64,000 nucleotides of DNA, from NCBI GenBank assembly GCA_903945495.1, contig CAJAVU010000023.1, forward strand, positions 21,220 through 85,219, read 5' to 3'. The notes below the pieces were generated by a model. That model saw only the letters and a list, made by a program, of their open reading frames with translations, made no database searches and was not told where the DNA came from. Positions 1 to 64,000 of the stretch are shown here, piece after piece (positions within the stretch are counted from its first letter, which is position 1; the number at the start of each line of letters is the position of its first letter). The stretch is from an uncultured Flavobacteriales bacterium (lineage in GTDB: Bacteria > Bacteroidota > Bacteroidia > Flavobacteriales_D > Crocinitomicaceae). Both the position numbers and the translations under genes were made by a program.

Positions 1-1002
1 AGTCAATTATATGCGTTGATTCATACTGAGAATGCGATTGGGAATACACAAAACCTAACTTTTACCGAAGAAATTGTTTCGATTAACAAAGAACCAATTC
101 AACATATTTCAACTGAAACAATTCAAACGATTGAAGAACCACTTCCTGAAGTTGAAAATATAGATGAAGTCGAAGCAGATATTGAAACTCCAATTGAAGT
201 TCCTGTCGAAATTCCGATTGACAACCAAGAAATTGAGCCAAGTATTTCTCCAATCGTTTTAGAAGAAGAGGATGACGAGGAAGATTTCGATGCTGAATTT
301 ATTTCATTGAACATTCGAGGAAATGAAGAACTTCAACAGGAAGATATCCAAGTCCCAATTGTAGAAGTAGAACCAAGTCATTTAGAATCATCAGATTCGG
401 ATGATCTAGAAATTGAACAAAGCGCATTTGAAACAGTAATTGAAGAAGAACCTGTTTCAGAAGTCGAAGAACAAGAAGATCCAGTCATCGAAAAGTTTGA
501 AAGAGAAATCTTTTCTGAAGCCATTTCTGCAAATTATAATTTAGATCATTTAGCGCCAATTGAAACGACTATAATTGATGAAGAAATTGAAGAGGAAATT
601 TTTGTACCCACAGTGAATTCTGTTTCAGGTAAAAAGTCATTTTCTTCTTGGTTGCGCTCAAACGAGAATGATGAACAACCAAAATTTGACGCAGAAAAAG
701 ATCGAATTAATGCAATTGTAGATCAATTTATAAAAGAAGAACCAAAAATTTCGCGTCCTTCAAAAGAGATAATTATTGAGGAAAAACCAAAGAAAGAATT
801 CTTCTCTCCTACTAAGAAAGCTAAGGAAAGCCTGGACATTCACAGCATGCCTGTTAGTGAAACTCTTGCAAAAATATTTGCTCTACAGGGCAATTATCCG
901 AAAGCAATTTTCGCATATGAACAATTAATCTTGATAAATCCAGAAAAAAAGATTTTCTTTGCATCCCGAATTGAAGAATTAAAGAAAAAGTTAAATACAT
1001 AA
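1..1002 (+). CDS. Tetratricopeptide-repeat protein, C-terminal part (5' end outside window)
   Basis: The frame is open from base 1, so the start lies upstream of the window; 333 codons are visible. The first 250 or so residues are a very acidic, low-complexity region rich in Glu, Ile, Val and Pro and look disordered. The last 50 residues form a TPR-like helix pair (GNYPKAIFAYEQLILINP), followed by a basic tail. The gene ends 3 nt before secG and is probably cotranscribed with it. The TPR suggests a protein-protein interaction role, and the proximity to secG hints at the cell envelope, but the actual function is unknown. The acidic region has drifted in composition and will give spurious database hits. 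Confidence 0.75.
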   Translation, partial: SQLYALIHTENAIGNTQNLTFTEEIVSINKEPIQHISTETIQTIEEPLPEVENIDEVEADIETPIEVPVEIPIDNQEIEPSISPIVLEEEDDEEDFDAEFISLNIRGNEELQQEDIQVPIVEVEPSHLESSDSDDLEIEQSAFETVIEEEPVSEVEEQEDPVIEKFEREIFSEAISANYNLDHLAPIETTIIDEEIEEEIFVPTVNSVSGKKSFSSWLRSNENDEQPKFDAEKDRINAIVDQFIKEEPKISRPSKEIIIEEKPKKEFFSPTKKAKESLDIHSMPVSETLAKIFALQGNYPKAIFAYEQLILINPEKKIFFASRIEELKKKLNT

Positions 1003-1005
1003 ACA

Positions 1006-1329
1006 ATGGATATTTTATTTTCAACTATCATCATTTTAGCAAGTGTTTTATTAATCCTTGTTGTATACGTTCAAAATCCAAAAGGTGGAGGTTTGAGTTC
1101 AGATTTTGGTGCAGCACAGCAAATTGGTGGTGTACAAAAAACAAATGATTTCATTGATAAAGCGACTTGGTCGTTGGCTGGTGTGATTATGGTTTTGAGC
1201 ATCATTTTAACGCTTCGTTCAAAAACACCTGAACCACAAGCAATTGATCCTGCGAAAACAGAACAAGGTCAACAACAAAAACCAGGTGGACAAAACCAAG
1301 CTGGAGGACAACAAAAACAAGGTAAGTAA
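1006..1329 (+). CDS. secG: Preprotein translocase subunit SecG
   Basis: This 107-residue protein has two hydrophobic segments (about residues 3-22 and 52-70). They are separated by the SecG loop, which contains QNPKGGGLSSDFG and a QIGGVQKTNDFIDKATW-like segment. The tail after residue 75 is Gln/Gly/Lys-rich and low in complexity. SecG is the small accessory subunit of the SecYEG channel in the inner membrane and assists SecA-driven export. It starts 3 nt after the preceding TPR gene and is followed by a strong hairpin terminator, so it ends that transcription unit. Confidence 0.93.
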   Translation: MDILFSTIIILASVLLILVVYVQNPKGGGLSSDFGAAQQIGGVQKTNDFIDKATWSLAGVIMVLSIILTLRSKTPEPQAIDPAKTEQGQQQKPGGQNQAGGQQKQGK

Positions 1330-1351
1330 TACTTAGCAACTCATTATAATT

Positions 1352-1389
1352 AAAATGTCAGTATGTCATACATGCTGACATTTTTTTTT
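1352..1389 (+). terminator. Rho-independent terminator after secG
   Basis: Inverted repeat with arms ATGTCAGTATGT and ACATGCTGACAT around a 3-nt loop. The stem is 12 bp with a single U-G wobble, is extended by A-U pairs, and runs into nine T residues. Confidence 0.9.
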
Positions 1390-1413
1390 GAATTAAATCT
1401 CAAAAACCGAATT

Positions 1414-1445
1414 TTTGTCTTAAACCACTACTTGGCATAAATTTG
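1414..1445 (+). promoter_or_regulatory. Bacteroidota-type promoter of groES-groEL
   Basis: TTTG at 1414-1417 and TAAATTTG at 1438-1445 match the -33 TTTG / -7 TAnnTTTG consensus, with 20 nt between them. The start codon of groES is 42 nt beyond the -7 box. A 5-bp inverted repeat CCACT (1425-1429) / AGTGG (1450-1454) brackets the -7 box. No CIRCE element is visible. Confidence 0.75.
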
Positions 1446-1487
1446 GGGAAGTGGGGAACGTCAAATTTTAATTAAACAAATACAGAT

Positions 1488-1763
1488 ATGTCAACAAATT
1501 TCAAACCTTTAGCAGATAGAGTTCTTATTGAACCAGCTGCGGCGGAACAAAAAACAGCGAGTGGAATTATCATTCCTGACACAGCGAAAGAGAAACCATT
1601 AAAAGGAATTGTAATTGCAGCTGGAAACGGTAAAACAGATGAGCCAATGACAGTAAAAGTGGGCGATACAGTTTTGTTTGGTCAATATTCAGGAACGGAA
1701 ATTAAATTAGACGGTAAAACGTTTTTAATTATGCGTGAAGCAGATATCTACGGTATATTTTAA
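1488..1763 (+). CDS. groES: Co-chaperonin GroES
   Basis: The 91-residue protein has the full GroES pattern: N-terminal [10 protein letters not shown], mobile loop [18 protein letters not shown], and a C-terminal segment with READIYGIF in place of the usual ESDILAI. It forms the heptameric lid of the GroEL cage and releases folding substrates after ATP hydrolysis. It is the first gene of a two-gene operon, with groEL starting 26 nt downstream. The length is typical (about 90-97). Confidence 0.97.
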
Positions 1764-1771
1764 TTCATTAA

Positions 1772-3423
<1,652 letters not shown>

Positions 3424-3424
<1 letters not shown>

Positions 3425-3454
3425 TGAATTCCGGATTCGGAATTTAGAATTCAT
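3424..3454. repeat. Short inverted repeat after groEL
   Basis: ATGAATTC at 3424-3431 and its exact complement GAATTCAT at 3447-3454 enclose a 15-nt loop. The first arm begins at the last base of the groEL stop codon. The region that follows (to about 3540) is less AT-rich than other spacers here and contains a GTCCGTCTCGCGGCGG stretch. It may be a dispersed intergenic element; there is no second copy in this window. Confidence 0.4.
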
Positions 3455-3547
3455 GATTTTGGATTACAGAGTCCGTCTCGCGGCGGATTCTTACTCGTTT
3501 CTTTCTTCCCGAAGCAATTCGGATAGCGAGAACGGCTATATATAAAG

Positions 3548-3580
3548 AACTCTCTTCAGTAATGGAGGGAGTTTTCTTTT
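3548..3580 (+). terminator. Rho-independent terminator after groEL
   Basis: Arms AACTCTCTTC (3548-3557) and GGAGGGAGTT (3564-3573) pair fully, allowing two U-G wobbles. They enclose a 6-nt loop and are followed by a T-rich tract. Confidence 0.85.
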
Positions 3581-3632
3581 TCAGGCAACTATTCAAAATT
3601 CAAGTTGTAATTAAGGTATAAAATCGACTGTC

Positions 3633-4328
3633 ATGAAAACTATCATTCTAACATTTCTATCTGTAATCGTTCTTGATTCTCCCCTTCTTGCTCAACAAAG
3701 AATGGGTATCGATGTATCATCGAGATTAACGGACATTACCCTTTCTACCAACTATCAAAAAGTTGTCAAGAAAAATTTTCTAATCAGCGGTGGTTTAACG
3801 TTTGGATCCTTGGGACGCAAATTCATTGACTTTGATAATGACACAACGTTGTTGAAAAATGGCTTCATCATTCAATCTCCTTATGCAAATGTTTCAACTT
3901 CATTCAGAGGAACAGATGGGAACTATTATCAATTGACGCGCTACAACATGAATTCAAAAGGAATTGGTATTTCCTTAGGCCTTGGTGTATTCAAAGAATT
4001 TAGTGTAAATCATGGCATTCGCTTTAACCTGAATTCAAAATTCTATGTAGTTAATTCAAGAATTCACACTGGGTATTTTAATAGTGAAAATTCATTTTTT
4101 TCCTATTTAATTTACCATCAGAACTATTTTGTAGGTTCAATAAGTCCAGAAGTATATCATACCATTCGTTTAAGTGGAAGATCAACATTGTACTATGGTA
4201 TTAAGTTGCCCTACTACTTTTCCCTTGATAAAGGAAAATTCAGACCAACCAACTCCAACGAATTATTAGCTGGATTTGAAGCAGATTTAAGTGTTGGTTT
4301 AACCTATGTTATTGGGAAATGTGACTAG
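3633..4328 (+). CDS. Exported protein of unknown function, possibly a small beta-barrel
   Basis: 231 residues begin with a clear signal peptide (about residues 1-20, ending ...SPLLAQQ). The mature part is rich in alternating hydrophobic/polar stretches with many aromatic residues and Gly-Tyr turns (GISLGLGVFKEF, LSVGLTYVIGKC), as in small outer-membrane barrels or porin-like proteins of Bacteroidota. I do not recognise a named family. It stands alone between the groEL terminator and a J-domain gene and has no obvious partner. The predicted location is periplasm or outer membrane, by inference only. Confidence 0.6.
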   Translation: MKTIILTFLSVIVLDSPLLAQQRMGIDVSSRLTDITLSTNYQKVVKKNFLISGGLTFGSLGRKFIDFDNDTTLLKNGFIIQSPYANVSTSFRGTDGNYYQLTRYNMNSKGIGISLGLGVFKEFSVNHGIRFNLNSKFYVVNSRIHTGYFNSENSFFSYLIYHQNYFVGSISPEVYHTIRLSGRSTLYYGIKLPYYFSLDKGKFRPTNSNELLAGFEADLSVGLTYVIGKCD

Positions 4329-4340
4329 AAAGGAAACTGT

Positions 4341-4348
4341 TACTTTTG
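4341..4348 (+). promoter_or_regulatory. TAnnTTTG box upstream of the J-domain gene
   Basis: TACTTTTG lies 40 nt before the start codon at 4389. No good -33 TTTG accompanies it, so the call is tentative. Confidence 0.45.
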
Positions 4349-4388
4349 AATAACTATTCATTCCAATAGAATTCTTATTTTCGTTTTC

Positions 4389-5174
4389 ATGTTGGCGTTA
4401 TCATTTGAACCTATTTCTGAATTACCTAGTTGGGTAGTTGCAACAATATTTGGTGTTCCTTTCATCGGTGGACTGATATTCTACGGTTATAAAACAAGGC
4501 ACGCAAAATCATGGCGAAAAGGAATTTTCCCTTTATCACTAAAGCCAACAGATGATAACTTTTTGGAAGCTTATTTAGCATTAGGAGCAAAACTTATTCT
4601 GATCAATTATTCTGAATCGAAAGGAAAAACGGTGTATCTAAATAATTATTTCAATCGGTATTTCCGTTTCTCAAATTATAATTTTGGCGATTCATTATTG
4701 TTTTCTTTAAAATATCCAATCCAAACAAAAAGTGTTACTGATTGGTTAAAGCTACATTACTCAGATGAACGTTCGCGAAGCCAAGTTATTTATTTTTTAA
4801 CAGGACTAACATTAGTTACAGGTGCTATTACCAAAAATGAAATGGCTTTCCTACTCGAAATTAATTCACAACTTGATTTAAAACCCGAACACCTTAAACA
4901 AATAATTGCAATTTATGCTTCCTATTCTCAATCAACCAAAGAGAAGAATAAAAAACAAGTATACAACGCAAGCCAAACCAATGATTGCGATATTCTGGGT
5001 ATTACAATCAACGCTACACCTCACGAAATCAAAAAAGCGTATCGCAAATTGGTAAAAATCCATCACCCAGATAACTTTGCTCAGCATTCGGACTATCAGC
5101 AAAAAATAGCGAGTGAGAAATTTATACTAATTCAGAATGCCTACGAGCGTTTAATGAAAAAAATGGATGAATAA
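4389..5174 (+). CDS. Membrane-anchored J-domain protein, DjlA-like
   Basis: Of the 261 residues, about 15-35 form one transmembrane segment. Residues 55-190 or so are a mostly helical region placed like the TerB-like domain of DjlA (LTLVTGAITKNEMAFLLEI). The last 65 residues are a J domain with the essential HPD tripeptide in context KIHHPDNFAQ. J proteins stimulate the ATPase of DnaK, so this one probably recruits DnaK to the inner membrane. The domain order (TM, TerB-like, C-terminal J) matches DjlA, but the sequence is too diverged to assign the symbol. A bidirectional terminator separates it from convergent ahcY. Confidence 0.75.
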   Translation: MLALSFEPISELPSWVVATIFGVPFIGGLIFYGYKTRHAKSWRKGIFPLSLKPTDDNFLEAYLALGAKLILINYSESKGKTVYLNNYFNRYFRFSNYNFGDSLLFSLKYPIQTKSVTDWLKLHYSDERSRSQVIYFLTGLTLVTGAITKNEMAFLLEINSQLDLKPEHLKQIIAIYASYSQSTKEKNKKQVYNASQTNDCDILGITINATPHEIKKAYRKLVKIHHPDNFAQHSDYQQKIASEKFILIQNAYERLMKKMDE

Positions 5175-5202
5175 AAAAAGGAACCCCGAAGGATTCCTTT
5201 TC
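5175..5202. terminator. Bidirectional terminator between the J-domain gene and ahcY
   Basis: The arms AAAAGGAACC and GGATTCCTTTT form a hairpin with A and T tracts on both sides. It can serve the convergent genes on either strand. Confidence 0.75.
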
Positions 5203-5222
5203 ATATCTAGAGAAATTTAATT

Positions 5223-6536
5223 CTAGTATCTGTAGTGCTCAGCTTTGTATGGTCCTTCAACTGCCACACCAATGTAATCTGCTTGATCTTGACGTAAAGT
5301 TTCCAATTCAACTCCAATTTTCGCTAAATGCAAACGCGCTACTTTCTCATCCAAGTGTTTTGGAAGCATATAAACATCATTTCCATAATTAGCACTGTTT
5401 TGCCATAATTCCAATTGAGCCAATGTTTGGTTCGTGAATGAATTTGACATTACGAATGATGGGTGACCTGTTGCACAACCTAAGTTTACCAAACGACCTT
5501 CAGCTAAAACGATGATGTCATTTCCTCTGATTGTATACATATCAACTTGTGGTTTGATAGTGTTTTTTGTTGAACCATAGTTAGAGTTTAACCAAGCCAT
5601 ATCGATTTCGTTATCGAAGTGTCCAATGTTACAAACGATCGCTTTATCTTTCATCGCTTCAAAGTGACGTCCAACAACGATGTCTTTGTTTCCAGTTGTT
5701 GTAACGATGATATCACCTAATCCGATAACTGTATCTAATTTCTTCACTTCGAATCCGTCCATTGCAGCTTGTAACGCACAAATTGGATCGATTTCAGTAA
5801 CGATAACACGTGCACCTGCACCTTTCAAAGAAGCAGCTGAACCTTTACCAACATCTCCGTAACCACAAACAACCGCAACTTTACCAGCCATCATAACATC
5901 CGTAGCACGACGAATTGAATCTACCAAAGACTCTTTACATCCGTATTTGTTATCAAATTTAGATTTTGTAACTGAGTCATTGACGTTAATTGCAGGCATT
6001 ACCAATGTTCCGTTTTTCACACGCTCATACAAACGGTGAACTCCAGTTGTTGTTTCTTCAGAAAGACCTTTAATATCTTTTGTTAATTCTGGGTAACGAT
6101 CGAATACCATGTTCGTTAAATCACCACCATCATCCAAAATCATGTTCAATGGTTTACCACCTTCGAAAGCAAAAATTGTTTGCTCAATACACCAGTCAAA
6201 CTCTTCTTCGTTCATACCTTTCCAAGCATAAACTGGAATACCTGCAGCAGCAATCGCAGCAGCAGCATGATCTTGTGTAGAGAAAATGTTACAAGATGAC
6301 CAAGTAACTTCCGCTCCAAGATCAAGCAATGTTTCAATTAACACAGCAGTTTGGATTGTCATGTGTAAACAACCAGCGATGCGTGCACCAGCCAATGGTT
6401 TTTTACCAGCGAATTCTTCGCGTAATGACATTAATCCTGGCATTTCAGCTTCAGCCAATGTAATTTCTTTGCGTCCCCACTCAGCAAGACTAATGTCTTT
6501 TACTTTGTACGCTAATTTTTCTGTTGTATTACTCAT
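5223..6536 (-). CDS. ahcY: Adenosylhomocysteinase (S-adenosylhomocysteine hydrolase)
   Basis: 437 residues at full family length. It contains the Rossmann NAD-binding loop [18 protein letters not shown], the N-terminal substrate motif [16 protein letters not shown], and the C-terminal signature ending ...YKAEHYRY. It splits S-adenosylhomocysteine into adenosine and homocysteine, removing the product inhibitor of SAM-dependent methyltransferases. The TAAATTTG box at 6567-6574 gives a 30-nt leader. It is monocistronic, with a terminator shared with the convergent J-domain gene. Confidence 0.97.
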
Positions 6537-6566
6537 ATTACTTATTGATTCCTATTTTTAAGTGTG

Positions 6567-6574
6567 CAAATTTA
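6567..6574 (-). promoter_or_regulatory. -7 box of ahcY
   Basis: On the minus strand this reads TAAATTTG, a perfect TAnnTTTG, 30 nt before the ahcY start codon. No clear -33 TTTG is seen. Confidence 0.6.
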
Positions 6575-6648
6575 CGAAACTACTTTGTTATATAAAAATT
6601 TGAATGATTTGAATGATTTTCAAATAATCGAATTATCAAATCTTTGAA

Positions 6649-7668
6649 TCACAATCGTTTTTTAATCATTTCTTCGATACAGTCAATAAATCGTGGATGG
6701 TCATTTGAACTTGGCACCAATTGCACCTTTTCACCACCATGTTCTTCAAAAATCTCTTGGTATTCACCACCAATTTCAATAATTGTTTCTAGACAATCAG
6801 CTACAAACGCTGGACTAAACACCAACAATTTCTTTGCGCCTTTCTTTCCCCATTCTTCAACCACTTTATCAGAGAAAGGTGTCAACCATTTCTTATCTAA
6901 ACGCGATTGAAAACAAACGGTGTATTTATCTTCGGGAATGTTTAGTTTCGAAGCAATTAATCGCGTTGTAGCGTAACTCGTTGCTTTGTAACAAAACTTA
7001 TTTTTCTCATTCACTTCTGATTCGCAGGGTTGATCTGAGCACAAATCTGTTTCTTCATATACTTTATCAACTTGTCGTTCTGGCAAACCATGGTATGAGA
7101 AAAGTACGTGATCATATTCTTCCCAGTTAAACTCTTTTGCTCGATCAACAATTGAATCAATATACCCTTCATGATTCCAAAACTGACTTACAATTTTCAC
7201 TTCCGGAATTACCCACCATTTGCGAATAATGTCCATTGCTTTTTCGATAGCAGAACCACTTGAAGCACTGGCATATTGCGGAAACAATGGAATTATAATG
7301 ATTTGATCGTAATTGGCTTGATGCATTTTTTCAAGAACAACATCCATACTAGGATTTTGATAACGCATCGCCATTTCAACCGTCACGTCAGAATCATTAA
7401 AACGCTCTTGAACTAACTTTACAACATTTTCCGTATGTGTCATCAAAGGCGAAACACCTTTTCCGAATTCCCATAATTCTTTATAAATCTTTGCTGATTT
7501 CGGTGCTCTAAAAGGAACAATAATCCCGTTGACCAAAAGTTTTCTCGCCAACCATGGAATATCAATTACGCGTGGGTCATTTAAAAACTCACTTAAATAA
7601 CGTCTAACATCACTTGTGCTTGGGCTATCTGGAGTTCCTAATTGAATTAAAAGTACGCCTGTTTTCAT
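6649..7668 (-). CDS. hemH: Ferrochelatase
   Basis: The 339-residue protein starts MKTGVLLIQLGTPDSP. An upstream in-frame TTG at 7707 would add 13 residues, but the ATG at 7668 begins exactly at the conserved ferrochelatase N-terminus, so I chose it. The metal-binding histidine lies in FSYHGLPERQ, and the C-terminal SPAFVADCLETI...E stretch matches the family. A Cys-rich segment (DLCSDQPCESE) follows the catalytic His. It inserts Fe(2+) into the porphyrin ring in the last step of haem synthesis. It lies 57 nt downstream of the substrate-binding-like gene on the same strand and may share its transcript. Confidence 0.95.
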   Translation of the reverse strand: MKTGVLLIQLGTPDSPSTSDVRRYLSEFLNDPRVIDIPWLARKLLVNGIIVPFRAPKSAKIYKELWEFGKGVSPLMTHTENVVKLVQERFNDSDVTVEMAMRYQNPSMDVVLEKMHQANYDQIIIIPLFPQYASASSGSAIEKAMDIIRKWWVIPEVKIVSQFWNHEGYIDSIVDRAKEFNWEEYDHVLFSYHGLPERQVDKVYEETDLCSDQPCESEVNEKNKFCYKATSYATTRLIASKLNIPEDKYTVCFQSRLDKKWLTPFSDKVVEEWGKKGAKKLLVFSPAFVADCLETIIEIGGEYQEIFEEHGGEKVQLVPSSNDHPRFIDCIEEMIKKRL

Positions 7669-7725
7669 ATAATCTGTTCTTTTCAAAAAGTGTTGAAAGA
7701 ATAACATTCCCCAACATCAATTGTT

Positions 7726-8589
7726 TTAATTCGAATAAAATAATTTTTGCTGCCATCCTTCAGCTTGATCTTCGCGCAACAGATTCAACTTTAATAAAAA
7801 GCGAATTGTTTTATCAAATGCCAATGGATACTCTATTCCTTCGTAATTCCAATCTGTTTCTATTAACCAATTTTGTACTTGACCAGAACGCAAATTGTAA
7901 CGCCAAGAAATTACTTCAACTGTGTTTTCATCCTTTTTAACTTCCAAGGCTTTGTGATTTACAATTTCGCACATCTTTTTTAAAAGATCCGCATGAGAAG
8001 CTAAAACCTCATTTCTTACAGCAATCACAAAACATGGCCAAGGTGTGACAACTTCATCAATGTATCTGCATTTACCTTGTTCGGTGAAGGGGAATGTTGT
8101 GTATTTCTCCCACAAGAATCCTTGTGCTTCGTTATGTTCCAAAGCCCACAAACCTCCGTAAATATCGCCGACCACATTAAATTTTAATTCGTCCGGATTC
8201 CAACCCTCTTGACCTGCCTTAACATATGCCATCAAATGAGAACCTGATCCTTCACGAGAAATAGCGAACGTTTGACCTTTTAATTGGTCAACTGTTTTGA
8301 TATCAGAATTGAAAGGAACATGCACTCCCCAATGAAGTGGAGTCACAACATATACCTGTATAATCTTCGCTTTTAATCCTTCTAAGATTGATTTCGTTAT
8401 TCCTTCAGTCAACAGAACAGCAATATCAAGACTTCCGGATTCTAAACCACGAATCATTTGTCCAGTCCCTCCGCTCATGTCACTCCAGTGTAAATCCAAG
8501 CCAATCTCTCTGAATTTCCCTTCCTCTATGGCTAATTTCCATGGCAAGTTAAAATGCTCTGGAACGCCTCCAATTTTTAGACCTTTCAT
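7726..8589 (-). CDS. Signal-less periplasmic-binding-protein-like protein (NMT1/THI5-type fold)
   Basis: 287 residues resemble the substrate-binding proteins of nitrate/sulfonate/taurine and HMP-precursor transporters (LKIGGVPEHFNLPWKLAIEEG, then DIAVLLTEG and FAISREGSGSHL). There is no signal peptide: the protein begins directly with the first beta strand, so it should be cytoplasmic. Its start overlaps the stop of the MsbA-type ABC gene by 4 nt (ATGA), implying translational coupling. Similar soluble, cytoplasmic members exist in bacteria and fungi, where their ligand is largely unknown. I do not assign a substrate. The pairing with an exporter rather than an importer is unusual. Confidence 0.75.
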   Translation of the reverse strand: MKGLKIGGVPEHFNLPWKLAIEEGKFREIGLDLHWSDMSGGTGQMIRGLESGSLDIAVLLTEGITKSILEGLKAKIIQVYVVTPLHWGVHVPFNSDIKTVDQLKGQTFAISREGSGSHLMAYVKAGQEGWNPDELKFNVVGDIYGGLWALEHNEAQGFLWEKYTTFPFTEQGKCRYIDEVVTPWPCFVIAVRNEVLASHADLLKKMCEIVNHKALEVKKDENTVEVISWRYNLRSGQVQNWLIETDWNYEGIEYPLAFDKTIRFLLKLNLLREDQAEGWQQKLFYSN

Positions 8590-10370
8590 TCTTTTTCTTC
8601 TTTAAACTGCATGTCAAACAGTTTTCGGTAATAGCCATCTTGACTTAATAATTCACTATGACTTCCAATTTCTTTTATTTCACCTTTATCTAGAACCACG
8701 ATCTTGTCGGCATTTTGGATGGTCGACAAACGGTGCGCAATAACAATCGATGTTCTTCCTTTCGTCAATTCTTCTGTTGCTTTCTGAATCATTTCTTCCG
8801 ATTCATTGTCAACACTTGAAGTTGCTTCATCCAAGATTAGAATTTCCGGGTTGTAAACACAAGCACGAATAAACGAAAGCAATTGACGTTGTCCAACTGA
8901 TAATACACCACCGCGTTCTCCTACTTCATAATCATAACCTCCAGGCAATTTCTGAATAAATTCATCGGCACCAACAATTTTGGCTGAGGCAATAACCTGT
9001 TCTCGTGTAATTGATTCATCACCTAAGGTAATATTATTGTGAATTGTGTCTGAGAACAAGAAAACGTCTTGAAGTACGATAGCGATATTTCTTCTCAAGC
9101 AATTCAGCTCAATTTCACGAACCTCGGTATTTCCAATATAAATTTCTCCTTTTTGAAATTCATAAAAGCGTCCCAATAGATTGACAATTGTCGATTTCCC
9201 TGCTCCAGTTGCGCCAACAAATGCGACCGTTTCACCAGCTTTTATGGTCAAATCAATGTTCTTCAGAACCCATTCTTCATTTTGATACGCAAAACTCACA
9301 TTTCTAAAAGAGATTTCTTGATCAAAATTACAATGTGTATTTGTGCCTGCGTCTTGAATGTGCTCATCTAAATCAATGATTTCAAACACTCGCTCTGCAC
9401 GAACGGTTCCTCGTTGAAGAATGTTGAATTTATCTGCCAATTGACGTATTGGTCTGTATAACATTTGGATGAAAAGAACGAACGAAAACGTCTCACCATT
9501 CATTTGTTTAATCTGATCCGGTGTTTTACCAGAAACATGTAACGCACCATAAACAAGCAACAAAGCGATTGATAAAGAACTCAGTAATTCTACAACCGGA
9601 AAAAAGATTGAATTGGCCCAAACTGCATTGATATGTGCTTGACGATGACCTTTGTTAATAGTTTCAAAATTTGCGTATTCTTTTCGTTCACGGTTAAACA
9701 ACTGAACAATTGCCATTCCTGTGATTCGTTCCTGCACGAAGGTATTCAGCTTGTTTACCTGAACTCTTTCCAACTGAAAGGAATCACGCATTGCCCGGGC
9801 AAAAATGCGTGTTGCGTACAATAAGATTGGAATCGGAATAATGGTCATTAAGGCTAATTCCCAATTCATCACAAACATGGTAATCACGATCAAAATGAGC
9901 AGGAATAAATCACCAAGAATATCCATTAATCCTGCGGAAAAAACTTCCGTTATTGCTTCCAAATCGGAAACAACTCTGGTAACCAATGCTCCAACCGGTG
10001 TTTTGTCAAAATAACGCATTCTGAAGGTCAAAAGATGCCCAAACAGTTTTTTACGAATATCATTGATAATTGATTGTGCAATTAAATTAGAAAAATAGGA
10101 CCCAACAAATTGTACGATTTGCTCGAGAAATAAAATACCGAGAATAACCAAGGTCCAAAACAAAAGCATTTCTGGTTGAGGCGTTTCTGATTTCAAGTCA
10201 ATATCAATGTAATTCTTCACCATTGAACCAATCAATATCGGACGAGAAACACCAAGTAAAGCGAGTGTCACAGAACAAAATACAGCTAAAGCAAACGTTT
10301 TTCTGTAGGGCTTCAAGTGGGAAACCAAACGCTTAAAAATGGAGATATTAATGGTCGCTTTTTCTGACAT
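8586..10370 (-). CDS. ABC exporter half-transporter (MsbA/MdlB type)
   Basis: 594 residues: an N-terminal six-helix membrane domain (about 15-320), then a nucleotide-binding domain. The NBD has Walker A GATGAGKST, Q-loop VLQDVFLFSDT, ABC signature VGQRQL (degenerate LSGGQ, with SVGQRQ), Walker B ILILDEATSSVD and H-loop IAHRLST. It probably works as a homodimeric exporter of a lipid or drug-like substrate in the inner membrane. The downstream gene overlaps by 4 nt. A TAAATTTG box ends only 5 nt before the ATG, so the message may be leaderless. Confidence 0.92.
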   Translation of the reverse strand: MSEKATINISIFKRLVSHLKPYRKTFALAVFCSVTLALLGVSRPILIGSMVKNYIDIDLKSETPQPEMLLFWTLVILGILFLEQIVQFVGSYFSNLIAQSIINDIRKKLFGHLLTFRMRYFDKTPVGALVTRVVSDLEAITEVFSAGLMDILGDLFLLILIVITMFVMNWELALMTIIPIPILLYATRIFARAMRDSFQLERVQVNKLNTFVQERITGMAIVQLFNRERKEYANFETINKGHRQAHINAVWANSIFFPVVELLSSLSIALLLVYGALHVSGKTPDQIKQMNGETFSFVLFIQMLYRPIRQLADKFNILQRGTVRAERVFEIIDLDEHIQDAGTNTHCNFDQEISFRNVSFAYQNEEWVLKNIDLTIKAGETVAFVGATGAGKSTIVNLLGRFYEFQKGEIYIGNTEVREIELNCLRRNIAIVLQDVFLFSDTIHNNITLGDESITREQVIASAKIVGADEFIQKLPGGYDYEVGERGGVLSVGQRQLLSFIRACVYNPEILILDEATSSVDNESEEMIQKATEELTKGRTSIVIAHRLSTIQNADKIVVLDKGEIKEIGSHSELLSQDGYYRKLFDMQFKEEKE

Positions 10371-10375
10371 GCATG

Positions 10376-10383
10376 CAAATTTA
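10376..10383 (-). promoter_or_regulatory. TAnnTTTG box abutting the ABC exporter start codon
   Basis: The minus strand reads TAAATTTG, then CATGC, then the ATG at 10370. With the box centred near -7, transcription would begin at or next to the start codon. Confidence 0.55.
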
Positions 10384-10493
10384 CCTTTTTTTAACTGCTT
10401 GAATAAATTAGTTCGCTTCTTTTTGCAATTATTAGGAGTGAAAGCAATGAAATTTCTGTAAAATCAATTACTTTTATAGCAAAGCACAACAAA

Positions 10494-11141
10494 ATGGTAC
10501 ACAATCTATCAAACACCAATTCAATTTTCTCCTCTTTTCTGTCAGAAATTCGAGATGTTAATATACAAAAGGACGCAATGCGCTTTAGACGAAATATGGA
10601 ACGTATTTCAGAAATAATGGCCTATGAAGTTTCTAAGACTTTGGAGTTTGAACCAACGAATGTTACAACTCCTTTAGGTGTTGCAAATATACATACCATT
10701 AAAGAACAGCCCGTTTTAGCAACAATTTTACGAGCAGGTTTATCAATGCATCAAGGATTGTTGAACTATTTTGACAAAGCAGATAGTGCATTTATTTCTG
10801 CATATAGAAAACATACGACTGTTGAGGATTTTGATATTCATGTGGAATATCTAGCTTCCCCTAAATTGGATAATAGAACAGTCATCATCAGCGATCCGAT
10901 GTTAGCTACAGGAAGTTCAATGGTAATGGTTTATAAAGCCATTTTGAAACAAGGAAAACCAAATCGCGTCATTATCGTTTCAGCAATTGCAACGCCTGAT
11001 GCTTTGGAATATGTTAAAAGACATTTACCTGAAACCACACAAATTTGGGTTGGTGCAATTGATGCTGAATTAACTGCTCAATCGTATATTGTTCCAGGAT
11101 TAGGTGATGCTGGAGATTTGGCTTACGGTGAAAAATGTTAA
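10494..11141 (+). CDS. upp: Uracil phosphoribosyltransferase
   Basis: The 215-residue protein has the PRPP-binding loop (SDPMLATGSSMVM), ILRAGLSMHQGL, and the C-terminal uracil-binding GLGDAGDLAYGEK. The usual GDAGDR is GDAGDL here. It converts uracil plus PRPP to UMP in pyrimidine salvage. Length and ends are as expected. A near-consensus TACTTTTA box lies at 10469-10476. The gene is the first of a plus-strand run that continues with a small membrane protein and a YjjG-type phosphatase, itself a nucleotide-related enzyme. Confidence 0.93.
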   Translation: MVHNLSNTNSIFSSFLSEIRDVNIQKDAMRFRRNMERISEIMAYEVSKTLEFEPTNVTTPLGVANIHTIKEQPVLATILRAGLSMHQGLLNYFDKADSAFISAYRKHTTVEDFDIHVEYLASPKLDNRTVIISDPMLATGSSMVMVYKAILKQGKPNRVIIVSAIATPDALEYVKRHLPETTQIWVGAIDAELTAQSYIVPGLGDAGDLAYGEKC

Positions 11142-11152
11142 TCCTTTTCTAG

Positions 11153-11623
11153 ATGCTTTGGGGTAAATACATCGGCTTTTTTGGCTTTTCAATGATCAAA
11201 TTTTTGTTCACTCCTTTTGGTGGGCCGAAAGCTGGATTATCGTTTGTTGAAACATATATTGTTTGCGTTGCTGGAGCCTTATTAAGTGCCGCAATCTTCT
11301 TTTTCTCGAGTGAATACTTTTTAATTCGAGCGCACAAAAAACGCAAAGAAATGATTCTTAAATCGCTTGAAACAGGTATTCCTTTGAAGCAAAAAAAGAA
11401 GTTCACTAAAACCAATAAACTAATCGTTCGCATTAAACATAAACTTGGGATTATTGGTGTTGCGTTTTATGCGCCTTTATTTCTAAGTATTCCAATCGGA
11501 ACAATAATTACTGCTAAGTTTTATGGTAAAGAAAAACGTACTTTCCCATTAATCATTTTAGGAATTGGCATCAACGGTGTTATTACAACGGGAATTGCCT
11601 ATATAATTGCTGATTTTTTCTGA
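11153..11623 (+). CDS. Small integral membrane protein, possibly of the small multidrug-export family
   Basis: 156 residues with about four hydrophobic segments (near 5-25, 30-55, 100-125 and 130-155) and a central basic stretch (KKRKEM...KQKKKFTKTNK). The second half (GIIGVAFYAPLFLSIPIGT) resembles the Gly/Pro-rich repeat of PF06695-type 'small multi-drug export' proteins, but the match is weak and transport activity is only a guess. It starts 11 nt after upp and its stop overlaps the next start as TGATG, so the three genes form an operon. Confidence 0.6.
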   Translation: MLWGKYIGFFGFSMIKFLFTPFGGPKAGLSFVETYIVCVAGALLSAAIFFFSSEYFLIRAHKKRKEMILKSLETGIPLKQKKKFTKTNKLIVRIKHKLGIIGVAFYAPLFLSIPIGTIITAKFYGKEKRTFPLIILGIGINGVITTGIAYIIADFF

Positions 11624-12327
11624 TGACTAACAAGCATTTATTTTTTGACCTCGATAGAACTTTGTGGGATTTTGAAAAAAATTCAGAAATCGCACTTTTC
11701 AAATTATTCCATGAATTAAGCTTGGATGAAGCGATCGACAGTTTCGAACTTTTTCATTCAAACTATAAGAAAAATAATGCTCTTCTTTGGAAAGAATATG
11801 GCGCCGGAAGACTTTCTAAAGAAAATTTAAGAAATGATCGATTTAAAATCACATTAGAGCATTTTGAAATCAACAATCCTGACATTGTAAACAAAATCAG
11901 TGATGGCTATGTTGAACTTTCTCCTCAACAGACTGCGCTTTTTCCGCATGCGCATGAAACCTTGGACTATTTGAAAAAGGAAGGGTACAATATGCATATT
12001 ATCACCAATGGTTTCAAAGAAGTTCAATATATTAAGCTAAAAAAATCTAGTCTCGATCACTATTTTGATGTGATTGTTTGTTCCGAGGATGTTGGACAAA
12101 ATAAACCTTCGCCAGCAATCTTTAAACATTCACTTGATTCAGCAAATGCCAAAGCAGCAGATTCTGTTATGATTGGGGATGATTACGAAGTGGACGTTGT
12201 TGGTGCCCAGAATTTCGGAATGTATGGTATTTTATTCGATCCAGAAAACACATTTTCGCATTACCAAGACCAGCATAGAATTCAATCGTTAAATGAACTT
12301 CCAGGGCTATTGCCATTCATTTTTTAA
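11623..12327 (+). CDS. HAD-superfamily nucleotidase, YjjG family
   Basis: The 234-residue protein opens with HAD motif I in the form FFDLDRTLWDFEKNS, typical of the YjjG branch (DLDxTLW). It then has motif II IITNGF, motif III with a lysine in GQNKPSPAIF, and motif IV MIGDDYEVDVVGA. The E. coli homologue dephosphorylates non-canonical pyrimidine nucleotides, which fits a location in the same transcript as upp. The start overlaps the preceding stop (TGATG). It converges with the GT39 gene only 3 nt away, and no hairpin separates them. Confidence 0.85.
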   Translation: MTNKHLFFDLDRTLWDFEKNSEIALFKLFHELSLDEAIDSFELFHSNYKKNNALLWKEYGAGRLSKENLRNDRFKITLEHFEINNPDIVNKISDGYVELSPQQTALFPHAHETLDYLKKEGYNMHIITNGFKEVQYIKLKKSSLDHYFDVIVCSEDVGQNKPSPAIFKHSLDSANAKAADSVMIGDDYEVDVVGAQNFGMYGILFDPENTFSHYQDQHRIQSLNELPGLLPFIF

Positions 12328-12330
12328 ATT

Positions 12331-14154
12331 TCATTTCAACTGTCCTTTATGTATTTCAATTGGACCAGAATGATAACGCCCTTTGTTCGGATTCCAAATG
12401 TAAAACTTGAGTTGGTCTGTCGGTAAAATATCCTTAGGCAATTCAAAGGCACAAATCGTATTTTTTTCCTCACCTACTTTCGCGAAAAGTCCATGTTCGT
12501 AGGAATAATAAACGGCTAAATCCTTACCTCTTTTCCAAAAATTGCCATTTCGTTGAACAGTTACAGTTAAATACACCGGAACTGTATCTAGTGCTTTTGT
12601 TTTACATTTTAAATAATAATACTCAAACCTATTTTTCAATTTCGGCAAATCTTTTACAGCCATTGTACCTTCCAGTGAAAACTCATCTTGCGTTGTTTTA
12701 ATGGAATCGGATGCAAGCGTATTTATAGGAGTACCAAAATTTCGTTTTTTGTTAGACTTCTTAAACAAAATAAAAATGGAGAATCGAGTTTGGACAGTCT
12801 GAATAACTTCTGGATAATAAAACCGAATTGCCTCAATAAACATTGGCACATGGAACTTATTGCTATACGCATATCCAAAATATTCTGTTTGCGCATTTTT
12901 CGCACGTTCTACTAATAGATTCAATGCTTCAGGTTTATCCCAATCACTTATTGTCTCTGTTAAATCATTGTCCACATAATAATTAATGTAATTGACATGA
13001 TTGAAATTTGCAGCAAAGGTGATATTCCCTTTGCCAAATTTGGTATTGGCATCATTTATTGCAACACCAATTTCTTTGAAAACACCATAATGAACTGGTT
13101 CAAGTAATTGGTAACGCAAAAAACTATCGGCAGTTGGTATCAGAGCAACAAGGAAAATTAATCCCATTTTTAACTTTTTTGACTGAAGTCCAATAAAATA
13201 AAAAGCAGGAAAGAACAAGAATGGCAGTAAAAACTGCATGACAATCTCTCTTAAAATGGGCGTGAATATATGAGACAAAACAAATGCACCAATAAAAGCA
13301 ATGCAGAAAATACTTATAGAAAATGTGCTTTTAGCGCTCCATTGTCGTTTCGAAAAAAATAAAATAAGAACAAAAAGGAATACTAGAGAAAAAAACAACA
13401 ACCAAGACTCATTGAAAAACAAATGAATGAAATCAATTGGCCACATTAATTTGGGCGCTGCTAACCAACCCAATCCTCCACGTCCAACCTGAAAAAGCGT
13501 AATGGGTATATGTGGTAAAAACAATATTATGGAAAGTAGTCCGGCTGAGATTAAATAAATGATTCGTGTCTTACCAAGGTAAAAAAGTCCTACGCCACTG
13601 AGCACAGCGGCTACTAAAAAAGCAAAATAATGCGAAAGCATTGCGCCTACTAAACTAATTGCAATTAACAAAGTCCACCTCCACAAGTGTTGTTGCTGCA
13701 CTTTCAATTCCAAGATTCCATAAAATGCCAATAACAAGAAAAATACTCCTGAATTATATGGTCTTGCAAAAACAGAATTCATCACAGTAAATGTCAATCC
13801 TGCATACAACGCAATGAGTAGGAGACCTGAAAATTTGGAAAAATGCCGTATTCCAATGCGATAAATTAATAGAGAAGAAAGTATGTAAAAAATCAAACTT
13901 GTTGAACGAATAGCAAATTCACTATCCCCAAAAAGTTTAATCCAAATCCAAAGTAACACTTGGTAAAAAGCAGGGTGCATATCACCAACCTTTATTCCTT
14001 TTACCCAAAAATCATCCCAGTTAGAAAAATGGGTTCGATGCCAAGCACTTAATTCATCATTCGATAAACCTTGGTAGTGCATAAAAATCAAACGAATCAA
14101 AAGCCCCAGCAATAGCAAGGAAACAAAAACCCAATGTTTCTTGAGTAAACGCAT
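12331..14154 (-). CDS. Membrane glycosyltransferase, GT39/ArnT-like (GT-C fold)
   Basis: 607 residues: an N-terminal signal-anchor helix, then roughly ten transmembrane segments to about residue 350, and a C-terminal soluble periplasmic domain. Two acidic motifs in the first loops, LSNDELSAWH and VGDMHPAFYQ, are the expected catalytic/metal site of polyprenyl-phosphate-sugar-dependent GT-C enzymes. It probably moves a sugar from a lipid carrier to an envelope acceptor on the periplasmic side; donor and acceptor are unknown. It begins 1 nt after the stop of the rRNA methyltransferase gene and is the last of a three-gene run. Confidence 0.8.
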   Translation of the reverse strand: MRLLKKHWVFVSLLLLGLLIRLIFMHYQGLSNDELSAWHRTHFSNWDDFWVKGIKVGDMHPAFYQVLLWIWIKLFGDSEFAIRSTSLIFYILSSLLIYRIGIRHFSKFSGLLLIALYAGLTFTVMNSVFARPYNSGVFFLLLAFYGILELKVQQQHLWRWTLLIAISLVGAMLSHYFAFLVAAVLSGVGLFYLGKTRIIYLISAGLLSIILFLPHIPITLFQVGRGGLGWLAAPKLMWPIDFIHLFFNESWLLFFSLVFLFVLILFFSKRQWSAKSTFSISIFCIAFIGAFVLSHIFTPILREIVMQFLLPFLFFPAFYFIGLQSKKLKMGLIFLVALIPTADSFLRYQLLEPVHYGVFKEIGVAINDANTKFGKGNITFAANFNHVNYINYYVDNDLTETISDWDKPEALNLLVERAKNAQTEYFGYAYSNKFHVPMFIEAIRFYYPEVIQTVQTRFSIFILFKKSNKKRNFGTPINTLASDSIKTTQDEFSLEGTMAVKDLPKLKNRFEYYYLKCKTKALDTVPVYLTVTVQRNGNFWKRGKDLAVYYSYEHGLFAKVGEEKNTICAFELPKDILPTDQLKFYIWNPNKGRYHSGPIEIHKGQLK

Positions 14155-14155
14155 G

Positions 14156-14923
14156 TTAACCGCGTAATTCTTGGCGTGTTTTTTCGTAAAGTATCATTCC
14201 TGCAGCAACACCAACGTTCAATGAAGCGATTTCACCTCGCATAGGAATGCGTGCTCTTACATCAGAAAGATTTAACAAATCTGACGTGATTCCATCCTCT
14301 TCAGAACCTAAGATAATACAAACTGGACCACGCATATTAATTTCATGCAAGGAAACAGCTGCTTTTTCCGTACATGCGATGATACGCATACCACATTGTT
14401 GTAAATAGAACAATGATTCTTTCAGGCTATTTGTTTTACATACTGGAATTCGATTCAGTGCACCCGCAGATGTTTTAATTGCATCGGGAGTTACCAAAGC
14501 AGATCCTTTTGAAGGAATCAATATCGCATCCACACCTTGGCATTCAGCTGTTCGTGCAATAGCCCCAAAATTTCGAACGTCTGTAATGCGATCCAAAACA
14601 AGAACCAACGGTTTTTCACCACGTTCTAACATTTCTTCAACCAAAGGCTCAATTTCTTTATATTCAATGGGAGAAACCATTGCAATAACACCTTGGTGAT
14701 TTCCATCTGTCAAAAAGTCTAACTTTTGAGAAGGAACAAATTGCAATTGAAAGTTTTTACCGGCCAACGCTTCCTTCAACTCAGTAAACAATTCTTTATT
14801 CATGCCTTTTTGAATAAGAATTTTATTGATTTCTCGTTCTGCTTTTATTGCCTCAATCACGGCACGAACTCCAAAAATCAAATCTTCAGCTGATTTTTTA
14901 CGTTCAAATTTTCTTGGTTCCAT
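14156..14923 (-). CDS. rlmB: 23S rRNA 2'-O-ribose methyltransferase, SpoU/RlmB type
   Basis: 255 residues: an N-terminal substrate-binding domain beginning at FGVRAVIEAI (residues ~18-85), then a SPOUT knot domain. The three SPOUT motifs are visible: LDRITDVRNFGAIARTAE (motif 1), VCIILGSEEDGI (motif 2) and IPMRGEIASLNVGVAAGM (motif 3). It methylates a ribose in 23S rRNA (G2251 in E. coli for RlmB). Related TrmH enzymes act on tRNA, but the N-terminal domain favours the RlmB type. It lies 9 nt downstream of the OsmC gene. Confidence 0.88.
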   Translation of the reverse strand: MEPRKFERKKSAEDLIFGVRAVIEAIKAEREINKILIQKGMNKELFTELKEALAGKNFQLQFVPSQKLDFLTDGNHQGVIAMVSPIEYKEIEPLVEEMLERGEKPLVLVLDRITDVRNFGAIARTAECQGVDAILIPSKGSALVTPDAIKTSAGALNRIPVCKTNSLKESLFYLQQCGMRIIACTEKAAVSLHEINMRGPVCIILGSEEDGITSDLLNLSDVRARIPMRGEIASLNVGVAAGMILYEKTRQELRG

Positions 14924-14932
14924 TCTACTTGT

Positions 14933-15337
14933 TTAATAATTAAAAGTGAAGTCAACTGTAACGTTGTCTCCAAGTGTTTTTGCTACAGGACAAGCTTTTC
15001 CAGCTCTTAAAACACGTTCAGCAGTTTCTTCTGACCATTTGTTTCCTGTTAAATCTAATTCTATTACAATACGCTCAATTCTTCGTGGAGCTGTGCCCAT
15101 AATTTTTTGAACTTTTGCTTCTGCATGATCAAAGTTAATCGCATGTTCATTGCAAAAAATACCCATAATTGTAATCATACAAGATGCATAAGATGTTGCT
15201 ACCAAATCAGTTGGAGAAAAAGCTTCCCCTCGACCCTTATTATCAACTGGAGCATCTGTAATTATTTCAGTACCTGATTGAACGTGCGTACAAGCAGTTC
15301 TTAAATTTCCTAAATACTTTACTTCCGAGGTAATCAT
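14933..15337 (-). CDS. OsmC-family peroxiredoxin
   Basis: 134 residues with the two redox cysteines of the OsmC fold (YASCMITIM about 50-58 and GKACPVAKTL about 113-122). The ATG at 15337 is chosen over an in-frame TTG at 15370, because the family starts close to this point. Such proteins reduce organic hydroperoxides with lipoyl or thiol reductants. It is divergent from lipA, and the family's known use of lipoylated partners in some bacteria makes that neighbour notable. It leads the OsmC-rlmB-GT39 run. Confidence 0.88.
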   Translation of the reverse strand: MITSEVKYLGNLRTACTHVQSGTEIITDAPVDNKGRGEAFSPTDLVATSYASCMITIMGIFCNEHAINFDHAEAKVQKIMGTAPRRIERIVIELDLTGNKWSEETAERVLRAGKACPVAKTLGDNVTVDFTFNY

Positions 15338-15473
15338 ATTAATTCGATGATAATATTGTAACTTTGTCAAGAATTAGAATCAAAGTAATTCTGAGTGTAA
15401 AAATAGGCTTTTTCTTTAAGAAGTCGTTACGCTCGAAACAATACATGGTTCTAAAGTGTTATTAGGGTTGATA

Positions 15474-15481
15474 TAGTTTTG
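15474..15481 (+). promoter_or_regulatory. -7 box of lipA
   Basis: TAGTTTTG fits TAnnTTTG and ends 18 nt before the chosen lipA ATG at 15500. An upstream TTG candidate start (15479) falls inside the box, which argues against it. Confidence 0.6.
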
Positions 15482-15499
15482 TACTTAACAAGTGTCAAA

Positions 15500-16375
15500 A
15501 TGAGTGAAATAATTGAAAAAGACAATACTGAAATTAGAATTAAGAAACCAAAATGGTTGCGTGTAAAATTGCCGACAGGTGAGAATTACCGTAAAGTTCG
15601 TTCGCTAGTTGATGAGCATAAATTGCATACGATTTGTGAAAGCGGAAGTTGTCCAAATATGGGGGAATGTTGGGGAGAAGGTACTGCAACATTTATGATT
15701 TTAGGAAACATATGTACGCGTTCATGTGGATTTTGTGCTGTTAAGACAGGTCGTCCAGAAGAAGTGGACATTTATGAGCCAGGAAAAGTCGCTCAAAGTG
15801 TAAAAATCATGCAAGTGAAACACGCTGTAATTACTTCGGTTGATCGTGATGATTTAAAAGATGGTGGTGCTGAAATTTGGGCACAAACAGTTCGTGCAAT
15901 TAGACAACAGTCACCTGGCACAACTATGGAAACATTGATTCCTGATTTCGCAGGTAATTGGGAAAATTTGCAGATACTGATTGATGCTGCTCCAGAGATT
16001 GTTTCGCATAATTTGGAAACCGTTCGTCGTTTAACAAAAGCGGTACGCATTCAAGCGAAATATGATCGCAGCTTAGAAGTGTTGTTTCGCTTAAAAAAAG
16101 GTGGAATGCGCACAAAATCTGGAATCATGCTTGGTCTTGGTGAATCGGATGAGGAAATCATTGAAACCATGGAAGATTTAACAAGTGTTAATGTGGACAT
16201 TTTGACGATTGGTCAGTATTTACAGCCTACGCCAAAACATTTACCAATTGCCGAATTCGTAACCCCTGAAAGGTTCGATAAATACCGTGAACTTGGCTTG
16301 AAAATGGGCTTTAGATATGTTGAAAGTGGTCCTTTAGTTCGTTCATCGTATCATGCCGAAAAGCATCTTTTTTAA
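15500..16375 (+). CDS. lipA: Lipoyl synthase
   Basis: The 291-residue protein has the LipA-specific N-terminal cluster [13 protein letters not shown] (auxiliary 4Fe-4S) and the radical-SAM cluster [13 protein letters not shown]. The C-terminal serine ligand region is [13 protein letters not shown]. It inserts two sulfur atoms into octanoyl groups to make lipoyl cofactors for 2-oxoacid dehydrogenases, whose E3 component (lpdA) lies 3.4 kb downstream. Start choice is supported by the promoter box just upstream. Confidence 0.96.
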
Positions 16376-16442
16376 TTTTTTGACTTGTATACTTTTGAAA
16401 AAAAAACATGCTGAAATAGTTTAACTTGGTAATGAAATAAAT

Positions 16443-16450
16443 TAAATTTG
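16443..16450 (+). promoter_or_regulatory. -7 box of the T9SS Asp-box gene
   Basis: TAAATTTG, a perfect TAnnTTTG, lies 101 nt before the ATG at 16552. An imperfect -33 (TTTA at 16420-16423) is 19 nt upstream of it. The implied leader of about 95 nt is the longest in this window. Confidence 0.5.
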
Positions 16451-16551
16451 TAAGAATAAATAAAGATACGCTTGAAAATAAGTATAAATCATTTCATTTT
16501 TATTTATTAACTTGGCGGTCGCGTTAAAACAAAATAGGAAATAACTACATT

Positions 16552-19500
16552 ATGAAACGAAACAAAATAATCATCGGTTCTGCCGGTTTAGTTGCATTAG
16601 CAGCGTTTTTTGCGGTTTCTCCTTGGGGGTTTAAATCTTCTGAGGGTTCGTATTCTAAAAAAGATTTACCTTCTTTAGAGTCTAAATCTGCTGAAGATGC
16701 AAAACAATGGCTTAGTGCCAGATATATTGACCAAGCAACTGGACAACAAATCACGAAAGAAAAATTGGAATTAATTCGTTCACAAATCAGAAAGGCTCCA
16801 GTAAGTAAAGCTATTTCGTTTGTTGAACAAGGTCCAGATAACATTGGTGGTAGAACAAGAGCCATTCAAGTTGACCGTAATGATGTTAATCATTTATGGG
16901 CTGGTGGTGTTTCTGGTGGTCTTTTTGTGTCGAACAACCGTGCTAATCAATGGGAGCGGGTTGATTCATACATCAACGCAGGAGCTTCTCCGTTTATTTC
17001 GAGCATGACACAGACGCCTGATGGTACATTGTATGTTGCTACAGGATCGAATCAAGAGTCATGGGCAGGAAATGGAGTTTGGTACACAACAGATAATGGT
17101 GCTACTTGGGCTTCTATTCCAGGAACAGCAAGCTGTACTGAGTTAGCTTCAAATAATGTAGACAACTATGTTTGGTTAGCAACAAACTCTGGTGTTCGCA
17201 AATGGAAACTAGGAGATGCTGCTTTAACGAATGTTACTGTTTCTTCAGGAGCTTGTAGCACAATTCAAATGTCTAAAGATGGACAAGTAATTGTGGCTGC
17301 AATTGGTTCGAATAAAACATTTGTATCATCTGACGGTGGTTCAACTTGGGCAGATCGTTCAGGAAATGGAACAAACGTTGTTGCATCAGGTGCACAGCGC
17401 ATTGAATATTCTATTTCACATGCTCGTGTAAATGGAACGTATTCATTATATGCGGTTCGTACAGGTTCTAACCTATTAGGTATGAATGTTTCTCATGACG
17501 ACGGTGCTACATGGTCACAATTTATCGGCCCATCAGGTACACCAAGTAACTTAGATATTTACAGAAATCAAGGTACATATAATTCAATTGTTACTGTTGT
17601 TCCGACAGACAATGAAAAAATCTTAATTGGTGGTATTGATATTTGGAAATGGAAACAAACTGTAGACAATCCTCCATCAGGTGGATTTGAAAAATTAACA
17701 GAATGGTTCTTGCCCCAATTTGCTCCAAAATATGCGCATGCAGATAACCACGAAATGAAATGGGATCAAACGAACCGTTTATACATCGGTAATGATGGTG
17801 GTATTGGAGTTACGGATGACTATGGTGATACGTGGTACCCAGCAAACAGAGGTTACAATGTTACACAATATTATGGTATTGCTTTCGACCGTGAAGGTGC
17901 TGTAATGGGCGGTGCTCAAGATAATGGTACAACATACAACGACCACACTTTATCTACATTCAAAGAATTTAGAGAAGTAAATGGTGGTGATGGATTTGCT
18001 TGTGAAATCTCTTTCTACAATACTAAAGTAATGTTCTCTTCAGTATATTACAACTCAATTTCTCGCTCTGGTGACAAAGGTTATACATGGAGTTCATTTG
18101 TTCCAAGCTTCCCAAGTTCATATGCAGCTGCAGGAACTGAAGGTTCAATTCACCCATTTGTTACTTCTTATACTTTAGCAGAAAATTATGATACAAACTC
18201 TGAAGATTCTGTTCTTTTTGTAGCAACTCAAGATTATGCTGCTGGTTCAGTTATTAAAATCCCAAGTAAGGCTACTGGTGATTCAATGACATATACGACT
18301 CCTACAGCGTTGTACTTTGATGATACATTGCAGTATAACCCAGCATTGACGACTATTGATTACAACTGTGTGAACGCATTAAACGGTCAAACAGTTTATC
18401 TAGGAAATTATCCTTGGACACCTTTCGCAAGCGCGTCTCAAACAAATCCACCAACTATTGGAGATTCATTGTTGGTTGATTTCCCAACGGGTGAAGATAC
18501 TGTAGTTGTTCAAAGTGTTGGTACATATAATCACTACTTCGGTCAAAACGCTGTAACTGGTGAAGTATTCAGTATGGGTAACGAAACGGTTGCTTACAAT
18601 GTTGCTTGGGATACAATCAAAGTTCAAGATCCTTACCAATCATGGTTCGTAATGTATGTGAACATCAATGGTGGTGAGTTATGGGCTACAAGAAATGCGA
18701 CTCGTTTATCTGTTTTAGATCCAGCTTGGATTAAAATTGCTAAAGGAATTGGAAGTGAATTCGGTTCTGGAAGTAACGGAAACATGCGTGTAGATTTAGA
18801 ATTCTCAAAAGATTTAAATCACCTATATGTTGCTGCAGGAAGTGGTGTTTGGAGAATTGATGGATTAGGAGATATTTATACATCCGATCCGAATTTCAAA
18901 ACCAAGGCCGGTTATTGGGGAACGGGCTTAGTCAATTTACCATCGGCGACATCGGCGACAAAAATTACGACAACAACGTATGAAGGTATTGCTGTCAACC
19001 CAAGTAATTCCGATGACTTAGTTCTATTTGGAGGATTTAGTTTAGGAAACAAACGTTCATTAAATGCAACTGCTGCAGTACCAACGTTTACTTCTTTAAC
19101 AAACATCACTTCTCCAAACGTTGCTTGTTATGATGGTATTATCGATAGAGATGATTCTGATATCATTGTTGCTGGTACATCAGAAGGTGTATTCGTTACT
19201 GAAGATGGAGGAGCAACTTGGTCAAATGCATCAGCAGGATTTGAAGGAACTCCAGTATTCCATGTTCGTCAATCTTGGAGAACTTGGGATGAAGGAAACC
19301 GTCGTCCAGGTGAAATTTATGTTGGAACGTATGGTCGTGGAATCTGGGCATCTGCTGCATACTTAGGTATTGGTGAAACAGGTGCTGATGGAAACCAAGT
19401 TTTCAAAACAAAATTGAAAACATATCCTAACCCAACAACTGATAACACAACATTGACATTCAACTTATCTGAAACGTCAAATGTGAATGTAATGGTTTAC

Positions 19501-19659
19501 AACATCTCAGGAAGATTAGTAAAAACAATTACAAATAGAAATGTACAAGCTGGAGCTCAAACTTTAACAATTGATGCTCAAGATTTACCTAACGGTACTT
19601 ACATTGTTAAGTTCATTGCTGGTAAACAAAATGAAACAGCGAAATTCATTAAAATGTAA
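16552..19659 (+). CDS. Large secreted Asp-box (BNR/sortilin-like) propeller protein with type IX sorting domain
   Basis: 1035 residues. After an N-terminal signal/anchor segment (about residues 5-25), the body carries repeated Asp-box motifs (x-D-x-G-x-T-W) near residues 181 (TTDNGATW), 262 (SSDGGSTW), 316 (SHDDGATW), 422 (TDDYGDTW) and 884 (TEDGGATW), the mark of beta-propellers of the sialidase/VPS10 type. The last 85 or so residues are a T9SS type A sorting domain: TYPNPTTDNTTLTF, a VMVYNISGRLVK strand, then LPNGTYIVKF ending ...AKFIKM. It should cross the outer membrane through the type IX system and be released or anchored at the surface. Catalytic residues of a sialidase are not evident, so binding or structural roles remain possible. 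Confidence 0.85.
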   Translation: MKRNKIIIGSAGLVALAAFFAVSPWGFKSSEGSYSKKDLPSLESKSAEDAKQWLSARYIDQATGQQITKEKLELIRSQIRKAPVSKAISFVEQGPDNIGGRTRAIQVDRNDVNHLWAGGVSGGLFVSNNRANQWERVDSYINAGASPFISSMTQTPDGTLYVATGSNQESWAGNGVWYTTDNGATWASIPGTASCTELASNNVDNYVWLATNSGVRKWKLGDAALTNVTVSSGACSTIQMSKDGQVIVAAIGSNKTFVSSDGGSTWADRSGNGTNVVASGAQRIEYSISHARVNGTYSLYAVRTGSNLLGMNVSHDDGATWSQFIGPSGTPSNLDIYRNQGTYNSIVTVVPTDNEKILIGGIDIWKWKQTVDNPPSGGFEKLTEWFLPQFAPKYAHADNHEMKWDQTNRLYIGNDGGIGVTDDYGDTWYPANRGYNVTQYYGIAFDREGAVMGGAQDNGTTYNDHTLSTFKEFREVNGGDGFACEISFYNTKVMFSSVYYNSISRSGDKGYTWSSFVPSFPSSYAAAGTEGSIHPFVTSYTLAENYDTNSEDSVLFVATQDYAAGSVIKIPSKATGDSMTYTTPTALYFDDTLQYNPALTTIDYNCVNALNGQTVYLGNYPWTPFASASQTNPPTIGDSLLVDFPTGEDTVVVQSVGTYNHYFGQNAVTGEVFSMGNETVAYNVAWDTIKVQDPYQSWFVMYVNINGGELWATRNATRLSVLDPAWIKIAKGIGSEFGSGSNGNMRVDLEFSKDLNHLYVAAGSGVWRIDGLGDIYTSDPNFKTKAGYWGTGLVNLPSATSATKITTTTYEGIAVNPSNSDDLVLFGGFSLGNKRSLNATAAVPTFTSLTNITSPNVACYDGIIDRDDSDIIVAGTSEGVFVTEDGGATWSNASAGFEGTPVFHVRQSWRTWDEGNRRPGEIYVGTYGRGIWASAAYLGIGETGADGNQVFKTKLKTYPNPTTDNTTLTFNLSETSNVNVMVYNISGRLVKTITNRNVQAGAQTLTIDAQDLPNGTYIVKFIAGKQNETAKFIKM

Positions 19660-19677
19660 TTCCTATTAACGCAATAA

Positions 19678-19710
19678 AAAAAGGGTTGTCAATTTGGCAA
19701 CCCTTTTTTA
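19678..19710 (+). terminator. Rho-independent terminator after the T9SS protein gene
   Basis: The arms GGGTTGTC and GGCAACCC enclose a 5-nt loop (AATTT). They are flanked by A and T tracts that extend the stem, followed by a run of seven T. Confidence 0.92.
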
Positions 19711-19749
19711 TTTCACACATTTTTGAAGCAATATTTAAAGGAGAAATCC

Positions 19750-19757
19750 TACATTTG
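19750..19757 (+). promoter_or_regulatory. -7 box of the lipoamide dehydrogenase gene
   Basis: TACATTTG (TAnnTTTG) lies 21 nt before the ATG. A TTTG at 19722-19725 is 24 nt upstream, slightly far for a -33 element. Confidence 0.6.
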
Positions 19758-19778
19758 TAACCTATCAAATCAAAAAAA

Positions 19779-21182
19779 ATGAGTTCTTACGATATTACAA
19801 TTATTGGATCTGGGCCTGGTGGTTATGTAGCTGCAATTAGATGCGCCCAATTAGGTATGAAAACAGCCTTAATTGAAAAATACGACACATTAGGCGGAAC
19901 ATGTTTAAATGTAGGTTGTATCCCTTCAAAAGCATTGTTGGATTCATCTGAGCATTATCACAACGCTATTCATAATTTCGAAGAACATGGAATTATCGTT
20001 AAGGATGTGAAAGCAAACCTAGAGCAAATGATTAAACGTAAAAGTGAGGTTATTGCTCAAACGTGTGCTGGAATCAAATTCTTGATGGACAAAAACAAAG
20101 TAGATGTGTTGACTGGAGTTGGTTCATTCGTGGACAAAAACACGATCAAGGTGAAAGATAACAGTGGAACTGAAACGACTATCAGTACAAAAAATGTAAT
20201 TATCGCAACAGGTTCTAAACCAAATTTCTTCCCAGGAATGGAACCAGATAAAAAACGCATTATCACTTCTACCGAAGCATTAAAAATGACGGAAATCCCG
20301 AAAAAAATGCTTGTGATTGGTGGTGGAGTTATTGGATTAGAATTAGGTTCTGTTTACGCACGTTTAGGAACTGAAATCGAAGTAATCGAATTCGCAAATA
20401 CGATCATTCCTACAATGGACGCAACCTTAGGTAAAGAACTTACGCGTGTATTGAAAAAAGAAGGATTTAAATTCAACCTTGAGCACAAAGTTCAAAAAGT
20501 TGAGAACGTTGGTGATAAAGTTGTTTTAACTGCATTGAATAAAAAAGATGTTGAAGTTACTTTCGAAGCTGATTACTGTTTAGTTGCAGTGGGAAGAAAA
20601 CCATATACAGAAGGATTGAACCTTGAAGCTGCTGGTTTAAAAGTAAACAACAAAGGTCAAGTTGAAGTAAATGACCATTGTCAAACATCTGTTCCGAATA
20701 TTTATGCTATTGGTGATGTTGTTCGCGGAGCAATGTTAGCGCATAAAGCTGAAGAAGAAGGTGTTTATGTTGCTGAACAAATTGCTGGACAAAAACCGCA
20801 TATCAATTACGGTTTAATCCCAGGAGTTGTTTACACGTGGCCAGAAGTTGCTGCAGTTGGTAAAACAGAAGAAGAATTAAAAGCTGCTGGTGTTGAATAC
20901 AAAGTAGGTTCATTCCCAATCAAAGCATTAGGAAGAGCGCGTGCAAGTATGGATACTGCTGGTTTAGTGAAAATTCTTGCTGATAAAAACACAGATGAAA
21001 TATTAGGTGTTCACATGATTGCTCCACGTGCTGCGGATTTAATTATGGAAGCTGTAACAGCAATGGAGTACAGAGCATCAGCGGAAGATATCGCACGCAT
21101 TTGTCATCCACACCCAACGTATTCTGAAGCAATCAAAGAAGCTGCTTTGGACGCAACAGATGCACGAGCATTACACGTATAA
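19779..21182 (+). CDS. lpdA: Dihydrolipoyl dehydrogenase (E3)
   Basis: The 467-residue FAD flavoenzyme has the N-terminal GSGPGGYVAAIRCAQLG FAD motif and the redox-active disulfide GGTCLNVGCIPSKALL (about residues 39-54). It also has the NAD-binding GGGVIGLELGSVYARLG (about 182-198), and the C-terminal His-Glu dyad region ICHPHPTYSEAIKEAA. It reoxidises dihydrolipoyl groups of pyruvate/2-oxoglutarate dehydrogenase and the glycine cleavage system. It is monocistronic, with its own promoter box and terminator. Confidence 0.96.
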   Translation: MSSYDITIIGSGPGGYVAAIRCAQLGMKTALIEKYDTLGGTCLNVGCIPSKALLDSSEHYHNAIHNFEEHGIIVKDVKANLEQMIKRKSEVIAQTCAGIKFLMDKNKVDVLTGVGSFVDKNTIKVKDNSGTETTISTKNVIIATGSKPNFFPGMEPDKKRIITSTEALKMTEIPKKMLVIGGGVIGLELGSVYARLGTEIEVIEFANTIIPTMDATLGKELTRVLKKEGFKFNLEHKVQKVENVGDKVVLTALNKKDVEVTFEADYCLVAVGRKPYTEGLNLEAAGLKVNNKGQVEVNDHCQTSVPNIYAIGDVVRGAMLAHKAEEEGVYVAEQIAGQKPHINYGLIPGVVYTWPEVAAVGKTEEELKAAGVEYKVGSFPIKALGRARASMDTAGLVKILADKNTDEILGVHMIAPRAADLIMEAVTAMEYRASAEDIARICHPHPTYSEAIKEAALDATDARALHV

Positions 21183-21201
21183 TACGATACAAAATCATAG
21201 T

Positions 21202-21231
21202 AAAAGCCCCGAATCTACGGGGCTTTTTTTT
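21202..21231 (+). terminator. Rho-independent terminator after lpdA
   Basis: Arms AAAAGCCCCG and CGGGGCTTTT enclose a 6-nt loop and are followed by eight T. It is a textbook intrinsic terminator. Confidence 0.95.
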
Positions 21232-21337
21232 GTGTCCAAAAGTTGGAAAAGTTGGAATTTGTTTGAATTGTTAAAGAATCTAAAAAAGCGCATAAACTAA
21301 GTTGTTCTTCGTTTGTTATATAACTAAAGCAAACACA

Positions 21338-21973
21338 ATGGCAACAAAAGAAAAAATCACCAAAGCGTACATCGAATTCGAATTAATGAATGGTCGAGCG
21401 CCACATTCCGCATTCGAATTGTGCAAGAAATTAAAAATTGAAGAAGCAACCTTCTACAAATCGTTTTCAACCTTGAATGCGATTCGTGAAGAAATCCTTG
21501 TCAATACACTTTCGACAACCTTTGAGATAATTGAAAATGATCCTGAATACCAAGGATATTCTGCTAGAGAAAAAGCACTTGCTATCTTTTATACGCTTTT
21601 TGCTCAATTGGAGAAAAATCGCTCTTACTTTTTGGCTAAATACAGTTCCTTAAAAGAAGCACCTCATCAATTCAAAGAATGGGATTCATTTATGAAAACC
21701 CTAGACATGCGTTTGAATGAAGTTTTGCAAGAAGCGAAAAGCTCTCAAGAAATCATCGATCGACCATTGATTGGCGAACATTACCACAAAGGATTCAAAT
21801 TAATTTTCTCCTATGTTTTCCGTGTTTGGATCAATGATACTTCTGCAGAATTTGCTACAACTGATGCTGCCATCGAAAAAAGTGTGAATCTAAGTTTTGA
21901 TTTGTTGGCCACTTCCCCACTCGATTCCATTCTTGATTTTGGGAAATTTGCGTTTAAAACAAAAGTCTTTTAA
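21338..21973 (+). CDS. TetR-family transcriptional regulator
   Basis: The 211-residue protein starts at ATG 21338; an in-frame TTG at 21302 would add 12 residues not expected in the family. Residues 1-50 form a TetR-like helix-turn-helix (FELCKKLKIEEATFYKSFST). The remaining helical domain is a C-terminal ligand/dimer domain of unknown ligand. Its stop is 2 nt before the AarF-like kinase gene, so it probably controls this two-gene operon. The conserved juxtaposition of TetR and AarF genes in Bacteroidota is something I recall rather than can test here. Confidence 0.8.
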   Translation: MATKEKITKAYIEFELMNGRAPHSAFELCKKLKIEEATFYKSFSTLNAIREEILVNTLSTTFEIIENDPEYQGYSAREKALAIFYTLFAQLEKNRSYFLAKYSSLKEAPHQFKEWDSFMKTLDMRLNEVLQEAKSSQEIIDRPLIGEHYHKGFKLIFSYVFRVWINDTSAEFATTDAAIEKSVNLSFDLLATSPLDSILDFGKFAFKTKVF

Positions 21974-21975
21974 AC

Positions 21976-23286
21976 ATGAGCGCCGATAAAGGAATGGACA
22001 AAATTCCAACATCCAAAGTTCAACGCGCAGCAAAAATCATTGGGACCAGTGCGAAAGTTGGTGGAAACTACGTGAAATACTTCGCTAAAAAGACCATCAA
22101 TCCTAGTCTTACAAAAGATGATTTGCACAGCGACAATGCCAATGACATCTATAAATCCTTAAGTGAATTGAAAGGAAGCGCTTTGAAAGTTGCGCAAATG
22201 ATGAGCATGGACAATAATGTACTACCACAAGCGTATCAAGATAAATTCTCACTCGCTCAATACAATGCACCTGCTCTATCGTTTCCCTTGATTCAAAAAA
22301 CGTTCATGCAACAAATGGGTAAAAAGCCCCATGAATTGTTTGATTCATTTTCGAAAGAAGCAATTCATGCTGCGAGTATTGGTCAAGTGCACGAAGCGCG
22401 CAAAGGAGATTTACATTTAGCAGTTAAAATTCAATATCCAGGAGTTGCTGATGCGATTTCATCCGATTTAAAACTTGTAAAGCCATTAGCCGCACAACTT
22501 TTAAATGTGAAAAGTTCCGAAATCAAACTGTACATGGATGAAGTGGAAGCGAAATTGATTGAAGAAACCGATTACGAATTGGAACTCATTCGTTCGACTG
22601 AAATTGCTCAAGCATGTTCTTCACTTAAAGGACTTCGATTCCCAACATATTATCCAGAACTATCGAATAAGCGCATTTTAACGATGGATTGGATTGAAGG
22701 TGAAATGTTGCCCGAATTTCTTGCTAAAAAGCCTTCACAAGCGCTAAGAAACCAAATAGGACAATCGCTATGGGATTTCTACTTGTACCAAATGAAAGTT
22801 GTTCGCAAAGTACACGCTGATCCGCATCCAGGAAATTTCATTGTTGATAGTGAGAATAATCTGTGTGTATTGGATTTTGGATGTGTAAAGGAAATTCCGT
22901 CTGAGTTTTTTGACAACTATTTTCAGCTATTGAAACCAGGTGTGTTTGAGGATACCGAACGTTTGTATTCCTTGTACTACAAACTTGATTTCTTCAGAAA
23001 AGACGATTCGCCAGAAACAATTGAGTTTCTGAAAGAAGTCTATCACGAAATGATTTCCTTGCTGTCTAAACCATTTTACACAGCAACTTTCGATTTCTCC
23101 GACAAAGCGTTCTTTACGCAAATCTATACGATGGGTGAAGGATTCTCGAAGAATAAAACCTTCCGCAAAATGAACAATGCACGCGGTTCAAAAGATGCGA
23201 TTTACGTAATGAGAACGTTCTTCGGCTTGTATTCCTTATTGCATTTATTGGAAGCTGAAGTACAATTGAATTATACCTTGGATTAA
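21976..23286 (+). CDS. AarF/UbiB (ABC1) atypical kinase
   Basis: 436 residues with the kinase-like ABC1 core. The Ala-rich loop is AASIGQVHEA (residues ~135), the catalytic-loop equivalent is HADPHPGNF (about 277-285), and the Mg-binding DFG is LDFGCVKE (about 297-304). The N-terminal family motif KxGQ is present as LKVAQMMSMD (about 71-80), with Ala in place of Gly. UbiB-type proteins are ATPases that support isoprenoid quinone and other lipid pathways. No C-terminal membrane anchor is obvious, unlike E. coli UbiB. It follows the TetR gene directly and ends at a bidirectional terminator. Confidence 0.88.
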   Translation: MSADKGMDKIPTSKVQRAAKIIGTSAKVGGNYVKYFAKKTINPSLTKDDLHSDNANDIYKSLSELKGSALKVAQMMSMDNNVLPQAYQDKFSLAQYNAPALSFPLIQKTFMQQMGKKPHELFDSFSKEAIHAASIGQVHEARKGDLHLAVKIQYPGVADAISSDLKLVKPLAAQLLNVKSSEIKLYMDEVEAKLIEETDYELELIRSTEIAQACSSLKGLRFPTYYPELSNKRILTMDWIEGEMLPEFLAKKPSQALRNQIGQSLWDFYLYQMKVVRKVHADPHPGNFIVDSENNLCVLDFGCVKEIPSEFFDNYFQLLKPGVFEDTERLYSLYYKLDFFRKDDSPETIEFLKEVYHEMISLLSKPFYTATFDFSDKAFFTQIYTMGEGFSKNKTFRKMNNARGSKDAIYVMRTFFGLYSLLHLLEAEVQLNYTLD

Positions 23287-23304
23287 TCAGATAAACTTAT
23301 AAAA

Positions 23305-23337
23305 CAAAAAGCCCAGTAATTTCTTACCGGGCTTTTT
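23305..23337. terminator. Bidirectional terminator between the AarF-like gene and the S46 peptidase gene
   Basis: AAAAAGCCC-A-GTAA and TTAC-C-GGGCTTTTT form a hairpin with one internal mismatch and a 4-nt loop. A-run and T-run flank it, so it can serve both convergent genes. Confidence 0.88.
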
Positions 23338-23353
23338 AAATTCTTAATAAGAA

Positions 23354-25492
23354 CTACTCCTTCACCAAGACCATTTCATCCACTAAATGTTTCGCACCAG
23401 AGTATTTATCCATCACCCACATAACGTAGCGAATATCAACAACAACGTTTCTACAACGATTTGGATCAAACATGTAATCAGACATTGTACTTTCCCATGT
23501 GCGGTCAAAGTTCAAGCCCATTAAGTTTCCGTTTGCATCAATTACCGGCGAACCAGAGTTTCCTCCTGTTGTGTGATTTGAACCTGTGAAACATACCCAC
23601 AATTCACCATCCTGCGCATAATCGCCATAGTCTTTGTTTTTGTGCATTTCCAACATGCGCGGCAACAATTCAAAATCAGGATTTCCAGTGTTGTATTTCG
23701 CAATGATTCCATCCAATGTTGTGTGTTCAGTATACGCCATTCCATCTGTTGGAGACGAACCTTCCAATTGTCCGTATGTAATTCTCAATGTACTATTTGC
23801 ATCTGCCCAATGTTTTGCATCAGGGAACATTTCATATTTTCCTTGTACATACACTTTCAACAAAGCATTCATTTGATCATCAAACGCTTGGTATTTTGGC
23901 AATACATTTTCTTTGAAATCCTTTGTCAATTTTGCGTACAATTTGAAACCTGGATCCTTAGCAATTGCTTTTACTGATTTCTCTTTGAACTTTTGCAAGA
24001 AAGCAACATAACGATCTTTATTTGTAAGAATCGATTTTGCGAAAATTGCTTTTGACAATCCATTCACATAATTTACATCTGCAATAGATTCTGCATCTAC
24101 GTTTACTTGCGTAAAGTATTCCATCGTCAACAAATCAAAAATCTTTTGATCGACTCCAGCGTCATAATTTTTGAAGAAGCTATCAGCACCTTTTATCATT
24201 TTATCAATCTGTGCATTCAACTCACCTTTCTCTTTGTATTTAGCATAGTTCGTTGTTAAATCGTCAATCGCTCGTGCCAATTTATAAAATTCTGGTCCAA
24301 CATATAAATACTCAATCGCCATCGAATAACGGAATTCCCATTCACTTCCTTCTGCAACCAATTTATTCATTTGATTGACCAATTGACCATACGCTCCGTT
24401 CCATTTATCATTCGTCGCGGCCATGTCATTGTATTCTTTTTCTTTCCCAATTTTAACGGAAACTCCATCCAAACGTTTTAATCCGTCTACTTGTCCAATC
24501 CATTTTTTATAGGCATTCGCAATACTTGCTTGTTTCGCAGAATATTTGATACGAATTTCATCAGACGAACGCATCGCAGCATCAATCACACTCAATGATT
24601 TCTCACGCATTTTGATTCGCGCCGGACGTTCTTTTTCAACGATAAATTTCAAATAACCTGACGCAACGTGCTGTTCCGTTTCTCCTGGAAAACCATACAC
24701 CATTGTAAAATCACCTACTTTTCTGTTTTTAAACGAAATTGGCAAGAAATGAATTGGAGAATATGGAACATTGTTCGTTGAATACTCAGCTGGTTTGTTG
24801 TCCGTTCCAGCATAAATTCTAAAAACAGAAAAATCTCCTGTATGTCTTGGCCAAACCCAGTTGTCTGTGTCACCACCAAATTTTCCAATTGAATTCGGAG
24901 GCGTTCCAACCAAACGCACATCTTTAAATACTTCTTTCACGATAATGTAAAAGTGATTTCCAAAATTAAATGGTTTGATTTCCGCTTCATAATGTGTTCC
25001 AACCGTTGCATCTTTGATCAATTGCTCCATGTTTTTACGCATCGCTGCAGCGCGTTTCTCAGCACTTTCAGATTCTACAACACCAAACATTACAGAAGCC
25101 GTAACATCATCAATTCGCACCATGCGTGAAGCTGTCAAACCAGCGTTTGGTAATTCTTCCGCGTAATTTTTAGCCCAAAATCCATTCTTCAAGTAATCCT
25201 TTTCAAGCGATGAATGCGATTGAATTTGTGAATAACCACAGTGATGGTTTGTCAACAACAATCCTTTTCCTGAAACCAATTCAGCAGTACAACCACCACC
25301 AAAATGCATGATTGCATCCTTCAAACTTGAATGGTTTACATCGTAAATATCCTTTGCTGATAATTTCATTCCTTTCGCTTGCATGTCTGATTCAAAGGCA
25401 GAAATAACAGACGGAATCAACATTCCCTCTTCTGCGAAACAGTTGATAAATGTGATGAATGATAAACTTAATGATACTAAAAACTTTTTCAT
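23354..25492 (-). CDS. S46-family dipeptidyl-peptidase, predicted acidic-specific (DPP11 type)
   Basis: 712 residues with a signal peptide (about 1-20). The chymotrypsin-like triad of S46 is visible: His84 in TNHHCGYS, Asp in FGGDTDNWVWPRHTGDF, and Ser646 in GGNSGSPVID. S46 enzymes release dipeptides from the N-terminus of peptides in the periplasm. In this family the residue 18 positions after the catalytic Ser sets P1 specificity: Gly in DPP7 (hydrophobic), Arg in DPP11 (Asp/Glu). Here it is Arg664 (NFDRTWES), so DPP11-like specificity is predicted. A TAATTTTG box sits 19 nt upstream. It supports peptide nutrition. Confidence 0.93.
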   Translation of the reverse strand: MKKFLVSLSLSFITFINCFAEEGMLIPSVISAFESDMQAKGMKLSAKDIYDVNHSSLKDAIMHFGGGCTAELVSGKGLLLTNHHCGYSQIQSHSSLEKDYLKNGFWAKNYAEELPNAGLTASRMVRIDDVTASVMFGVVESESAEKRAAAMRKNMEQLIKDATVGTHYEAEIKPFNFGNHFYIIVKEVFKDVRLVGTPPNSIGKFGGDTDNWVWPRHTGDFSVFRIYAGTDNKPAEYSTNNVPYSPIHFLPISFKNRKVGDFTMVYGFPGETEQHVASGYLKFIVEKERPARIKMREKSLSVIDAAMRSSDEIRIKYSAKQASIANAYKKWIGQVDGLKRLDGVSVKIGKEKEYNDMAATNDKWNGAYGQLVNQMNKLVAEGSEWEFRYSMAIEYLYVGPEFYKLARAIDDLTTNYAKYKEKGELNAQIDKMIKGADSFFKNYDAGVDQKIFDLLTMEYFTQVNVDAESIADVNYVNGLSKAIFAKSILTNKDRYVAFLQKFKEKSVKAIAKDPGFKLYAKLTKDFKENVLPKYQAFDDQMNALLKVYVQGKYEMFPDAKHWADANSTLRITYGQLEGSSPTDGMAYTEHTTLDGIIAKYNTGNPDFELLPRMLEMHKNKDYGDYAQDGELWVCFTGSNHTTGGNSGSPVIDANGNLMGLNFDRTWESTMSDYMFDPNRCRNVVVDIRYVMWVMDKYSGAKHLVDEMVLVKE

Positions 25493-25511
25493 ACGCTAAA
25501 ATGATAAGTTC

Positions 25512-25519
25512 CAAAATTA
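25512..25519 (-). promoter_or_regulatory. -7 box of the S46 peptidase gene
   Basis: The minus strand reads TAATTTTG (TAnnTTTG), ending 19 nt before the ATG at 25492. Confidence 0.55.
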
Positions 25520-25633
25520 AGTAAAATGATTCGAAATGTGCCAATTAAAGGACAAACGAGCTCACTCACTTATTAACACAGGATTTTCGCCCTTTTTCGG
25601 TAATAATTCGAAAAAAATAGCAACTTTGTGATT

Positions 25634-26293
25634 ATGGAAATAATGAATCAAATTTTTCGTCTAGGAGTTGTTTTTGCCATCTTCGGATTTATCTGGGGAA
25701 TTTTTGAGCTTGGATTAAATGTAATGAGTGGCGGCAGAACGCGTACAATTGCAGAGGTTTATTTTATTAAGGCGTTCAAGTATTTATTCTTGGTAGATGT
25801 TACCTTTTTGTTTTGTTTGGACGATGCACAAAATTTGATTTCAACGTTTAACATCGTTATTGCTGGCTTGGTTTTATTAACGTATTTCGTTGGAAAATTT
25901 CAAAATCAGCAGAATAAAATGGCCATGTTTCAGATGATGGGAGCTGGAATGACACCAAAGCAAACCACTTTTAATATGCGAGTTGAAATTGGAGTAATTG
26001 TATTGGCAATTGGCGTTTTTAGTTTATTTATTTTCTATCCGGATATTGCTAAAAACCCTATTTCCATTTGGTTTCACGAAAGCATTATCAACATTGAAGA
26101 CACTCCAGTTTTCGGTTTTATTTTCAAAGTAATTGGATTCTTCTTTTTGGTGAGTATGATTTTCAAAATGTTGAATGGTTTCAACTATTTGATTTCAGGA
26201 AAACCATTTGTTCAAGCGAGTTCGTCATTTCAATCGTTCACGAAAAATAAGAAAGACGACGAATTTGACGATTACGAAGAATTGGATAACTAA
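25634..26293 (+). CDS. Integral membrane protein of unknown function
   Basis: 219 residues with about five hydrophobic segments (near 5-25, 38-55, 65-85, 118-138 and 168-190). The C-terminal tail is polar and acidic (KKDDEFDDYEELDN). No family is recognised. ATG 25634 is preferred; an upstream GTG at 25628 would add two residues and overlaps a near-consensus box (CAACTTTG 25621-25628). Its last 4 nt overlap the end of convergent coaE. Confidence 0.6.
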   Translation: MEIMNQIFRLGVVFAIFGFIWGIFELGLNVMSGGRTRTIAEVYFIKAFKYLFLVDVTFLFCLDDAQNLISTFNIVIAGLVLLTYFVGKFQNQQNKMAMFQMMGAGMTPKQTTFNMRVEIGVIVLAIGVFSLFIFYPDIAKNPISIWFHESIINIEDTPVFGFIFKVIGFFFLVSMIFKMLNGFNYLISGKPFVQASSSFQSFTKNKKDDEFDDYEELDN

Positions 26294-26862
26294 AGCGTTG
26301 CCAAAAAGGCTTCGACCTGAGTAATTAGTGGTTGTTTTTCATCGTTATTGATTGCGTAGTTCGCCAATTCTTGCTTTTTCTCATCTGGCCATTGCTTGCT
26401 CATTCGCTCCTCTACTTGTTCAGCGGACATTTTATCGCGTTCCATCACACGTTGAATACGTAATTCTTTAGGTGCAGTAACCAGTAGATTCAAATCCATT
26501 GTTTTGTACGCACCAGTTTCAAATAGAATTGCTGCTTCATTAAAAACGTAAGGAGATGTTTGACTATTGCACCAATCAACAAATGCAGAACGCACTTTTG
26601 GATGAATGATTTGGTTCACTTGAATGCGCAATTGATCATCTGTGAAAAGTTGTTGCGCTAAAAAGGGACGGTTCAGTTCATCATCAATGTAAACTTCCGT
26701 CCCTAGTAATTGTATCAGCTGACTTCGAATTTCTGGATCCGTATCAACAAGTATTTTCGCAGCTAAGTCTGAATAATACACTGGATAACCAAGCGTTTCA
26801 AGAATCTTTCCAATAAGGCTTTTTCCTGAACCTATTCCGCCAGTTAATCCAATTTTCAGCAC
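26290..26862 (-). CDS. coaE: Dephospho-CoA kinase
   Basis: The 190-residue P-loop kinase begins MLKIGLTGGIGSGKSLIGK (Walker A) and carries the CoaE-typical YYSDLAAKILV (substrate aspartate), FNEAAILFETGAY and VTAPKELRIQRVMERD motifs. It phosphorylates the ribose 3'-OH of dephospho-CoA in the last step of CoA synthesis. It begins 5 nt after the SiaC-like gene and is the third gene of the siaB-siaC-coaE run. It overlaps the 3' end of the convergent membrane-protein gene by 4 nt. Confidence 0.94.
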   Translation of the reverse strand: MLKIGLTGGIGSGKSLIGKILETLGYPVYYSDLAAKILVDTDPEIRSQLIQLLGTEVYIDDELNRPFLAQQLFTDDQLRIQVNQIIHPKVRSAFVDWCNSQTSPYVFNEAAILFETGAYKTMDLNLLVTAPKELRIQRVMERDKMSAEQVEERMSKQWPDEKKQELANYAINNDEKQPLITQVEAFLATL

Positions 26863-26867
26863 AGCGA

Positions 26868-27245
26868 TTAAATTTCTTCTACTTCAATCATTTTAAATGG
26901 AAGCTTGATAATTGCTTGGTAATCTTCACCAGCTTCTTCCATATCTTCATCATCTTCTTCGAAATACCAATTCACTGAAACATCTGTTCCGTTCAATTTT
27001 TCTAACTTCTTGAATAAATCCAATATACATTTTGAAGATGAAGTGTTGAAGTATTCCAATTTCATTTCAATCACCGTTTGTGAACCAGGATTTTCAGCAT
27101 AATCATCAATCCAATCATTCAATGGTTTATAAAATTCAATTGAATTCTCAGGTATCGATCTCCCTTTCAACAACAATGTTCCCGCAGCAGGATCAAAAAC
27201 AACTTCTGGTGTTTTCGCTGAAGCCTCTAAAATCAACTTTTCCAT
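26868..27245 (-). CDS. SiaC-family regulatory phosphoprotein (DUF1987)
   Basis: The 125-residue protein begins EKLILEASAKTPEVVFDP and contains YFNTSSSKCILDLFKKLEKL, the DUF1987 signature surrounding the phosphorylated Thr/Ser. In Pseudomonas, SiaC is an STAS-like partner protein, phosphorylated by the kinase SiaB and dephosphorylated by the phosphatase SiaA; when unphosphorylated it activates the diguanylate cyclase SiaD. Here the SiaB homologue is directly upstream (7 nt gap), but no SiaA or SiaD gene is in the window. The C-terminal quarter is very acidic. The target is therefore unknown. Confidence 0.87.
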   Translation of the reverse strand: MEKLILEASAKTPEVVFDPAAGTLLLKGRSIPENSIEFYKPLNDWIDDYAENPGSQTVIEMKLEYFNTSSSKCILDLFKKLEKLNGTDVSVNWYFEEDDEDMEEAGEDYQAIIKLPFKMIEVEEI

Positions 27246-27252
27246 CTTTCTA

Positions 27253-27807
27253 TTAATCTATTTTTACGTTCAAGCAAAAAAAGCTTGTTTCATTATTTAT
27301 TTTCAAAAACTCAAAATCCAATTTGTTTCCTGATTTTCGTGCGATGTCAATCATTCCCAAACCTGCAGTTCCTTTATCGGATACCATTGAATTATTCAAA
27401 CTGCTTTGATAATATTCTTTTAATCCGTCCTTGTCCATTGAATTAATAATTTCCAAGCGATCTTTTAGCTCTTGAGCCTTATCGACATCAATGTAATTAC
27501 CTGTTTTTACAATGAAATGATCTTGTTCTTTCACAATCAGAACCAAGGCAGATTTTCGCTCTAACAATTCTTTTGAAGCAGGAGTTGCAGATTCTTCAAC
27601 ATGGTGATAGAGATTTTGCAAGCATTCTACCAAGACATTGAATACCTTTTTACGAATTCTTGGAGTCTCATGCATGGAATCCATTTTGGCCTCCATGATA
27701 TGTAAAACTGATGTCAGTAACTCAGCCGTTACAATACCTTTAAACGAAAGGATGACATTTTCATCTTCCATTGTTCGATACAGACTGTAGACGTTTGCTA
27801 GTGACAT
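27253..27807 (-). CDS. SiaB-family protein kinase (DUF6272)
   Basis: 184 residues from ATG 27807; an upstream in-frame TTG (27822) is less likely. The GHKL-type fold is suggested by the helix with NVLVECLQNLYHHVEE (N-box, Asn/Glu) and the glycine motif DKGTAGLGMIDIARKSG (G-box). SiaB kinases phosphorylate the SiaC partner encoded next. A TATATTTG box lies 17 nt upstream and the gene is divergent from a methyltransferase. It is the first gene of siaB-siaC-coaE. Confidence 0.85.
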   Translation of the reverse strand: MSLANVYSLYRTMEDENVILSFKGIVTAELLTSVLHIMEAKMDSMHETPRIRKKVFNVLVECLQNLYHHVEESATPASKELLERKSALVLIVKEQDHFIVKTGNYIDVDKAQELKDRLEIINSMDKDGLKEYYQSSLNNSMVSDKGTAGLGMIDIARKSGNKLDFEFLKINNETSFFCLNVKID

Positions 27808-27824
27808 TATGAATAGTTTCAAAA

Positions 27825-27832
27825 CAAATATA
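27825..27832 (-). promoter_or_regulatory. -7 box of the siaB-siaC-coaE run
   Basis: The minus strand reads TATATTTG (TAnnTTTG), 17 nt before the siaB-like ATG. A CTTG at 27851-27854 sits 18 nt further upstream as a partial -33 element. Confidence 0.6.
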
Positions 27833-27923
27833 ATGAATTGATTTTCACAGCAAGCAATTCTTCAAGAAAATAACTGAGAATGTATAAAATTAGCTATGCT
27901 GCTGCCAATAAGCAGTGAAAGAT

Positions 27924-27931
27924 TATCTTTG
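27924..27931 (+). promoter_or_regulatory. TAnnTTTG box abutting the methyltransferase start codon
   Basis: TATCTTTG ends 4 nt before the ATG at 27936. Transcription would begin at or beside the start codon. Confidence 0.55.
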
Positions 27932-27935
27932 TACC

Positions 27936-28670
27936 ATGAGTTCAAAAGAATGGTTTGCAGAGTGGTTTGACACCACGTATTATCACACTTTGTATAAAAA
28001 CAGAAATGATGAAGAGGCTGAACAGTTTATTTCCAAGCTTTTATCTTTTCTAAATTTAAAGAAAAATGCCTCTGTACTCGATTTGGCGTGTGGTAAAGGT
28101 CGACATTCTGTTACCTTGAACAAACACGGTTTGACTGTTTTAGGTGTTGATTTAGCTCCGAATAGTATTCAAGAAGCGCGTAAATCTCAAAAAACAGGAC
28201 TTTCATTTGATGTTCACGACATGCGTGAAGTGATTGAAGGAAAATCGTTTGATGCTATCTTCAATTTATTTACAAGCTTTGGTTATTTCGATGATTTACA
28301 AGACAATGTGCGCGTAATTCAATCAATGCATACCATGTTGAATGATGACGGAATTTTAGTAATTGATTTCATGAATGCAGCCAAGGTAATTGCGAATTTA
28401 GTTATCAAAGAAGAAAAAGAAATCGATGGCATTCAATTCAAAATAGAGCGCATTTATGACGGACAACACATTTTCAAACACATCAAATTCACCGATGATG
28501 GAAATGATTTTCACTTTACAGAACGTGTTCAAGCCTTGAAAAAAGATGATTTTTATGATTTATTGGCGCAGAATAAGTTTGAGATAATTCGTACTTTTGG
28601 CGACTTTTCATTAAATGATTTTGATGAAAACACATCGGATCGTTTGATCATTATTGCAAGAAAAAATTAA
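27936..28670 (+). CDS. Class I SAM-dependent methyltransferase
   Basis: 244 residues from ATG 27936; a GTG at 27915 would lie upstream of the promoter box and is rejected. Motif I is VLDLACGKGRHSVTLNKHG, followed by an acidic strand end GVDLAP, as in Rossmann-fold methyltransferases of the Methyltransf_25/11 group. The substrate is unknown. The stop overlaps the start of the ZIP transporter gene (TAATG), so the two are translationally coupled. Confidence 0.85.
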   Translation: MSSKEWFAEWFDTTYYHTLYKNRNDEEAEQFISKLLSFLNLKKNASVLDLACGKGRHSVTLNKHGLTVLGVDLAPNSIQEARKSQKTGLSFDVHDMREVIEGKSFDAIFNLFTSFGYFDDLQDNVRVIQSMHTMLNDDGILVIDFMNAAKVIANLVIKEEKEIDGIQFKIERIYDGQHIFKHIKFTDDGNDFHFTERVQALKKDDFYDLLAQNKFEIIRTFGDFSLNDFDENTSDRLIIIARKN

Positions 28671-29404
28671 TGGAAGCATTTATCGTTTATTCAAGTCTTA
28701 TTTTGTCTGTTGTTCTAGGTGGATTTTTCGTAACCTACTTGCAACAAACGAATAAAGCACAAATTATCAAGTTGCTTCTTGCTTTTAGCGGTGGTTTTTT
28801 ACTTGCGATTGCTTTCACCCATTTCATTCCAGATTTGTACCATGAAGAGTCAGCTTCTATTGGCATTTACATTCTAATTGGATTCTTGATTCAATTATTG
28901 ATGGAGTTCTTTTCAGGTGGAATTGAACACGGACACGTTCACGTTCACAAGGGTCAAAAAATGCCTTGGGGATTATTTATTTCGCTTTCAGTTCATTCAA
29001 TTTTAGAAGGAATTCCTTTAGGGAATCAATTGATGGGACACGAAATCTTAAGCTCTCACCACCACGGAGACGATAATTCGTTGTTATTAGGGATTTTATT
29101 TCATCAATTACCTGTTGCAATTGCCTTAATGACCTTGTTGATCAATACAAAGCTAACGACTGCAAAAGCTTGGATTGTTTTAATGCTGTTCGGAATAATG
29201 ACGCCACTCGGTGTTTTAGTAGGAATGTTAACGCTTCCAGGAGAATTTGGCCTGGATTATCACGTTATTCTTGCAATCGTTGTTGGTATGTTCTTGCACA
29301 TTTCAACCACAATTATCTTTGAAACATCCGAAAATCACAAATTCAACTTATTGAAATTATTGGCCATTTTTGTGGGCTGTGGATTGGCGTTTTTGATGCA
29401 CTGA
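28670..29404 (+). CDS. ZIP-family divalent metal transporter
   Basis: 244 residues with about eight membrane segments. The histidine-rich loop is EHGHVHVHKG (about 85-94). The metal-path motifs are HSILEGIPLG (about 104-113, TM4) and FHQLPVAIAL (about 144-153, TM5), as in ZIP importers of Zn, Fe or Mn. It imports metal into the cytoplasm. It is coupled to the preceding methyltransferase by a 1-nt overlap; a functional link between the two is not obvious. Confidence 0.9.
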   Translation: MEAFIVYSSLILSVVLGGFFVTYLQQTNKAQIIKLLLAFSGGFLLAIAFTHFIPDLYHEESASIGIYILIGFLIQLLMEFFSGGIEHGHVHVHKGQKMPWGLFISLSVHSILEGIPLGNQLMGHEILSSHHHGDDNSLLLGILFHQLPVAIALMTLLINTKLTTAKAWIVLMLFGIMTPLGVLVGMLTLPGEFGLDYHVILAIVVGMFLHISTTIIFETSENHKFNLLKLLAIFVGCGLAFLMH

Positions 29405-29701
29405 TCCGTTTCTTGATCGCTTTGAGAATGTTTAATTTGCCTATGAAGAATCTATCGTTGAAAGGTAGATAAAAGTTCAGATTAATCAGCTTTTTATTAT
29501 AAAAATCCTCAACACTTTTTTTAGCGAATCTTATAATGGATGAATAAATAGTCAAATTATTGATCCAAGACAAGATACCTTCTGTGTTGGGATTTCAATT
29601 TTTCAAATTTGTATTCTTATTTGAACATTCTATTTAAAGTCATTCTTCAATTATATAATTAATTCCTATTTTTGACAACATTCATAAATAAACAATAGGA
29701 T
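29405..29701. other. Non-coding spacer with one promoter box
   Basis: About 300 nt with no supported gene. It contains a TAnnTTTG box for the downstream lipoprotein gene. A 24-nt stretch (about 29443-29466) matches a piece of the M23 peptidase gene near 51316-51339 with one mismatch. A 76-codon minus-strand frame across it overlaps the ZIP gene and shows no family features. Confidence 0.6.
29667..29674 (+). promoter_or_regulatory. -7 box of the small lipoprotein gene
   Basis: TATTTTTG (TAnnTTTG) lies 27 nt before the ATG at 29702. No -33 TTTG is present. Confidence 0.45.
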
Positions 29702-30082
29702 ATGAGAAAATTATTTTTTCTGTTTATAACAATGTTGATACTGTCTTCTTGTAACTCTAAAATTACAACTTTAAAGAATGATCTACTCGATAATGTTGAA
29801 AAATTAAATCAAATTAAAAAAGAAAATTCAGGTTTTAGATATAATCATGAGATTAAGGAATTTTTACTCTTTCAAAAACCAATCATTGATAAAATTATAT
29901 CCTTAGAGGCAGAAATTGACGCTTATTATAATAGAAATCCAAAAAACGCAGAATACTATTATCGTTACTATAATGAGCAAAAAATTAAAGATTGTTGTTG
30001 GGACAATAACAACTTCTTGATAGATGCACAATTAGCTAACATGGCCACAAAAATATATGTGATCGAAGATGCATACAAATGA
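29702..30082 (+). CDS. Small lipoprotein of unknown function
   Basis: 126 residues with a lipoprotein signal peptide and lipobox ending LSSC (Cys17), so it should be lipidated and sit in the inner or outer membrane. The mature part is helical and Asn/Lys/Tyr-rich (AYYNRNPKNAEYYYRYYNE) with a CCWDNNN segment. No family is recognised. It is more AT-rich than its neighbours and stands alone at the edge of the polysaccharide locus, on the opposite strand, which suggests a lineage-specific or acquired gene. Confidence 0.65.
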   Translation: MRKLFFLFITMLILSSCNSKITTLKNDLLDNVEKLNQIKKENSGFRYNHEIKEFLLFQKPIIDKIISLEAEIDAYYNRNPKNAEYYYRYYNEQKIKDCCWDNNNFLIDAQLANMATKIYVIEDAYK

Positions 30083-30105
30083 TTCGTAATTCTATCAGAC
30101 TTTTC

Positions 30106-30693
30106 TTAGCCTATCATTCGTTTGAAAGTTGCCCACATTATTTTTAGATCTGTTCCAACTGTTGGACGTTCGAGGTATTTCTTGTTCATCTCTATTTTGG
30201 TTGGCATAATGACTTCGATATAGGTTTTGTGTGGATCTTCAGAATTACCCAACAATTCATTTTCGTTGAAATATTCTACCGAAGCGTAATCTGTAATTCC
30301 TGGTTGCACATTTAAAATCTGACGTTGGTCTTCTGTGTATAAATCAACAAATTCTTTGACTTCAGGGCGCGGACCAACGATGCTCATCTCCCCTTTCAAG
30401 ACATTGATAAACTGAGGAAATTCATCCAATTTAAACTTACGCAAGAAATACCCAGAATTAGTAATTCGAGGATCGCGCATACCAACCGTTAATTTACCCG
30501 CTTTGTCTGCATCTTTTCGCATTGAACGAAATTTCAACATTTTAAATGGAATTCCATGTTTACCAATTCGCTCCTGCCGATAAAAAACACCACCTTTTGA
30601 TTCTAGTAAAATCCAGACAGCCATAACAATTCCAATTGGCAGAAATAGACTCAAGATTATGAGCGAAACGAGTATGTCGAAAATTCTTTTCAC
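30106..30693 (-). CDS. Initiating phosphoglycosyl transferase (PglC/WcaJ-type sugar transferase)
   Basis: The 195-residue bacterial sugar transferase has one N-terminal hydrophobic segment (re-entrant helix, residues 7-30), the VFYRQERIG and FKMLKFRSM motifs, the catalytic Asp-Glu pair in KLDEFPQF, and MSIVGPRPE. The short length fits the monotopic PglC form. It loads the first sugar-phosphate onto undecaprenyl phosphate to start repeat-unit synthesis. It is the last gene of the polysaccharide run on this strand. Confidence 0.92.
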   Translation of the reverse strand: MKRIFDILVSLIILSLFLPIGIVMAVWILLESKGGVFYRQERIGKHGIPFKMLKFRSMRKDADKAGKLTVGMRDPRITNSGYFLRKFKLDEFPQFINVLKGEMSIVGPRPEVKEFVDLYTEDQRQILNVQPGITDYASVEYFNENELLGNSEDPHKTYIEVIMPTKIEMNKKYLERPTVGTDLKIMWATFKRMIG

Positions 30694-30716
30694 TAATTAG
30701 AACATGAGAATGAAAA

Positions 30717-30744
30717 GATGAAGGAATGAAGGAATGAAAGAATG
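30717..30744. repeat. Degenerate 8-bp tandem repeat (GGAATGAA-type)
   Basis: GATGAAGGAATGAAGGAATG and AAAGAATG form about three and a half imperfect copies of an octamer. It lies just downstream (in gene direction) of the four-helix-bundle gene, in inverted orientation relative to the octamer array on its other side. Confidence 0.75.
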
Positions 30745-30772
30745 TTCTTATTCATTTGATCTCAAATTATTT

Positions 30773-31126
30773 TTAGCGATTGGCTTTTGATGATTTTAAT
30801 ATGCTCGTTAAAATTACAATTAATTCGCCGCAATCATTTGTCAGTTCCTTTAAATTTGGATTTGAATAAATATCCGATGCCTGAATCAGTCTTAACCAAT
30901 ATTTTGCCTCTTTAGCTTCTTTTAAAGATATTTGAAGTTTCGCAATGAACTCTGCCTTTGAAATTGCACCTTGTGATTCTTCTATGTTTGCACCAATACT
31001 GGTTCCACTTTTTAATAACTGGCGAGAAATAACGTATTCTTTTTTTTCATTTTGCATTTGAAATGAAAACTTTACGATTTTAACTGCAAAATCAAAACTC
31101 TTAGTTACAATTATATTCTCTTTCAT
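30773..31126 (-). CDS. Four-helix-bundle protein (S23/IVP family, PF05635)
   Basis: 117 residues with the family pattern: start KENIIVTKSFDFAVKIVK, then QLLKSGTSIGANIEES and FIAKLQISLKEAKEAKYWL. The family was first found in intervening sequences of spirochaete 23S rRNA genes and also occurs as free genes. It forms a pentameric helical bundle; the cellular role is unknown. It interrupts a polysaccharide gene run and is framed by 8-bp repeats on both sides, so it may be a mobile insertion. Confidence 0.9.
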   Translation of the reverse strand: MKENIIVTKSFDFAVKIVKFSFQMQNEKKEYVISRQLLKSGTSIGANIEESQGAISKAEFIAKLQISLKEAKEAKYWLRLIQASDIYSNPNLKELTNDCGELIVILTSILKSSKANR

Positions 31127-31142
31127 GGTCCTTACTGAAAAC

Positions 31143-31221
31143 TTAATTCCTTAATTCCTTAATTCCTTAATTCCTTAATTCCTTAATTCCTTAATTCCTT
31201 AATTCCTTAATTCCTTAATTC
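31143..31221. repeat. Perfect 8-bp tandem repeat, TTAATTCC x 9.9
   Basis: Nine exact copies of TTAATTCC run from 31143 to 31214, followed by seven bases of a tenth. The array lies between the four-helix-bundle start codon and the aminotransferase stop codon and occupies most of the spacer. Slippage-prone arrays of this kind vary in copy number. Confidence 0.98.
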
Positions 31222-31222
31222 T

Positions 31223-32431
31223 TTACAAAATCGAATCGACAGCTTTCTTCACAGCATTTACAACTGTTTGAACTTGCGCATCCGTCAAATTATAATAAAC
31301 AGGCAACGAAATTTCATTGTGGTATTTATTCCATGTTTCAGGATAATCTTCCATTTTGTAACCGCGTTTTTTGTACGCCGTCAAGGTTGGTAATGGTAAA
31401 AAGTGAACATTCACAGAAACATCTTGATCAAAAATCACTTGCATGATCGCATCGCGTTGTGCTTCAGTAATGTTTGCAATGCGCAACTGATATAAATGAT
31501 AACAACTTATTTTGCTTTCTGTCGTGTGAAGTGGCGTAATTGCCCATGATTCATTTGCAAAAGCAGCATCGTATTGTTCGAAAATCGATTTTCTTCGATC
31601 TAGATTCTCTTGATAGCGTTCCAATTCAACCAAGCCAATTGCAGCTTGTAAATCTGTCATGTTGCATTTAAAACCTGGCTCTTCAACATCATAACGCCAG
31701 TTACCTTTTTGCGTTTTTGCCAAAGCATCTTTGTTTTGACCATGCAAAATCATTGTACAAAACGCTGTATAGATTTCATCGTGATCAAAGTTGTCAGGCA
31801 AATTGAAACACAAAGCGCCACCTTCCGCTGTTGTCAAATTTTTCACTGCATGAAACGAAAAAGAGCTAATGTCAGTCAAAGAACCTGAACGTTTTCCATT
31901 GTAGGTTGCTCCAAAACTATGCGCTGCATCACTGATAACAAGAATACGATCTAATTGCTCTTGTTTTTCGTTATTCGCCGAAAACATCGATCGAATTCCT
32001 TCTTCTCTAACCAATGCATTCAATTGGTCATAATCACACGGAAAGCCAGCTAAATCAACAGCAATTATCGCTTTTGTTCTAGGCGTAATTGCATTTCGAA
32101 CCGCTTCAACTGAAATATTAAAATCTCCTGGGTTAACATCCACCATAACTGGTTTCGCTCCAGCGTGAACAATTACATTTGCACTTGCACAATACGTGTA
32201 AGCAGGAAGAATCACTTCATCACCTTCTTGAATTCCCCACCAATTCAATAACACCTGCATTCCCATAGTCCAAGAATTGACCGCAACCGTAGTTTTACAA
32301 CCACAGTATTCAGTTATTTTCTTTTCAAAAAGTTTCGTTCGAGGACCAGTTGTAATCCAACCACTTTGCAAAGCAGCTGTAACCTCATCAATGACTTTTT
32401 GATCTATTCTTGGTGGTGAAAATGGAATCAT
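31223..32431 (-). CDS. DegT/DnrJ/EryC1-family sugar aminotransferase
   Basis: 402 residues of the PLP fold type I sugar aminotransferase family. The PLP-binding lysine is Lys197 in FSFHAVKNLTTAEGG. Other motifs are the N-terminal WITTGPRTKLFEKKI and ISDAAHSFGA. These enzymes put an amino group on a nucleotide-linked keto sugar, giving amino sugars such as 4-amino-4,6-dideoxyhexoses. Located in the glycan locus, it implies that the surface polysaccharide contains an amino-deoxy sugar. The stop is followed directly by the octamer array. Confidence 0.92.
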   Translation of the reverse strand: MIPFSPPRIDQKVIDEVTAALQSGWITTGPRTKLFEKKITEYCGCKTTVAVNSWTMGMQVLLNWWGIQEGDEVILPAYTYCASANVIVHAGAKPVMVDVNPGDFNISVEAVRNAITPRTKAIIAVDLAGFPCDYDQLNALVREEGIRSMFSANNEKQEQLDRILVISDAAHSFGATYNGKRSGSLTDISSFSFHAVKNLTTAEGGALCFNLPDNFDHDEIYTAFCTMILHGQNKDALAKTQKGNWRYDVEEPGFKCNMTDLQAAIGLVELERYQENLDRRKSIFEQYDAAFANESWAITPLHTTESKISCYHLYQLRIANITEAQRDAIMQVIFDQDVSVNVHFLPLPTLTAYKKRGYKMEDYPETWNKYHNEISLPVYYNLTDAQVQTVVNAVKKAVDSIL

Positions 32432-32475
32432 ACAAATAATTTTAGTGTATTCGAATAACGCTTCGAAGTTAAGGA

Positions 32476-33501
32476 TTATCTCGACAATCGTTTTTGTTTA
32501 TCGGAAGGTTTTTTATTCAAAAGCATAAATTCAAAAATACCTTTCAAATAGCCTAAGCCATAACTAATATGAAGTAAGGGAAATGTGATTAATACATCCA
32601 TGAAATTGACCTTTTTATCTTCAGAAACAACATTAGCTGAAACATAAATAGCCAAAAAAACATACATCAAGAATGGAACAGAAGCCAGAAGGAAGACGGT
32701 TGGTGAAATAAACGGCAAAGGCAACAATAGCGCTAAATAACTCACAAATAAAGGCGGAACCAGTTGGCGGAGTGTCGTTACTGACTTGTGTTTTCGATTT
32801 ACATATACTTTCCAATAACCATATTGGAAAAATTGACGCCAAAGACCTGAGTAATTTCCTCGCACATAATATCGCAACGAACTATCATTGTCATAATAGA
32901 TTTTCCCACCTTCATTTGTAACACGAAAATTGAAATCATCGTCTTGATTACGAATCAATTCCTCGTCAAAAAAGCCGATTTTTTCAAACACCCAATAAGG
33001 ATACATTGGACTCGTTACGGTATCTGTATAACCCGATTTTTCTAAGGTTCTAAAATTTCCTAGTCCCATTCCAAATGCTGTAGACATTGCTTTGGAAATT
33101 ACTCGACCTGTTTCGTTTACGTATTCATTGACAATTTTACCACCCACACACCAAACAGATGGATCCGTTTCAAAGCGTTTCAAACTGTTTAATAAATAAT
33201 TTTGACTAAGGATGTGTCTTGCTCCAACAATCTGCACAAAATCGACCTTTCCACCTGCGTAAATACCAAGGTTAAACGCAAAGGGAGTTAATTGCTTTAG
33301 GTTGTCAACCAATTCTAAGTTTGGATACTGTTGGATTAGGTCATTGACACGTTCACGCGTTCCGTCATTACTCATTCCGTCAACAACAAAGACTTTAATT
33401 TCCGCAGAAACGGGTAAATCACATGCAAAAATCGCATGAATACACTCTTCGATGTATTGTTGCTCATTTCTACACGGTATTACAATGGAAATCTTTGTCA
33501 T
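32476..33501 (-). CDS. Family 2 glycosyltransferase with C-terminal membrane segments
   Basis: 341 residues. The N-terminal GT-A domain has ISIVIPCRNEQQYIEECI, VVDGMSNDGTRE and the metal-binding acidic cluster RNQDDDFNFR (about 186-195). The last 100 residues have about three hydrophobic helices. It probably adds one sugar to the lipid-linked repeat unit at the inner-membrane face. The start overlaps the stop of the DltA-like gene by 4 nt (ATGA), coupling it to the aminoacylation operon. Confidence 0.88.
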   Translation of the reverse strand: MTKISIVIPCRNEQQYIEECIHAIFACDLPVSAEIKVFVVDGMSNDGTRERVNDLIQQYPNLELVDNLKQLTPFAFNLGIYAGGKVDFVQIVGARHILSQNYLLNSLKRFETDPSVWCVGGKIVNEYVNETGRVISKAMSTAFGMGLGNFRTLEKSGYTDTVTSPMYPYWVFEKIGFFDEELIRNQDDDFNFRVTNEGGKIYYDNDSSLRYYVRGNYSGLWRQFFQYGYWKVYVNRKHKSVTTLRQLVPPLFVSYLALLLPLPFISPTVFLLASVPFLMYVFLAIYVSANVVSEDKKVNFMDVLITFPLLHISYGLGYLKGIFEFMLLNKKPSDKQKRLSR

Positions 33502-35012
33502 GTATGAAAATTTTTAAATGCTTTGTTTAAATAAATTGCTTCCAGTTTCTTTTTATCCGTCTTACCACTTGTATTCAGTGGTATTTCATGAATTTTTCGA
33601 AAATCAGAAGGAATCATATATTCAGGTAATTTTTTTCGTAGAAAAGAGACCAACTCAGCTGAATCTAGTTCATTTTGAGCAGAATAAAATGCAACAATTT
33701 TCTTTGTTTCTCCTTTGCTTTTTAGACCAATCGTACTTGCATTTTCAATTGATTCGAATGTTTTTAGCGTAGAGGAAATATCTTCTAATTCGATGCGATA
33801 TCCATGGAATTTCACCATTTCATCGTTTCTCCCTGCATAAAAAATTAAGCCGTCTTTGTAATAACCTTGATCTCCAGTTAAATAAATCCGCTCGTTTTCA
33901 TAGGTGATGAATTTAGCTTGGTTCAATTCTTCATTGTTCAAATAACCAGGGGACAAGTGTTCGCCCTGAATGCAAATTTCACCTACTCCTTCTTCGTCTT
34001 CATTTAATAGAATGATTTTCGAATTTGGTTTCGGATATCCAATCGGCATGGCGTTGTATTTCTCGATGATTGAATCATTCAAGCGCACCGAGGTTGTTAA
34101 ATTTGTTGCTTCAGACGGACCATAGGCATTCCAAATAGCTGCAGAAGGAAAACGCTTTGCCAATTCCTGATAGGTTTTTACTGGTAAAGCTTCACCAGCG
34201 AAAACAAAGGAATGTAGATTCGGCAAATGTTCTTCTGTGAAACGCGGATCTCTCAAATAGAGATATACGAGACTTGGAGTCGAAATCCAAACGCTCACGT
34301 TGTGCGCAAGAATTTTATCAATTAAACCCGTTTGATCTTTTAACTCATCAGAGGTAACCGAGACGAGTGTTGCGCCTAAACGCAAAAATAAAAATTCATC
34401 AAATGATGCAAAATCAAAGCTTAAGGAAGAAACATTGAGCAAAACATCCGTTGAATCAATCGAAAAATCGTTTGAAATCCATTGTGAAAATTCGATAATT
34501 CCTTTACGTGCAATTGGTACACCTTTCGGACGACCAGTTGTTCCAGAAGTAAAGAGGATATAATTGATCTTATTCTCTGGTTCTAACGGATTTTTCAATT
34601 CAAAATCAATCTTTCCTTGTTGCTTAATACACGTTATAGATGGAGCTTGAATAACACAATCGAATAACTCGTTAATTGCAACGTCTGTCGTACAGTTGAT
34701 TAAAACTTGCGCCTTGCATTCCTCTTTCATCATTTGGATGCGCTCAAAAGGAAAAATAACATCTGCCGGAACATACACAGCTCCGTAGAGCATTAAAGCA
34801 GTTTTCGCTGCAATGATGTGTGCTTGTTTATGTCCGTAAATGATTACAGGATTACTTTTTGGAAGATTCAATTCATTCAACAACAGAAGTAATTTATTTA
34901 CTTCCATTTCGAAATCTCCCCATGACCAAGAAAAATCACTTCCAACAAGCGCAATTTTATCCTTTTCAACATCGGATTCAATCAGCTTATTATCTTCAAA
35001 TGAATACTTCAT
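33498..35012 (-). CDS. DltA-like adenylation enzyme (aminoacyl carrier-protein ligase)
   Basis: 504 residues of an ANL-superfamily adenylation domain: core A3 ILFTSGTTGRPKGVP, A5 WNAYGPSEATN, A7 IYLTGDQGYY, A8 RNDEMVKFHGYRIELED and the C-terminal catalytic lysine in NTSGKTDKKKL. Length and single-domain form match DltA, which activates D-alanine with ATP and loads it on the carrier protein DltC. Amino-acid choice cannot be read with certainty. It lies downstream of genes for a carrier protein, DltD, a DltX-like peptide and an MBOAT, so it supplies the acyl donor. The start is preceded by AGGAG 12 nt upstream of the ATG. Confidence 0.87.
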   Translation of the reverse strand: MKYSFEDNKLIESDVEKDKIALVGSDFSWSWGDFEMEVNKLLLLLNELNLPKSNPVIIYGHKQAHIIAAKTALMLYGAVYVPADVIFPFERIQMMKEECKAQVLINCTTDVAINELFDCVIQAPSITCIKQQGKIDFELKNPLEPENKINYILFTSGTTGRPKGVPIARKGIIEFSQWISNDFSIDSTDVLLNVSSLSFDFASFDEFLFLRLGATLVSVTSDELKDQTGLIDKILAHNVSVWISTPSLVYLYLRDPRFTEEHLPNLHSFVFAGEALPVKTYQELAKRFPSAAIWNAYGPSEATNLTTSVRLNDSIIEKYNAMPIGYPKPNSKIILLNEDEEGVGEICIQGEHLSPGYLNNEELNQAKFITYENERIYLTGDQGYYKDGLIFYAGRNDEMVKFHGYRIELEDISSTLKTFESIENASTIGLKSKGETKKIVAFYSAQNELDSAELVSFLRKKLPEYMIPSDFRKIHEIPLNTSGKTDKKKLEAIYLNKAFKNFHT

Positions 35013-35058
35013 AGTTCCTTATTTCTCCTGCAAGGTTAAACATCAACTGATTTTCGGC

Positions 35059-36255
35059 TTAAAACAACTTTCCGCTAAAAATATAGATTGAAACGGCAAC
35101 CGCATTCACCAGCATGAAAATCGATAAAACCTTGACCAATTGCGGGTTCAAATTACCAAATAAAACATCACGTCCTTCTTTTTTGCAGCGATAATTGTAA
35201 TAGTTATGGATTACCGAGTACAATCCGAAAAGCATACCTGATGCTACATAATGTAGTTCAAAGCCATTCCAAAAACCCATTAATGTAAAGGTTAAGAACA
35301 AGGCTACACTTTGACGTTGAATGGACGTGTTAAAGCGTTTTTTACTCGTGAAATTTTTAAATATCGGTTTGAAGAAATAGTCGTTTAACCAATCTCCCAA
35401 TGATTTATGCCAACGTTGCCAAAACTCTTTCGGATTTTGAGCAAGAAAAGGTTTGTCAAAATTTCGTGGAACCTGAATACCCAAAAAATATCCAAACGCC
35501 ATGGCTAACAGCGAGTAACCCGCAAAATCAAAGAATAAATAGACCAAATATCCATACATATCAACCAAATAGTAGATGATGCCATGGAACTGATCTAGAT
35601 GCGTAAGCAATAAACTATTTAAAGCCGTTGCAAGAATGTATTTGAACAAAAGTCCTGCCACCAGGAAATCCATTCCTTTCAGAACATTAGCCGAATTAAT
35701 ACTGCTAAATCCTAAATCAACGTTCTTTTCGAAACGCTCATAGCGATCAATTGGACCAATTAAAAGTGTTGGAGGAAACGCTAAGAATGTAAAATACGAA
35801 ATAAACGATATCTCTTTTCGATTTGCTTCATCGAAATGAATTTGGAGCATTTTAAACGACGCGTAGGATAAACCAGCAATCTGAAAAATAGACTGAACTG
35901 AAAGCTTAAAACTTGGCAAGACATTGAACAACTTCATTAAAAAAAGCGGCAAGACATACAGAATGATGATTTTAGCACCTTTCCAATTGTGTTTCTTTGA
36001 ACAGAACTTAAATAAGAAAAATCCATATCCAATAAACGCGATGAAATGCAGTGGTTTTGGAAATAATAGCAACAAATAGATGAAGGAAATTACAGCTAGA
36101 AAATAGCCATAGGCTTTTACCGAATTTGAAAACCCAGCTTTTAACAGAAGTCCAAGACCAACAAGCAAAAAGAGGAATACATAAAACTGACCATTTGCAA
36201 ACGGCAAGGTGTTGTGCAATTCTAAAAATGGACTTATGTCTGTCGTAAATATCAA
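35059..36255 (-). CDS. DltB-like MBOAT acyltransferase
   Basis: 398 residues with about 11 membrane segments. The MBOAT signatures are FWQRWHKSLGDWLNDYF (conserved Trp-His region) and the catalytic histidine in GFELHYVASG (His335 counting from the start used). DltB passes activated D-alanine across the inner membrane. The only in-frame start before the conserved region is TTG at 36255, with GGA 4-6 nt upstream. The stop of the DltX-like gene lies 11 nt before it, suggesting coupled translation. AlgI/PatA-type O-acetylating MBOATs are the alternative, but the DltA, DltC and DltD neighbours favour DltB. Confidence 0.85.
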   Translation of the reverse strand: MIFTTDISPFLELHNTLPFANGQFYVFLFLLVGLGLLLKAGFSNSVKAYGYFLAVISFIYLLLLFPKPLHFIAFIGYGFFLFKFCSKKHNWKGAKIIILYVLPLFLMKLFNVLPSFKLSVQSIFQIAGLSYASFKMLQIHFDEANRKEISFISYFTFLAFPPTLLIGPIDRYERFEKNVDLGFSSINSANVLKGMDFLVAGLLFKYILATALNSLLLTHLDQFHGIIYYLVDMYGYLVYLFFDFAGYSLLAMAFGYFLGIQVPRNFDKPFLAQNPKEFWQRWHKSLGDWLNDYFFKPIFKNFTSKKRFNTSIQRQSVALFLTFTLMGFWNGFELHYVASGMLFGLYSVIHNYYNYRCKKEGRDVLFGNLNPQLVKVLSIFMLVNAVAVSIYIFSGKLF

Positions 36256-36266
36256 ATTTCCAAAGA

Positions 36267-36425
36267 TTAAAATTGTTGATAGACAAAATCCACTTTTGAT
36301 TTTGTTTCGATGTTTTGGTTTGGATAAACAAGCTCCTCAATATTGACTACGTAGATTAGAAAATAACCTACTATCAACAAGGTATACAGCAATACATTGT
36401 ATAGAAATCTATTTTTTCTCTCCAT
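36267..36425 (-). CDS. DltX-like single-pass microprotein
   Basis: 52 codons, ATG at 36425 to TAA at 36267. It begins inside the last 17 nt of the dltD-like gene in another frame and ends 11 nt before the dltB-like start. A basic N-terminus (MERKNR) precedes one hydrophobic helix (about residues 10-28), then a polar stretch, and the protein ends DFVYQQF. Gram-positive DltX is a ~50-residue single-pass protein encoded in the dlt operon whose C-terminal aromatic motif (F-x-Y-x-x-F) holds the Tyr proposed to carry D-alanine between DltB and DltD. Here that would be Tyr49. Position, size, topology and motif all agree; no homology search was possible. Confidence 0.72.
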   Translation of the reverse strand: MERKNRFLYNVLLYTLLIVGYFLIYVVNIEELVYPNQNIETKSKVDFVYQQF

Positions 36426-37575
36426 AAGTGTCCACTAAAAATTTATTTATTTTCATCCATCCCAAGTGACCTGTATGCATAATATCATCCAAAGTACCAG
36501 GAACGTAATCGTTTGAATCTGCTGTAAACATATTCAAATATGGAACATCATTTTTGTCTAAGTAATTGGTCATTTTTGTTAAAATCGGATTAAATCTCTC
36601 CAATTTTTCAAAATGATACGGATTCAAATTTTGAATGATTATCGAAACATTTGCGCCATTTTTCTTAAGATAATCTACTAACAAATAGAGATCTTTCAAT
36701 TCTTGATTGTCCGACTTTAAAACCGAAAATTCAGCATGCTTGTAGTCTTTTTTCAAGTATTCCTCATAATATTCATCGTTAATGAACATTTTATTGGAAT
36801 GCACATTGTTCGCAAATTGTTCTTCCAACTCACTAAATTTCTTTTCCCAATTGACGTTTACCGTTTTTTGAGATGGTAGTGAAATGTTCGATTCCGGATA
36901 TTGAATAGTAGCGAATTCACTTTTTCTGTTTCTAAAATAATCGTTGAGAACCGGAAAACCGTGATATTCAAACAAATTAATAAAGTAATTTATTCTCCTT
37001 CCTGGACTGGCGATCAAATACTTGTTTCGATGTAAATAATTACCAATTTCCTGCTTTTCTGCAAGTGTGATACCTTCATCCTTGATAATTCGCTCTAACA
37101 GATTTGGTGTTGCAAATTCTAAAAAAGCTTCGATATTCGTTCCATCTGTATCAAACCAACCTGGACTTACAATAATGCAAATATTTGCGTTTTTCACTTC
37201 ATTTCTATAACCCAATAAGGCAGAGTACATGGCGTATGACTGAAAATAAGCATGTCCGAAACTACTCACTCTTAAATTGAGGTTATTTGTAGCGAAAATG
37301 TGTGGAATATATTCTGATTTTGAGGTTAATTCAGAAGAACCAAGCAAGGTCACGCCTTTTTTTTCTCGCAAAGACAAATACAAATTGTGTTCGGCATTCA
37401 CACCGTCTTTCAACGAATAGGTGTATGAATCTATACCTGTTTTCGTGTTAGAAATTGTTTTAACCTTTGGGTTTTCAATTTTTAAAACAGTTTGGGTCAG
37501 AAAAATAATTGAACCCAAAGAAACAACGAAGGCAAGTAGTAAAGCAGTAATATGATATTTTAGTAGATTCCTCAA
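36409..37575 (-). CDS. DltD-like SGNH-fold acyl transfer protein
   Basis: 388 residues: one N-terminal membrane helix (about 8-28), then a periplasmic SGNH-type domain. The nucleophile block is VTLLGSSELTS (about residues 75-85). The C-terminal Asp-His block is in DDIMHTGHLGWMKI (about 363-376), as in DltD. In Gram-positives DltD transfers D-alanine from the membrane intermediate to teichoic acid; here the acceptor would be a glycan in the periplasm. It overlaps the carrier-protein gene by 4 nt upstream and the DltX-like gene by 17 nt downstream. Confidence 0.85.
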   Translation of the reverse strand: MRNLLKYHITALLLAFVVSLGSIIFLTQTVLKIENPKVKTISNTKTGIDSYTYSLKDGVNAEHNLYLSLREKKGVTLLGSSELTSKSEYIPHIFATNNLNLRVSSFGHAYFQSYAMYSALLGYRNEVKNANICIIVSPGWFDTDGTNIEAFLEFATPNLLERIIKDEGITLAEKQEIGNYLHRNKYLIASPGRRINYFINLFEYHGFPVLNDYFRNRKSEFATIQYPESNISLPSQKTVNVNWEKKFSELEEQFANNVHSNKMFINDEYYEEYLKKDYKHAEFSVLKSDNQELKDLYLLVDYLKKNGANVSIIIQNLNPYHFEKLERFNPILTKMTNYLDKNDVPYLNMFTADSNDYVPGTLDDIMHTGHLGWMKINKFLVDTYGEKK

Positions 37576-37796
37576 GCCTTTAATCTTTCTATGTACGCCA
37601 TAATCAAGCGAACAGAATTGAAGTTTTCTTCAACAACATCAACCATTGGAATTTGAATAGCGTATTCTCCTTCCAATTCAACAATCAACTCAACGATTGT
37701 AATTGAATCTAAAATTCTATCCGTCCAAAGCTTATCGTCAATGCCTACTTGTACAAAGGCAATTTCTTCTATTCGATCTTTTACAAACTGTTCCAT
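37572..37796 (-). CDS. Acyl carrier protein, DltC-like
   Basis: A 74-residue four-helix carrier. The phosphopantetheine-attachment serine is Ser31 in RILDSITIVELI, the position and hydrophobic context of DltC/ACP. It would carry the amino acid loaded by the adenylation enzyme encoded at 33498-35012 and present it to the MBOAT. It is the first gene of the Dlt-like set, with its own TAATTTTG box only 5 nt before the ATG and an 85-nt gap from the upstream gene. A 4-nt overlap links it to the dltD-like gene. Confidence 0.88.
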   Translation of the reverse strand: MEQFVKDRIEEIAFVQVGIDDKLWTDRILDSITIVELIVELEGEYAIQIPMVDVVEENFNSVRLIMAYIERLKA

Positions 37797-37801
37797 TGGC
37801 G

Positions 37802-37809
37802 CAAAATTA
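37802..37809 (-). promoter_or_regulatory. TAnnTTTG box abutting the dltC-like start codon
   Basis: The minus strand reads TAATTTTG, then CGCCA, then the ATG at 37796. It suggests an internal promoter that lets the Dlt-like genes be expressed separately from the upstream glycan genes. Confidence 0.5.
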
Positions 37810-37881
37810 ATAAAAAAATCGGTTAATTTTGAAACTGAAAAGTAGATGAAACAACCCGTTCTAGCTCGAAAATAGGACCAA

Positions 37882-39150
37882 CTATATTGTTGAAGTTTTA
37901 CTGTTCTTGTCTATTTCAACAAGCATAAAGAAAAACAAGTAGAAGATGATTCCGGCTTGCAATTGAAGCATGGATTCAAAAAGAGAATTTAGCAACAAAC
38001 TTGAAAACAAAACAATCAACAAAACGGATCGCTTTTTCACACTGTAAACTACCCCACCGAAAGTAATCAAAAGTAAAATGATTAAACCAAAAACTCCAAT
38101 CTCTAATTGGGTTTGTAAAAATTGATTATGCGGATTGTATTGCTTATCAGCAAAGGTCGGATTTCCTTTGGAACGAATATTTTTACCCAAATAAATATCT
38201 ACATTTCCAGTACCAACACCGAACGGATGAGCCGCAATTTCTTCACATGTAATAGACCACATCACCAAGCGTGTTTCTGAACTTGATGGTGATTCACTTA
38301 ATTGCTGAATGAATTTTTCTGGTGATTTAAAATAGCGCTCAGTTGCACGTGCTGTTTCATTGATATCATCTCGAATGAAAGGCGTTTTGAAAATGAGTAC
38401 GACCAACAAACCGATTGCAACCAGTGTAAAACCGACCATAACTTTGACAGAAAATCTGTTTTTCAAATACACCAAAAACAAGATAGCACCTAAAACTAGG
38501 ATTGAAAGTAAGCCTGCTAATGACATTAACAATAAGGTATACAGCACTAAAAGGACAATTAAACCGAAGAAGCTTACGCGTTTGATTGATTCTTCTTTGT
38601 AGAGAAAATAAGCAGAAACCATTGAAAGTAAGGCAAACACACTCATATACGTTGGATGCATGTGAGGCGATAAATGACTTTTCAAAAAGCAATAAGGGAA
38701 GGAAAAATGCTGAATATAACACGGAATACCAATGTAAATTCCATACCCAAAAGACACTAAGGTAGCCAAAATCAATCCCCAATAAACTGGTTTCATTGCA
38801 AATCCAGTCGGTTTACGAAAGGAAAATAAAAAAGGAAAAAGTATAAAAACCGCTTTGTTTTCAAGGTACTTTGACGCTTGATCCATGTTTTCGGTCCAAA
38901 TGATTCCAATCGCGTAGGCGCAATACAACATGGCAAACAGTAAACTGAATTTGTTTAATTGAAAGGTGATTGTTTTGCGTACATAATTTATAATGATGAC
39001 AAGAACCATCAATAAAATATACGGACCAGCAAGCTTTGACGCATTAATTAACACGACAAAGAATCCTGCCAAGATTAACTCGAGGTAATTGATACGTATA
39101 TAGTTCAACAGTTTCTCCACGATCTTAGCGAATAGTTTTATAAAGTTCAA
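37882..39150 (-). CDS. Wzy/WaaL-superfamily O-antigen ligase or polymerase
   Basis: 422 residues with about 10-12 hydrophobic segments and a large periplasmic loop around residues 245-320. The O-antigen ligase family pattern is seen in the loop and following helix (HPFGVGTGNVDIY, YNPHNQFLQTQLEIG). Such proteins either polymerise repeat units or ligate the chain to lipid A-core. A second member lies at 45519-46763, so one may be the polymerase and the other the ligase. The first 26 nt overlap the end of the upstream glycosyltransferase gene. Confidence 0.82.
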   Translation of the reverse strand: MNFIKLFAKIVEKLLNYIRINYLELILAGFFVVLINASKLAGPYILLMVLVIIINYVRKTITFQLNKFSLLFAMLYCAYAIGIIWTENMDQASKYLENKAVFILFPFLFSFRKPTGFAMKPVYWGLILATLVSFGYGIYIGIPCYIQHFSFPYCFLKSHLSPHMHPTYMSVFALLSMVSAYFLYKEESIKRVSFFGLIVLLVLYTLLLMSLAGLLSILVLGAILFLVYLKNRFSVKVMVGFTLVAIGLLVVLIFKTPFIRDDINETARATERYFKSPEKFIQQLSESPSSSETRLVMWSITCEEIAAHPFGVGTGNVDIYLGKNIRSKGNPTFADKQYNPHNQFLQTQLEIGVFGLIILLLITFGGVVYSVKKRSVLLIVLFSSLLLNSLFESMLQLQAGIIFYLFFFMLVEIDKNSKTSTI

Positions 39151-40240
39151 GTAAGTTTTCTGCTTGAGATTCCCATGAATAATTCGCAGTTACCTCAGAA
39201 ATGGCAGCATTTATGATTTTCTCGATATTTTCTTCATTTGTTAAAATCCGCTCAATTTGATTCGCAATTTCAATCGGATTCAAGGGATCAACCAAAAAGC
39301 CAATTTCTTTCTCTTTTACAAATTCATACAACTTAAAATCAGAAACAATTAACGGAATACCAATTGCCATGTATTCAAAGATTTTTGTTGAATAGGAGCG
39401 TATATAATTTGGCACCGGATGAAGAATTGACAATGCAACTTTTGACTTTTCGGCGTAAACATAGGCTTGGTCAACTGGCAATCTTCCATAAAAAACGATG
39501 GATTCTTTTACGTTTCTATATTCGGGCAATTGCTCAATTTTTATTCGAACCTCTTCCGAAATTGGTCCTATACAGTGAAAAGTGTACTGAATGTTCTTCT
39601 TTTTTAGTAATTCTAGGGCTCGAATTATCTCGACAATTCCTCTTGCTTCTGAAACTAAACCAACATATAAAATGCCATTTTCCGTTTTTTGATTAGATGG
39701 AATGCGATACACCGAGAGCGAATCAATCACTGGGAAATTCAACACTTTTGTTATCGATTTGGACTTTCCAAGATAGAGTTCTTCATACGAATCTTCGGCA
39801 ATAACAATGTAAAATAGTTTTGCCGATAACCATTCAAAAAGTGAATAAATTCCAATGGTGAGCTTAGGAAATTTCAACCATTTTTTATCGGTTATTTGTG
39901 CTTTCACATTTTCATGAACATCAAAAATGACTTTTTTTCCGAATAATCGCAGGATTAATCCAACCCAAATTAGTTCAGGGTCATGAAAATGATAAATTTT
40001 CGATTTTGTTTTTAAGGCTCTTCTTAACACACGAAAAGCAACAATCGTTGCTCTAAACAATCTGCTTTTACGCTGATTTTCAACACCTATTACATGAACG
40101 TTTTGAACAATTTGATTTTCGGCATTGGGGGCAACTAAAGAAACTGTATAACCATTCTTTGCCAATGTCACGCATTCTTTGAAAAAGATCCGAGTATCGT
40201 TCCAACTATGGACGCTTGTAATATGGCAAACTTTGATCAT
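39125..40240 (-). CDS. Family 4 glycosyltransferase
   Basis: 371 residues, GT-B fold: N-terminal domain with CHITSVHSWNDTRIFFKEC and YHFHDPELIW, C-terminal nucleotide-sugar domain with GLVSEARGIVEIIRALELL and the EX7E-type stretch in PNYIRSYSTKIFEYMAIG. It adds a sugar to the repeat unit on the cytoplasmic side. It overlaps the preceding glycosyltransferase by 4 nt and the following Wzy/WaaL gene by 26 nt, so the three are tightly coupled. Confidence 0.87.
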   Translation of the reverse strand: MIKVCHITSVHSWNDTRIFFKECVTLAKNGYTVSLVAPNAENQIVQNVHVIGVENQRKSRLFRATIVAFRVLRRALKTKSKIYHFHDPELIWVGLILRLFGKKVIFDVHENVKAQITDKKWLKFPKLTIGIYSLFEWLSAKLFYIVIAEDSYEELYLGKSKSITKVLNFPVIDSLSVYRIPSNQKTENGILYVGLVSEARGIVEIIRALELLKKKNIQYTFHCIGPISEEVRIKIEQLPEYRNVKESIVFYGRLPVDQAYVYAEKSKVALSILHPVPNYIRSYSTKIFEYMAIGIPLIVSDFKLYEFVKEKEIGFLVDPLNPIEIANQIERILTNEENIEKIINAAISEVTANYSWESQAENLLELYKTIR

Positions 40241-41271
40241 TCTTTTATGATTTTTTGATAGAGCTTAAGAAACTTTTCACGATTCGCTTCCTTTGTGCCA
40301 TCTTGATCAATACGTTGCTTATTTAGTTCTATTGCTTCTGTTTGATTCAACAAAAGTGCATCTGAAATAAAATCGCTTTCCAAATCTTCCACCACGATTC
40401 CATTTACACCCGATTGTATCCATTCGCGATTCGCAGGTAAATCAGAAACAACAGGAATACTTCCACATGCCATTGCTTCGAGCAAACTAATCGAAGTAGC
40501 ATCCGATTCTGGAATTGAAACCCAAATTTTAGCCTTTGAATACCATTGTTCGTTGTCTTCTTTTTGAATCCATCCAACAAATTCAACATCATCGGTTAAA
40601 CCCAATTCATTCGCTTTGTCTTTTAAACTCTCTGTTTCAGTACCCGTTGCGGCAACAACCAAGCGCCAGTCTTTTCGCTCGTTGTTATGTTTAAAGCGAG
40701 CAAACGCTTCAATAATTTTATCGACGCGATACAATTTTTTATGCAAGCGATTGGAATAAACAATATTCTCTTTTGGACAATTAACTGGCGTTACATCAAT
40801 ACCAAAATTTGCCACAAGAATATTATTCTTCAGTGTTGCAAGTTTTTCCATTTCTTGCGCCATAAACGTAGAGTCTGATGTCAAAAAATCGGCATTGCGC
40901 AAATTGAATTGCACCAATTTCTTCAACAGAACATTGCTATTTGGCAATAACAACACATCACTTCCCCATGCTGTTAACACAGTTGGAATTGAACTTTTTC
41001 GACTTGCTAAAAGCGTATAAAAAGCAAAGCTATTTGCTTGATGGATATGTATAATAGTAGGTTGAAATGAGGCAATCTGTTTTTTAATTCCTCGAACTGT
41101 AGAAAATAAGTTTTTAATCTTTAAGTTGAAACTTAACTCTACTGTTGGATAATCGTAAGCCGTTGATTTTTCATTCGTTATCAATAGCACTTCATCAAAA
41201 TAGTCTTCAACTAATTGCAAATACTTATAGGTATGAATCGTATTTGAACTGACTAGTAATAATTTACGCAT
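40237..41271 (-). CDS. Family 4 glycosyltransferase
   Basis: 344 residues, GT-B fold. The acceptor domain has IIHIHQANSFAFYTLLA and LTAWGSDVLLLP. The donor-binding domain has SIPESDATSISLLEAMACG, with the E-x7-E pattern of GT4. It probably acts just before or after the following GT4. It is separated by 32 nt from the deacetylase-like gene upstream and overlaps the next gene by 4 nt. The sugar transferred is unknown. Confidence 0.87.
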   Translation of the reverse strand: MRKLLLVSSNTIHTYKYLQLVEDYFDEVLLITNEKSTAYDYPTVELSFNLKIKNLFSTVRGIKKQIASFQPTIIHIHQANSFAFYTLLASRKSSIPTVLTAWGSDVLLLPNSNVLLKKLVQFNLRNADFLTSDSTFMAQEMEKLATLKNNILVANFGIDVTPVNCPKENIVYSNRLHKKLYRVDKIIEAFARFKHNNERKDWRLVVAATGTETESLKDKANELGLTDDVEFVGWIQKEDNEQWYSKAKIWVSIPESDATSISLLEAMACGSIPVVSDLPANREWIQSGVNGIVVEDLESDFISDALLLNQTEAIELNKQRIDQDGTKEANREKFLKLYQKIIKE

Positions 41272-41303
41272 TGATAACGATTTCGTTAATTAAGTCGACA
41301 AAG

Positions 41304-42086
41304 TTAATATTTTAAACCTTCAAAAAAGCGTTTACTGTTTTCGTAGGTGTTCCAATAAAAACTCGATCTCCAATTCTTCGGATGCAACAGTAAATGCACA
41401 ATTTGATACTGATCTAACGCATCTAATTGTGAAATTGGGCCATTGTAAAATCCAGGTCCACCAGCATCCATAATATTGATGGAGTAATTATCTAAAAACT
41501 CAGCATCATACGCTTCGAAGACTAAACCGTTATCGTCCAATACATCACGATTGACAAAGGTGTGATTCGGCATTTTAAGTTTTCGATTGGCAAAATCACC
41601 GTGACTCGCAATGTATTGAATCTTTGATCCTAATTGGGTTTCTAGCGCCGATAAATTGTGCTTGAATTCCTTTCTAATTTCATCGAAATGCTGTTGAATC
41701 TCTTCTGCTGATTTGATTTTATGACGTTTTGCATAGCTTGCCAATTCTTCATAATGATAACCGCAATCTGATCCATACGCCAACACTTCTTTCATGATTG
41801 GAATATCAATCGTGCAAAGCCTGAAATAGTAAGATGTATGAATCTTGTATTTTTTTTCAATTCGTAACCATTCACGACAATAGCTTGGATCTGAATCGAT
41901 GTCTTGTCGAATCATTAAAATTTTGCGCGAACCAATTTCATTTTTCTTCACTAAATCAAAAAACTGGCTGTGCGGCATGATTTCAAATCCTTTGTCCAAA
42001 GCCGTTTTAATCAAATGGTCGTATTCATTGATTCTGTTGTGCAGAAAATAATCAAGTCCAATTCGTTTCAATATGGTTTTAATCAT
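41304..42086 (-). CDS. Polysaccharide-deacetylase-like protein (NodB-type fold)
   Basis: 260 residues. Visible elements fit the carbohydrate esterase 4 barrel: an Asp-containing strand LMIRQDIDSDPS, then CGYHYEELA, YIASHGDFANRK and the late IVHLLLHPKNWR. These would supply the catalytic Asp and metal His residues. It may remove acetyl groups from an amino sugar in the locus product or act on a lipid-linked intermediate. No signal peptide, so cytoplasmic. The start overlaps the stop of the GNAT-like gene by 4 nt. Confidence 0.7.
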   Translation of the reverse strand: MIKTILKRIGLDYFLHNRINEYDHLIKTALDKGFEIMPHSQFFDLVKKNEIGSRKILMIRQDIDSDPSYCREWLRIEKKYKIHTSYYFRLCTIDIPIMKEVLAYGSDCGYHYEELASYAKRHKIKSAEEIQQHFDEIRKEFKHNLSALETQLGSKIQYIASHGDFANRKLKMPNHTFVNRDVLDDNGLVFEAYDAEFLDNYSINIMDAGGPGFYNGPISQLDALDQYQIVHLLLHPKNWRSSFYWNTYENSKRFFEGLKY

Positions 42087-42763
42087 CGCTTAAAGTTTAC
42101 GGTGAAGGGTTTGAATCCGATTCGTTTCTTGAACATGACTAATCCATTTTCGAACTTTCCGAAGGTGTCATACATGATAAAGTTAATTCGATTGTCATTT
42201 ACAAACGTTGAAACGACCCTCGTCATCAATAAATACATGACATTCTCTTTCAAATAGTCGCCGTGACCAAGAATTCGATTAATCAATACCATTTCGCCCA
42301 CGACATAGGTCCACACATACGCTACTAATTTGCCTTCTTTAGAATAAACTCCAAACCAATTATTCACTTCATCGTTTGGCCATTCAGTGACTAAGTGCTT
42401 ATAACTTTCGTCCATTTCACGCCCTTGTCGCTCAGTAGAAGATGTATTAATTTCAAAAATGGCATCAATTTCATTATTCGGATTAAACGACTGAAAAGTG
42501 TATCCTAATTTTGCGCAGCGTCTCGAAAAATAAGCCGCAGAATTTTTACCATTCACCGAACCCAAATAATCATCTTCTTTCGAAAATTGATCAATTGGCA
42601 ATAATGAAATATTGTATTTCTTTAATTTCAAAAAGCCGCGCTTCCACGCCCTGGAATTAAAATAGCTCAAGAGGCGATTAGCGGTTTCAGAATTCCCTAA
42701 CCGAATAGCCACTTTTCCCTCTGGAGAAAGAATATTTTTGATTAGAAATTTATACTTTTTCAT
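42083..42763 (-). CDS. GNAT/FemAB-like acyltransferase
   Basis: 226 residues. The second half resembles the GNAT fold used by FemAB-type and sugar N-acyltransferases (NWFGVYSKEGKLVAYVWTY, YLLMTRVVSTF, MFKKRIGFKPF). No cofactor motif is clear. It probably modifies a sugar or amino acid in the surface glycan. It lies 4 nt after the hexapeptide acyltransferase gene and overlaps the deacetylase-like gene by 4 nt; the three form a tailoring group. The family call is tentative. Confidence 0.55.
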   Translation of the reverse strand: MKKYKFLIKNILSPEGKVAIRLGNSETANRLLSYFNSRAWKRGFLKLKKYNISLLPIDQFSKEDDYLGSVNGKNSAAYFSRRCAKLGYTFQSFNPNNEIDAIFEINTSSTERQGREMDESYKHLVTEWPNDEVNNWFGVYSKEGKLVAYVWTYVVGEMVLINRILGHGDYLKENVMYLLMTRVVSTFVNDNRINFIMYDTFGKFENGLVMFKKRIGFKPFTVNFKR

Positions 42764-42767
42764 TCTA

Positions 42768-43331
42768 TTAATTTCGCTCCAATATTCTTAAAACCTTCGC
42801 TGGAGAACCACCAACAATTGCATTTTCAGGCACATCATTCAACACGAGACTATTCGCTCCAATAACTGCCCCGTTTCCAATTTTCACGCCAGGACTAATT
42901 ACAGCATTTGTATAGCAAATCACATTATCACCAATAATAACATCTTCAAAAACATGCGGATTCAATGCTGGGTAAGCAATTGTCTTTTCGTAATCTGTGC
43001 GTGATGCATAAATTTTCACGCCTGGAGCACAATCAAAATTCTTTCCGATAATGATATTTGCACCGCACCCCCAAAAAACACATAGTGAAGAAATGACAGA
43101 TTGACTTCCAATGGTAATTGAGCCTTCAAAATTACACCATTCAGCTCCTCCGCAATGAAGAATAACATTATCGTGTAGCGATACTTTTTCTCCTAACACC
43201 AATTTACTTTGGTTGATGATATCTACTCGTTTGCCAATAATTGCAGTGGGATAACGTTTCAGAACACGCGCCATAGATAAATAGGCTGCCACGTATTGTT
43301 TTAAATGCGAATAAAGCAGTTTGAAAAGCAT
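42768..43331 (-). CDS. Left-handed beta-helix (hexapeptide-repeat) acyltransferase
   Basis: 187 residues from ATG 43331, which follows the stop of the upstream gene (TAAT-ATG). A longer frame starting at 43451 would overlap that gene by 119 nt and is rejected. Hexapeptide repeats fill the middle (IGDNVICYTNAVISPGVKIG, then GNGAVIGANSLVL), ending with the family's ENAIVGGSPAKVLR. It O- or N-acetylates a sugar using acetyl-CoA as a trimer. It sits within the tailoring genes of the glycan locus. Confidence 0.88.
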   Translation of the reverse strand: MLFKLLYSHLKQYVAAYLSMARVLKRYPTAIIGKRVDIINQSKLVLGEKVSLHDNVILHCGGAEWCNFEGSITIGSQSVISSLCVFWGCGANIIIGKNFDCAPGVKIYASRTDYEKTIAYPALNPHVFEDVIIGDNVICYTNAVISPGVKIGNGAVIGANSLVLNDVPENAIVGGSPAKVLRILERN

Positions 43332-43332
43332 A

Positions 43333-44253
43333 TTACGGTCGTATTTTTTTAATGTTATTAATAATTTTCTTTGAGACTTTGAAAAGCGCAGATTGTTTAT
43401 TGAACGTAAATGTTTCATGTTCACTAGCACCCCAAGAATCTTTGAAATCACTCACTCCTGATAGATTTACACTTGCTCCCATATTCACATAATTCAATCC
43501 ATTTTCTGCCGCATGACGAATCACTTCAAATTGCACAGCCACTGGAGCATATAGCTTTTTAAGATCTTCATTGATTATTGATGCTGCAAGCCAGTCAAAT
43601 ACATGGTCTTCGTGATAAATACAAATCATGGCTGAGATTACCTTGCCCTCGAATTCAGCCACCCACATTCTTATTCCCGGCACGGTGTGAAGATTGGCTA
43701 TTAGTTCTTTGCTATAACCTGTACTTTCTGCACCCCAGCGATTTACAGAATCAAGGTATAATTTATAATATTCTTCAAAATAATGCGCTTCTGTTGTTTG
43801 AAATACAGTTACAAGTCCTGCCTTTTGATATCGCTTAATATGCTTTTTTCGAGTTGAATTAAACCCATCGACAATTTCTTCAATTGATCGATTACTCGCT
43901 ACAATATGGCAGGTGTTTACAGTTAAATCACACTTATTTTCTTTAGCAATCTTTGATGCGTCAGACTTCGAAAGATTTGCAAAAGGAGGAAGATTAATGG
44001 TTAAAGTATCGCTCTTTTCTTGGACCAGTTGATGGAGTATTTCCGAAGGCAAAACGCTTTCATTCATCTTGGTGTACAAACTATATGGCAAAGAAAGAAG
44101 ATAAACAAACGTATTTTTCTTCATTTTCAAAACAGGAAAACTAGTCGAACCAACATTTACATCAGATAATTCGGCATTCTTTTCCAGAGACGAAATATAC
44201 TCGACAAACTGAAATGAATCAAATGTTTCTATTTTATTTAATTCTTTAATCAT
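43333..44253 (-). CDS. FemAB-like GNAT protein (Acetyltransf_6 type)
   Basis: 306 residues with two GNAT-like halves. The second contains TRKKHIKRYQKAG, MWVAEFEGKVISAMICIYH and the late YVNMGASVNLSGVSDFKDSWG, the pattern of FemAB-type peptidyl/aminoacyl transferases and related polysaccharide-locus proteins. It may transfer an amino acid or acyl group to a sugar. The 5' end overlaps the Wzx gene by 8 nt and the stop is 1 nt from the hexapeptide acyltransferase start. The substrate is not deducible. Confidence 0.72.
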   Translation of the reverse strand: MIKELNKIETFDSFQFVEYISSLEKNAELSDVNVGSTSFPVLKMKKNTFVYLLSLPYSLYTKMNESVLPSEILHQLVQEKSDTLTINLPPFANLSKSDASKIAKENKCDLTVNTCHIVASNRSIEEIVDGFNSTRKKHIKRYQKAGLVTVFQTTEAHYFEEYYKLYLDSVNRWGAESTGYSKELIANLHTVPGIRMWVAEFEGKVISAMICIYHEDHVFDWLAASIINEDLKKLYAPVAVQFEVIRHAAENGLNYVNMGASVNLSGVSDFKDSWGASEHETFTFNKQSALFKVSKKIINNIKKIRP

Positions 44254-45544
44254 AACGATTCAACTTTGGATTCGAAATTAAATAGTAAATCCAAGCAAAG
44301 GTAACAAGCAGCAAGATACTACACGAGATGCTCATCACCATAAAACCAACGTGATAACTTTTAAAGTACCATCCAATAAACAGGGAAAGAATTTTAAGCG
44401 AAATATCAATACACGTAAACAAGAATGGAATTCCTAATCGATTATAAATAATAGGTATTCCTGAAGCCGAATTTGCAATGAAATTTAAAAACATCCAAGG
44501 TGTAAGAATTTGGGCAATGACTCCCGCCTCGCGAAACTTTTCAGAGAATACAAACGCAAAGATGTCTGGTGCAAATAAAAATAACGTTAAGAAAAGTGGT
44601 GCTCCTAGAATAAAAACAATTTTATAAATCTTTAAAACCATTGGTTTTATCGTTTCGCCATTGTTCACGGATTTAGTTGCCTTTTCCATCAATGCTTGTG
44701 AAATCGCTGTACTAATTAAACTACTTGGCACACTCAACAAACGATATGCGAAGGAATAACTACCCAAAACAGAGGTTCCAAAGAAGCTCTTCATAAAAAA
44801 GATGATTCCATTTTCTTGAAAACTCCCTACCAAAGCATGCGAAGCGTTTATTTTAGGAAAGTTTCGGTAACGAAAAGCATTCTGCTTCATTTTCTCCCAA
44901 CTAACCTGATCCAAGAATTTACGACGATTTTTAACAACTGTTCGCGACAAAATCACAAGGCTTGTGACTTGAGCAAAAAAGTACCCCATCATTAATCCAA
45001 AAGAACCTTTGACAGTTATTCCTAAACCAAGCGCTAATCCATTGTTAATCGTTGCATTTCCAATTCTAGAATAAGCATTGCTTTTAAATGTTTTTATTCG
45101 CAATGACCAAAAATTCAACACTTGTATTAAACCAAGCATTAGAACAACCAAGGGTACTAAATAAATATAACCTCCATTCTTCGTTCCGCCAAAAAAGTCA
45201 CTAATTAAATCACCAAATAAGAAGATCGCAAACAATGAAAGCACAGACCATGCTACCGCGATTAGAAAGGACAAAGCCATTACATTAACAGCATCCTCAT
45301 CTTTCTCTGGTAAAATGACAGCCATTTCATAGCGCATTGTTGATACCACTGATAAAAGACCCGTAATAGACATAAACAAGCTCAATTCACCAAAATCTTC
45401 TGTGCTATAAATTCGTGATAGAATTGGTGTCAATAAAATCGCTACAAACTGGGCAATGGTAGTACCCGAGATTAGTGTTAATGCATTTCGAAAAAATTCA
45501 GAACGCAAATAATCAGATTTAAGCGTTTTTAATTTTCTTCTCAT
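44246..45544 (-). CDS. Wzx-type lipid-linked oligosaccharide flippase
   Basis: 432 residues with about 12 hydrophobic segments of the MOP superfamily; the N-terminus GTTIAQFVAILLTPILSRIY is typical of Wzx. It moves the undecaprenyl-linked repeat unit across the inner membrane for polymerisation. It is the second gene of the locus, overlapping the Wzy-like gene by 26 nt and the FemAB-like gene by 8 nt. The Wzx/Wzy pair places this locus in the Wzy-dependent pathway. Confidence 0.9.
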   Translation of the reverse strand: MRRKLKTLKSDYLRSEFFRNALTLISGTTIAQFVAILLTPILSRIYSTEDFGELSLFMSITGLLSVVSTMRYEMAVILPEKDEDAVNVMALSFLIAVAWSVLSLFAIFLFGDLISDFFGGTKNGGYIYLVPLVVLMLGLIQVLNFWSLRIKTFKSNAYSRIGNATINNGLALGLGITVKGSFGLMMGYFFAQVTSLVILSRTVVKNRRKFLDQVSWEKMKQNAFRYRNFPKINASHALVGSFQENGIIFFMKSFFGTSVLGSYSFAYRLLSVPSSLISTAISQALMEKATKSVNNGETIKPMVLKIYKIVFILGAPLFLTLFLFAPDIFAFVFSEKFREAGVIAQILTPWMFLNFIANSASGIPIIYNRLGIPFLFTCIDISLKILSLFIGWYFKSYHVGFMVMSISCSILLLVTFAWIYYLISNPKLNRYD

Positions 45545-46763
45545 GCAATTCGAATTGAGATAAATAATATGCTAAACCAATGGCAAACAGTAATTGTAAA
45601 ACTGGATCTGACATTGGATTATTGGTAAGTGCATTAATCGTATATACTATTAGCAAAAGGGTAAAAAATATGCTCTTTTCTGTTTTAACCTGTTTCCAAC
45701 TTTCCATAAACCGCAGTGGCATTAAAAGCATACCAATGTAAAACAATAATCCAAAAACACCATAACGCCATTGCATTAATATGAATTCGTTTTCAGAATA
45801 AAGTTTGTGTTCATAGAAATAATTCTTGTTTATTCCATAGCCAAAAAATGGTTTCTCTTTTATCATCGACCATAATTCAGCCCACACTTCCAATCGTCCT
45901 CTTAAAGATCCATTCTCGGCAACATTAAATTTGGCACCCGTAACATAACCCAACGAATACTGATCCATAAATTTAACAACAGCGACTGAAATACTAATTC
46001 CAAGAAGCAATTTTAGCATCAGTTTCAAATTCATTTTTTCCATCAATGCAAAACAAAGGAGGTAAACTCCAAGCGCCAACATACTCGTTCTTGACTGTGT
46101 CAACAATATCATAGAGATTGACAAAAAGAAAAATAACTTCCCCCAATGCCAAGATACCAATTTGATGAAACGAATAAAATAGATGGCGAAAAACGAAAAA
46201 AGTATTCCGTTAATATTTGGATTCCCCATGGTTCCCAAAATACGTTTAGTAGCGGGTCCCCCCAATGAATTTTTACCAAAAAACTCCAATTGCGCACTAT
46301 TGGTAGCAAAACTTGGCATCACGACTTCATTGAAGTGAAAAACATTATAAAAATGAAATAAATTAAATAGTATTAGTGCAAAGAAAACAAGGACTACAGG
46401 CTTATAGAAATTCTGGTTCATCTTAAAAACCGTATAAAAAAGGATGATGAACGCCACGTATTTGAGCAATTTATACAACTCAAAATAATCATTAAACTCT
46501 CGTAATCGTCCATTGATCGCCATACTCAAAACACCATATCCTGCCCATGCGAAAATGAACAGAAAGTACCAGTTTTTCAGTAACTTGATTTCAGGCAAGA
46601 GTGCTAAAACGATAAAAGGCAAAAGCAAATCTTCTAAACGCAGATAGAAGCCTTCTTTAATTGGAATAAATGGTGATAAACAAAGTGATACAAATGTTAA
46701 TAAGCAGAAAAAAATCAACAAATTACTTCTGAAACTATTCACTTGTTTGTTGATTTCAACCAT
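45519..46763 (-). CDS. Wzy-like O-antigen polymerase/ligase
   Basis: 414 residues with about 10-12 hydrophobic segments. The polymerase/ligase region is seen in MGNPNINGILFSFFAIYF, TQSRTSMLALGVYLL and KPFFGYGINKNYF. It is the first gene of the run and probably the polymerase, as it sits next to Wzx. A TACTTTTG box 14 nt upstream looks like the promoter of the whole locus. The 26-nt overlap with Wzx implies translational coupling. Confidence 0.85.
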   Translation of the reverse strand: MVEINKQVNSFRSNLLIFFCLLTFVSLCLSPFIPIKEGFYLRLEDLLLPFIVLALLPEIKLLKNWYFLFIFAWAGYGVLSMAINGRLREFNDYFELYKLLKYVAFIILFYTVFKMNQNFYKPVVLVFFALILFNLFHFYNVFHFNEVVMPSFATNSAQLEFFGKNSLGGPATKRILGTMGNPNINGILFSFFAIYFIRFIKLVSWHWGKLFFFLSISMILLTQSRTSMLALGVYLLCFALMEKMNLKLMLKLLLGISISVAVVKFMDQYSLGYVTGAKFNVAENGSLRGRLEVWAELWSMIKEKPFFGYGINKNYFYEHKLYSENEFILMQWRYGVFGLLFYIGMLLMPLRFMESWKQVKTEKSIFFTLLLIVYTINALTNNPMSDPVLQLLFAIGLAYYLSQFELHEKKIKNA

Positions 46764-46777
46764 TCACTTTTTTTTGA

Positions 46778-46785
46778 CAAAAGTA
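46778..46785 (-). promoter_or_regulatory. Probable main promoter of the polysaccharide locus
   Basis: The minus strand reads TACTTTTG (TAnnTTTG), ending 14 nt before the ATG at 46763. The next gene upstream ends 57 nt away. A TTTT-type element occurs about 20 nt further upstream. Confidence 0.5.
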
Positions 46786-46841
46786 AAAAAATTAACGAAA
46801 AGTAGCACTTAAAAGGCGCACAACAATGTCCTCGAGTTAAA

Positions 46842-47813
46842 CTAACGAATATTCGCGCACAACACTTTCATACCTTCTTCAAATTCAATTGGATTTGAAT
46901 AGTTCAGGTAATGACTGATTCGATCTACAGATGCAAGAGAATTTCGAACATCTCCTTCTCTCGGTGGTCCGTATGTGATTTGTGTAGCTGAATTGTAAAC
47001 ACCTTTTGCAATCAAATTCGTTTTGATATCTTCCAATACTTGATTAAGCGTGTAAGACTGTCCACAAGCAACGTTATAGACTTTTCCGAACGCTTCAATG
47101 TTTGAAGATGATAAAGCTCTTAGATTGGCTTGAACCGCATTCTGAACAAAGGTAAAGTCACGTGTTTGTTCTCCATCACCATTTACGATGATTTCTTCGC
47201 CTTTGATCATTTTATCAATGAACTTTGGAATAGCTGCTGCATAAACGCCATTTGGATCTTGTTTCGGTCCAAACACATTGAAATAACGTAAACCAACAGT
47301 TTCCATTTGGTGTAATTGATTATACACCATTGCGTATTTTTCATTCAATGACTTTGTGACAGCATACGGTGACAAAGGATTTCCTTCATCGCCCTCGTGT
47401 TTTGGTGAAGATTGAGAATCACCATAAACAGAACTTGAACTAGCATAAACAAAGCGTTTTATACCAGATTCTTTTGCTGCATGCAACATATTCAAAAATC
47501 CTGTTGCGTTAACCGCATGCGTATTGTGTGGAAATTCGATAGATCGTGGCACTGAACCTAAGGCTGCTTGATGTGAAATCACATCGATTCCCTTTACTGC
47601 ATTTAGGCAAGCATCAAAATCACGAATATCTCCTTCAATAAATGTAAAATTCGGATGATTGAAAAATTCTTCAATATTCGATTTGCGACCTGTTTCTAAG
47701 TTATCAAAAACTGTCACCTTCGCACCTAACGTTAATAAAGCTTCAGTTAAGTTGGAGCCGATAAAACCAGCTCCACCAGTAACCAAAACATGTTTATCTT
47801 TCAATCTTTCCAT
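46842..47813 (-). CDS. UDP-GlcNAc C4-epimerase-like SDR (WbpP/TviC type)
   Basis: 323-residue extended SDR: NAD-binding VLVTGGAGFIGSNLTEAL, catalytic YxxxK in SPYAVTKSLNEKY, and the characteristic QAALGSVPRSIEFP loop found in WbpP/TviC-type 4-epimerases acting on N-acetylated sugars. It probably makes UDP-GalNAc or UDP-GalNAcA as a precursor for the adjacent polysaccharide. It begins 9 nt after rny and could be transcribed with it, but its function belongs with the locus downstream. Other UDP-sugar epimerases of this fold are possible. Confidence 0.88.
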   Translation of the reverse strand: MERLKDKHVLVTGGAGFIGSNLTEALLTLGAKVTVFDNLETGRKSNIEEFFNHPNFTFIEGDIRDFDACLNAVKGIDVISHQAALGSVPRSIEFPHNTHAVNATGFLNMLHAAKESGIKRFVYASSSSVYGDSQSSPKHEGDEGNPLSPYAVTKSLNEKYAMVYNQLHQMETVGLRYFNVFGPKQDPNGVYAAAIPKFIDKMIKGEEIIVNGDGEQTRDFTFVQNAVQANLRALSSSNIEAFGKVYNVACGQSYTLNQVLEDIKTNLIAKGVYNSATQITYGPPREGDVRNSLASVDRISHYLNYSNPIEFEEGMKVLCANIR

Positions 47814-47822
47814 GAAAGTGAA

Positions 47823-49355
47823 TTATTTCGCGTAATTAACTGAACGTTTCTCACGGATTACTGTAACTTTCACCTGACCCGGATACGTCATTTCAGTTTG
47901 AATTCGTTGAGAAATTGTGAACGATAATTCGTCCGCTTTTAAATCTGTAATCTTATCTGCTTCAACCAACACGCGCAATTCACGTCCTGCTTGAATTGCA
48001 TAAGCACTTGAAACTCCATCGTACGACAACGCCAATGATTCAAGTTCTTTAATACGTTTGATGTATGCTTCAACGATTTCTCTACGTGCTCCAGGACGTG
48101 CACCTGAAACGGCATCACACACTTGAACAATTGGAGAAATCAATGTTGTCATTTCAATTTCATCGTGGTGAGCTCCAATCGCATTACAAACTTCTGGTTT
48201 TTCACCATATTTTTCTGCGAGCTTCATCCCCAAGATTGCGTGTGGCAATTCTGGCTCATCGTCTGGAACTTTACCAATATCGTGTAACAAACCTGCTCTT
48301 TTAGCAATCTTCACGTTTAATCCAAGTTCAGATGCCATTGTAGCACACAAGTTTGCCACTTCACGTGAGTGTTGTAGCAAGTTTTGTCCGTAAGATGAAC
48401 GGTATTTCATACGTCCAACCATACGTGTCAACTCAGGATGCAAACCATGAATTCCTAAATCCATGCATGTTCTACGACCTGTTTCAGCAATTTCTTCTTC
48501 TAATTGTTTTTTCGTTTTCGCAACAACCTCTTCAATACGTGCTGGGTGAATTCGACCGTCAGAAACCAATTGATGCAACGCTAAACGAGCGATTTCTCTT
48601 CTAACTGGGTCAAAACAAGAAAGGATAATTGCTTCAGGAGTATCATCAACAATAATCTCAACACCTGTAGCAGCTTCTAAAGCACGAATGTTACGACCTT
48701 CACGACCGATGATTCTACCTTTAACTTCATCAGAATCAATATTGAAAACAGAAACAGCATTTTCTACTGCTTGCTCGGTTGCAACGCGTTGTATTGTTTG
48801 AATTACAATTTTCTTCGCTTCACGGTTAGCATTCAATTTTGCTTCCTCCGTAATTTCTTTAATGTGAGCCATTGCGCCAGTTCTAGCTTCGTCTTTCAAC
48901 GCTTCCATCAAACCATTTTTCGCGTCTTCAACTGACATTCCAGAAATTTTCGACAACTCAGCAACACGTTTCTCTTGGATTTTCTCCAATTCTGAGTGTT
49001 TTACTTCAAATGCTTGAACTTTCGCTTCTAATTCTGTTTGATTTTTCAGTAATTCACCTTCTTTACGGCTTACTTCTTCAATTTTTTGAGACAATGTTTT
49101 CTCTTTTGCTTTCGCACGGTCTTCTGTCGATTGCAAACGTCTCTCTTTTTCTTTGATTGCAATTTCGTGTTCTTCTTTTAGTTTGAAGAATTTCTCTTTT
49201 GCTTGTAGAATTTTTTCTTTTTTGATGTTTTCTGCTTCCAATTCAGCTTCGCGGATCACTTGTTCACGCTTGCTTTTTAGGACTACATTCAGCATCACGA
49301 GCGTTGCGGCTCCTCCACCTACAAGTCCAATCACTAAACCTATTACTAAATTCAT
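47823..49355 (-). CDS. rny: Ribonuclease Y
   Basis: 510 residues. The N-terminal membrane helix (2-22), long coiled coil to about 150, KH domain ([15 protein letters not shown] near 214-228) and HD domain ([11 protein letters not shown] near 354-364) match RNase Y in order and length. It is an inner-membrane endoribonuclease starting decay of many mRNAs. It lies 69 nt downstream of zapA and 9 nt upstream of the epimerase gene. The rny-zapA neighbourhood is common in Bacteroidota as far as I recall. Confidence 0.96.
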
Positions 49356-49424
49356 TTTATAAATTATTAAGTATACAACTCGTCAAGCTGCACCAAAATG
49401 AAAATGAATGTGTGAGAAAATGCT

Positions 49425-49715
49425 TTATTGTAACGAATCTAGCTCTTTAGATAAATCGTCCAGTTTCGATTCTATGTCCGAATAATCGGCTTGTTGTACC
49501 GTTGCTGGTCCTGAATTTGTAGATTTTGTAGCTAGTTGTAGCGCAGTCATTGCAAGTAAATCTTGCATATCTTTCACTGCATAATTGTCCTGTAGCGTTT
49601 TAATCGCTCGATTGATATCTTCTGCGGCTTTTGTCACTTTCGCTTCCTCACCATGGTTCACTGTGAGTGGATAAGTTCTTCCGGCAACTACGACTTTCAA
49701 GGACAATTTTCCCAT
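49425..49715 (-). CDS. zapA: Cell division protein ZapA
   Basis: The 96-residue protein has the ZapA N-terminal domain (LKVVVAGRTYPLTVNHGEE), then a helical coiled-coil part (DINRAIKTLQDNYAVKDMQD). ZapA binds FtsZ and stabilises the Z ring. It starts 3 nt after the coiled-coil gene and precedes rny. The size is typical. Confidence 0.9.
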   Translation of the reverse strand: MGKLSLKVVVAGRTYPLTVNHGEEAKVTKAAEDINRAIKTLQDNYAVKDMQDLLAMTALQLATKSTNSGPATVQQADYSDIESKLDDLSKELDSLQ

Positions 49716-49718
49716 TCG

Positions 49719-50027
49719 TTATTTTTTTAACTGACTAATGCAGTATTCAATTTCCTTCACCAATTCATCAATTTCTTCATCCTTTTTACCTTGAGGACGT
49801 TCAATTTCGATAACTTGACTTTTCGTCGTTTCCATTTCCAGTTTTAACGCGGCAATTTCAGCTAGGTAGTTTTCTTCCTGCTGTTTTTGTTGATGCAAAC
49901 GCTCATTTAATAATTGCACTTCAGCTTGAAACGTTTTGTTTTTTTCACGTTCTTCATTCAATTGATGATGCAACGCTTTTGTTTTTAAGCGAATATCTTC
50001 AATTATATGCTGAATACGATCTGTCAT
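49719..50027 (-). CDS. Small coiled-coil protein beside zapA
   Basis: 102 residues, nearly all predicted coiled coil (heptads through NEEREKNKTFQAEVQLLNER and LAEIAALKLEMETT). No named family is recognised. Its tight spacing with zapA (3 nt) and a shared TAATTTTG box suggest a role in division, perhaps analogous to ZapB, but this rests on location only. Confidence 0.7.
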   Translation of the reverse strand: MTDRIQHIIEDIRLKTKALHHQLNEEREKNKTFQAEVQLLNERLHQQKQQEENYLAEIAALKLEMETTKSQVIEIERPQGKKDEEIDELVKEIEYCISQLKK

Positions 50028-50043
50028 TGGTTGCGACTTTGTA

Positions 50044-50051
50044 CAAAATTA
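50044..50051 (-). promoter_or_regulatory. -7 box of the coiled-coil-zapA run
   Basis: The minus strand reads TAATTTTG (TAnnTTTG), 16 nt before the ATG at 50027. Confidence 0.55.
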
Positions 50052-50113
50052 GTATAGTCTTGAACATTCACAACAATTTTAGTTGATTCTTCGCATATTT
50101 TTTTTCAAACACT

Positions 50114-50121
50114 TACTTTTG
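50114..50121 (+). promoter_or_regulatory. TAnnTTTG box abutting the M23 peptidase start codon
   Basis: TACTTTTG is followed by ATAA and then the ATG at 50126, a gap of only 4 nt. Confidence 0.55.
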
Positions 50122-50125
50122 ATAA

Positions 50126-51817
50126 ATGATAAAGCACGTAATCTTCCTTGTTCTAATTTCTTTATTTGGACAAAACGCCTTCAGTCAAACCAAACATTCG
50201 TATCGTTCTCCTTTAAATATTCCGCTTGCCATTTCTGCAAACTTCGGTGAATTGCGTCCGAATCATTTTCACATGGGCGTTGACTTTAAAACGAATGGTG
50301 TAGAGGGTTTAACACTTTATGCAGTTGAAGACGGCTTCATTTCTCGTGTAAAAGTTTCTCCTTTTGGTTACGGAAAAGTGATCTATATTGATCATCCAAA
50401 CGGGGTGACTTCGGTCTATGCACATTGCTCTGCTTTCAAAGGAAAATTGGATTCATTGGTGAAAATGACCCAAGAAAAAGAACAAAATTTTGAAGTAGAA
50501 ATATATTTCACAGAAAAGGATTTACCGGTCAAAAAAGGAGATGCAATTGCTTTATCTGGAAATACTGGAAGTTCAACTGCGCCACATTTGCATTTTGAGT
50601 TGCGCGACACGAAGACAGAAGATGCATTAAATCCACTTTTGTACGGATTTGAAATTGCGGATCACAAAGCACCTGAAATTCGTGGAATAAAAGTCTATTC
50701 GCTCACAAATGAAGGCTATCAAATTCCAGGAAAATCGAAATATGTGAAAGTCACAAAAGGTCAATTCGGCTATTATGTTGGTGGTGATTTAATTTCTATT
50801 CCTTCTGATTTCAACACATTGCTTGGCGGAATTGGATTTGCTGTTGAAGTAGTAGATTTTATCGATGGATCAACGAACACGTGTGGTTTGTATGGAAGTG
50901 TCTTTTCCGCAGAACGCGACACCGCCTTTTGTCAAGAAATTAAACGTGTATCCTTTGATGACACACGTTATATCAATAGCCACAAAGATTATGTTGAATA
51001 CACCGTCAACAAGCGAAAATTTCATAAATCTTTCAAAACTGATGAGAATCCATTGGACATTTATTCATGTTCGCACAACAATGGCGTAATTCCCGTAAAA
51101 CCGGGTGATACGTTGGCGATTCACTACAAAGGATTCGATTTAAAAGGCAATAAATCAGAATTGAAATTTAAAGCTGCAATCCAACCAGGCGCTGCGAATC
51201 AAACTACATCAATTTTCCCTTCGTGGAAGTATTTCTTCCCAGATTCAAGTTATCATTTCCAAAATGATCAAGTGGAATTTGAGGTTAAAGCCTTGACATT
51301 CTATGAGCCGACTTTGAAGAATCTATCATTGAAAGGTACGTATTCTTTGGGCGATCCTAAAACACCCATTCAACAAGAAATTACAGTAAAATTAAAATCG
51401 CCAACCAAACCAACAGCAAAAAACTACCTTGCGGTTTCAACAGCTGGTGGAAGATTGAAACCATTGGCAACTTCCATCGAAGGAGATTGGTTAACGGCTG
51501 AATCAATGTATTTGGGAAGTTTTTCGATCAAAACAGATACACTTGCACCAACCGTTGCACCCTTGAATTTCAAGGAAACAGATTTAGCAACTGCCAAAAA
51601 ACGTTTAACGTGGAAAGTGCTTGAAAGCCAAACAATGTTGGTTGATTACGATTTATTCATCGATGGCAAGTGGGTTTTGTTGGAATACGAAGAAAAAAGC
51701 AATTACGTTTTTTACGACAGAACGAAAAATATGACCGGAACACATGAATTGCTTTTAATTGCAAAAGATCGTTGTGGCAACGTAAAAGAATGGCGCAAGA
51801 AAATTACGTTTCAATAA
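50126..51817 (+). CDS. Exported M23-family metallopeptidase (LytM/peptidoglycan endopeptidase)
   Basis: 563 residues with a signal peptide (about 1-20). The LytM domain lies near residues 30-175, with zinc-site motifs HFHMGVDF (about 48-55) and PHLHFELRD (about 153-161) and the intermediate GVTSVYAHCS. It cuts cross-links in peptidoglycan, or binds it if degenerate; all metal ligands look intact. The C-terminal 380 residues are a beta-rich region unlike known LytM partners and may bind the outer membrane or another protein. It is divergent from the zapA run. Confidence 0.9.
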   Translation: MIKHVIFLVLISLFGQNAFSQTKHSYRSPLNIPLAISANFGELRPNHFHMGVDFKTNGVEGLTLYAVEDGFISRVKVSPFGYGKVIYIDHPNGVTSVYAHCSAFKGKLDSLVKMTQEKEQNFEVEIYFTEKDLPVKKGDAIALSGNTGSSTAPHLHFELRDTKTEDALNPLLYGFEIADHKAPEIRGIKVYSLTNEGYQIPGKSKYVKVTKGQFGYYVGGDLISIPSDFNTLLGGIGFAVEVVDFIDGSTNTCGLYGSVFSAERDTAFCQEIKRVSFDDTRYINSHKDYVEYTVNKRKFHKSFKTDENPLDIYSCSHNNGVIPVKPGDTLAIHYKGFDLKGNKSELKFKAAIQPGAANQTTSIFPSWKYFFPDSSYHFQNDQVEFEVKALTFYEPTLKNLSLKGTYSLGDPKTPIQQEITVKLKSPTKPTAKNYLAVSTAGGRLKPLATSIEGDWLTAESMYLGSFSIKTDTLAPTVAPLNFKETDLATAKKRLTWKVLESQTMLVDYDLFIDGKWVLLEYEEKSNYVFYDRTKNMTGTHELLLIAKDRCGNVKEWRKKITFQ

Positions 51818-51847
51818 AAAAACGCGAAGATGAATCTCCGCGTTTCT
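51816..51847. terminator. Bidirectional terminator between the M23 gene and the metal operon
   Basis: AAACGCG-A-AGA and TCT-C-CGCGTTT form a hairpin with one mismatch and a 4-nt loop. A-run and T-run flank it for the two convergent genes. Confidence 0.85.
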
Positions 51848-51866
51848 TAATCAGATAATCTTTTTT

Positions 51867-52355
51867 TTAATCGTCGTCTCCATCCTCTTCTTGGGCACCA
51901 GTTGGTGCCGCTTGTCCAGATCGAATTTCAGTGTGACGAATTTCTCCACCAGTTGTTCCAGTTTGTTTACCCAGGTACAATACTACTAACGAAAGCGCTA
52001 AAATCGCAAACGATAAAAGTTTTGCGAAGCTTTTCCCTTTCCAACTAGCCCATAATCCAACTAGTGATAAAGCACCGAGAATGTAACTTACAAGTGCGAA
52101 TACTTCTGCTTTTTCTTCGTGTTCATGAATGTAATTTTCTGTCACGCCAGCAAGGTTTTCAGCGACTTCTTCTGCTCCTTCTCCTGAAGCCATTGCTGAA
52201 AATGCAGCAACTGCACCAATTGTAAAAAGCAAATATGCCATGCGTTTAACGATTTCAGAGCGAACAAACATTCCTCCTACTAAAACTACCACACCTGCAA
52301 TCGGCAAGATGATTGGTAAATGATTCACCATTAAGTGAAAATGTGCTTGATTCAT
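51867..52355 (-). CDS. Small membrane protein with four helices (DUF2231-like)
   Basis: 162 residues with four hydrophobic segments. The N-terminal HFHLMVNHLPIILPIAG and the ASGEGAEEVAE...HEHEEKAE loop resemble DUF2231-type membrane proteins, which often carry His residues suited to haem or metal binding. The acidic tail ends EEDGDDD. It is the last gene of the RND-MbfA-type metal operon, 29 nt after the VIT1-like gene. A role in redox or metal handling is inferred from these neighbours only. Confidence 0.65.
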   Translation of the reverse strand: MNQAHFHLMVNHLPIILPIAGVVVLVGGMFVRSEIVKRMAYLLFTIGAVAAFSAMASGEGAEEVAENLAGVTENYIHEHEEKAEVFALVSYILGALSLVGLWASWKGKSFAKLLSFAILALSLVVLYLGKQTGTTGGEIRHTEIRSGQAAPTGAQEEDGDDD

Positions 52356-52384
52356 AGTTCTAAATATTAAAATTATTAACTTTT

Positions 52385-53482
52385 TTAACCTGCTATTGTA
52401 ACACCAATCAATTTTCCAATTCCGAATGTTACGGCTGCAGCTGCCAATCCAAAAAACACTTGTCTAAATCCTGAGAACCACACATTTCTTCCAGTGAATA
52501 ATGTTATGGCTGCACCAATTAAAAACAAACCAAATGCACTTGCAACAGTGCTTAAAATTATTGCCTTCATTCCAGTTGTAAACATAAATGGTAAAACCGA
52601 AATAATTGCTCCAATTGCGAAAAGAAAGAACGACGACAATGCTGCTTCCATTGCGGAACCTTTCAATTCCTCTGCGTTGATACCTAGTTCCTCTTTCACC
52701 AACACTTCGTGAGCAAGCGTTTTATTTTTCATTAATTCTTCAACAATATCTGCTGCTTGATCTTCAGGAATTCCTTTTGCCATGTAAATTAATTTCAGTT
52801 CTTGTTTTTCTCCTTCCGGATTAATTTCAAGTTCTTCCATTTCTAATTGCATTTGGTTTTCATAGAGCTCTTGTGAACTTTTTACAGAAATCCACTCGCC
52901 CAAAGCCATTGATAAAGCACCTGCTAATAATCCAGCAACACCAGCAAGCAAAACACCTTGTTGATTGGTTGTGGCGCCAGCGATTCCCATTACCAGTGAG
53001 AAATTGGAAACTAATCCATCATTCCCGCCCAAAACCGCTGCTCGAATTGCATTTCCGCCAACTGAACGGTGGCGCTTTTCAAATCGTGCCATTTGTGTTC
53101 CAGAAACACGTGTTTCATTGTCTAAAATTGAACGAAGAATCTTAACGTGTGAATCTTCAATACCTGAAATTTGAGCGTTCGATTTCGCTTTTTGTCGAAT
53201 AACATTGGTTGCTAAACTTTTTTCCGTGTCCATCAAAGCTCCTAGAACATAATCGTAACCGAAGATCTTTCCGATTCGATTCAATGTTTTTGCGCGCCAA
53301 GAAGGCTGCAAGAATTCATCGATGTTTTTGTTTAATGCTTTTGCGAACTCAATAGCGTGTCCTTTTTCAATTTCACTCATTTGAGCAAAAACGGATGCAA
53401 CGATTGGATCAGCTTCATTTTCTGAAAGCTTTTGATACAAATAATACGCATCAACTTCGGTTTGAATTTGGCTCTTTTTCAT
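52385..53482 (-). CDS. Ferritin-like plus VIT1/CCC1 membrane protein (MbfA-like)
   Basis: 365 residues. The N-terminal 140 residues are a ferritin/rubrerythrin-like helical domain with metal-ligand glutamates (SENEADPIVAS, SEIEKGHAIEFAKAL). The C-terminal part, from VGGNAIRAAVLGGNDGLVSN to the end, is the VIT1/CCC1 transporter with about five membrane helices. This fusion matches MbfA, an iron/manganese exporter that limits oxidative stress in alphaproteobacteria. It is in an operon with an RND metal pump and a di-haem protein. Confidence 0.85.
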   Translation of the reverse strand: MKKSQIQTEVDAYYLYQKLSENEADPIVASVFAQMSEIEKGHAIEFAKALNKNIDEFLQPSWRAKTLNRIGKIFGYDYVLGALMDTEKSLATNVIRQKAKSNAQISGIEDSHVKILRSILDNETRVSGTQMARFEKRHRSVGGNAIRAAVLGGNDGLVSNFSLVMGIAGATTNQQGVLLAGVAGLLAGALSMALGEWISVKSSQELYENQMQLEMEELEINPEGEKQELKLIYMAKGIPEDQAADIVEELMKNKTLAHEVLVKEELGINAEELKGSAMEAALSSFFLFAIGAIISVLPFMFTTGMKAIILSTVASAFGLFLIGAAITLFTGRNVWFSGFRQVFFGLAAAAVTFGIGKLIGVTIAG

Positions 53483-53489
53483 GATTTAA

Positions 53490-53957
53490 TTAATTCGCCC
53501 ACAATTTTGCTGTAGACACGCCATGGCATGAATTACACGCTCCGGAACTCAACGAAGAACTCATATAATGTGGTGTTCCATTTGATCCTGTAACCGATGG
53601 ATACAAACCTGCGACATCAATCGATTCAGTTGTATGGAAGTTCCCTTTCGAATCGATTTGAATCGTATATTTCAAGGTTCCACCACCATTTGCTGCTGTA
53701 TACAATTTAACCGTTCCTGCTGATAAAGGTGAGGTCAATGCACTGTTAGAAGTACTTCCAGCGACTGAAAAGCATCCTTCACCTTCTCCTCCACTTTTGT
53801 GACAATTCAAACAGTTTTGTCCAAAGTTATGACTGTCATCACCACCCGCTTCACTTATATTGGTTTCTCCGCATTTGCCATTTTTCTTACAACTTGGCAC
53901 CGAAATTAAGATAACACCGGCAAGAAAGCCTGCAAATAAAATTGAGTTGATTTTCAT
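53490..53957 (-). CDS. Di-haem c-type lipoprotein
   Basis: 155 residues with a lipoprotein signal peptide ending SVPSC (Cys about 23). Two CxxCH haem-attachment motifs are present: NCLNCHKSG (about 48-56) and CNSCHGVST (about 142-150), separated by a beta-rich Gly/Thr stretch. It should be a periplasmic, membrane-anchored electron carrier or sensor. It sits between the MbfA-like gene (7 nt) and the RND adaptor gene (18 nt) in the metal operon. No named family is recognised. Confidence 0.78.
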   Translation of the reverse strand: MKINSILFAGFLAGVILISVPSCKKNGKCGETNISEAGGDDSHNFGQNCLNCHKSGGEGEGCFSVAGSTSNSALTSPLSAGTVKLYTAANGGGTLKYTIQIDSKGNFHTTESIDVAGLYPSVTGSNGTPHYMSSSLSSGACNSCHGVSTAKLWAN

Positions 53958-53975
53958 ATTGATTGTTTTAGGTTT

Positions 53976-55121
53976 TTATTCTTCGCTTTTAATTAAGATT
54001 GCTGACATGATATCATAAGCACCATGTACAACGAGTTTTTCAGAATAGGATCTTGCTTTATTTTTAAATACAATTGCTGATTTTCCATTTTCAGTTGCTA
54101 AGACATTTACTTCTTCAGGAGAATAAGCGGTCATTCCTTTGTCACCCTTTTTACCGAAAAATACAACATTTTTTCCATTCATTTCAACAACTGCTTCGGC
54201 AGGAATGCAATAACGCTCTTCAGCGCCAGTGTAAATGCTTGCTTTAAAGTACGAGCCCGGAGCTATCATGCTATTTTCAATGTCTAAATGACAATGTACT
54301 TTTACCGTTCGGTCTTTACCTATCTCTTTACCTATAAGGAAAATCTTCGCATTTATCGTTTCATTGTCATTCGAAAACGTAAGTTGAACACTTTGACCAA
54401 TTTTTAAATGTTTCACGTCTTTTTCAAAAGCAATCACTTCAGCATGTGCATGTTTTAAATCAATAATTTCAAGCAAGTGTTCGGTTGGTTCTGCGTAGGC
54501 TCCAATATTCACATTTACTTTCGTAACAACGCCATTAAATGGTGCGGTTACAGCTATAGAACGTTCTAAATTACCTGCATTCAACTGCTTCAAACTTACT
54601 CCCGCCATTTCCAATTTTGCTTTCAAGCCTGTTTTTTTCGCTTGTGCCATTGCCAATTGCGATTTAGCCAATTGCATTGCTTTCAAACTACCCGCTTCTT
54701 GTTGTACAAGTGATTTTTGACGATCCAGTTCAGCCGTTAAATATTCCATGTTTCCAATTACTTCCAGGTAATCTTGTTGTAATTGGATCAATTCAGGATG
54801 CTCGATTGTAAATAAGGTTTGACCTTTTCGAACTGTCATGCCATCTAAGACACTCAATGATTTTATAAAACCACCAAATTGAGCAGAAATAATAGTTTTG
54901 TTCTGAGGTGGAACTTCAATTGTACCATTCGCAGTAATTGTTAAACCAATCAATTCTTTGGTTGGTAAACCTTCTTTAATCTCTGCATTTATAATTTGTT
55001 CTGTATTCAGGTTAACACTTAACAAATTGACTGTTTCTTTTTCCGTCTTTACTTCAGGAGCTGAGGAACATCCTATTAAAAGTGATGTCATAAAAACGAT
55101 TACTAAATATATTGCTTTCAT
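53976..55121 (-). CDS. RND efflux periplasmic adaptor (CusB/CzcB-type), lipoprotein
   Basis: 381 residues with a lipobox (LLIGCSS). A barrel-sandwich hybrid domain (TVRKGQTLFTIEHPELIQLQ and APFNGVVTKVNVNIGAYAE) flanks an alpha-helical hairpin (about 115-175), followed by a beta-barrel and membrane-proximal part. It bridges the RND pump and the outer-membrane channel. It starts 10 nt after the RND-TolC fusion gene. No Met-rich copper site is evident. Confidence 0.9.
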   Translation of the reverse strand: MKAIYLVIVFMTSLLIGCSSAPEVKTEKETVNLLSVNLNTEQIINAEIKEGLPTKELIGLTITANGTIEVPPQNKTIISAQFGGFIKSLSVLDGMTVRKGQTLFTIEHPELIQLQQDYLEVIGNMEYLTAELDRQKSLVQQEAGSLKAMQLAKSQLAMAQAKKTGLKAKLEMAGVSLKQLNAGNLERSIAVTAPFNGVVTKVNVNIGAYAEPTEHLLEIIDLKHAHAEVIAFEKDVKHLKIGQSVQLTFSNDNETINAKIFLIGKEIGKDRTVKVHCHLDIENSMIAPGSYFKASIYTGAEERYCIPAEAVVEMNGKNVVFFGKKGDKGMTAYSPEEVNVLATENGKSAIVFKNKARSYSEKLVVHGAYDIMSAILIKSEE

Positions 55122-55131
55122 ACTGCTTCTA

Positions 55132-58100
55132 TTAATTTTGAATGAACCAATTTAATTGATGAACCGATTGATTCATGTCATTCATTAGTTGTAAATAATT
55201 TAATTCGATGTCGATACAATTTTGCTTCGTTTGCAAATACTCAATCATTGAAATCTCTCCTGTTTCCAATAGAATCTTCGCTTGTTCTTGCATGATTTTC
55301 GTTTGCGGAATTAATTGTTCCGAATACATCGTGTAGGAAGAAAGATAACTCTGGTAAACAGTTAAATATTGATTGAATCCAGAAGCTAAATTGGTACGTT
55401 CATATTCCTCTAAATACTTCGTTTGTTGAATTGTATTTGAAATCACGTCACTTTTGCGCTTTGTAGAACCGAAAAACAAGGGGATTTCCAAACCAATTTG
55501 ACCTGATTGAAAACGATCCGATTGTCCAAACGACAAGTCTTCGCTACCAACGGAATGAACACCAACCATCGTTTGATTTACATAGCCTAATGTGATGTCA
55601 GGAAGCGTTCGTGCAATTAACACTTCTTTTTCTTTCGATAAAATATCTTGCTGTGTTTGATAATACATCAAATTCGGATGGTTTGAAATAGCGCTAGTAT
55701 CATTCAACGCTTGGAATTGAAGCAATGAATAATCCGTTTCTAACGTGCTTATTGGTAATTCAGAGCCAATGTAAAATTGCAATTTACTCTCTTCCGATTT
55801 GCGTTTCTCTTCTAATAGGAACAATTGATTTTGGAGTTCTTTACGTTTCGTTGTAACCAAGGTCCAATCCAACTTCGTTGCGTCTTTCAATGCATATTTG
55901 ATATCTACCTTTTTTTCAATACTCATCAACAAAGAATCCTGTTGTTGCAACAACTTTGCTTTCGCTATATAAAAACAAATATTCTCGAAAGTCATCTGAA
56001 TATTCAAAGCCAAGGATTTCCAATCAGAAGCGTAGATTGTTTTTGCTTGCTCTGATTTTGCTTGTCCCAAAGCATTTTCTTTTGCAAAAATCGTCGGAAA
56101 AGGAATCGTTTGAGAAACAGTAATGTTATTGTCCTTTTTATAATACGAATTGTATTGACCAGTCATGAACGTTGCACTTGTTTTAGGCATTACAGTAGCT
56201 GCTTTTCCAATCAACACCTCATTTTGAATTTGCATTTCAGACGCTTTTAAACTTAAGTTTTGTTCTTTCGCTAAACTCAAACATTGTTCTAAACTTAATT
56301 GCTGATTTGTTTGTCCGAATGATTGTAAGCCAATTAAAACAAACAATGTCATGATGAACTTTTTCTTCATTTTCTTCGTTTTCTTTGTTTTTGTTGCATT
56401 TCGTTCAGTGAACAAATAGAAAATTGGCAATACGAATAAGGTTAAAATGGTTGCTGTGATTAATCCTCCAATTACAACTGTTGCTAATGGTTTTTGCACT
56501 TCTGCTCCACTTCCATGTGAAATGGCCATCGGTAAAAATCCTAAAGAAGCAACCAAAGCGGTTAATAATACCGGTCGTAATCGAACTCTCGTTCCCATTA
56601 ACACAATACGTAATCGATTCGTATATCCTTCTTTCTTGAGTGAATTAAATTCAGAAATCAATACAATTCCATTTAGAACGGCCACACCAAATAAGGCAAT
56701 AAAACCAACTCCAGCAGAAATCGAGAAAGGCATTCCACGTGACCAAAGAGCTAAAATCCCACCTAAGGCAGCCAACGGAATTGCTGAGAAGATTAATGTC
56801 GCTTGTTTTAAGGATTGGAAAGTCAAATACAATAAGAAGAAAATCATCAACAAAGCCACTGGAACCGCAATTGACAATAGTGCTCTCGCATTTTCTAAGT
56901 TTTTAAACGTTCCACCAAATGTTGGATAATAACCGGCATCAAATTTCACTTTCGAATCAATTTTAGCTTTCAATTCATTTACAATACTTTCAACATCGCG
57001 TCCACGCACATTGAAACCAACGATAATTCTTCGTTTTGCATCGTCACGTTGAATTTGATTTGGGCCTTTTTCGAATTTCACATTTGCTAATTGATCCAAA
57101 GGAACTTGAACACCGAGTGGCGAAGTAACTGTTATCGATTTTAAATCGTCCATCGAAACACGATTTGTAGAATCTAGTTTTACAACTAAATCAAAACGTT
57201 TTTCTCCTTCAAAAATTAATCCAGCAGCTTGTCCTGCAAAACTAATATTGATTGAACGATTCACATCATCAATACTAATATTGTATTTCGAAAGTGCCAA
57301 ACGATCGTATGACACAATCATTTGTGGTAATCCTGTCATTTCCTCCACATAAACATCTTGCACACCTTCGATATTTTCAGAAAGTGCTCCAATTTGTGAT
57401 GCGTATTTGCTCAATTTATCAAGGTCTTCCCCATAAATTTTCACAACAACATCTTGTTTTGCACCAGTCATTAACTCATTAAAACGCATTTGAATCGGTT
57501 GCAAGAAACCAAATGAAACACCTGGTACATTTTCTTCCAACTTCTTCTGCATTTTCTCCGCCAATTCTTCTTTTGTTTTAGCAGAAACCCATTCATCTTT
57601 GTCTTTCAATATGATCATTAAATCACACGCTTCCATAGGCATTGGATCAGTTGGAATTTCGGCCGTACCTATCTTACCAACAACTTCTTTTACTTCTGGG
57701 AAATTTGTGAGAAGGACATTTGACACTTTTTCAGTCGCATCGATTGTTTTGGTTAAACTAGTTCCTGTGATTAATCGCGTTTCCACAGCAAAATCTCCTT
57801 CATCAAGAGATGGAATGAATTCTGCTCCTAATTGCTGGAAGAGTAAGACACTAATGACAATCAAACCAAATAAGCCACCCAAAACTACTTTTTGGCGACG
57901 CAAGAAAGCATTTAAAACTGGCATATAGATTCGTTTGAAGAAGGCTACAATTTTATCGCTGAAGTTCTCTTTAATTTTGATTTTCTTACTCAAGAACAAC
58001 GCAGAAATCATTGGAACATACGTTAAAGAAAGGATCAACGCACCAATAATAGCAAACATTACGGTTTGTGCCATTGGTTTAAACATTTTCCCTTCAATTC

Positions 58101-59499
58101 CCACCAAAGCAAGAAGCGGAAGGTAAACCACAAGAATAATAATTTGTCCAAACACAGCGCTTTTAGCAAACTTAGAAGCAGATTTGTACACTTGTACATC
58201 CATTTGATCTTGTTTCAATGTTTGGTTTCCATGATTATATAGCAAATGCAGTGTTGATTCAACTATGATTACGGCCCCATCGATGATTAAACCAAAATCC
58301 AATGCTCCCAAACTCATTAAGTTCCCTGAAACACCAAAAACATTCATCAATGAAATTGCAAATAACATTGCAAGAGGAATAACTGAAGCTACAATCAATC
58401 CTGCTCTATAATTCCCAAGTAACAGCACCAAGACTGTAATTACAATTAATGCACCTTCGATCAGGTTTTTTGTAACAGTAGAAATAGCATTGTTTACCAA
58501 TTTAGTTCGATCCAAATAGACTTTCACTTCAACACCAACAGGAAGTGTCTTTTTGATTTGTTCCATTCGCTCTTTTACATCCAAAATCACCTTGGATGAA
58601 TTTGCTCCTTTTAACATCAACACGATTCCACCAACGGCTTCACCTGTATTATTATAAGTCAAAGCACCATAACGAACTGCTGCACCGATTTCTACTTTCG
58701 CTACATCTTTTACCAAAACTGGAGTTCCAGCGTCTGATTGAGAAATTATCGTTTGCTCGATGTCTTCGATTCCTTTCATCAAACCATCGGTACGAATATA
58801 GGTTGTTGTAGAATTGCGCTCAATGTATGCACCACCTGTATTTTGGTTATTTTGCTCAACTGCGCGAAACACGTCTCCAACAGTCAATTCGAACGCTTTT
58901 AAACGAACTAAATCAACAGCAATGTCATATTGTTTCAATTTACCTCCGAAACCACTGACATCAGCAATTCCTTCTACACCTAATAATTGTCTACGAATTA
59001 CCCAATCTTGGATTGTTCGCAATTCCGTTGCATCGTATTTCTTTTCGAAGCCTTTCTTCGGTTTAACGATGTATTGATAAATTTCACCTAAACCAGTGCT
59101 TAATGGAGCCATTGAAGGTTCTCCAAAACCTGTAGGAATTTGATTTTTTGCTTCTGAAAGGCGTTCTGCAACTTGTTGTCTTGCCCAATAAATATCGGTA
59201 TCTTCTGTAAAAACAACAGTAACAACACTTAAACCAAAACGGCTAAACGAACGGATTTCTTCAATCCCCGGAATCGTTGCCATGGTTTGTTCAACCGGGA
59301 ACGTAACGAATCGTTCAATATCTTCTGCACCTGAAGATGGTGAAGAGGTAACGATTTGTACTTGATTATTTGTAATATCTGGTACTGCATCAATTGGTAG
59401 ATTCTTCAAAGAAAAGACACCCCAAGTGATCAATGCCAAGGTCATTATTCCAACGATTAACTTGTTGGAAATAGACCAATGAATGATTTTATTTAACAT
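55132..59499 (-). CDS. CzcA-type heavy-metal RND pump fused to a TolC-like outer-membrane channel
   Basis: 1455 residues from ATG 59499; an upstream in-frame start at 59544 would add 15 residues and is less likely. Residues 1-1035 or so are a complete 12-TM HME-RND pump; the TM4 motif GALDFGLIIDGAVIIVES has the DFG...DGAV form of divalent-cation (Co/Zn/Cd/Ni) pumps, not the Cu/Ag form. Around residue 1044 a Met-Lys-rich stretch and a hydrophobic signal-like segment (MKKKFIMTLFVLIGLQSFGQ) begin a ~410-residue TolC/CzcC-like channel domain. Thus inner-membrane pump and outer-membrane channel are one polypeptide. The adaptor is next door. Confidence 0.93.
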   Translation of the reverse strand: MLNKIIHWSISNKLIVGIMTLALITWGVFSLKNLPIDAVPDITNNQVQIVTSSPSSGAEDIERFVTFPVEQTMATIPGIEEIRSFSRFGLSVVTVVFTEDTDIYWARQQVAERLSEAKNQIPTGFGEPSMAPLSTGLGEIYQYIVKPKKGFEKKYDATELRTIQDWVIRRQLLGVEGIADVSGFGGKLKQYDIAVDLVRLKAFELTVGDVFRAVEQNNQNTGGAYIERNSTTTYIRTDGLMKGIEDIEQTIISQSDAGTPVLVKDVAKVEIGAAVRYGALTYNNTGEAVGGIVLMLKGANSSKVILDVKERMEQIKKTLPVGVEVKVYLDRTKLVNNAISTVTKNLIEGALIVITVLVLLLGNYRAGLIVASVIPLAMLFAISLMNVFGVSGNLMSLGALDFGLIIDGAVIIVESTLHLLYNHGNQTLKQDQMDVQVYKSASKFAKSAVFGQIIILVVYLPLLALVGIEGKMFKPMAQTVMFAIIGALILSLTYVPMISALFLSKKIKIKENFSDKIVAFFKRIYMPVLNAFLRRQKVVLGGLFGLIVISVLLFQQLGAEFIPSLDEGDFAVETRLITGTSLTKTIDATEKVSNVLLTNFPEVKEVVGKIGTAEIPTDPMPMEACDLMIILKDKDEWVSAKTKEELAEKMQKKLEENVPGVSFGFLQPIQMRFNELMTGAKQDVVVKIYGEDLDKLSKYASQIGALSENIEGVQDVYVEEMTGLPQMIVSYDRLALSKYNISIDDVNRSINISFAGQAAGLIFEGEKRFDLVVKLDSTNRVSMDDLKSITVTSPLGVQVPLDQLANVKFEKGPNQIQRDDAKRRIIVGFNVRGRDVESIVNELKAKIDSKVKFDAGYYPTFGGTFKNLENARALLSIAVPVALLMIFFLLYLTFQSLKQATLIFSAIPLAALGGILALWSRGMPFSISAGVGFIALFGVAVLNGIVLISEFNSLKKEGYTNRLRIVLMGTRVRLRPVLLTALVASLGFLPMAISHGSGAEVQKPLATVVIGGLITATILTLFVLPIFYLFTERNATKTKKTKKMKKKFIMTLFVLIGLQSFGQTNQQLSLEQCLSLAKEQNLSLKASEMQIQNEVLIGKAATVMPKTSATFMTGQYNSYYKKDNNITVSQTIPFPTIFAKENALGQAKSEQAKTIYASDWKSLALNIQMTFENICFYIAKAKLLQQQDSLLMSIEKKVDIKYALKDATKLDWTLVTTKRKELQNQLFLLEEKRKSEESKLQFYIGSELPISTLETDYSLLQFQALNDTSAISNHPNLMYYQTQQDILSKEKEVLIARTLPDITLGYVNQTMVGVHSVGSEDLSFGQSDRFQSGQIGLEIPLFFGSTKRKSDVISNTIQQTKYLEEYERTNLASGFNQYLTVYQSYLSSYTMYSEQLIPQTKIMQEQAKILLETGEISMIEYLQTKQNCIDIELNYLQLMNDMNQSVHQLNWFIQN

Positions 59500-59559
59500 G
59501 AAATTTGAGTATATAATGAAACATATTGAATCGTTATGATTCAACAGAATTTATGTTCA

Positions 59560-59943
59560 TTATGCTACTCGTGGTGGATTCCAGATGGAAAAGAATTTTT
59601 GTTGTACGAATGAATTTGGTTCACCAAAGAAGCTTTTTTCTTCGTGTACAACGAACAAATATTCGTGAATTGGCTCTAATTTAACTTGGTGTATTACCAA
59701 AACAAAAGCGCTAGCTACAGTAGATTTAAACGGTAGATTTCGCTCATTGTCTTTAGTGTCATGATTTGTAAAATAATGATCTTTGACAAAATCTAAGAAC
59801 GATTGGAACTGTTCTTCGCTATCTTGATGTGTTTTATAATGCTCAACAACCTCACTTAACTTAAAGAACTGTCCACCTTGCATATTTGGTGCAAAGGACA
59901 AAATTCCAAAAAGAAAAGTGAATGCGATGATTGTTGCTTTCAT
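59560..59943 (-). CDS. Small exported protein heading the metal operon
   Basis: 127 residues with a signal peptide (about 1-20). The mature part contains several His residues (EHYKTHQDSEEQF, HYFTNHDTKDNE) that might bind metal, and ends IWNPPRVA. No family is named. It is the first gene of the RND operon, 60 nt before the pump, with a TAACTTTG box 4 nt before its ATG. By position it could be a periplasmic metal sensor or chaperone. Confidence 0.65.
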   Translation of the reverse strand: MKATIIAFTFLFGILSFAPNMQGGQFFKLSEVVEHYKTHQDSEEQFQSFLDFVKDHYFTNHDTKDNERNLPFKSTVASAFVLVIHQVKLEPIHEYLFVVHEEKSFFGEPNSFVQQKFFSIWNPPRVA

Positions 59944-59947
59944 ATAA

Positions 59948-59955
59948 CAAAGTTA
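59948..59955 (-). promoter_or_regulatory. TAnnTTTG promoter abutting the metal operon start codon
   Basis: The minus strand reads TAACTTTG, then TTAT, then the ATG at 59943. A TTTG lies at 59979-59982, 23 nt upstream, as the -33 element. Confidence 0.65.
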
Positions 59956-59991
59956 AAGCAAAAATTAAACCGTAAAAACAAAAAGTGTTAA

Positions 59992-60303
59992 TTAGGCCAT
60001 TGTACTTGGTGTTCCGAAGTTCATTGGAGGCATACCAGTTGGATCAGAATCATCTATAACACCGAAATTTTGCTCGTATTTCTGAACGTTATCGATTAAT
60101 GCACGCATAAACCGTTTTGCGTTGACAGGCGTCATAATAACACGTGAACGCACTTTACCTTTAGGCATTCCTGGCATCATTTGTACAAAATCACAAACAA
60201 CTTCAGAAGGAGAATGTGTAATGATTGCAAGGTTAGAATAAATTCCTAAAGCCGTTTCTTCGTTCAATTCAATGTTTACTTGATTTTCGTTATTGTTTTC
60301 CAT
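59992..60303 (-). CDS. DUF3467 protein
   Basis: The 103-residue protein has the DUF3467 core (YSNLAIITHSPSEVVCDF, RVIMTPVNAKRFMRAL). The family is widespread and is often found directly downstream of rpoC in Bacteroidota. The function is unknown; the name refers only to the domain. It follows the rpoC terminator and no TAnnTTTG box is obvious. Confidence 0.85.
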   Translation of the reverse strand: MENNNENQVNIELNEETALGIYSNLAIITHSPSEVVCDFVQMMPGMPKGKVRSRVIMTPVNAKRFMRALIDNVQKYEQNFGVIDDSDPTGMPPMNFGTPSTMA

Positions 60304-60363
60304 TGTGTTATTATTTGTTTTATGAAGGTACTAATTCTTTCTTTATTATGCCCACGTTAAACC

Positions 60364-60396
60364 AAAAAAGGAGTAACATTTCTGCTACTCCTTTTT
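60364..60396 (-). terminator. Rho-independent terminator of rpoC
   Basis: Arms AAAAAGGAGTA and TACTCCTTTTT with a 10-nt loop lie 20-52 nt after the rpoC stop on the minus strand, followed by a T run on that strand. Confidence 0.85.
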
Positions 60397-60415
60397 CTAT
60401 TTCAATCGTATTCGA

Positions 60416-63400
60416 TTAATTTTCAGAAATCTCTGCCAATGCTTCTTTAGAAGCCACAATCATTTTTTGGAAATCACGAACACCAGTACCTGCAGGAATT
60501 AAGTGACCTACGATAACGTTTTCTTTCAATCCAAGTAAGTGATCTTCTTTACCAGAAATTGCAGCCTCATTCAATACTTTCGTTGTTTCCTGGAAGGAAG
60601 CAGCCGAGATGAATGATTGCGTTTGTAACGACGCACGTGTGATACCTTGTAATAAAGGTGTTGAAGTTGCAGGAACAGCATCACGCGCATCAACCAAATT
60701 CTTATCTGAACGTTTCAATTGTGAATTTTCATCACGCAATCTTCTTGCAGAAACAATTTGACCAGCTTTCAATGATGGTGAATCACCAGCGTCAACAACA
60801 ACTTTCATTCCGTAGATAGCATCGTTTTCTTCCATGATATCTGCTTTGTGAACAGATTGACCTTCTAAGAAACGTGTATCTCCAGCATCAACAATCTCCG
60901 CTTTCAACATCATTTGACGTACGATTACTTCGAAGTGTTTGTCATTAATTTTCACACCTTGTAAACGGTAAACCTCTTGGATCTCATTAACGATGTACTC
61001 TTGTACTTTCGTTGGACCTTCGATGTTCAAGATATCGTTTGGAGTGATCGCACCATCAGATAATGGTTGACCAGCTCTAACGAAGTCATTTTCTTGTACA
61101 AGGATATGTTTAGAAAGTGGAACCAAGTATTTACGAACTTCACCTGTTTTAGATGTAATTTGAATTTCTCGGTTACCTCTTTTAATTTTTCCGTATTCAG
61201 CAATACCGTCGATTTCAGAAACAACTGCAGGGTTTGAAGGGTTACGTGCTTCGAATAACTCAGTTACACGTGGTAAACCTCCTGTGATATCCCCAGTTTT
61301 ACCAGCTACACGAGGAATTTTAACTAAGATTTCACCTGCTTCAATTTTATCTCCTTCTCCTACAGAAATGTGAGCGTCAACTGGCAATGAGTATTCTCTT
61401 AAAACTTCCTTCGTTTTCGCATCGATGATGTGAATAGCAGGGTTTTTCTTTTTATCTCTTGATTCAGTAATTACTTTTTCAGTAAATCCAGTTTGCTCAT
61501 CGACTTCTTCACGGAAAGTAATACCTTCAACGATACTGTCGAAAACAACTTTACCAGAAACTTCAGAAACGATTACAGCATTGTATGGATCCCATTTACA
61601 GATAACATCACCTTTCTTAACTTTCGTATTGTTATCAATCACCATTTCAGATCCGTAAGGAATGTTGGCATTCATGATTACAATTCCAGTTTTCTCATCA
61701 GTGATTTTCAACTCAGCTGAACGTCCAACAACTACGCGGCGCATTGTACCATCTGCATTTTTCTTGTCAATTGTACGTAATTCGTCAATTTCCAATTTAC
61801 CATTTGCCTTCGCTTTCATATCTGAAATATCAGCAATGTTCGATGCAGTACCCCCAACGTGGAATGTACGTAATGTCAACTGTGTACCTGGCTCACCAAT
61901 TGATTGAGCAGCAACTACTCCAACTGCGTCACCATGTTGCGCTGAACGGTGTGTTGCAAGATTTCGTCCGTAACATTTCGAACAAACTCCTCTTCTCATC
62001 TCACATGTAAGAACTGAGCGGATTTCAACTTCCTCGATTCCTGCTTTATCAATTGCATTCGCAACATCTTCAGAAATCAATTCACCAGCAGCAACAATTA
62101 ATGTATCTGTTTCAGGAACATACACATCATGAACAGATGTACGTCCTAAGATTCTATCAAATAATGGTTCAACAACCTCGTCATTTTTCTTCAATGAAGT
62201 TGCAACGATACCTCTTAATGTTCCACAATCAGGAGCATTAATTACAACATCTTGTGCAACATCCACCAAACGACGTGTCAAGTAACCAGCATCCGCCGTT
62301 TTCAAGGCTGTATCAGCAAGACCTTTACGCGCACCGTGAGTAGAAATAAAGTACTCAAGAATCGAAAGTCCTTCTTTAAAGTTAGAAAGAATTGGGTTTT
62401 CAATAATTTCTTGTGAAGAAGCACCAGATTTTTGCGGTTTCGCCATCAATCCACGCATACCAGATAACTGACGGATTTGCTCTTTCGAACCACGTGCTCC
62501 AGAATCGAACATCATGTAGATAGAGTTAAATCCTTGTCTGTCAGTTTTCAACTGCTCCATCAACGTGTGCGTCAAACGAGAGTTTGTATGCGTCCAGATA
62601 TCAATGATTTGGTTATAACGCTCATTGTTTGTGATAAGACCCATGTTGTAATTCATCATTACGTCTTTCACTTCCGTTTCAGCTTTAGCAACCAATTCAA
62701 CTTTTTCATTAGGGATAATAATATCATCTAAGTTGAACGACAAACCTCCTTTGAAGGCCATATCGTAACCTAATTCTTTAATATCATCCAAGAATTGAGC
62801 TGTACGAGATGTTCCTGAAATTTTCAATACTTCACCGATGATATCACGTAATGCTTTTTTCGTCATTACATCATTGATGAATCCAACTTCTCTTGGAACA
62901 CGCTCATTAAATAATACTCGACCACAAGTTGTATCTAACAATTGTAATGTTGGCACACCTTCTTCGTTCAAATCAAACGTTTTCACTTTGATATGAGCGT
63001 GTAAGTCAAGACTTTTTTCGTTATATGCGATGATTACTTCTTCAGGAGAGTAGAAAATTCCATCCTCACCTTTTACGATCTCATCTTTCGTCGTTCTTTT
63101 TCCTTTTGTGATGTAGTAAAGACCCAAGACCATATCCTGAGATGGTACCGCGATAGGCGCGCCATTTGCAGGATTCAAGATATTGTGCGATGCTAACATC
63201 AACAATTGAGCTTCCAAAATTGCAGCGTTACCTAATGGTAAGTGAACCGCCATTTGGTCACCATCGAAATCGGCATTGAAGGCTGTTGTTACCAACGGGT
63301 GCAAACGAATTGCTTTTCCTTCAATTAATTTCGGTTGGAATGCTTGAATACCAAGTCTGTGTAGAGTTGGGGCACGGTTTAATAAAACTGGGTGACCTTT

Positions 63401-64000
63401 CAATACGCTTTCTAAAATATCCCAAACAACTGGCTCTTTGCGATCAACAATTTTCTTAGCAGATTTAACTGTTTTCACAATACCACGCTCAATCATTTTA
63501 CGAATGATAAACGGTTTGTAAAGCTCAGCAGCCATATCTTTTGGTAAACCACATTCGTGTAATTTCAAATCTGGTCCAACAACAATTACCGAACGAGCTG
63601 AATAATCAACACGTTTTCCAAGTAAGTTTTGACGGAAACGACCTTGTTTACCTTTCAATGAATCAGAAAGTGATTTCAACGGACGATTAGATTCCGTTTT
63701 AACAGCACTTGATTTTCTTGAGTTATCGAACAATGAATCTACCGCTTCTTGAAGCATACGTTTTTCATTACGTAAGATTACTTCAGGAGCTTTAATTTCG
63801 ATCAATCGTTTCAAACGGTTATTACGAATAATAACACGACGGTATAAATCATTTAAATCTGAAGTTGCGAAACGTCCACCATCAAGAGGAACTAACGGAC
63901 GCAATTCAGGAGGAATAACTGGAACAACCTTAACGATCATCCATTCTGGACGATTGTCAATACGCTCTTGAGATTCACGCATTGCTTCAACAACTTGCAA
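60416..64000 (-). CDS. rpoC: RNA polymerase subunit beta' (N-terminal part outside window)
   Basis: 1194 codons of an open frame continuing past the right edge; roughly the first 235 residues of a ~1430-residue subunit are missing. The catalytic Mg-binding loop [14 protein letters not shown] is at about residue 239 of the visible part. The second zinc site is DCGTLRG...[18 protein letters not shown] near 590-680, and the trigger-loop region includes [22 protein letters not shown]. It is the largest core subunit of RNA polymerase. It is followed by an intrinsic terminator and then DUF3467. Confidence 0.98.

Follow-up and report, generated by a model that had tools for sequence, protein, structure and literature searches.

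The window, by which we mean the whole 64,000-nucleotide stretch, carries on its minus strand an operon with the gene order dltC-like, dltD-like, dltX-like, dltB-like, dltA-like. The dltC-like gene (37572..37796; minus strand, as are all window features below) encodes a PP-binding carrier protein, and the dltD-like gene (36409..37575) an SGNH acyltransferase that matches PF04914 with an E value of 1.2e-39. At the downstream end lie a dltB-like gene for an MBOAT protein (35059..36255) and a dltA-like gene for an amino acid:carrier ligase with an unusual pocket (33498..35012). The matches to PF04914 (DltD) and PF03062 (MBOAT) are far over the Pfam cut-offs. Those to the NCBIfam models for DltA, DltB, DltC and DltD fall below their cut-offs, among them those of the carrier protein to the PRK05087/DltC model and of the ligase to PRK04813/TIGR01734 (E about 1e-118).

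Between the dltD- and dltB-like genes is a dltX-like gene of 52 codons (36267..36425) with an ATG start, which encodes a predicted single-pass membrane protein. The original prediction placed this gene across the dltD-like stop and just ahead of the dltB-like start, and the re-derived coordinates confirm it: the micro-ORF shares 17 nt with the dltD-like ORF (37575-36409), and its stop lies 11 nt ahead of a TTG at 36255 in the MBOAT frame. This TTG is the first ATG, GTG or TTG in that frame, although the true MBOAT start is unsure because most relatives begin with ATG. The product has the build of a DltX protein, with 52 residues against a typical length of about 50, a basic N-terminus and one predicted membrane helix, placed by an AlphaFold model at residues 2-25, with lower confidence for the tail. 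It ends in DFVYQQF, and the codons of the FVYQQF motif occupy 36270..36287. Tyr49 (codon 36279-36281) is the predicted acyl-carrying residue.

The operon is embedded in a polysaccharide cluster that includes genes for a sugar transferase, a DegT aminotransferase, glycosyltransferases, two Wzy_C proteins and a flippase. The two Wzy_C proteins, of the O-antigen ligase/polymerase type, are encoded at 37882-39150, directly upstream of the dltC-like gene, and at 45519-46763. Two other cluster proteins (41304-42086 and 42083-42763) match no Pfam family at E up to 0.01, and a gene for a 23S rRNA-intervening-sequence four-helix protein (PF05635; 30773-31126) is situated between those for the sugar transferase and the DegT aminotransferase.

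A conserved gene at the dltD-dltB junction

Genome searches with the MBOAT as bait yielded 12 relatives, and a short ORF ending in F[VI]YQQF was found at the dltD-dltB junction of all 12, where the original prediction had suggested looking. With the window included there are 13 such loci; given the ATG starts chosen in the alignment, the micro-ORF and dltD share 4 to 17 nt in 11 of them and are 1 nt apart in the other two. The distance from the micro-ORF to the first MBOAT start codon ranges from -1 to 11 nt in these 13 loci. A scan of named genomes, from which the best 80 of 547 matches were taken, added 46 further Gram-negative loci. The micro-ORF is seen at 57 of the 58 Gram-negative loci fetched, a set with four same-genome pairs (L006/L043, L009/L051, L010/L056 and L014/L062); it is complete with its tail at 56, and at a contig edge in L059 its last nine residues are present. 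The sole exception (L039) lies at a contig edge, its sequence starting within the MBOAT gene. Loci from Campylobacterota and Alcaligenaceae also carry the micro-ORF.

Changes among relatives of the micro-ORF are mostly synonymous and substitution is purifying. When the first six aligned codons are left out, omega is 0.00 to 0.32 in 13 pairs; comparison of the window with L035, L037 and L003 gives 0.22, 0.26 and 0.31, where synonymous sites are close to saturated. The original prediction had staked the gene on conservation of its frame and C-terminal tyrosine in relatives and on its synonymous-site pattern, and it withstood scrutiny on both. The window holds 1000 stop-to-stop segments of 30 codons or longer; the micro-ORF alone among them ends in F.Y..F, where 0.2 such ends would be expected.

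A frame that is short, overlaps dltD and lacks a Pfam match might represent an untranslated chance reading over the dltD-dltB junction. Against this explanation stand the conserved position, frame and motif, the low number of such motifs expected in the window, and the low omega values from synonymous-site patterns. We reject it, its probability being practically nil. The micro-ORF is thus confirmed as a real, conserved gene.

The gene and its neighboring MBOAT also occur together. Among 395 Bacteroidia genomes, the MBOAT (E <=1e-50) is present in 13, the window genome included, and the microprotein profile matches the same 13 at E < 1e-14. The next profile match, with an E value of 9.7e-5, falls in a 317-residue open frame, and no orphan microprotein was found below that value among the 395 genomes. 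Because the profile was built in part from the 13 positive genomes, this co-occurrence is telling for the absence of orphans and not for the presence of the gene. The dlt-like operon is rare and was found in 2 of 60 near relatives, counting the window genome itself, in 0 of 25 other genomes of its genus, and in 1 of 395 genomes of a phylum-wide sample, namely the window genome.

Relationship to DltX

In known systems, D-Ala is reported to pass from DltC, through the action of DltB, to an invariant Tyr in the FXYXXF motif at the C-terminus of DltX, and from DltX to the DltD serine (PMC12148441). DltX is described as conserved in Firmicutes and often overlooked for its size (PMC5541007). A search with the DltX family HMM had been suggested as a check on the proposal that the window protein is DltX-like. 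The window protein matches no Pfam or NCBIfam model. At the dlt locus, PF12459 (DltX) exceeds its cut-off in 0 of 13 genomes and gives sub-threshold matches in six, with 8.7 to 17.8 bits against a cut-off of 25. The sole over-cut-off PF12459 match in the 13 genomes, rejected as a candidate, lies off the dlt locus in a 1305-aa open frame, and the scan is mostly background. Weak matches to Pfam DltX are obtained for 14 of 34 aligned members (E up to 1, best 4.6e-4), the window protein not among them; any other family matches at most two of the 34.

Profile-profile comparison upholds the DltX-like identity. When the 34 members are compared by hhalign with 13 DltX rows drawn from Firmicutes dlt loci, the probability is 96.3 and the E value 1.5e-9. 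With the last nine columns removed, the probability is 95 and the score 33.6; 40 column shuffles score at most 15.1, and a reversed-column control gives 5.9. The homology therefore holds beyond the tail, and the micro-ORF protein is homologous to DltX even though it does not reach the Pfam cut-off. Other hallmarks of the family are likewise present, namely an FXYXXF motif with an invariant Tyr and homologues of DltA, DltB, DltC and DltD alongside. Of 34 Firmicutes loci, 30 yield a DltX candidate with the same tail pattern. A second fully conserved DltX residue is reported to be a Leu in the helix (PMC5541007); a Leu that is invariant in the 13 Firmicutes rows, perhaps the published one, aligns with Tyr21 of the window protein.

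The profile has 81 relatives in the protein database, two of which are near-identical to the window protein. None carries a Pfam domain, and all readable names are ‘hypothetical protein’. Tyr is present in 81 of 81 and F.Y..F in 80, although the word-based search favours tail-sharing relatives. An Achromobacter-type query brought 48 more relatives, likewise without a Pfam domain, and the microprotein has no match among PDB sequences up to E 10. The suggestion that the family has been overlooked in Bacteroidota is thus supported by these unlabelled relatives, but it was drawn too narrowly, as Campylobacterota and Alcaligenaceae have the gene too. Dickeya dlt operons are reportedly written dltDXBAC, a label by which a Gram-negative DltX would not be wholly new. 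No paper on a Gram-negative DltX was found in the literature searched, and passages that discuss the dlt operons of Dickeya and Pectobacterium mention dltX only for Gram-positives (PMC10142376).

It is conceivable that the DltX homologue is mainly structural, holding the MBOAT and DltD together while the acyl group reaches DltD otherwise. Known DltX is reported to bind both DltB and DltD (PMC12148441), and the helix part of the micro-ORF protein is conserved as well as the tail. However, the tail is the most conserved part, with F47, Y49 and F52 unchanged across all 34 aligned rows, and acyl-Tyr on the motif has been reported for the relatives DltX and PatA (PMC12148441). We therefore regard a mainly structural role as improbable and favor a covalent shuttle in which Tyr49 would carry the acyl group.

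An altered MBOAT active site

Catalysis by MBOAT proteins is described as depending on an invariant TM6' His together with an Asn, Asp or His on re-entrant loop-2 (PMC12979248), and the His is called universally conserved and required (PMC12148441). The window MBOAT has the fold and sequence of the MBOAT/DltB family, yet alignment with the solved DltB 6bug pairs His289 with His283 (codon 35407-35409) and His336 with Asn330 (35266-35268). The invariant TM6' His (StDltB His336) is thus missing, and membership in the fold stands. Across 93 aligned MBOATs, this position is Asn in 59 (the window and 58 Gram-negative loci) and His in 34, all from Firmicutes, whereas the re-entrant-loop His is kept in 92, the exception being L082. 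The loss of the MBOAT His formed no part of the original prediction and is more surprising than the micro-ORF.

A second residue has changed with the first. His336 and Tyr345 are replaced by Asn and Ser (Ser339 in the window, codon 35239-35241) in 55 of 55 Gram-negative DltB rows, whereas His and Tyr are retained in 34 of 34 Firmicutes rows. These positions are among five columns that separate the two groups, each being at least 93% conserved in either group with no shared letter. Both residues are reported to line the inhibitor site of DltB, where the DltX tail is predicted to bind (PMC11035591). The replacement occurs once on a tree of 79 rows, made by a quick method and with a long outgroup branch. 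This tree is rooted with a PatA-like MBOAT of the window organism, in which WHG and a tail motif are retained. For an Achromobacter DltB, 120 of 447 relatives are listed; of these, 114 have Asn/Ser by pattern and two more by eye, and the remainder comprise one Thr/Ser, one Asp/Ser and two that are unreadable. Bordetella pertussis entries and one Dickeya parazeae entry also have Asn at the MBOAT His position. We make no claim that the Asn-type DltB is unpublished.

As judged from these alignments, two active-site residues have been replaced in concert in the Gram-negative MBOAT lineage. From this we infer a His/Asn pair that is inverted relative to other MBOATs, in which the retained loop His283 would do the acid-base work. 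Since a His described as universal is Asn in this lineage, the reaction likely works differently there.

An Asn-type MBOAT might also be catalytically dead or a mere channel, with another enzyme charging the tyrosine, given that MBOAT activity is said to depend on the His that is absent here (PMC12148441). Fixation of Asn and Ser in 55 of 55 rows and of the loop His in 92 of 93 points instead to constraint and not decay, and makes a dead enzyme very unlikely in our estimation. The dra locus is reported to be needed to incorporate D-alanine (PMC9858536). In D. dadantii, loss of dltB function by mutation is reported to lower survival under polymyxin (PMC3544676). The Asn type is thus likely active, provided that the Asn-type entries represent the gene products concerned; these phenotypes come from other species, the Asn-type Dickeya entry being from a different one. 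That an Asn enzyme might be weak or inactive nonetheless counts against the explanation that we prefer, an active MBOAT that charges a detached tyrosine.

The window MBOAT ends in IFSGKLF and has no shuttle motif at this C-terminus, which excludes a fused shuttle. The organism's other MBOAT (L002) keeps the His and has a fused FVYFAF tail.

Operon partners, cargo and acceptor

The catalytic residues of the other partners are retained. All 37 aligned DltC rows have the carrier Ser. Of 83 DltD rows, 81 have the Ser of the GSSE motif (the other two being gaps), and all 83 have Asp364 and His367.

The alanine-contacting residues of DltA have been named (PMC8972799; also PMC4176424). All 30 Firmicutes rows read have Asp, Leu, Met and Cys at these positions, followed later by a Val. 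Of these residues, the window DltA retains the Asp that binds the amine (Asp200). The Leu, Met and Cys of the D-Ala pocket beside it are replaced by Phe201, Phe204 and Ala272, and the Val by Asn304. In B. cereus DltA, the change C269A is reported to relax D-Ala preference (PMC4176424). Of 35 Bacteroidota-group rows, among which four loci are second copies of a genome and one is labelled Chlorobiota, 22 have Met, Ile or Ala in place of the Cys. The closest relatives of the window, L035 and L039, keep the Cys, as does every row read from Campylobacterota or Alcaligenaceae. With four alanine-contact positions changed, D-alanine is unproven as the cargo of the window system, and the pocket (Phe, Phe, Ala, Asn) does not support the D-alanine assumed in the original prediction.

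The genomic surroundings offer a clue to the acceptor. In sampled relatives, the operon lies among other genes that are mostly unrelated to polysaccharides, and no acceptor gene was common to the relatives' neighbors (20 + 10 proteins; all L039 ORFs of at least 150 aa). Envelope-related neighbors include PagL (L041), a heptosyltransferase, SLT and LysM proteins (L037), an M23 peptidase (L055) and an acyltransferase-3 (L058). An aldehyde dehydrogenase gene follows the dlt operon on the same strand at three Bacteroidota loci (L040:10769-12178, L043:13798-15207 and L050:10721-12163). Because the relatives share no acceptor gene, the polysaccharide cluster of the window only hints at the acceptor. 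Judging from this gene neighborhood, a surface polysaccharide is the likely acceptor in the window organism.

A proposed pathway and its implications

The window gene set fits the DltX scheme, with a tail-less MBOAT and with DltC and DltD whose catalytic residues are kept. We consider it highly probable that the micro-ORF encodes a DltX homologue that spans the inner membrane once, and whose Tyr49 serves as a covalent acyl shuttle from an MBOAT with an inverted His/Asn pair to the DltD-like transferase. In such a pathway, the DltA-like ligase would load an amino acid onto the DltC-like carrier. The DltX tail would be held in the outer funnel of the MBOAT, where the aminoacyl group could be moved to Tyr49, such that acyl carriage by this residue is predicted for the outer side of the inner membrane. 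The DltD serine would then take the aminoacyl group from Tyr49 and esterify a polymer at the cell surface, for which the polysaccharide of the surrounding cluster is a candidate.

The finding extends to the Gram-negative Dlt lineage, for which we predict a detached, unannotated shuttle protein working with a changed MBOAT active site. A broader reading, which we put forward tentatively and at somewhat under even odds, is that Gram-negative Dlt constitutes a separate catalytic lineage. It would have arisen by one-step loss of the His and the nearby Tyr, would act with an inverted pair (loop His, TM6' Asn) on the Tyr of a detached DltX, and in many Bacteroidota, including the window organism, would decorate surface polymers with an amino acid that is not D-alanine.

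If the pathway is correct, a class of Gram-negative systems for surface-polymer acylation has been annotated without its key carrier, because the gene for this carrier is so short and so diverged that the DltX model misses it. The changes from His to Asn and from Tyr to Ser across the lineage would also constitute a natural experiment on MBOAT chemistry, and which conserved residue is needed for acyl transfer to the shuttle Tyr would be directly testable.

Comparison with known systems

Firmicutes DltX (PF12459, formerly DUF3687; dltXABCD operons) is likewise short, with one hydrophobic helix and a C-terminal F.Y..F motif. It is also encoded with a DltB-type MBOAT and DltD, and is homologous to the window protein by profile comparison. 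The two differ in their tails, which read YQQF here and mostly YNEF in Firmicutes DltX, and in gene location, usually the dltD-dltB junction here and about 1.4-1.7 kb before dltB in Firmicutes. Moreover, the window-type protein scores below the Pfam cut-off and its partner MBOAT is of the Asn type. A locus from Clostridium sp. (L079) has a DltX-like ORF (FVYSQF) between dltD and dltB, in the Gram-negative order, together with a His-type MBOAT, so the gene order of an operon does not strictly go with the type of active site.

PatA/PatB and other MBOAT-SGNH pairs are reported to use an acyl-Tyr shuttle on a C-terminal hexapeptide, as proposed here, and to draw on acyl-CoA instead of a carrier protein (PMC12148441). 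In the MBOAT pathways other than Dlt that this source covers, the motif is reported to be fused and a DltX-like protein to be absent (PMC12148441). PatA/PatB-type pairs have the motif fused to an MBOAT that keeps the His, as in L002, whereas in the window the motif is detached and the His is Asn.

The dlt/dra loci of Bordetella and Dickeya have the same Asn-type MBOAT as the window. The dltX genes compared here are those of the Alcaligenaceae relatives Achromobacter and Schauerella, in which the gene order is D-X-B-A, with no C upstream, against C-D-X-B-A in the window.
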